This document shows, one piece after another, positions 1 through 20,145 of a DNA stretch of 20,145 bases. Location of the stretch: positions 1 to 20,145 of the IMG/VR virus record IMGVR_UViG_3300001450_000448. The stretch is one strand, 5' to 3'. Source of the DNA: a virus. Every line of letters starts with the position of its first letter. The stretch's first letter is position 1. The notes beneath the pieces were generated by a model, which was not told the origin of the DNA, searched no databases, and was given only the letters and a program-made list of their open reading frames with translations. The translations under genes and the position numbers were made by a program.

Positions 1-406
1 GAAGCTGTTCCTTACGGCATATTACCATCTTTGGCTTATTACCGCTATCATAGTCGCGCCACACAGATTGTGGTACGTCCTTCATAATTAAATACTCGAT
101 GGCCTGCTCTTCTGTCATGGCCTCAATGGGCTTGCTATTGTGTAGCAGATAGCCACGAGTATGCTTTTCAAAATCAGGCTGCGCCTCGTCTTGGGCCAGC
201 ATCCAGTAAACTTCAACCGGCGGCAGGATACCGCCCTGTAGCGCACACGCCATCCAGTTGGGGTCAGGCACAAGTATCTTAGCGCACTCATCTACGCTGT
301 CCTCATACACCACACGATACTCTGACTGATGACCTTCTAGGTTTTCCTTCGCCCAACATAGGCGGTCCCATAGGTGTGTGCCTTGAAATTCTGGTGTGTC
401 TATCAT
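1..406 (-). CDS. Conserved phage protein, N-terminal 135 residues (cut by left edge)
   Basis: An open frame starts at ATG 406 (overlapping the preceding TGA as ATGA) and runs off the left edge without a stop, so the C terminus is missing. It begins MIDTPEFQGTHLWDRLCWAK and has VPDPNWMACALQGGILPPVE, VYWMLAQDEAQPDFEKHTRG and TEEQAIEYLIMKDVPQSVWR. I recall this ILPPVEVYW...YLIMKDVP pattern from marine phages, with no established function. Unlike its neighbours it is Trp-, Glu- and Lys-containing and not fibre-like. Its GC content is visibly higher over about 181-300. Confidence 0.7.
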   Translation of the reverse strand, partial: MIDTPEFQGTHLWDRLCWAKENLEGHQSEYRVVYEDSVDECAKILVPDPNWMACALQGGILPPVEVYWMLAQDEAQPDFEKHTRGYLLHNSKPIEAMTEEQAIEYLIMKDVPQSVWRDYDSGNKPKMVICRKEQL

Positions 407-792
407 GCAAGGTCTCCGTGTTGTATTACATGAACAAAAATTCTATCGCCTTTTGAATTTGAACCTGAAAATATTTCGTGACGAGTTGAAGTTGTAGTTA
501 CAGCTACACAAGAGGTAAATGAATTAGCTGGGTCTGTTACAGTATTACCATTACTACCCACAGGAGCCATATTATTAGTGCTATCAAATGCACTGGATAA
601 AGTTATTGTATATTCACCTGAAGCGTGGTCGGTAAACCCACTTACGTTAAGTGACCCACGCGCTGATATAGTGCCTGCTGAACCATCAAAATTCACCCAT
701 CCTTTTGCACTGCCGCCTACAACATACTGCGTATCAACCGTGCCAGCGGTACTGTGTTCTAGAGTATCTGCTTTTATTTTTCCAAGAGCCAT
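403..792 (-). CDS. Tail fibre-type protein, third GDLA paralogue (129 aa)
   Basis: I start it at ATG 792, coupled to the previous stop (TAATG) with GGAG seven to nine bases upstream; a longer frame opens only with TTG at 810. It begins MALGKIKADTLEHSTAGTVD, has SAKGWVNFDGSAGTISARGS and LNVSGFTDHASGEYTITLSS, and ends VIQHGDLA. It is close in layout to the second paralogue but has different loops, as expected of duplicated and diverging host-contact modules. Its final codons again contain GGAGACCTTGCATGA. Confidence 0.7.
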   Translation of the reverse strand: MALGKIKADTLEHSTAGTVDTQYVVGGSAKGWVNFDGSAGTISARGSLNVSGFTDHASGEYTITLSSAFDSTNNMAPVGSNGNTVTDPANSFTSCVAVTTTSTRHEIFSGSNSKGDRIFVHVIQHGDLA

Positions 793-1208
793 TATGCGAG
801 GTCTCCACAAAATTGCATTTGAACATACTCAACGTCCTGCAAAGCTTGATTATCGGAACGTGCTATCTGAAGTTTATTTACGCCAGTTGTAGCTTGGTCA
901 GTGCTTGCGTCATTGATACACATATCCGTATATGAGCCTTTAACTGAAGATGTCCCAACAACCGAAAAATCATTATTTGCAAAAGCATTTGTTACGTTTA
1001 TTCCATACACTCCAGTTCCATCGTCATCGCTGGACGAGACGTTAAGACTATCTCTTACTGTTGCGCCTGATGCTGTACCATCAAAGTTCACCCAAGCCTT
1101 CGCCAGCCCCTGCTGTAAGCTAGTAGTCGTGCTATTACCTTCGCCTGTAACGAGGATAACGCCAGCGGTGCCTACGCCAGTGAGTTTGTCTGTTTTTACC
1201 TCACTCAT
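792..1208 (-). CDS. Tail fibre-type protein, second GDLA paralogue (138 aa)
   Basis: Starts SEVKTDKLTGVGTAGVILVT and contains LAKAWVNFDGTASGATVRDS and LNVSSSDDDGTGVYGINVTN, ending MQFCGDLA. The AWVNFDG...RDSLNVSS...GTGxYxI block is a known repeating module in marine phage tail proteins, from memory. It overlaps both neighbours, with the ribosome site for the next gene inside its own last codons (GGAGACCTCGCATAATG). Likely receptor-facing. Confidence 0.7.
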   Translation of the reverse strand: MSEVKTDKLTGVGTAGVILVTGEGNSTTTSLQQGLAKAWVNFDGTASGATVRDSLNVSSSDDDGTGVYGINVTNAFANNDFSVVGTSSVKGSYTDMCINDASTDQATTGVNKLQIARSDNQALQDVEYVQMQFCGDLA

Positions 1209-1555
1209 GCTAGGTCTCCGTGCAACATAGTAGATTGTGCGCGGTCAGTGAAAGTAGAAGACTCAACCATATTTCCTCTATATCCCGTAGATGACTGAGC
1301 GTCTATGTAAGGCTTGTCCATAACATTACCTTGCGGCGAAATACATATAGACATAGAGTTTCCATCCATGTTGCTTGTAAAGGCTATAGTTTGTTTTCCT
1401 GTACCAGTGTCTGCCATTGAAGCCACGTTAAAACTTTTTAAAATAGTTGTGCCAGCTTCATTACCTAAATGAAAACATTTAGCCGCTGTCTGCTTAGTCA
1501 ACGTAGCCGCACCACCGCCTGTTGATTGAATGGTATCTGCTTTTAATGTACTCAT
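1205..1555 (-). CDS. Tail fibre-type protein, first of three GDLA paralogues (116 aa)
   Basis: Opens STLKADTIQSTGGGAATLTK, continues KCFHLGNEAGTTILKSFNVA and SMADTGTGKQTIAFTSNMDG, and ends MLHGDLA. The order KxDTxxS-x-AxxxxxxxxxGTxxxxSxNVxSxxDxGTG is shared with the next two proteins. This one is the most diverged (FHLGNEAG where the others have VNFDG). A beta-rich tail-tip or fibre module is likely. The end codes GGAGACCTAGCATGA, which also supplies the ribosome site for the next gene. Confidence 0.65.
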   Translation of the reverse strand: MSTLKADTIQSTGGGAATLTKQTAAKCFHLGNEAGTTILKSFNVASMADTGTGKQTIAFTSNMDGNSMSICISPQGNVMDKPYIDAQSSTGYRGNMVESSTFTDRAQSTMLHGDLA

Positions 1556-2007
1556 AGCGTCACCAATGTCCCACCGTTTTCCACGGTTAATGTAACACCA
1601 GAAGCCACAGTAAATGGGCCAGTTACGTTGGCGTTCTCTGTGGCTAGTATAGTGATGTCAGATGTAAGTGATTGTGCGTTGGTACGAAACAAACCACCGC
1701 CCTTGAAGTTACCCTTGTTCTCAGCGGCAGGAGCGACTGTGCCAAGGGCGTTACCAAGGTAGTTTACAAATATATTGTTACCAGCGTTACTAGATGGAGC
1801 CGCACTAAAGGTAAGCGTTGTGCCATTCGGGACAGTGTATGCGTCCCCAGCTTCCTGAATAACGCCGTCCACGGAAACCAATATGCTCTGGGCAGAGCTT
1901 ACAGAAGTTGTAAGCGTAAACGTAGTCGCGCTGCCATCACCACTAAACTCTTGAACAGCAGGAATGCTCTCAAAGTTTGTAGCAGGATTGTTACCATAAT
2001 ACGGCAT
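1552..2007 (-). CDS. Tail fibre-associated protein (151 aa)
   Basis: Begins PYYGNNPATNFESIPAVQEF, then has FSGDGSATTFTLTTSVSSAQ and SILVSVDGVIQEAGDAYTVP, the FxGDGxxTxFTL...DGVxQ pattern I know from phage tail fibres. The C terminus, GPFTVASGVTLTVENGGTLV, also recurs at fibre ends. It is probably a receptor-side fibre or fibre connector. GGAGA upstream and a TGATG overlap suggest coupled translation with the previous gene. Confidence 0.7.
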   Translation of the reverse strand: MPYYGNNPATNFESIPAVQEFSGDGSATTFTLTTSVSSAQSILVSVDGVIQEAGDAYTVPNGTTLTFSAAPSSNAGNNIFVNYLGNALGTVAPAAENKGNFKGGGLFRTNAQSLTSDITILATENANVTGPFTVASGVTLTVENGGTLVTL

Positions 2008-2336
2008 CAGGTGATCTCCATAATACTCGCTACTGTGTCAACGCTGTTGGCGGTATCTGATTGAATTATCAAACTGTGACCCGCCTCCAACACAATCTTG
2101 TTTCCAGCCATGTACTCAAAACTAGACGCGGAAGGGATAGGTATATCTTTTGCAAGAAATACAACCTGCCCAGCGTTGAGCTTGATGTCTACGGTAACTT
2201 GACTTGTTGAAGTGTTAGCTAAAGTCAGGCCAATAACAACCGTAGTAGTGCTTGCTGGCGCGGTGTAGACAGTCATATCACTTGCCGCGACTACATTTGC
2301 TCCGTTGAACACTTTGTTCTTAAACGTATTAGCCAT
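2007..2336 (-). CDS. Small tail-region protein (109 aa)
   Basis: Starts ANTFKNKVFNGANVVAASDM and TVYTAPASTTTVVIGLTLAN, then shows DIKLNAGQVVFLAKDIPIPS and KIVLEAGHSLIIQSDTANS. This all-beta layout is familiar from small phage proteins encoded beside tail fibres, probably a jelly-roll-like or fibre-tip module. AGGGG precedes its ATG. Its stop overlaps the next start as TGATG. Confidence 0.65.
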   Translation of the reverse strand: MANTFKNKVFNGANVVAASDMTVYTAPASTTTVVIGLTLANTSTSQVTVDIKLNAGQVVFLAKDIPIPSASSFEYMAGNKIVLEAGHSLIIQSDTANSVDTVASIMEIT

Positions 2337-2347
2337 GAGTTTACCCC

Positions 2348-2815
2348 TTAACCTACATCGTCAAGTAAAGCGATAACGATTGCGTTAGCTGTTGCATCAC
2401 CCGTTCCGCCAAAATCGGAAGAAATAGCATGAAGGTCTGCAACGGTTACATTAGGTAAACGACCAAACCATGTTTCTGATGCGCCAATAAAGATACCGTC
2501 AGCTAGGTCGTTTGCTGCGGTGCCTGCGTCAATCGAAAGCATAATACCGTCTGCGGAAGATAGGTTCTGAACAAACAGAAATTTAACCTTATCGCCCGTT
2601 GCAACCGCTGTTGGAGCGGTATCTTGGTCAACCGCCGTATAATCAATAAACGAGCCAGCAATCAAATCAGCAGAAGTTGTAGTAACCGCTGTTTTCTTGT
2701 AATACCACTTATCGTTTACGTCTACAGGAGCAACATTCATGCTCCCTGATAGCGTCACCGCTATCTCGTCTGGCAACATTGTTGCCGAAATTGAAATGCT
2801 TGCTGAGTTTGCCAT
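2348..2815 (-). CDS. Tail-region hypothetical virion protein (155 aa)
   Basis: A beta-prone acidic protein starting ANSASISISATMLPDEIAVT, with VNDKWYYKKTAVTTTSADLI, KVKFLFVQNLSSADGIMLSI and SETWFGRLPNVTVADLHAIS. No family can be named with confidence. It lies within a run of similar sized fibre or tail proteins with its own AGGAG site, and has no membrane segment or enzyme motif. Composition is like its neighbours, so a virion role is likely. Confidence 0.6.
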   Translation of the reverse strand: MANSASISISATMLPDEIAVTLSGSMNVAPVDVNDKWYYKKTAVTTTSADLIAGSFIDYTAVDQDTAPTAVATGDKVKFLFVQNLSSADGIMLSIDAGTAANDLADGIFIGASETWFGRLPNVTVADLHAISSDFGGTGDATANAIVIALLDDVG

Positions 2816-2824
2816 TTTTTACTC

Positions 2825-3337
2825 CTATCCTAAAGCTATGGCTAGGGCCGTAGCTGTACCAGCTATAGCCGTATTATTATCTAGTTGAAGACTATCCCCA
2901 ACGCTCACTACGCCACCACCAGAACCCGCGCCATCAGCATAGACAATGTCTGTGCTACCATTAGCGATAGTGACCACAGTTCCTGATCCTTGTTTAATCT
3001 GTGCGCTGCGGCTCCCAGTCAAGGAGTTTTTTATAATGAAGAATTTTGCTGCTGTGTTAGGCGCAATCGTGACCACATTGGTTCCACCAAGGTCAGACCC
3101 GCTGTCAATAATGTTAATGACGGAAAACATACCTGTCTGAACATTGCTTTGTCCAGAAGTAGGAGAAGCCACTCGTATAGTAAGATCAGTTGTTAAATCT
3201 GAAGCTGTTAGGTCTGCCGCACCTGTTACTCTGTCAAAAATATCAAAGTTGAAATTGGTGACATCGCCCCAAGTACCAGACAACTCACCTGTGGCTGGTT
3301 TTTCTATACCCAGGTTTGTACTAAACGAACTAGCCAT
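2825..3337 (-). CDS. Tail fibre-type protein (170 aa)
   Basis: Opens SSFSTNLGIEKPATGELSGT and WGDVTNFNFDIFDR, an N-terminal signature I recall from phage fibre proteins that attach to the tail. The later part has FFIIKNSLTGSRSAQIKQGS and IVYADGAGSGGGVVSVGDSL, beta-prone and typical of fibre shafts. At 170 residues it is short for a receptor-binding fibre, so it may be an adaptor or one of several short spikes. AGGAG lies before the ATG. Confidence 0.7.
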   Translation of the reverse strand: MASSFSTNLGIEKPATGELSGTWGDVTNFNFDIFDRVTGAADLTASDLTTDLTIRVASPTSGQSNVQTGMFSVINIIDSGSDLGGTNVVTIAPNTAAKFFIIKNSLTGSRSAQIKQGSGTVVTIANGSTDIVYADGAGSGGGVVSVGDSLQLDNNTAIAGTATALAIALG

Positions 3338-3346
3338 ACATTGCTC

Positions 3347-3904
3347 CTATGCCGCTATATCTGTCCACGAAGGCGTTTGTGACGGGGTGTCCTTCGTCCA
3401 GTCTGTTGATACGCCTGCCACTGCTACCCAATTTGGAGTTTGGTCAACATCAATTTCATCATATATCAGGACTATACCAGTATTTGCAGACGCTGTAACC
3501 CCCGTAACTAAATACTTAGATTCTATAACAGGGATAGTAGTTGCATTTCCTGTTGCGGTGCTTCCTGTAGCACCTACATCAGCGTTTGCAGTAACACTTT
3601 CAGAGCCTACCGCTGAAGTAGCAGTAGAACCCGTAACAGCATATTTAGACTCTAAAACAGGGACGGTGGTGGCAAGACCGTTTGCACTTGCCCCAGTTGG
3701 GACAATTACACAGGTTCCTGTAACACCCTCATCCCCAAGACTTGTTGTGGCTACTGCCCCAACGCCAGCTACATTAGCCGAACAGTTTGTGGTTTCCTCA
3801 CCAAGCGAGGTGGTTCCTACAACGCCCGTAACAGCAACAGGAAGCGCCTCGTTCCAAGCTAGTTGGCCCCAAGTGCCGCGTCCCCAACCATTAATAATTG
3901 CCAC
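3347..3904 (-). CDS. Repeat-rich tail fibre-type protein, GTG start (185 aa)
   Basis: The start codon is GTG at 3904, with GGAG seven bases upstream. The N terminus INGWGRGTWGQLAWNE is a Trp/Gly-rich motif recalled from marine phage fibre-type proteins. It is followed by irregular units with TTSLGEE / TTSLGDE, and by a duplicated TVPVLESKYAVTG / TIPVIESKYLVTG pair. The C terminus is VDQTPNWVAVAGVSTDWTK. The repeats and lack of charge suit a beta-structured fibre or tail surface protein. Confidence 0.65.
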   Translation of the reverse strand: MAIINGWGRGTWGQLAWNEALPVAVTGVVGTTSLGEETTNCSANVAGVGAVATTSLGDEGVTGTCVIVPTGASANGLATTVPVLESKYAVTGSTATSAVGSESVTANADVGATGSTATGNATTIPVIESKYLVTGVTASANTGIVLIYDEIDVDQTPNWVAVAGVSTDWTKDTPSQTPSWTDIAA

Positions 3905-3916
3905 GGGATTACTCCA

Positions 3917-4369
3917 TTACGCTATGCGGATAATGGCATTACTCGCATCGGCTGTCGGAAACTGCACTGTAAAAGTACCAGAAGTAGATGTTTTGTTAGA
4001 GGTAAAATCTAAGACTGCTACTGCTTTATCGCCGTTTGTGTCATTGTAAATCAAGGCACCCATCGCAGTTATAGTAGCGGTAGTGAAGCTAAGATCCGCA
4101 AAATCAGTAAGGGCCGTAGTTCCAGAGGTGGTTGGAGCAATATTAGTTAACGCAGTTCCACCTGTAGCGTAAGACCCACTTGAAGCAACTTCTCCTGTTG
4201 TAACAAAGGCAGTTGTTGCCGCGCCTAAAGTTGCTGTAGAGCTAGATTTTCCACCGCTACTTTCGGCATATAACGCAAGTTTAAACGAATTACCGTTTGT
4301 AGCAAAATTATGTGTGCCTAACATCAGTTCTTGCTTAAATGATGTACACATCGCTTGTGCAATAGCCAT
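3917..4369 (-). CDS. Tail-region virion structural protein, beta-rich (150 aa)
   Basis: Opens AIAQAMCTSFKQELMLGTHN and continues NSFKLALYAESSGGKSSSTA, then SATL-like Thr/Ala repeats, AMGALIYNDTNGDKAVAVLD and a conserved-looking end FTVQFPTADASNAIIRIA. I recognise this overall pattern from many phage tail regions, where it is annotated as a structural or hypothetical protein. It is beta-prone and lacks enzyme motifs. GGGAG precedes the ATG, which overlaps the upstream stop (TAATG). Confidence 0.7.
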   Translation of the reverse strand: MAIAQAMCTSFKQELMLGTHNFATNGNSFKLALYAESSGGKSSSTATLGAATTAFVTTGEVASSGSYATGGTALTNIAPTTSGTTALTDFADLSFTTATITAMGALIYNDTNGDKAVAVLDFTSNKTSTSGTFTVQFPTADASNAIIRIA

Positions 4370-4656
4370 TACAGTCTCCCTATAGCTTGGGCTAGTTCCA
4401 GTTGACCCGCTTCACGGACTTTCGCACAAATTGTAGCACGTTCTTCCTTTCTAGCCAACTGTACATAATAATGCACCAGATTGTGAACTTTATCCTTAAA
4501 AGCCTCAGCTTGAAGTCTAATAGGTTCAGGAGCATCGTCAGAAATATAAATAATTTTGTTTGCTGCCATTTCCGCAATTTGATCATTAGATAAGCCTCCG
4601 TTGTCTGAGGTTATAATGTTTACGGCTCCCACCGTAGCTACACTTAAATCAAACAT
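4369..4656 (-). CDS. Small conserved helical phage protein (95 aa)
   Basis: I start it at ATG 4656, preceded by GGAAGG at seven bases; the longer frame begins with TTG at 4671. It overlaps the Rossmann-like gene by eight bases. After a short beta start (FDLSVATVGAVNIITSDNGG) it has LSNDQIAEMAANKIIYISDD, PEPIRLQAEAFKDKVHNLVH and a C terminus with REAGQLELAQAIGRL. I recall the same protein as a partner of the Rossmann-like gene in several phages. Function unknown; probably a structural or chaperone-type helper. Confidence 0.7.
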   Translation of the reverse strand: MFDLSVATVGAVNIITSDNGGLSNDQIAEMAANKIIYISDDAPEPIRLQAEAFKDKVHNLVHYYVQLARKEERATICAKVREAGQLELAQAIGRL

Positions 4657-5326
4657 TATCGTGCCTTCCAAATAAGATAGGGTTGCTTTCCACGGGCTCT
4701 GGCGGCATAACTTCTGATTGTTTTGTTATCACTAGCCCTCCATTTTCTACCATTTGAACAAATGGGTCATCAAGTCTATGGTATCCATATAGCTTTTCGT
4801 TGTCAGGAACATTCGTGTCTAATAAAGTAGACCTATGGGCCACTTCAATTTTAATCCCCTTTGAAACAGCTATAGCGCACCAAAACTCAACACATGCCCT
4901 GCCTGATTCCGCCATACTTACATCTCTGTAAGTATAGTCAATTCCATAAAGACAAATCTTAGTTGCTTTTGCCCAGATAGCATAAGCAACAGCATAAGCA
5001 ACGGTGTTGTTAAAATAACAGTAGCCAAGTTCAGTAGCTACTTCTTTGAGGGGAAACAGTTCTAACTGTTTTACTCGTTTATCTAACTGACAAGTAATAA
5101 TAGGTTTTTTGTTCTGTTTTAAAAACTTACGAGCAATACCCGTTTGAGATCCAGCGTTTTCTGAATCAAGAAACCTAGACACAGGATCCATCATAAACGT
5201 TTTATCAACGTGAATAATACCACCAATACAGTTTATACCCCATACTTCGTCAAATTCTTCAGAGGCAACTCGCGCAGATATATAATCAGCGTAGCTGCTT
5301 CCAAGCCCAACAATTGCTATTTTCAT
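4649..5326 (-). CDS. Rossmann-like conserved phage protein of unknown function (225 aa)
   Basis: Starts MKIAIVGLGSSYADYISARV, a beta strand and Gly-rich loop as in nucleotide-binding folds. Further conserved-looking parts are FDEVWGINCIGGIIHVDKTF (25-44), FNNTVAYAVAYAIWAKATKI (105-124), LYGIDYTYRDVSMAESGRAC (126-145) and the HRSTLLD segment (164-170). The layout recalls the MptE-like/DUF115 group and similar sugar- or nucleotide-handling proteins, but the match is by shape only. It is unusual to see an enzyme-like protein between neck and fibre genes. Both ends overlap neighbours by a few bases. Confidence 0.65.
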   Translation of the reverse strand: MKIAIVGLGSSYADYISARVASEEFDEVWGINCIGGIIHVDKTFMMDPVSRFLDSENAGSQTGIARKFLKQNKKPIITCQLDKRVKQLELFPLKEVATELGYCYFNNTVAYAVAYAIWAKATKICLYGIDYTYRDVSMAESGRACVEFWCAIAVSKGIKIEVAHRSTLLDTNVPDNEKLYGYHRLDDPFVQMVENGGLVITKQSEVMPPEPVESNPILFGRHDNV

Positions 5327-6174
5327 GTCTTGTTTGCCCTTACTAGCCCTTCACGATATGCGTCTGTGTTCTCTACACCATCAGCGTAGTTCTTCAGCCT
5401 TTGAAGAGACTCTGCATACCTAGCTATGTATAACTGAAGTATGTCTGTCTCGCCCTTCATAAATGTATAAGCCTCAATTAATGAAGCATACAACAGAGCA
5501 TTAGGGGCATTTTCGCTTACCCATGTTAAAGTAGAATCAGCACCAGTAGAAACAACTGTGCCTGTTGCACCGCTTGTTGCTCCTGTAACTGTTTCACCTA
5601 CTGTGAAATCTGTGCTAGGAATAATAATCCTAGATGTGGTGGATGTTAAAGCCTCTCCAATTGTGGTTGTTGCGCCACTTGTGCTACCTGTAATTGTTTC
5701 ACTGTCAACAAAAGTCCCAGTAACACTGCTTAAAGTTAACACAAACTGACTTACAGTTAGGCTATCTGGCCTATAAAAATAATGCAATTCAGCAGAGTAA
5801 CTGGTGTCAGGAACAGGAGACAAAATAAAGTTTTGATAATCATAAACAGCGTAATATTTTGGAGTTCCAGTTGCAGATGTAGGATTAAACTCTTGTATAA
5901 AATTAACGTCTTTCTGTAATAAAAATTCTTTAGTGCTAGAATTTGTAACACTTAAGCTAAAAGAAGCTAAGTAATCTGTGGGAACAGCTAAGAACTGGTT
6001 ATCAGAAGTTGTTGTTCCAGTTACGTTCTTGCGAAAATAGTCTAAATCAACTTCTTTTAATATTCTTTCTTCTGCATTTTTAATGAAGAAACTAAGGTTG
6101 CTTATAAAAGTAGCCTCAGAGTTTTCTGTCCATTGTTGCAAAGCTGTCTTTAATGTTGAATATGTAAAGCTCAT
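5323..6174 (-). CDS. Connector/neck or tail tube protein with an inserted repeat domain (283 aa)
   Basis: The N-terminal part has YSTLKTALQQWTENSEATF, NLSFFIKNAEERILKEVDL and DYFRKNVTGTTTSDNQFLAV; the C-terminal part has NAPNALLYASLIEAYTFMKG and RYAESLQRLKNYADGVE. I recall both halves as one continuous family in marine phages, placed in the neck or tail nozzle. Between them, residues about 143-213 are a beta-rich insert with two related units, ETITGSTSGATTTIG and ETVTGATSGATGTVV. The host family normally joins YFYRPDSLT-like and WVSENAPN-like segments more directly. Assigning a precise ring position is not possible. Confidence 0.7.
   Translation of the reverse strand: MSFTYSTLKTALQQWTENSEATFISNLSFFIKNAEERILKEVDLDYFRKNVTGTTTSDNQFLAVPTDYLASFSLSVTNSSTKEFLLQKDVNFIQEFNPTSATGTPKYYAVYDYQNFILSPVPDTSYSAELHYFYRPDSLTVSQFVLTLSSVTGTFVDSETITGSTSGATTTIGEALTSTTSRIIIPSTDFTVGETVTGATSGATGTVVSTGADSTLTWVSENAPNALLYASLIEAYTFMKGETDILQLYIARYAESLQRLKNYADGVENTDAYREGLVRANKT
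5536..5748 (-). repeat. Inserted domain with two GETVTG-TSGATG repeats
   Basis: Codes for residues about 143-213 of the connector protein. Two units about 35 residues apart share E-T-(I/V)-T-G-x-T-S-G-A-T-x-T. The motif recurs, from memory, in surface-exposed phage structural proteins as a beta-turn repeat. The reading frame is continuous through it. Confidence 0.6.
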
Positions 6175-6491
6175 GTTGTCACCGTTACCGTTCCTAAACT
6201 AGCAGTAGCCTCAAAGCTATTTAGTTCGGTTCCTATTATGCCAAGACCAGTGTTGGTATAAACAACAAAAGCCATAAAATCTTCACCTATTTGAATGTCT
6301 GGACGAGCATCACGCAAAGATTCTGCATCAATTGTATGTCTAACAGATTCTATTTGAGGATGCTTTTCTTCGTATTCGTCTTTTCCAACAAGAAGCCCAT
6401 TCCACTCCTTTCTCATGTCGCGCAAACGATACCTAAATCCAGATCTGTCAGAAATACCATAAGCATCTTTCCCAGCGGCAAATTTACCCAT
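6171..6491 (-). CDS. Conserved virion protein with a Cys-less zinc-ribbon-like N terminus (106 aa)
   Basis: The N terminus has SDRSGFRYRLRDMRKEWNG (14-32) and then KDEYEEKHPQIE (37-48). From memory, relatives in cyanophages carry CDxCGFRY and a second Cys pair at the same places, i.e. a zinc ribbon; this protein has no Cys at all. The C-terminal 35 residues are beta-prone (TGLGIIGTELNSFEATASLG, then TVTVTT), like a small virion domain. It is encoded between two connector-like proteins, with TAATG and ATGA overlaps, suggesting a neck or tail component. Confidence 0.65.
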   Translation of the reverse strand: MGKFAAGKDAYGISDRSGFRYRLRDMRKEWNGLLVGKDEYEEKHPQIESVRHTIDAESLRDARPDIQIGEDFMAFVVYTNTGLGIIGTELNSFEATASLGTVTVTT

Positions 6492-7159
6492 TACCTAATC
6501 CTGTAGAATTGAAGGTTGGGGCTTACATTAAACGATGCTCTATCACGATCTTCTGCCTGCGCCTTATCAAACTCTTCATCATATATGGTTTTTAACACCT
6601 GTATTCTTTCTGGCGCTTTCTTAATGGACAGGTAGTAAGCAAGTCCAGCAGCTAAACAGGGATAAAATCTAAACGGAACATCTACCGTGTTGGAAAAAGT
6701 GTCAGCGTCATCAATTCTTGTCAGGCAATCGTAAATCAGTACATCTGTACTGTTTTCAGGAGTAGGCCAGATTTTGATTACAGGTGTTACCTGACGATCA
6801 ATAAAAAACTGCGAAGGCCTAGATTGAGTGTCTTTTGAATTTATTGATATATAAGAATCTCTGCTTATTCTTGACATGGACAAGTCAGAATCGCTTCTTC
6901 TCACAACCATAGACAGAACATCAATAACGTCTGCATCAATAGTATAACTAGCAGTGCCTTGCGTTAAAGCTTGGGTACGCTGCGCAATAGTCCATTGATT
7001 AAGGCCGCGATTAGCCCAATCAGCAAACATTAAATTTAAAGAACGCTTGGCGGTCTTTAGGTCGTAACCAGTGCGAACCTCTAATCCACATCTTTCAAAA
7101 GCTTCTTCAATGTAATCACTTACATCTAGCTCAAAGTTAGTTGACCCAGAAACAGTCAT
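6491..7159 (-). CDS. Head-tail adaptor or connector-like protein (222 aa)
   Basis: Contains FELDVSDYIEEAFERCGLEV (8-27), RTGYDLKTAKRSLNLMFADW (28-47) and ANRGLNQWTIAQRTQAL, then VPFRFYPCLAAGLAYYLSIK and the C-terminal AEDRDRASFNVSP. This succession is common in podovirus-like marine phages, where it is usually taken as an adaptor or tail tube component below the portal. It is mainly helical at both ends, as expected for a portal-binding adaptor. The exact ring assignment (P22 gp4-like, or T7 gp11-like) cannot be settled by eye. Confidence 0.7.
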   Translation of the reverse strand: MTVSGSTNFELDVSDYIEEAFERCGLEVRTGYDLKTAKRSLNLMFADWANRGLNQWTIAQRTQALTQGTASYTIDADVIDVLSMVVRRSDSDLSMSRISRDSYISINSKDTQSRPSQFFIDRQVTPVIKIWPTPENSTDVLIYDCLTRIDDADTFSNTVDVPFRFYPCLAAGLAYYLSIKKAPERIQVLKTIYDEEFDKAQAEDRDRASFNVSPNLQFYRIR

Positions 7160-7836
7160 TATTTATCATCCGCATACAGGTTGTTAAAAATCTGATTCAC
7201 ATCCATTGTATAGTCTAAATCTGATTTTGAATAGTGTATATGCTGTGAGGGCAAGAAATCAGGAGCGCCTTGCCCAGTTTCAAACCATGCTGGATGTGTA
7301 GTACGAACACGGTTATTAGGCAAAGCAACGATATTTCCAGTATATTTACCCGCGTCCAAAAGCTCTAAAACATGACTTTGTTTGTGCTGCGCTGGGTCAT
7401 CAGCTATTTCGCTTTCCGTGTAATCTACTGTAAAATAGTATTTTGCTGGGAAAAAGTCTGAACCTATTTTCGCCAACCAAGGGCAAGGGTGAGTTCTTTC
7501 CATACGGTAAACAGCATGCGTATGAGACATACAATCCCAAGGTTGAGCCAAATGCACGGGCATCGGTTCAGGCCACTCTTCAAAAGGAGTGTCTCCAACT
7601 AACGCTGTAATGGGCATACGAGCCCACATCGCACCGCCATGAACATTAGGGTCATCAGTACCATCTACTTCGCATCCAGTAAAAATCATCTGAAAACTTA
7701 AGCATCTATTTGGTATGGTAGTAACCGCAATAGCCATGCCGTGCAAAAATTCACCATGATAACGCTCGTGATTTACCGTATACTCACGGCGAACCCAGCA
7801 CTTAAAGTGAGGTATATTGCTTTGTAAAAAAGGCAT
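7159..7836 (-). CDS. Conserved phage hypothetical protein (225 aa)
   Basis: A soluble, His/Trp/Pro-containing protein with VRREYTVNHERYHGEFLHG (about 15-33), MPVHLAQPWDCMSHTHAVYR (about 92-111) and YYFTVDYTESEIADDPAQHK (about 132-151). The pattern is familiar from marine phage genomes without a function. It is encoded just upstream of the connector-like proteins, so it may belong to the neck or tail. No catalytic motif is certain. The start follows the previous stop by one base, and its TAA joins the next ATG as TAATG. Confidence 0.65.
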   Translation of the reverse strand: MPFLQSNIPHFKCWVRREYTVNHERYHGEFLHGMAIAVTTIPNRCLSFQMIFTGCEVDGTDDPNVHGGAMWARMPITALVGDTPFEEWPEPMPVHLAQPWDCMSHTHAVYRMERTHPCPWLAKIGSDFFPAKYYFTVDYTESEIADDPAQHKQSHVLELLDAGKYTGNIVALPNNRVRTTHPAWFETGQGAPDFLPSQHIHYSKSDLDYTMDVNQIFNNLYADDK

Positions 7837-7837
7837 T

Positions 7838-8035
7838 TTAGGCCTTTACTACCTTCATCCCCATTTTCTTTGCAGCCGATCTAAGTTGAGCTACAGACAT
7901 TTTTGATGCACCACCTTTAGCCATGCCTTTTTTCTTCATTGCAACGCCGCCCTTAGCGTAGCCTTTTTTCTTCATCATGCCACCGCCACGCATTTTTGCA
8001 ACGCCACCTTTAGCCATTCCTTTTTTCTTCATCAT
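7838..8035 (-). CDS. Repeat-bearing MKKKG-AKGG protein with SAP/HeH-like C terminus (65 aa)
   Basis: Three copies of MKKKG(M/Y)AKGG make up residues 2-42, separated by VAKMRGGGM and VA. The last 20 residues, MSVAQLRSAAKKMGMKVVKA, fit the two-turn SAP/HeH pattern (S-V-x-x-L-R-x-x-A-K-x-x-G) found in small DNA-binding domains. AAAGGAG lies upstream and the start overlaps the previous stop (ATGA). A small DNA- or RNA-binding virion protein is plausible; only the composition and the motif support that. Confidence 0.65.
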   Translation of the reverse strand: MMKKKGMAKGGVAKMRGGGMMKKKGYAKGGVAMKKKGMAKGGASKMSVAQLRSAAKKMGMKVVKA

Positions 8036-8313
8036 TTCTTGGTTCTCCTTTTTAAAGATTTAACTCTTCTTGGCTTACCCGCTGGTTGACCAAGTTTTTT
8101 CTTCTGTGTTATTCTACTACTTTTTTCTTTAGCTGTCATCTCTTTGGAGGTTTTAGGGGTCTTAGAAGAGATCCTTTTGCTGGGGCGACAATATGGAGTA
8201 CCCCGTTTTTCACCTTTGCTACGCCCACATGCTTTCCCCGTGGAAACGTCTTTCCAGTTTTCTTTGAACCATCGCTTGAGAGCAAGCCCACTTTTTGTTT
8301 TCCTTACTGTCAT
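8032..8313 (-). CDS. Basic conserved protein with WFKE-W/CGRSKGE motifs (93 aa)
   Basis: Shows LKRWFKENWKDVSTGKACGR, then SKGEKRGTPYCRPSKRISSK and TPKTSKEMTAKEKSSRI, followed by a Lys/Arg-rich tail. This arrangement is familiar from phage and large eukaryotic virus proteins grouped, I believe, as DUF5872; the label is from memory. Cys29 and Cys42 lie in CGRSKGE and YCRPS contexts and might bind metal with other residues, though a full zinc site is not evident. The start abuts the upstream stop (TAAATG) with GAGAG upstream. Confidence 0.75.
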   Translation of the reverse strand: MTVRKTKSGLALKRWFKENWKDVSTGKACGRSKGEKRGTPYCRPSKRISSKTPKTSKEMTAKEKSSRITQKKKLGQPAGKPRRVKSLKRRTKK

Positions 8314-8514
8314 TTACACTCTCTTATATTTATTGTCACATCGGTAGCTTACAGACTTGTATGGCGCAGGAAACAAAAGCTGTGTGTCTTGGAACATCTG
8401 AAGCACACGCTCAATACACTCAGCCTGCCTATCGTATGGGCCTTTGGCATCTACTACCTCAATACAATCAGCACCAAGTAGCGGCGCACATATTATAAGA
8501 ACCGCTGTAAACAT
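8314..8514 (-). CDS. Small probably exported Cys-containing protein (66 aa)
   Basis: A short hydrophobic N terminus, MFTAVLIICAPLLGADC, looks like a minimal signal peptide or membrane anchor. The rest has KGPYDRQAECIERVLQM and ends YRCDNKYKRV. Cys 17, 33 and 59 are outside the hydrophobic stretch and could form a disulphide in the periplasm. The sequence before Cys17 is not a good lipobox, so an o-spanin lipoprotein call is not supported. The TGATG overlap with the upstream membrane protein suggests the two act together. Confidence 0.6.
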   Translation of the reverse strand: MFTAVLIICAPLLGADCIEVVDAKGPYDRQAECIERVLQMFQDTQLLFPAPYKSVSYRCDNKYKRV

Positions 8515-8990
8515 CAGTTGCTCGCAAACATGATTGAGGCTGTGATGCAGACAGCAACAAATATTATAGCCATAAGAGATATGCCAACAGTCTTAGCAAG
8601 CTCCATCAACTCATGGTTCTTGCGATTGCGTTCTACCTGTTCTTGCTTTGCTACTTCTTTGGCTTCTTGTATCCGTTTAGCACGTTCATTGACAATGCCA
8701 GACCACGTTCCATGACCGAATCTTTGGTCAACCATCACAGACACTTCATATAACTTTTCTGCCGCAAGCCGAGCGTCAATAGTTTCTTTTGCCACAGAAC
8801 TAACATCAAACTGGTTTACACCAGATTTTTTGTTTCTAGCGCGTTGAGTCTGTTGCTCACCAGCAAACAGGTTGTCTATATGATCAGCTATTTCGCCAAT
8901 GTCATTAGCTGTACCGATAGCACTTTTAATTCCGTCTACTGCCGCTTTTACTAAGCTGATACCTGCTAGTGCAGTGCTAATCGGTTCCAT
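8514..8990 (-). CDS. Conserved phage protein with C-terminal TM segment (158 aa)
   Basis: The protein starts with a small-residue helix (EPISTALAGISLVKAAVDGI), then has ETIDARLAAEKLYEVSVMVD (about 69-88), RFGHGTWSGIVNERAKRIQE (90-109), a charged coiled coil (110-132) and one hydrophobic segment at about 135-156 (ISLMAIIFVAVCITASIMF). It recalls a family frequent beside tail or lysis genes in marine phages, function unknown. The topology predicts a large cytoplasmic N-terminal part anchored at the membrane by its tail. It overlaps the next gene as TGATG. AGAGGG precedes the ATG. Confidence 0.7.
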   Translation of the reverse strand: MEPISTALAGISLVKAAVDGIKSAIGTANDIGEIADHIDNLFAGEQQTQRARNKKSGVNQFDVSSVAKETIDARLAAEKLYEVSVMVDQRFGHGTWSGIVNERAKRIQEAKEVAKQEQVERNRKNHELMELAKTVGISLMAIIFVAVCITASIMFASN

Positions 8991-9005
8991 AAGACCCTCT
9001 AAAAC

Positions 9006-9284
9006 TTAAGAATATTTAGTAGATTTTCTTCTATTTTCCATTATTGCGCCACACCCTCTTGCGATGTTAGGGTTTTTTGAAGGACGCTTTGCCCTTGTAA
9101 CTGCCCCTCCATTATTCATTGTAACAGCACCACCAGTGGCCTTCTTCTTGGCTTTCTTCTTGCCGCCAGTGCCGTAATTAGCGGCACCAACTTTTCTGCA
9201 TTTCGCAATAGCGCCTGAAGCATATGCGCTTGGAAAAACTCTGTAACGAGCTTTTACTTTACTATAACAAGCGTCTTTTGGCAT
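9006..9284 (-). CDS. Small Lys/Gly-rich protein with the K-RYRVFPSAYASGAIAKCRK motif (92 aa)
   Basis: I start it at the ATG at 9284, which follows GGAG at good spacing and lies one base after the upstream stop; a longer reading from 9350 would bury 65 bases in the previous gene. The protein opens PKDACYSKVKARYRVFPSAY and continues ASGAIAKCRKVGAANYG, a module recalled from many phage and some algal-virus proteins of unknown role. Then follow GGKKKAKKKATGGAVTMNNG and a tail with NIARGCGAIMENRR. The GGAV and RGxG elements match other small basic proteins here. Confidence 0.75.
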   Translation of the reverse strand: MPKDACYSKVKARYRVFPSAYASGAIAKCRKVGAANYGTGGKKKAKKKATGGAVTMNNGGAVTRAKRPSKNPNIARGCGAIMENRRKSTKYS

Positions 9285-9285
9285 T

Positions 9286-9561
9286 TTAGAACTCCGCTTT
9301 GACGGTGAATTTGAAATCTGCTTCGGGATCGAACTGCGCGAGATTGTCATCGTAAGTCCTTCCTGTGAATTCTTCCCACATAGGCCTAATCATGTCATGA
9401 AGCTGGTCTATTTTTTCATTATTAGTATCAATCTTCATAGCCATGACTGCCACATTTTTATCAACTTCAATAAGAGTTGATGAAATCCATGTAAGACCAG
9501 CGACACAAGCGCCTATAAAAGCTACAAAAATAGTTCCTGCTACGAACTGAGAACTTAACAT
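9286..9561 (-). CDS. Single-TM protein with coiled-coil ectodomain (91 aa)
   Basis: The ATG at 9561 is preferred over an upstream GTG at 9567 because an AAGG site sits at better spacing from it. A hydrophobic segment at about residues 7-29 (VAGTIFVAFIGACVAGLTWI) is followed by a heptad-like helix (about 32-60, VDKNVAVMAMKIDTNNEKID) and an acidic tail. This resembles haemolysin XhlA-type or spanin-like lysis accessories in shape only. It overlaps the preceding gene by seven bases and ends just before the next ATG. Confidence 0.65.
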   Translation of the reverse strand: MLSSQFVAGTIFVAFIGACVAGLTWISSTLIEVDKNVAVMAMKIDTNNEKIDQLHDMIRPMWEEFTGRTYDDNLAQFDPEADFKFTVKAEF

Positions 9562-9845
9562 TTCCACCTTTTTCTAGCCTGACGCAACCGACTGTTAGGG
9601 TTTTTAGCTGCCTTTGGAAACTTCTTCATCTGCCCAGCAGACCTAGCGCAAAATGATTTGCGTCTTTTGGCAGCTGTGCTTCCTTTTTTAACCTTGCCAG
9701 TAACTGCTGTTTTAAGCTTGCTACCAGGATTAGCTTTTCTATAAGCTTTTACGCCTTTTTCTGTCATTCCCGCGCCTTTTTTGGTAGCGCGAAAATTACC
9801 AGATTTCACCGAGTTTTTAATCGGTGTTTCTTTTTTTCTAGGCAT
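9555..9845 (-). CDS. Small basic conserved phage protein (DUF6321-like, 96 aa)
   Basis: Contains RATKKGAGMTEKGVKAYRKA, NPGSKLKTAVTGKVKKGSTA, AKRRKSFCARSAGQMKKF and a C terminus NSRLRQARKRWKC. This succession is well known to me from cyanophage and pelagiphage genomes and I believe is named DUF6321, but the label is from memory. The two Cys lie in the conserved FCAR and KWxC-type positions. The charge suggests DNA or RNA contact, possibly an internal head protein. No ribosome site is visible; it starts eight bases inside the preceding gene, so coupling is likely. Confidence 0.75.
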   Translation of the reverse strand: MPRKKETPIKNSVKSGNFRATKKGAGMTEKGVKAYRKANPGSKLKTAVTGKVKKGSTAAKRRKSFCARSAGQMKKFPKAAKNPNSRLRQARKRWKC

Positions 9846-10437
9846 AGAAAAAATTCATCATATCAATCGTACCAACTGTGTATTTAATAGATAAACCGCT
9901 TTGAAACAAAATCCCTTCATCTGGGATAGTATTATCTAGCGTTGTATTATCTGTGCCAATGGTTCTTGCCTTAAATAATACAGTCCCATCCTCTGGTGTT
10001 CCATCAACAAACTCAATAACACCTGCTGTTCCGCCAGATACTATTGAATATCCTTTAAGTCTAACTGGCCCACCAAAAACAGCTTGAGCCGCAGTAGCAA
10101 GAGATCCTACAATTATGTTCCCTGCAAACTGTGCAGAACTTGTAACTGAAGTAACTGTTTTAAAATATTTAGCTCCATCTACGTTTTCAGCAGAACCAGT
10201 AGAAGTAATTACTTCTGTTATCACGTTGTCAAAAACATCTGTACCGACAATAGTATTACTTTTGCCGTTGTCACTTGTTCCTGCCGTTGTCACTGATAAG
10301 ACTCTGGCTCCGCCAGAAGCAAATGCAGTATTTGCTAAAGTTGCAGCAGTATTTGGTCTAGCGGCAGTGACAATAAAATCATCATCCGCTACTACTTCAT
10401 CGCTGATAAACTGGACTTTTACGTCTGAACGACCCAT
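9838..10437 (-). CDS. Probable virion structural protein (199 aa)
   Basis: A beta-prone, Thr/Val/Gly-rich protein that starts GRSDVKVQFISDEVVADDDF. It has repeated short strands with turns (GNIIVGSLATAAQAVFGGP; GYSIVSGGTAGVIEFVDG) and no enzyme motif. Composition is like the neighbouring 243-aa protein, suggesting a head or connector-surface component. AAGGAG lies directly upstream and is contiguous with the preceding hairpin's T-run. The stop overlaps the next gene by eight bases. No named family is recognised with confidence. Confidence 0.6.
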   Translation of the reverse strand: MGRSDVKVQFISDEVVADDDFIVTAARPNTAATLANTAFASGGARVLSVTTAGTSDNGKSNTIVGTDVFDNVITEVITSTGSAENVDGAKYFKTVTSVTSSAQFAGNIIVGSLATAAQAVFGGPVRLKGYSIVSGGTAGVIEFVDGTPEDGTVLFKARTIGTDNTTLDNTIPDEGILFQSGLSIKYTVGTIDMMNFFYA

Positions 10438-10448
10438 TTTAATCTCCT

Positions 10449-10475
10449 TAAAAAGAGAGGGTTTTACCCCTCTCT
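10449..10475 (-). terminator. Terminator-like hairpin abutting a ribosome site
   Basis: Minus strand AGAGAGGG-GTAAAA-CCCTCTCT is an eight-base-pair stem followed by TTTT and then immediately AAGGAG, the ribosome site of the next gene. On the plus strand the same stem is followed by seven A, so it is effective mainly, if at all, leftward. The short T-run suggests partial termination or attenuation. Confidence 0.6.
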
Positions 10476-10482
10476 AAAAAAA

Positions 10483-11214
10483 TTAACCGTTATTGAAATC
10501 AAATGCTGCGCCGTGAATCTTTATAACCAGCTTACCCGCAGTATAGGCAGCATCAGTTGCATCACCACACGTTAGATACAAAAACTTCTTAGTAAGTGCC
10601 GCTAGTGTCGCTCCACCGTCTGCTTCAACATAAAACCCAAGTGTTAAATCTCCGTTGTTAAGGAGAACAGTCCCACTTGTGACAGCCGCATTTTCTGCGT
10701 CCGTTCCAGTTGCAGAACAAACAAGATTAATATCTGGATCTCCACCTGTTGGAACTTCTAAACAAGCGAACTCAATCAAGTAAGGAATACCATTAACAGC
10801 AGTAGTCAACTCAGCAATATAAGCGTTTGCCGTACCGCCATCAGTACCAATAACATCATCCGCGCCACCTGAAGCAAGCCCACCGTGAAGATCAACAAGA
10901 ATTGTTGTCGTGATGTCTCCACCAATTTTTGTAACAAAGGTGTTGATGGCTGCATCAGCAATACCAGAGCCATGTGCGTTTGGAGTAATGTTGAAGATAG
11001 TAGCCGCTGTACCCAAGCTGGCGTTATTTGCACCAGTAGACGTTCCTGCTGCAACAATATTGTTTACACCAGATGTAGCAACTTTTTGAACCTCAAGAAC
11101 ACCGCCGCTTGTCGCAACAATATGGTCAGTAAAAGTTCCAAGCGTAGAGCTTTTTGAAATGGTTTTGAATCCATTTTCGGAGCGTACCGCTCCGTTGAAA
11201 GTAGTAGTAGCCAT
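10483..11214 (-). CDS. Probable virion structural protein, beta-rich (243 aa)
   Basis: It begins ATTTFNGAVRSENGFKTISK, an opening I recall from unannotated virion-associated proteins beside marine phage capsid genes. It is rich in Gly, Ala and Thr, with a hydrophobic core segment (PYLIEFACLEVP), LTLGFYVEADGG and a C terminus KLVIKIHGAAFDFNNG. No enzyme motif is seen. AGGAG precedes the ATG. It is bracketed by a terminator on either side, so it may form its own transcription unit if the candidate promoter is real. A head decoration or capsid-associated role is the best guess. Confidence 0.65.
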   Translation of the reverse strand: MATTTFNGAVRSENGFKTISKSSTLGTFTDHIVATSGGVLEVQKVATSGVNNIVAAGTSTGANNASLGTAATIFNITPNAHGSGIADAAINTFVTKIGGDITTTILVDLHGGLASGGADDVIGTDGGTANAYIAELTTAVNGIPYLIEFACLEVPTGGDPDINLVCSATGTDAENAAVTSGTVLLNNGDLTLGFYVEADGGATLAALTKKFLYLTCGDATDAAYTAGKLVIKIHGAAFDFNNG

Positions 11215-11239
11215 TGAGATCTCCTGTCGTGGCTAGAGT

Positions 11240-11258
11240 CAGCCCCACATTAGGGCTG
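11240..11258 (-). other. Hairpin in the leader of the 243-aa gene
   Basis: Minus strand CAGCCC-TAATGTG-GGGCTG forms a six-base-pair stem with a seven-base loop, 26 bases upstream of the start codon. No T-run follows, so it is not a terminator. It may stabilise the 5' end of a downstream transcript. The 11215-11337 gap contains this hairpin, the terminator, the palindrome and the promoter candidate, and no gene. Confidence 0.4.
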
Positions 11259-11273
11259 TCAGGGAATAAAAAA

Positions 11274-11302
11274 ACTATACATCAAAAAAGAAAGGGCGGC
11301 AA
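11274..11302 (-). promoter_or_regulatory. Candidate sigma70-type promoter overlapping the terminator
   Basis: Minus strand TTGCCG (four of six matches to TTGACA) at 11302-11297 and TATAGT (five of six to TATAAT) at 11279-11274 are spaced by exactly 17 bases. It would drive the 243-aa gene and those beyond, restarting transcription after the capsid terminator. Part of the -35 box lies in the terminator stem, and a poly-T spacer is not typical, so chance is possible. Confidence 0.3.
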
Positions 11303-11311
11303 CTGCCGCCC
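11284..11311 (-). terminator. Rho-independent terminator downstream of the capsid gene
   Basis: On the minus strand GGGCGGC-AGTT-GCCGCCC makes a seven-base-pair GC stem (eight if the flanking A-T pair forms) followed directly by TTTCTTTTTT. This is the clearest terminator in the window. It would set the 3' end of capsid mRNA and reduce expression of the genes beyond it. Confidence 0.85.
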
Positions 11312-11320
11312 CTTCCAACA

Positions 11321-11334
11321 AGAACAATTGTTCT
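11321..11334. repeat. Perfect 14-base palindrome after the capsid stop codon
   Basis: AGAACAATTGTTCT reads the same on both strands. It lies three bases beyond the capsid TAA and about ten bases before the terminator stem. It could be an operator-like protein site or the start of an extended 3' RNA structure. It is also about 18 bases upstream of a candidate -35 box. Confidence 0.6.
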
Positions 11335-11337
11335 AAT

Positions 11338-12249
11338 TTATGCTGCGCCCGGTGAACCGAACACTGCGCGAGGATCGCTAAAGCCGAAGCTATAACGCTC
11401 ACGAGCCTTGAACCGCATGTTGCCAGTATCGAAGTCAGCTTCCATACCAGTTGACATTGGAGTTCTTTCAAAGTGCTTAAAGCCGTTAGGCGCATCCGTC
11501 TTGATAAAGAAAGCATCTGTATCAGTCAGGAAGTGATTAACAACGTAACCTTCAGGCAACATACCCATATTTCTATGAGCATTTACATCGTTGTCGGCTG
11601 TGCCTGGACGAAGTGTTGACTCAAGAAGGCGATCAGCAATGAACTGAAGCTGTGGTGGAACAATTAATTTCATACCGCGAAGTGCGATAATCATGTTCCG
11701 CTCATCAACGAATGTTGAGATGTCAATAAGAGCATTCTCAAGTGATGTTTCGTTAAGGTCAGCAGCCACTGTTGGCTCGTTACGAAGAGTACCACCGCCA
11801 GCTAATGGGTGGTCAGTAGCACAAAGCTCCTTACCATCACCGCCTGTAACGCTGCTGCTGAATGCATTATTCAGTGTTGCCGCAGCCTTAACTTGCTTTG
11901 TGTGCGCCATAGAGCGTGCAAGAGCTTTTGTATAACGTGCGCCAAGGCGGTCATACAAATTATCTTCCATAGCTTCTTCAGTCAACGCAAACGCAAGTGC
12001 GATTGTCTCATGTGAGTAACGTGCTGTGTAAGCCTCTGAAGCAGAGTCAAACGCAACGCCAGATCCCTCTGACTTAGTATTTGCATTACCAAAGCCTACG
12101 AGCATTACCTCTTCTTCAAATGCACGATCTGAAGACTCGGTGTCGTAAATTTCAGCATGCTCGGCATCGTAACGATCATATTCCATTCCGAATAGAGCGT
12201 TAAGGCCGGGCTCTAGCTCTTTCGCTAGTTGAGCTCTTGAAATAGCCAT
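11338..12249 (-). CDS. Major capsid protein (303 aa)
   Basis: This is the shell subunit of the head. Segments recalled from Mu gpT-like and marine phage capsid proteins are visible: IALAFALTEEAMEDNLYDRL (about 81-100), KLIVPPQLQFIADRLLES with RPGTADNDVNAHRNMG (about 199-234), and a C terminus with FIKTDAPNGFKHFER and MRFKARERYSFGFSDPRAVF. About 300 residues is a usual HK97-fold capsid length. Placement after scaffold and decoration genes, the best ribosome site in the window and a strong terminator just downstream all suit the most abundant virion protein. Confidence 0.9.
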   Translation of the reverse strand: MAISRAQLAKELEPGLNALFGMEYDRYDAEHAEIYDTESSDRAFEEEVMLVGFGNANTKSEGSGVAFDSASEAYTARYSHETIALAFALTEEAMEDNLYDRLGARYTKALARSMAHTKQVKAAATLNNAFSSSVTGGDGKELCATDHPLAGGGTLRNEPTVAADLNETSLENALIDISTFVDERNMIIALRGMKLIVPPQLQFIADRLLESTLRPGTADNDVNAHRNMGMLPEGYVVNHFLTDTDAFFIKTDAPNGFKHFERTPMSTGMEADFDTGNMRFKARERYSFGFSDPRAVFGSPGAA

Positions 12250-12256
12250 TATTCGG

Positions 12257-12263
12257 CCTCCTT
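12257..12263 (-). promoter_or_regulatory. Strong Shine-Dalgarno (AAGGAGG) of the capsid gene
   Basis: A full AAGGAGG lies seven bases before the capsid ATG, the strongest ribosome site noticed in the window. The preceding stop codon is part of it (TAAGGAGG), so termination and re-initiation are tightly linked. This fits very high capsid protein synthesis. Confidence 0.7.
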
Positions 12264-12846
12264 ATGCTAATCCAGCGCCTTTAACGCCGAACATGTGGTT
12301 TCCAATTACACACAAAACATTTGTATGTGCTGATCCTACATCATTGTTTTCAGGATCTTCTGAAATATCAATGACTTTTAAAGGCAACGATGTTGCCGTT
12401 CCGCCGTCTGTGACTTGCAATTCAGCCCCTGAAAGACCTGTAACGGTGCTTCCAGCAGTTGTGTAAACAATATCAAAGTTACCCAAAAGATCTGCTACAG
12501 GGAATGCAATCGCAGCTTGAATTTCAAAGATAACCATAGGGTCATCAATGATAAATGCGATTATGTCAGAAGCAACAGTGCTTGCAGGATAGAAGTTTGA
12601 AAAAGTTTTCTTTCCTGTTGTTGGGTCAGTGTACTCACATCCATTAAACACGCCAACAATAGGAACAGTCCCACCATCAGCATGAACTTCAATTCCGCCG
12701 CCAGTTACTTGCATAACCATATCGCCTTGGAAAATTGCAGTGCCATAATTGCTGGCAATGCGATAACGGCTTTGCCCACCAGTATAGGGTGTTCCACCTA
12801 TCCTTTTGACGGGGCGCATGCCAAATGCGGCATCTTGATTCGCCAT
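12262..12846 (-). CDS. Capsid-associated, decoration-like structural protein (194 aa)
   Basis: It is encoded directly before the major capsid gene. It starts ANQDAAFGMRPVKRIGGTPY, an opening I recall from virion proteins encoded beside capsid genes in podo- and siphoviruses. The rest is Gly/Val/Thr-rich and beta-prone (QGDMVMQVTGGGIEVHADG; VPIVGVFNGCEY), without enzyme motifs. This suits a head decoration or cement protein, but a minor capsid protein is also possible. Its TAA stop is fused to the capsid gene's ribosome site (TAAGGAGG). Confidence 0.65.
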   Translation of the reverse strand: MANQDAAFGMRPVKRIGGTPYTGGQSRYRIASNYGTAIFQGDMVMQVTGGGIEVHADGGTVPIVGVFNGCEYTDPTTGKKTFSNFYPASTVASDIIAFIIDDPMVIFEIQAAIAFPVADLLGNFDIVYTTAGSTVTGLSGAELQVTDGGTATSLPLKVIDISEDPENNDVGSAHTNVLCVIGNHMFGVKGAGLA

Positions 12847-12849
12847 AAT

Positions 12850-12866
12850 TTAGTCTCCTTGACTAA
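12850..12866 (-). promoter_or_regulatory. Hairpin presenting a ribosome binding site in its loop
   Basis: On the minus strand TTAGTC-AAGGA-GACTAA forms a six-base-pair stem with the Shine-Dalgarno AAGGA as its five-base loop, just upstream of the ATG at 12846. The preceding gene's TAG stop is in the left arm, so ribosomes finishing that gene would open the stem. This could couple or tune translation of the decoration-like gene. The inverted repeat is seen directly; the function is inference. Confidence 0.4.
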
Positions 12867-13324
12867 TTGTCCCCTCCCTTCGGGCCACCAAAGGACACGG
12901 AAGAGGAACGTTGAGGTTTTTGCTTTGGCATGTTTGGATTGTTTTCACGCATCCAATCACGATCCACAGCTTCCATTTGATTTTGCGTCACTGATTCGTA
13001 GTGAGCAGTTCTTTGTTCCACGATTTCTTCTGGTATTCTGGCTAAAACCAGACCACCTACGCCAATCACGCCAGCGTTTTTTCCTTCATCCAAAACAGGG
13101 GCATCAAAATCAGGATGGTCTTCTGCTTTTACAAGCTCCCATCCTTCACGCCTCTTTTTGTGAATATTGTTTTTATCATCGTAGCCCATGACAGATTCAC
13201 GGATCCAACGGTGTTTGTAGCCAATAGGGGCTTCTGGAGCCTCAAGTGTTGAAGGCGGTTTCCAATCGGCAGTTCTCGCTTTTTTTTCACGGGTTTGCGA
13301 ATCCCGGCTTGCACGATCAGTCAT
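12863..13324 (-). CDS. Conserved phage protein between scaffold and capsid genes (153 aa)
   Basis: The gene overlaps the scaffold stop (ATGA), with GAGAGG upstream. The protein has YKHRWIRESVMGYDD (about 35-49), REGWELVKAEDHPDFD (about 59-74), a Gly/Val patch GVIGVGGLVLARIPEE (about 85-100) and a Pro/Ser-rich tail, SSSVSFGGPKGGDN. I recall this pattern in unannotated proteins at the same place in other marine phage genomes. It could be a virion or assembly factor; no enzyme motif is seen. Its TAG stop lies inside a hairpin that displays the next ribosome site. Confidence 0.7.
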   Translation of the reverse strand: MTDRASRDSQTREKKARTADWKPPSTLEAPEAPIGYKHRWIRESVMGYDDKNNIHKKRREGWELVKAEDHPDFDAPVLDEGKNAGVIGVGGLVLARIPEEIVEQRTAHYESVTQNQMEAVDRDWMRENNPNMPKQKPQRSSSVSFGGPKGGDN

Positions 13325-14256
13325 TTCGCTTTCCTCTCAAGTTTCGCTACCTCTTTTGCGTATAGCTCAAGAGGAATTTTCATTTTAGTAGCAAAAGCCA
13401 CCTGTCCCGGCGTTAGTTCCACCGTCTTTTTCCGTCCACTTTTAGATGACCGTCCATTGGACGCAGGAGCAACAGCTTGGACGTTCTGCCGTTTATCCTG
13501 AAATTTGTGCGGCATTTCTTGGCGCATGCGCCTATCTATTTCCGCGTAATACTCGTCTGATGAAGGATCGTAATCTTCAACCCCCACCAGTTGCTCGTGC
13601 AAAGCCTGCGCTCCACGAGTCATAAACATATCCCCTTGAGGTCCAAACCAAGGGTTTTTGCTCATCCAAGACTCAAGCTTTGGGTCAAGATCATTTTCTG
13701 ATCGTTGCTGTCTTTGAGGTGCTTGCTGTTGCTGAATTGGCTCCGCAGCTTGTCGCTCTTGGCGACCCTTTTGAACACGAATGCGTTCTTTTTCAATGGC
13801 TAACTGAGAGATAAGATCTTGGGCTTCAGCCATCTTATCCATATCGCCATTGTCATATGCTTCTTTTAGCATTTTTTTAGCGGATGAAGATTGGCTTTCT
13901 ACACGACCACCATATTCAGCAATGTAGCCTTGGTCCAATTCAGATATGCGTTTTTTTAAGTCTTCATTCTGTTGTTGAACCTGCTGTGCGTATGTATATG
14001 CCGCTTCCGACTCTTCAAGAGCTTGTTTACGCTTTGCAGTTAGCTGATTAATGCGTTTTTTAACATTATCGCTATAGTTTTCTAATTCTGAAGATGTGTC
14101 TTCCTGTACATTTGTACTGGTTTCTTCTTCAACAGAGGTTTCAACAGGAGTATTGACAGGAGAATCAACATCAATTGATGGATTCTGCTCGTCTTCTACT
14201 TCAAAGGTAACAGTTTCCTGTTTCTCGTTATTTTCTACTAATTGGTTTTCAACCAT
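13321..14256 (-). CDS. Scaffolding-like capsid assembly protein (311 aa)
   Basis: Scaffold proteins direct procapsid assembly inside the shell. This protein has the expected character: an acidic disordered N terminus (1-58), a long charged coiled coil (about 63-112, with KKRINQLTAKRKQALEE), a Gln-rich linker (about 165-185), and a C-terminal region with NPWFGPQGDMFMTRGAQALH (about 200-219) and a basic ending, LELYAKEVAKLERKAK. In P22 a basic C-terminal helix-loop-helix binds coat protein, so this tail could do the same. AGGAG precedes the ATG. Position upstream of the capsid gene supports the call; no sequence-specific family match is certain. Confidence 0.75.
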   Translation of the reverse strand: MVENQLVENNEKQETVTFEVEDEQNPSIDVDSPVNTPVETSVEEETSTNVQEDTSSELENYSDNVKKRINQLTAKRKQALEESEAAYTYAQQVQQQNEDLKKRISELDQGYIAEYGGRVESQSSSAKKMLKEAYDNGDMDKMAEAQDLISQLAIEKERIRVQKGRQERQAAEPIQQQQAPQRQQRSENDLDPKLESWMSKNPWFGPQGDMFMTRGAQALHEQLVGVEDYDPSSDEYYAEIDRRMRQEMPHKFQDKRQNVQAVAPASNGRSSKSGRKKTVELTPGQVAFATKMKIPLELYAKEVAKLERKAK

Positions 14257-14274
14257 TATAAGCTCCTAAATACA

Positions 14275-14757
14275 CTATACATAAGAAATATCTGCGGGGT
14301 CAAGGATTGTGGCTATAACATTATCGTCATTTATAAGCCTAACTTCTAAACCATCCACTTTAAATCTATTTCCAGCATATCTTCCCATTAATACCCATGA
14401 TTTCTCACCACACCAAGCTCCTGTTGGAAATTTATTTTCATCAGTGTAAGCGTCTGGGCCAACTTTAACAACGTAAGCCGCAACTGTTGCATGATTTTCA
14501 CGATCACGCACAGCTTCAGGAATAATAATTCCTCCAGCGGTTTTTTGTTTCATATAGTAGGGAATAACAAGAAGCCTGTATCCAACAGGCATAGGGAGCC
14601 TGTCAATAGCAGATACATCCATAGCTGATGGATCTTCTGTGTTTTTGTTTTCTTCCGAAGGCTCAAAGCCTTTTGATATTGCTTCTGGGACTGCACTAGA
14701 TTGTCCTGTAAGCTTACTTGATGCCATCCTCTCAGGGACGAATAGTTTTTTAGCCAT
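14275..14757 (-). CDS. GroES-like co-chaperonin (Cpn10 family) with N-terminal extension (160 aa)
   Basis: GroES caps GroEL during protein folding; T4 gp31 is the classic phage case, needed for folding the major capsid protein. Residues 54-160 show the Cpn10 fold pattern: LPMPVGYRLLVIPY, then the mobile loop KTAGGIIIPEAVRDR (72-86) that contacts GroEL, then ATVAAYVVKVGPDAYTD, GRYAGNRFKVDGLEV and DDNVIATI. A bacterial GroES is about 97 residues; this one has about 50 extra N-terminal residues, polar and low in complexity. The gene is directly upstream of scaffold and capsid genes, so its likely client is capsid protein. The start overlaps the upstream gene by eight bases with only a weak ribosome site. 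Confidence 0.85.
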   Translation of the reverse strand: MAKKLFVPERMASSKLTGQSSAVPEAISKGFEPSEENKNTEDPSAMDVSAIDRLPMPVGYRLLVIPYYMKQKTAGGIIIPEAVRDRENHATVAAYVVKVGPDAYTDENKFPTGAWCGEKSWVLMGRYAGNRFKVDGLEVRLINDDNVIATILDPADISYV

Positions 14758-14947
14758 CTTCTAGCTCTATGCCTTTCATCGCGGTTTTTATATGTTCCTC
14801 ACACTGGGTCAGGCCGCGTATCTGCCCCACCATGAACCGATAGTCGGAGTAATCCTCTATCGCACCATCCGCCAACCGCTGCGTATAATCAGCTTTGTCT
14901 TGGCGTATGTTCTTTAATAAATATTCCGCAAGTACAATTGCGTCCAT
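14750..14947 (-). CDS. Conserved small phage protein (65 aa)
   Basis: The start overlaps the holin stop (TAATG) and its last eight bases overlap the GroES-like gene. The protein is acidic and helical, with QDKADYTQRLADGAIEDYSD and a following VGQIRGLTQCEEHIK segment. I recall similar small proteins in many phages near holin or portal genes, without a known function. It carries no membrane segment and no known catalytic motif. Confidence 0.65.
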   Translation of the reverse strand: MDAIVLAEYLLKNIRQDKADYTQRLADGAIEDYSDYRFMVGQIRGLTQCEEHIKTAMKGIELEDG

Positions 14948-15333
14948 TACTTCTTACCAAAAAACTTTGTTGCCGCTCGTGTACCAAAGCTTGCGCTCAC
15001 GATAACACCAAGCGTGTATCTGTAGTATTCAGGCATTTCCTGCAAAGCAGTAAACCCATCTGTAACAATGCTTCTACCCCACTCACCGCAGAAGGCAAGC
15101 ACTAATGGGACTGAAAATAAAATTGTAAGCCACTCGTCTTTCCAGCTGCTGGCAGATGCGTCAGCCATTTTGAGATCCCAATCAATCTCCCCCGTGGCCT
15201 TCTTTTCCATGATAACAGCTTCAGCCTTGGCTTTAGCAACCTTTGCCCCTGTCTCAGCTTTCTTTGTTTCAACTTTTCCCTCAAGCCATGTGCTGGCGAG
15301 GTTTGCAATCGGCCCTATTAATGCTTGTATCAT
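14947..15333 (-). CDS. Holin of the 3TM (GTA-like) family (128 aa)
   Basis: Holins form membrane lesions that release or activate endolysin at the end of infection. The order of elements matches the 3TM holin family (Pfam Holin_3TM, formerly DUF3154): an N-terminal helix (IQALIGPIANLASTWL), a Lys/Ala-rich helix (20-46), DEWLTILFSVPLVLAF (66-81), the FTALQEMPEYYRYTLGVIV segment (94-112) and a basic C terminus. Its size is usual for the family. It overlaps the upstream membrane protein by ATGA. No endolysin is found in the window, so that gene must lie elsewhere if present. Confidence 0.8.
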   Translation of the reverse strand: MIQALIGPIANLASTWLEGKVETKKAETGAKVAKAKAEAVIMEKKATGEIDWDLKMADASASSWKDEWLTILFSVPLVLAFCGEWGRSIVTDGFTALQEMPEYYRYTLGVIVSASFGTRAATKFFGKK

Positions 15334-15626
15334 TGTTTTAACTCCAGCATCAGTTTTAATTTAGCTAACTCAATCTCAAGCTGATGAACCCTAGTAACTG
15401 TGTTCTGCACCGACTGAGGCGGCTCAAAATCATCTATCCAGTTATCGTTTTCTTCAACTTCTTCCATTGTAAGTTCAAGATTGTGTTCTAAAAAAGATAT
15501 GCGTTCTGTTAAACCAAAGTAAACCCAAACACTAACGGCTGTGAAAGCAATCATGCTGATAAGGTTCCGTAAAGGAATAGTTATCTCGCTTGCTTCATTT
15601 AGCTTGGTGGCTGCTTGTTTCATCAT
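15330..15626 (-). CDS. Single-TM protein with acidic coiled-coil region (98 aa)
   Basis: One hydrophobic segment at about residues 18-39 (with MIAFTAVSVWVYFG) is followed by acidic helix (about 41-66, EEVEENDNWIDDFEPP) and a C-terminal coiled-coil-like helix (about 77-98, with LEIELAKLKLMLE). This N-terminal anchor plus coiled-coil layout is that of an inner-membrane spanin or a holin partner, but no outer-membrane partner is recognised beside it. From memory, close relatives occur next to holins in marine phages. It overlaps both neighbours by ATGA, directly before the holin gene. Confidence 0.7.
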   Translation of the reverse strand: MMKQAATKLNEASEITIPLRNLISMIAFTAVSVWVYFGLTERISFLEHNLELTMEEVEENDNWIDDFEPPQSVQNTVTRVHQLEIELAKLKLMLELKQ

Positions 15627-15742
15627 TTCTTCTTTTTAGGTTTTAATACACCTTTAAGTGTCTTGGCCTGTTTAGCGTGCAATTTAGAAGCTTTATTAAG
15701 ACCTTTAACAACTTTTTTTATTTTTCTTTTATTAACAAGCAT
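15623..15742 (-). CDS. Very small Lys-rich basic protein (39 aa)
   Basis: The ATG at 15742 follows GATGAGGA (ribosome site) and the frame ends with TGA overlapping the next ATG (ATGA). About one third of the residues are Lys: it begins MLVNKRKIKKVVKGLNKASK and ends LKPKKKK. No family is recognised. The clear ribosome site and the exact overlap argue for translation. It resembles in size and charge the 40-aa protein at 19952-20074. Confidence 0.6.
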   Translation of the reverse strand: MLVNKRKIKKVVKGLNKASKLHAKQAKTLKGVLKPKKKK

Positions 15743-15764
15743 TAGCTGTTCCTCATCTATACTA

Positions 15765-15896
15765 TTAGTTTATTTCTTGGTAAAAAAAAGCGTAAACATC
15801 GCCAAATATATAAAAATGAGCAATTAGAAGTCCCGTCATTGCTGCAAATAAAGCAGTGTTTTTACCACTATTTAACAAGTTTTTAATTATATTCAT
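15765..15896 (-). CDS. Very small single-TM protein (43 aa)
   Basis: The ATG at 15896 is preceded by GAGAGGG at good spacing, and the frame stays open for 43 codons to TAA. The protein begins MNIIKNLLNSGKNTALFAAM and has one hydrophobic segment (about residues 14-32, with GLLIAHFYIFG), then a short Tyr/Phe-rich tail. It sits between the EF-hand membrane protein and a Lys-rich microprotein, in a block of small membrane proteins that includes a holin. An accessory membrane or lysis-timing role is possible but not shown. Confidence 0.6.
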   Translation of the reverse strand: MNIIKNLLNSGKNTALFAAMTGLLIAHFYIFGDVYAFFYQEIN

Positions 15897-15918
15897 AAGA
15901 TTGCCCTCTCATAATTCA

Positions 15919-16236
15919 TTATTTTTTAGCCATGTAAGCCTGTGCGCCAAAATAAAATCCTACGATAGATGCCTGACTTAAAAACAACATATCGCTTAAA
16001 CTAGCTAGAAATGACAACCTGCTTTCTGGTATCCACGGTATAAGCGGCAAAAGTGCGAAACCAACCATACTAGAAACAGCAACCCAAGCCATTCGTTTTT
16101 GAGCATAAGCCTTCTCCTCACGAAGCTCTAATTCAAGCATGTCTTTAGCGTGAGATATTTCCTCATCAGTCACAGTGCCATCGTTATCTAAGTCAAGTTT
16201 TGCAAACCTAGAGTTTTCAGAAAGCTGTTTAGCCAT
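15919..16236 (-). CDS. EF-hand membrane protein with two TM segments (105 aa)
   Basis: Residues 15-26 (DLDNDGTVTDEE) form a canonical EF-hand loop: Asp at 1, 3 and 5, Gly at 6, Val at 8, Thr at 9, Glu at 12. A charged helix follows (about 27-48), then two hydrophobic segments, about 49-69 (with LLPLIPWI) and about 77-101 (with IVGFYFGAQAYM). With two membrane passes the EF-hand and the short C terminus should be on the same side, most simply the cytoplasm. No strong ribosome site is seen, so translation may depend on the TAATG coupling. Proximity to a holin suggests an envelope or lysis role; this is inference. Confidence 0.8.
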   Translation of the reverse strand: MAKQLSENSRFAKLDLDNDGTVTDEEISHAKDMLELELREEKAYAQKRMAWVAVSSMVGFALLPLIPWIPESRLSFLASLSDMLFLSQASIVGFYFGAQAYMAKK

Positions 16237-16445
16237 TAGTACGTTTTAAACTTTCTTTTACGCGAGACACTACCTTGACCACGACATACTTCGCCGCCTT
16301 TGTTAAATCCAAAATCACGTTGACCAGTTTTTGTGTCATATTTAAAACCCTTTCTTCCTGCGTCCAGCGCCTCTTTCATTATTCTAAGCTGCTCCTTACT
16401 AAGGCCGCTTAAAGTTTGCGTTAAAGAGGGCTTGTTCTTTTTCAT
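16236..16445 (-). CDS. Small basic protein with KGGEV/RGxG tail (69 aa)
   Basis: It overlaps the upstream stop as ATGA and its own stop joins the next start as TAATG. The N-terminal half looks helical (LSGLSKEQLRIMKEALDAG); the C terminus is FNKGGEVCRGQGSVSRKRKF. The tail matches the GGxV...RGxG pattern of the 228-aa protein encoded upstream of the portal. Function is unknown. It is probably one of a group of small basic proteins encoded through this structural operon. Confidence 0.7.
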   Translation of the reverse strand: MKKNKPSLTQTLSGLSKEQLRIMKEALDAGRKGFKYDTKTGQRDFGFNKGGEVCRGQGSVSRKRKFKTY

Positions 16446-16699
16446 GATTTTTTCTTTTTAGCCGTTGTTTTTTTCTTAGGAGATTTACCGCCTACCCAAG
16501 CTTCATTAAATTCTTTTGTAGAAAGATCGTCAGATTTTAAAGTGCCGTCTTCATTTCTAGCACGAACAGGCTCCTCTTTTTTAATAGGGGCGCTTTCAGC
16601 TTTATCAGCAGAAAGAGCGTTCTCTTCCATTAAACGTGTTTGACGTTTTTTTTCTTTTTCTACTGCCATAAATTTTGCACGAACAGAACTTGCAGACAT
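16442..16699 (-). CDS. Small charged conserved phage protein (85 aa)
   Basis: The ATG at 16699 overlaps the portal stop (TGATG) and is preceded by AAAGGA at good spacing. A GTG three bases upstream is possible but not needed. The protein is highly charged, with a helical N-terminal half, a recognisable ARNEDGTLKSDDLST...EAWVGGK stretch, and a poly-Lys tail (KKKTTAKKKKS). Similar stretches occur, from memory, in small proteins next to the portal in marine phages. Function is unknown; a portal or DNA-associated internal protein is one possibility. Confidence 0.7.
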   Translation of the reverse strand: MSASSVRAKFMAVEKEKKRQTRLMEENALSADKAESAPIKKEEPVRARNEDGTLKSDDLSTKEFNEAWVGGKSPKKKTTAKKKKS

Positions 16700-19146
16700 C
16701 ACATTTTCCTTTGTAAGTTTGCCGCAGCAATATCTCGCTGGGTCTGGATTCTTTCTTCAGCTACGCGAGTTTTTTCGGATGTAGCCTCTTCACTTAGGTC
16801 AAGTCTTTGTTGAGCTAACAACACATCGTTTTGCTCTTTTTGTTTTTCAAGCTCTTGTTTAGCTTCAAATTGTTTTTCTCTAGCCTGTATTTCAGCGCCC
16901 TTAAGAGCCAGTTCCTGTTGTCTAATTGCAACAAGGGGGTCAGTTTGACTAGAATCAGCAGGGGAAACGGCTTGAGCGTACTGTTCAGTAAGCTCACCAA
17001 TAAGCTCGGCTGCTCTATTTGCAATCTCTGCTTGCACTTGCTGACCCATTTGGGGGTTTTGTTGAAGCATCATTTGAGCTTCTGGCGCAAGCTGAGACAT
17101 AACTTCTTGCTGTGCCTGCATTTCAGCCATCATTCCAAGATGCTCTTGTATGTGACCCTGCAAGGTCATAACAATAGTCGCGTTAGCCTGTGCTACAGGA
17201 GTTGACAAAATAGCAAGGTGAGCCTCGACATGAGCTTGGTGGTTTTGCTCTGGAAACGCTTGGATTCTTTGACCACGCATGGCTTCCTGATTTTCTTTAG
17301 CAGGATTCATGGGCTGTGGTTGTGCTGGAACAGGAAGTAAAGCATCAATGTTAGTTACACCAAGAGCCTCATACATATTTCTGTAAGCTTGGTACAGACC
17401 CTGCGGCCCACCATGTATCTCTGGGTTTGACTGAACTAATTGAAGCTCTGTCTGCGCCAAAGCAATGCGCTGAGACATAGAAAAGATGTTTGGGTCTGAT
17501 ACAGGCAGGACATCAATGCGGTCATCAAAATCTTGCTGCTTTATTTCTGGTGGTGCGCCTGGATTAGCATACGGATAAACAGGAGCGGTGTTTCTAGCAA
17601 ATATATTTGCTAAAATTTTAAACTCTTGTTTTTGTGCGTAGTGAAGGCGTTTATGAATGGCTGACATAACCTTTGTGCCACGCTCCATAATCGCCATAGT
17701 AGTCCCTACAGGCGTTTCTCCACCCATTTCACCTATCTTCATGTCTGCCATAGACGCAAAGCGTCTACCAGCCTCTACAAGCCCACCTAAAAGGCTATAC
17801 AGAGTTTGTGAGGGCTCTTTAAATGGCAGTGGCATAATAGACTGGCGTATATCCATGCCAGCGGAGTCTATATCTCTAAACTCCCCTGGCTGTAAAGGCT
17901 CATCTTCATCACGAATACGAGCGCCACGAGCCTTAAACCCAGCAGGTAAGTTTGAAAGAGTTCCAGCATCAATTAGCTGTCGCAGAATACTTGTAGAGGC
18001 TTGAGATAAGCCACCAATCATATGAGTTAACCCAAACCCATAAAACCCAAGGCCGGGCAAGAACTTGTAATGCACAAAATATGACTGCCTGCGCATGAAT
18101 GGGTCCATCTCGTCATAATTTCTACGAATAGACAATATATCGCCATTGGACTCAAGGATTGTCACTATATACGGTATTTTTAATCCAGTAGGCTCTCCTT
18201 CTTCATCCATGTCCTCAAAGCCAGGAAGGTCTAAAGAGGTATGAACTTCATGCAAAACTAACTCTTCTGATCCAGAGCCAGAAAGCTGCACGCCTTGCGC
18301 ATCATCAATTGCTTCTCTTACACCACTAAAATCTTCAGAGCTATATGAGCTGCCCGGAAGTTCTATATCTTTGTAAAATCCTGCAAGTTGCAACTTTAAA
18401 ACTTCGTTCTTATCCATGCGGATAATATGAGTAATGCGTGGCGCAGTAAGTAAATCAGTCGCCCCATAAGGAACAACAACATCTTCAGCATGTACAAATT
18501 TACTAACAGGCCTTTGCATAAGGGGGTCAAAGTAAACTTTTTTAAAGGTTGAACCAACAATAGGTAAATAGAAGAGCATTTGATCCGTTTCAGGGTCGTA
18601 TTCTTCCATTTCGTAGGTAATCATATAATTCATGTAGTCTTTAACACGTTGAGCTTGAGCAACAAGCTCTGGTGTCTCAGCACCCATAGTTTGAGTGCGA
18701 ACAGGACCGCCAGATGGCAACATTTCACGATAAGCTTGAGCTTGAAACTGTGTTACAGACTCGGCAAGAAGCGGATGAACAACACCAGTCGCGCCTTCAA
18801 ATGGCTGACTACGCTCTTCATAGTTCATACCAAGAAGCTCAATGCCTCTCTTATATGAATCTTCCCAGTCCTGACGAGAAGAAAGATCATCATCAATGTC
18901 AGAGGATAAATCAGATGCGATTGGTCCTAACTCACTCTCATCAACGTAATCTGCAAGATTCGCATCAAAAGGAACGTTTTCAGCTACCTCTACTTCTTCA
19001 TCTATCTCGCCAATAATAGCGGAGCCGTCATCCATTTCAAGAATTCTAGGCTGCGCAGGAAACTCTATAATATCAAGTTCTGCTTGACCTTGAGGTATAA
19101 CCTCTGGCTCACCAATCCCAGATCCTATTCCTTTTTCAATAGCCAT
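16699..19146 (-). CDS. Portal protein, P22-like (815 aa)
   Basis: The portal is the dodecameric ring at the capsid vertex through which DNA is packaged and ejected. After an acidic N terminus (residues 1-90), residues 93-151 carry the signature seen in P22-type portals of marine phages as I recall them: DWEDSYKRGIELLG, then PFEGATGVVHPLLAE, then QFQAQAYREMLPSGGPVRTQ. The middle includes GSTFKKVYFDP, the ring-domain region. The Gln-rich last third (from about residue 650) and a long charged coiled coil over the last 80 residues resemble the C-terminal helical barrel of P22 portal. At 815 aa it is somewhat longer than the P22 protein. AAAGGGA precedes the ATG. Its position upstream of scaffold and capsid genes fits. 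Confidence 0.92.
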   Translation of the reverse strand: MAIEKGIGSGIGEPEVIPQGQAELDIIEFPAQPRILEMDDGSAIIGEIDEEVEVAENVPFDANLADYVDESELGPIASDLSSDIDDDLSSRQDWEDSYKRGIELLGMNYEERSQPFEGATGVVHPLLAESVTQFQAQAYREMLPSGGPVRTQTMGAETPELVAQAQRVKDYMNYMITYEMEEYDPETDQMLFYLPIVGSTFKKVYFDPLMQRPVSKFVHAEDVVVPYGATDLLTAPRITHIIRMDKNEVLKLQLAGFYKDIELPGSSYSSEDFSGVREAIDDAQGVQLSGSGSEELVLHEVHTSLDLPGFEDMDEEGEPTGLKIPYIVTILESNGDILSIRRNYDEMDPFMRRQSYFVHYKFLPGLGFYGFGLTHMIGGLSQASTSILRQLIDAGTLSNLPAGFKARGARIRDEDEPLQPGEFRDIDSAGMDIRQSIMPLPFKEPSQTLYSLLGGLVEAGRRFASMADMKIGEMGGETPVGTTMAIMERGTKVMSAIHKRLHYAQKQEFKILANIFARNTAPVYPYANPGAPPEIKQQDFDDRIDVLPVSDPNIFSMSQRIALAQTELQLVQSNPEIHGGPQGLYQAYRNMYEALGVTNIDALLPVPAQPQPMNPAKENQEAMRGQRIQAFPEQNHQAHVEAHLAILSTPVAQANATIVMTLQGHIQEHLGMMAEMQAQQEVMSQLAPEAQMMLQQNPQMGQQVQAEIANRAAELIGELTEQYAQAVSPADSSQTDPLVAIRQQELALKGAEIQAREKQFEAKQELEKQKEQNDVLLAQQRLDLSEEATSEKTRVAEERIQTQRDIAAANLQRKM

Positions 19147-19148
19147 TT

Positions 19149-19265
19149 CTAATCCCTTTTGATTAGTGAGACTGATCTCGGCGCTCTCATGAGAAGGGCA
19201 TTAATCATGACAGCAAAGCCATAGATCAGCCTCTTTTTTAGTATAACACCAAAATCAAATAACAT
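19149..19265 (-). CDS. Very small hydrophobic/basic protein between the repeat protein and the portal (38 aa)
   Basis: A 38-codon ORF begins with ATG at 19265-19263, overlapping the preceding TGA as TGATG, and ends with TAG three bases before the portal ATG. It therefore fills what would otherwise be the largest gap near the portal gene. The protein starts MLFDFGVILKKRLIYGFAVM and ends with a basic tail, LIKRD. It has a central hydrophobic stretch (about residues 14-26), perhaps enough for a membrane or amphipathic helix. No family is recognised. Alternatively the segment is a non-coding leader for the portal gene; the exact coupling overlap favours a gene. Confidence 0.5.
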   Translation of the reverse strand: MLFDFGVILKKRLIYGFAVMINALLMRAPRSVSLIKRD

Positions 19266-19951
19266 CACTTTATCTTAACTTTTCTAGGCGCACCCATGTA
19301 AGCCTTGCCCATACCACGAACTTCTCCGCCTTCCTTAAAGCCTGAAACCATTTTTTTAACACGTTTCTTATCAGAATCTGAAATGGTTTTTCCGCTTTCT
19401 TGCGTAACACCTGAAACCATTTTTTTAACACGCCTTCTATCAGAATCTGAAATGGTTTTCCCAGACTCTCTAGGGATTGAATCTACTTTCTTACGATCAG
19501 CGTCTGAAATAGTTTTTCCACCATCTTTAAAACCCTTAACGCCACGACCTTTAAGAATATCCTTTTTTGTAACCTTGCCGTCACCTGTTAAGTCAGGAAA
19601 TGCAGCGCCGCCTTTTTTCATGCCAATAGCCCGTTTGCTTTTTAGGGATTTCATAGCTCGTTCTTCCTTTATGTCTTTATCTTGTGACGTAGCCAATGCG
19701 GTATCAAGGCTCTTGGAACCTCTCCTCATACGAGTCTCTCCACCTTCTTTATCCACGAAGCTCTGACCAGCGCCTAATATGAGGTTTCCTAGTCCTTTTG
19801 GAAAAACACGTTTTAATTGTTTTAAAGCCGATCTGTTTTTTTCACCAGCAGTTTTAGATTCCTCAAACTTTTCCAAGGCTGCGGCTTGTCTTTTAGTAAG
19901 CTGAGCAAAGCTCTCGTTTTCATTTGGCTTATTCTTTGCGGTTCTAGGCAT
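19265..19951 (-). CDS. Basic repeat-bearing phage protein with a dockerin/EF-hand-like loop (228 aa)
   Basis: The first half is Lys-rich and helical in character. At residues 120-131 a loop reads DLTGDGKVTKKD, with acidic or hydroxyl side chains at positions 1, 3, 5 and 12 and Gly at 6, which is the EF-hand/dockerin pattern for Ca binding; position 12 is Asp rather than the usual Glu. Residues 145-211 hold three tandem units beginning GKTISD(A/S)D, followed by basic residues; two of them continue RVKKMVSG. The C terminus has GFKEGGEVRGMGKAYMG, a GGxVRGxG tail that, from memory, recurs in marine phage proteins. A clear AAAGGAG site precedes the ATG. It lies upstream of the portal, so a virion or packaging-associated role is plausible but unproven. 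Confidence 0.75.
   Translation of the reverse strand: MPRTAKNKPNENESFAQLTKRQAAALEKFEESKTAGEKNRSALKQLKRVFPKGLGNLILGAGQSFVDKEGGETRMRRGSKSLDTALATSQDKDIKEERAMKSLKSKRAIGMKKGGAAFPDLTGDGKVTKKDILKGRGVKGFKDGGKTISDADRKKVDSIPRESGKTISDSDRRRVKKMVSGVTQESGKTISDSDKKRVKKMVSGFKEGGEVRGMGKAYMGAPRKVKIK
19319..19519 (-). repeat. Three in-frame tandem repeats (GKTISDxD units)
   Basis: The plus strand shows two near-identical copies 69 bases apart, each running from CCTGAAACCATTTTTTTAAC to about GAATCTGAAATGGTTTT (near 19341-19391 and 19410-19460). A third, shorter and more diverged copy follows 57 bases on. They encode units of 23, 23 and 19 residues. Near-identity of two copies at DNA level suggests recent duplication. 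Within each copy AAACCATTT and AAATGGTTT are inverted repeats. Confidence 0.8.
19559..19594 (-). other. EF-hand/dockerin-like loop coding segment
   Basis: Encodes residues 120-131 of the 228-aa protein (DLTGDGKVTKKD). It fits D-x-T-x-D-G-x-V-T-x-x-D, the dockerin-type variant of the Ca loop. Only one loop is visible, so a paired EF-hand would need a partner molecule or a degenerate second loop. Confidence 0.5.
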
Positions 19952-20074
19952 TTAAAATACTCCTTTAAATCTTTGTGGACGGGCTATTGGACTAAATTTT
20001 TTTATCATGACGCTTTTTTTGCGCTTCTTCTTTTGAGGGCTAGGCTTAGGCTTCGATCCTATTCTTAGTGCCAT
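19952..20074 (-). CDS. Very small Lys-rich basic protein (40 aa)
   Basis: A 40-codon ORF that exactly fills the space between two neighbours: its ATG overlaps the preceding stop by one base (TAATG) and its TAA is directly followed by the next ATG. The protein has a strongly basic core, KPKPSPQKKKRKKS, and ends RPQRFKGVF. An AAAGG-like ribosome site lies in the end of the upstream gene. Nothing identifies a function; the charge suggests nucleic-acid or acidic-surface binding, but that is inference. The perfect fit between its neighbours is the main reason to call it a gene. Confidence 0.6.
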   Translation of the reverse strand: MALRIGSKPKPSPQKKKRKKSVMIKKFSPIARPQRFKGVF

Positions 20075-20145
20075 TAGAAAGTGCCTTTGAATTTACCGCC
20101 ACGCCCTTTAAGCACGGCTCCACCATTTTTGTAGCCAGGCGTAAA
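20074..20145 (-). CDS. Small basic Gly/Lys-rich protein, C-terminal part only
   Basis: Only the last 23 codons are inside the window; the gene continues past the right edge. The visible tail contains GYKNGGAVLKGRGGKFKGTF and stops with TAA. The GGAV and RG-rich tail matches the style of other small basic proteins in this window (those at 19265-19951, 16236-16445 and 9006-9284). The stop shares one base with the next start (TAATG), so the two are probably translationally coupled. Function is unknown. The reading frame is supported mainly by composition and by this junction. Confidence 0.6.
   Translation of the reverse strand, partial: FTPGYKNGGAVLKGRGGKFKGTF

Follow-up and report, generated by a model that had tools for sequence, protein, structure and literature searches.

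A Rossmann-type protein of the GT42/MptE fold group in the structural operon of an environmental phage, a candidate virion-modifying enzyme

What does a protein with a Rossmann-type fold do among the structural genes of a phage, i.e., does it act on the virion, on the host, or as a part of the assembly process itself? The question is raised by a record of 20,145 bases (IMG/VR record IMGVR_UViG_3300001450_000448), hereafter the window, meaning the whole stretch of DNA that was analysed, where the minus strand carries a structural operon composed of a portal gene, two SU10-type adaptor genes, ORF A, ORF B, p150 and further genes. The portal has cultured relatives in DSL-LC04 and in the pelagiphages HTVC023P and HTVC027P and, from the pelagiphage and roseophage relatives of this protein, the window virus is probably marine. 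An earlier note on this DNA had likened ORF A to MptE-like/DUF115 and GT42 proteins, had proposed for it a non-structural, possibly modifying role, e.g., on fibre or host glycans, and had taken ORF B as its partner.

The ORF A gene and its neighbours

ORF A (4649..5326, minus strand) encodes a GT42/MptE-like Rossmann-type protein of 225 residues, so described from its motifs, profile and predicted fold. Directly upstream, and overlapping it by 4 bases, lies the gene of the second SU10-type adaptor (283 residues; 5323..6174, minus strand), which matches PF24175 in Pfam (E 3.3e-20), the first SU10-type adaptor (222 residues) being encoded at 6491..7159 (minus strand). On its other side, ORF A overlaps by 8 bases (4649-4656) with ORF B (95 residues; 4369..4656, minus strand), which is read from an ATG at 4656 to its end at 4369, with a TTG at 4671 as alternative start; the stop of ORF B in turn overlaps by one base with the start of p150 (3917..4369, minus strand), a Ser/Thr-rich protein of the phrog_644 type and a candidate acceptor in the scheme proposed below. 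The motifs IVGLGSS, LYGIDYTY and ESGRACVEF, as well as the 8-base overlap with a 95-residue protein, are present as the earlier note had described them; it had also placed the pair between neck and fibre genes, of which the neck side stands, with the PF24175 adaptor upstream, and the fibre side is not borne out for the downstream gene p150, phrog_644 belonging to the unknown-function category. Elsewhere in the operon, a 225-residue protein (7159-7836, minus strand) just preceding the first adaptor matches phrog_3704 (“ferredoxin,” moron category; E 8e-29) and keeps an identity of at least 76% across the 39 close loci in which it was detected with more than 60% coverage, and the two genes following p150, at 3347-3904 and 2825-3337 (minus strand), rank with the most variable ones of the operon, with median identities in close loci of 40% and 36%, respectively.

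No significant match to ORF A was obtained in Pfam, PHROG or NCBIfam, nor any tblastn match at E<=0.01 among 50,697 phage records, including DSL-LC04, HTVC023P and HTVC027P. In IMG/VR, close relatives number at least 360 by single-sequence search and at least 583 by profile search; relatives of the ORF A type were found neither in a search of genome contigs nor in plasmids by tblastn. All 85 close loci that were fetched match ORF A without gaps and over its full length of 225 residues, and the gene order second adaptor, ORF A, ORF B and p150 is kept in them as far as each extends. While the identity of ORF A is at least 81% (rounded) in these loci, that of the neighbouring adaptor goes down to about 40%, a contrast that is informative in loci picked by ORF A similarity, where the identity floor itself is not. 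Against 83 relatives, pN/pS is about 0.12, 44 of the 83 pairs being saturated at synonymous sites. ORF A is a real gene and is strongly constrained, far above chance.

ORF A is also an accessory gene at a fixed place. In DSL-LC04, the adaptor, an ORF B homologue (WJZ48133.1; 33% identity, E 1e-16) and a p150 homologue (62% identity) follow each other in a row without ORF A, and the 80 related loci fetched with DSL-LC04 p145 have ORF B and p145 in every case and a visible adaptor in 79, with neither ORF A nor any other family member in any of the 80. In HTVC023P and HTVC027P, the p150 homologue (51% and 49% identity, respectively) comes directly after the adaptor. Since ORF B occurs without ORF A both in these 80 loci and in DSL-LC04, it belongs to the core of the structural operon and is not the dedicated partner that had been supposed, and p150 is what changes with ORF A. 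From their position and size, HTVC023P gp56, HTVC027P gp66 and CRP-901 gp52 had been considered as ORF A homologues and were discarded, BLASTP showing no similarity; their translations look adaptor-like by eye.

The change in p150 consists of an 8-residue insertion, AESSGGKS in the window (4244..4267, minus strand), which marks the p150s of ORF A-positive loci. It is filled in 75/75 ORF A-positive loci having a complete p150, whereas at most two of the eight insertion columns are filled in the p150s of ORF A-negative loci (80/80). Conversely, 80 loci picked by the insertion all had p150 as the matching frame, and ORF A was present in the 78 with enough upstream DNA, in a sample that is partly dependent, at least nine of the 80 loci lying on contigs already fetched through ORF A. 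Because the ORF A group forms one clade in the p150 tree and in the ORF B tree, and the adaptor tree is compatible with one origin (two changes are needed in the best tree, one in 78% of bootstrap trees), the link between the p150 insertion and ORF A may go back to a single event. A movement of the ORF A, ORF B and p150 block between viruses with different adaptors had also been envisaged, to which the trees gave no support.

A wider viral family and its fold

Beyond these close relatives, ORF A has a weak tblastn match (E 2) to protein P0004 of the Microcystis phage Mvi-Yong1342-1, which proved real when the ORF A profile was compared with P0004 by hhalign (probability 95.3, E 2e-8). A degenerate pattern drawn from ORF A and P0004 retrieved at least 120 virus stretches and nine MAG contigs, the members so collected being referred to as the wide family. 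With one wide member, tblastn returned a single record among the 50,697 phage records, that of the Microcystis phage, and a search for related loci with P0004 returned none. The only wide-family member in the phage collection, XAN61349.1, is labelled as a “type 11 methyltransferase” and its gene (PP496355.1 34781-35584) sits before terminase genes, unlike ORF A; the methyltransferase label lacks Pfam support and looks wrong. In a contig of a candidate division TA06 MAG (L219, LJUI01000146.1), the family gene is present in two tandem copies at about 1650-2930. No convincing Pfam, PHROG or NCBIfam match was obtained among the members scanned (for NCBIfam, ORF A only), and a survey of the open-licence literature by titles and the starts of abstracts found no paper describing the wide family; a term search of PMC9599517 gave two glycosyl passages and none on Rossmann, MptE or DUF115.

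The family was aligned in 89 rows, i.e., 12 ORF A-type rows (of 19) and 77 wide-family rows, the latter being what was left of 90 frames after removal of 5 truncated frames and 8 near-copies (77/85 used). Six residues are invariant in this alignment, namely G7, G128, D130, R143, E147, and Y180, and ORF A carries the family residues G7, W29, F44, P92, Y104, G128, D130, R143, E147, and Y180. Respective to the window, G7 belongs to the loop past strand 1 (residues 7-9; 5300..5308, minus strand), G128 and D130 to a G-I-D stretch (residues 128-130; 4937..4945, minus strand), and R143 and E147 to a long helix (4886..4900, minus strand). As the degenerate search pattern itself determines G128, D130, R143, and E147 in whole or in part, it is G7, W29, F44, position 47, P92, Y104, and Y180 that provide independent signs. 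Position 47 is a His in 75/77 wide rows and an Asp in 86/86 ORF A sequences (Asp47; 5186..5188, minus strand), and this Asp in place of a near-invariant family His sets ORF A apart as a separate subfamily, the pocket of which further differs, by alignment, at positions 45, 170, and 183. Conserved polar residues, which the earlier note had suggested looking for, do occur, several being invariant in the 89-row alignment and in the close ORF A sequences. By these comparisons of sequence, ORF A belongs, as a divergent member, to a viral family that has not been catalogued.

An AlphaFold2 model built from the 89-row alignment reaches a mean pLDDT of 77.5, with ten-residue means above 80 over residues 1-170, except for 51-60 (69) and 131-140 (63), and with an unreliable tail past about residue 170; it replaced an earlier model from the 19 close relatives alone (pLDDT 46.6). 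Foldseek against the PDB gave six matches at E<=0.001, all of them CstII, with modest TM-scores of about 0.44. Using VIA-align, the Z-scores were 10.8 for MptE-HPPK (8sd5; 2.8 A, 138 residues), 10.4 for thiamin pyrophosphokinase (TPK), 10.2 for SteA and 10.1 for CstII, all at 2.7-3.3 A; as such, with Z within 1, the predicted structure does not separate sialyltransferases from pyrophosphokinases. Viral-structure neighbours of the model are mostly proteins of uncultured phages, some of which are named MptE-like or DUF115. When the wide-family profile was run by hmmsearch against 177,635 PDB sequences, nine matches were obtained up to E 10, all sialyltransferases, namely eight CstI/CstII and one Pasteurella enzyme (best E 0.0017; E 0.0017-0.034); the profile of the ORF A group alone found no sialyltransferase. 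In Pfam, PF06002 is touched by 2/89 members (best E 0.014) and PF01973 (MptE-like) by 9/89 at E<=1 (best E 0.0056), ORF A giving no match to PF01973 at E<=1 and one wide member scoring 11.6 bits, below the cut-off of 34.6. The first guess of an MptE-like/DUF115 or GT42 fold is backed by the structure comparison and, for the wider family, also by the profile search, and the clear matches are to non-structural proteins, none being to a purely structural family.

These top Z-scores, held by MptE-HPPK and TPK, together with the members touched by PF01973, would suit an enzyme of the MptE/TPK branch, i.e., a pyrophosphokinase or phosphotransferase-like enzyme altering pterin, thiamin, or some other hydroxymethyl compound of the host's metabolism and encoded as an auxiliary metabolic gene in the late operon; against it, the family profile matches only sialyltransferases among PDB sequences.

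The likeness to sialyltransferases does not extend to all their functional residues. In CstII, according to PMC4202792, the catalytic His is His188, and Arg129 and Asn51 bind the acceptor. As judged by sequence, the 89-row consensus has no majority His after D130 as a counterpart of His188, and a counterpart of Arg129 is absent, the aligned position being Ser/Thr (T108 in ORF A); CstII Asn51 aligns with a hydrophobic residue, in a low-confidence stretch of the alignment. Since the GT42 catalytic His and Arg129 are unconserved, ORF A is not filed as a GT42 member, but in the same fold group. A metal-binding acidic motif after strand 3 is presumably a feature of MptE-like/DUF115 proteins; at this site, compared by residue letters rather than by side-chain superposition, ORF A has M45-M46-D47 and the wide family mostly acidic-x-His.

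The missing GT42 catalytic residues can also be read as the mark of a non-catalytic protein, i.e., a ligand-sensing or assembly protein keeping a phosphonucleotide pocket and serving as tail-assembly scaffold or chaperone, comparable to SteA, which is structurally as close to the model as the enzymes are; the much higher conservation of ORF A than of the adjoining adaptors points the same way. In PMC12977500, SteA is described as a putative phosphonucleotide-binding protein, for which a binding rather than catalytic role in cell division is proposed, and because SteA shows that such a pocket can serve binding, this explanation is kept, as an unlikely one. ORF A is absent from similar phages (80/80 loci; no tblastn match) and as such not needed for assembly generally, and a scaffold would leave the sugar genes found with the wide family unexplained. 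A sugar-transferring enzyme remains the preferred reading.

Genomic setting and sugar genes of the wide family

Wide-family genes are often flanked by capsid genes on one side and connector genes on the other. Among the 64 loci whose neighbours were called, a cluster of 25 proteins, the representative of which is a major head protein by PHROG, lies one to three genes upstream, and the other recurrent clusters, mostly downstream, are two of head-tail adaptors (14 and 7 members), one of head closure (8) and one of neck proteins (9), 3 members of the 14-member adaptor cluster being upstream of the family gene; these clusters are named from one tested representative each, and the gene calls for the neighbours follow a simple longest-frame rule and come from IMG/VR records, which are fragments. 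Same-strand neighbours at position -1 have a median Ser+Thr content of 0.24 (n=55), with 36/55 at 0.20 or more, compared to 0.13-0.17 at other positions, and no convincing Pfam match was found in eight of these Ser/Thr-rich neighbours tested. In locus L102, a GNAT-type acetyltransferase (PF13480; 2192-3163) is encoded directly upstream of the wide-family gene, and the -1 gene of L101 encodes, by eye only, a 2OG-Fe(II) oxygenase-like protein. A p150-like protein is present in one of the 89 wide-family loci searched, namely L097 (E 4e-5; six-frame piece at 9957 of the minus strand).

Many enzymes of PF02348, a mixed family, activate sugars as CMP-sugars, and NeuB makes nonulosonic acids. PF02348 was first seen at L104 and then tested across records, in 100 of the 129 wide-family records (L193-L212 and L213-L221 left out), of which 27 were above the cut-off (1.78 Mb; 8/50 and 19/50), as compared to 0/80 records retrieved with arbitrary patterns (2.12 Mb; 0/50 and 0/30) and 0/49 other records, the latter set reusing 25 loci from the p150-insertion search with a pattern one codon short; the difference between 27/100 and 0/80 has a Fisher p of 4e-8, L104 and L111 being near-copies. 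In nine loci, including these two near-copies, the cytidylyltransferase frame overlaps that of the family gene or is separated from it by no more than 225 bases (L104, L183, L204, L166, L175, L187, L123, L171, and L111), and the cytidylyltransferase of L171 has, by eye, the look of an SpsF-type protein. An iterated profile found 24 cytidylyltransferase frames in the 129 loci, all on the strand of the family gene, and 2.16 Mb of other loci yielded no such frame; 20 of the 24 were confirmed by Pfam, those of L097, L124, and L127 were not, and L196 was left out.

NeuB (PF03102) is present in 16/26 PF02348-positive wide-family records (26 of the 27, L111 being left out), in 1/46 PF02348-negative ones (46 of the 73) and in 0/50 arbitrary records (50 of the 80), and in 16/16 cases the NeuB and cytidylyltransferase matches share a strand and are 0.2-3.8 kb apart. 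NeuB is absent from 7/7 tested loci with an adjacent cytidylyltransferase (L104, L123, L166, L171, L175, L183, and L187), two of which are fragments of less than 7 kb, and in the NeuB-positive records whose loci show both, the distance between cytidylyltransferase and family gene is about 5.5-8 kb or more. As adjacency and NeuB do not coincide in these loci, it may be a different sugar that the adjacent enzymes activate, and a different glycan that NeuB serves. In records of the ORF A type, PF02348 was found in 0/20 and NeuB in 0/11. The idea of a glycan modification, already voiced in the earlier note, gains from the co-encoded cytidylyltransferase and NeuB at the level of the family, and finds no such echo in the sampled viruses of ORF A.

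The cytidylyltransferase and NeuB genes with which the wide family is associated, and the proximity of family genes to those of capsid and connector in many phages unrelated to each other, which suggests a virion target, argue further against a pyrophosphokinase altering host metabolites, an explanation we hold to be improbable, and speak for a transferase acting on the particle.

Proposed role and comparison with known systems

GT42 enzymes take CMP-sialic acid as donor (PMC4202792). From what is known of them, of PF02348 and of NeuB on the one hand, and from the fold on the other hand, the wide family is best read as a CMP-sugar transferase. We regard it as rather likely, though by a narrow measure, that the wide family acts as a CMP-sugar transferase on a virion protein, this estimate, like that for self-decoration, being held down by the fact that an adjacent cytidylyltransferase and NeuB do not come together in the seven adjacent loci tested. 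For ORF A itself, a nucleotide-dependent CMP-sugar-type transferase acting on a virion protein is put forward more tentatively, because the ORF A viruses are without both sugar genes and because the pocket differs (Asp47; 45, 170, and 183). In the proposed mechanism, ORF A, from the fold group of GT42, MptE and thiamin pyrophosphokinase, would be made late together with the virion proteins. What the wide-family enzyme transfers to the neighbouring Ser/Thr-rich virion protein would most likely be a CMP-activated sugar, which in some members may be a nonulosonic one resembling sialic acid, and some wide-family viruses may sugar-coat their own particles. If ORF A shares the role of its distant relatives and catalyses such a transfer, p150, carrying the additional Gly/Ser loop, would be the prime acceptor in the window subfamily, a candidate on account of adjacency and one co-segregation, and the activated donor would come from the host. 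Taken as a whole, environmental tailed phages would possess, in or near their head-connector operons, a decoration system of their own composed of a cytidylyltransferase (partly with NeuB), a GT42-fold enzyme and a Ser/Thr-rich virion protein, the ORF A subfamily (Asp47) marking the p150 loop with a host-made donor; in this complete form, the scheme is speculative and somewhat unlikely.

The same fold and the same evidence on the donor could be invoked for a glycosyltransferase modifying the host surface rather than the virion, with receptor masking or superinfection exclusion as outcome, and CstI/CstII do act on lipooligosaccharide (PMC4202792). The placement in a head-tail operon, often beside Ser/Thr-rich proteins, as well as the p150 insertion, points to the particle instead; a host-surface target is considered quite improbable, and the virion stays the preferred target.

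While the family is common in environmental viruses, it is met in one of 50,697 phage records, and a recurrent component of head operons apparently still lacks a name. Virion glycosylation with CMP-activated sugars, if true, would explain why such phages carry sugar-activating and NeuB genes, and would matter for receptor masking as well as for how aquatic phages adsorb and persist; several loci bring enzyme, donor gene and candidate acceptor close together, which offers a concrete test.

Among known systems, the GT42 enzymes CstI/CstII are the main PDB family matched by the wide-family profile, and wide-family relatives are associated with cytidylyltransferase genes; ORF A shares with them the core fold, the glycine loop past strand 1, an Asn (Asn31 aligned to N32) and a G-x-D strand end before a long helix, but differs in lacking a conserved catalytic His and Arg129, in being shorter and in belonging to a virus structural operon. 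The MptE-like 6-hydroxymethylpterin diphosphokinase (PF01973, DUF115) has the highest Z (10.8) and shows a weak Pfam similarity in 9/89 members, yet the best E is 0.0056 and the member shown is far under the cut-off. SteA, involved in cell division of Mycobacteriales, has a C-terminal domain of the same fold (Z 10.2) with a phosphonucleotide-type pocket, but the match covers this domain only (residues 180-335) and SteA is cellular. Finally, a study of Maravista reportedly suggests that mycobacteriophage glycosyltransferases decorate their own virions, which would be the same kind of outcome if the reading of ORF A holds; unlike the mycobacteriophage case, part of the wide family co-encodes a cytidylyltransferase, NeuB, or both.
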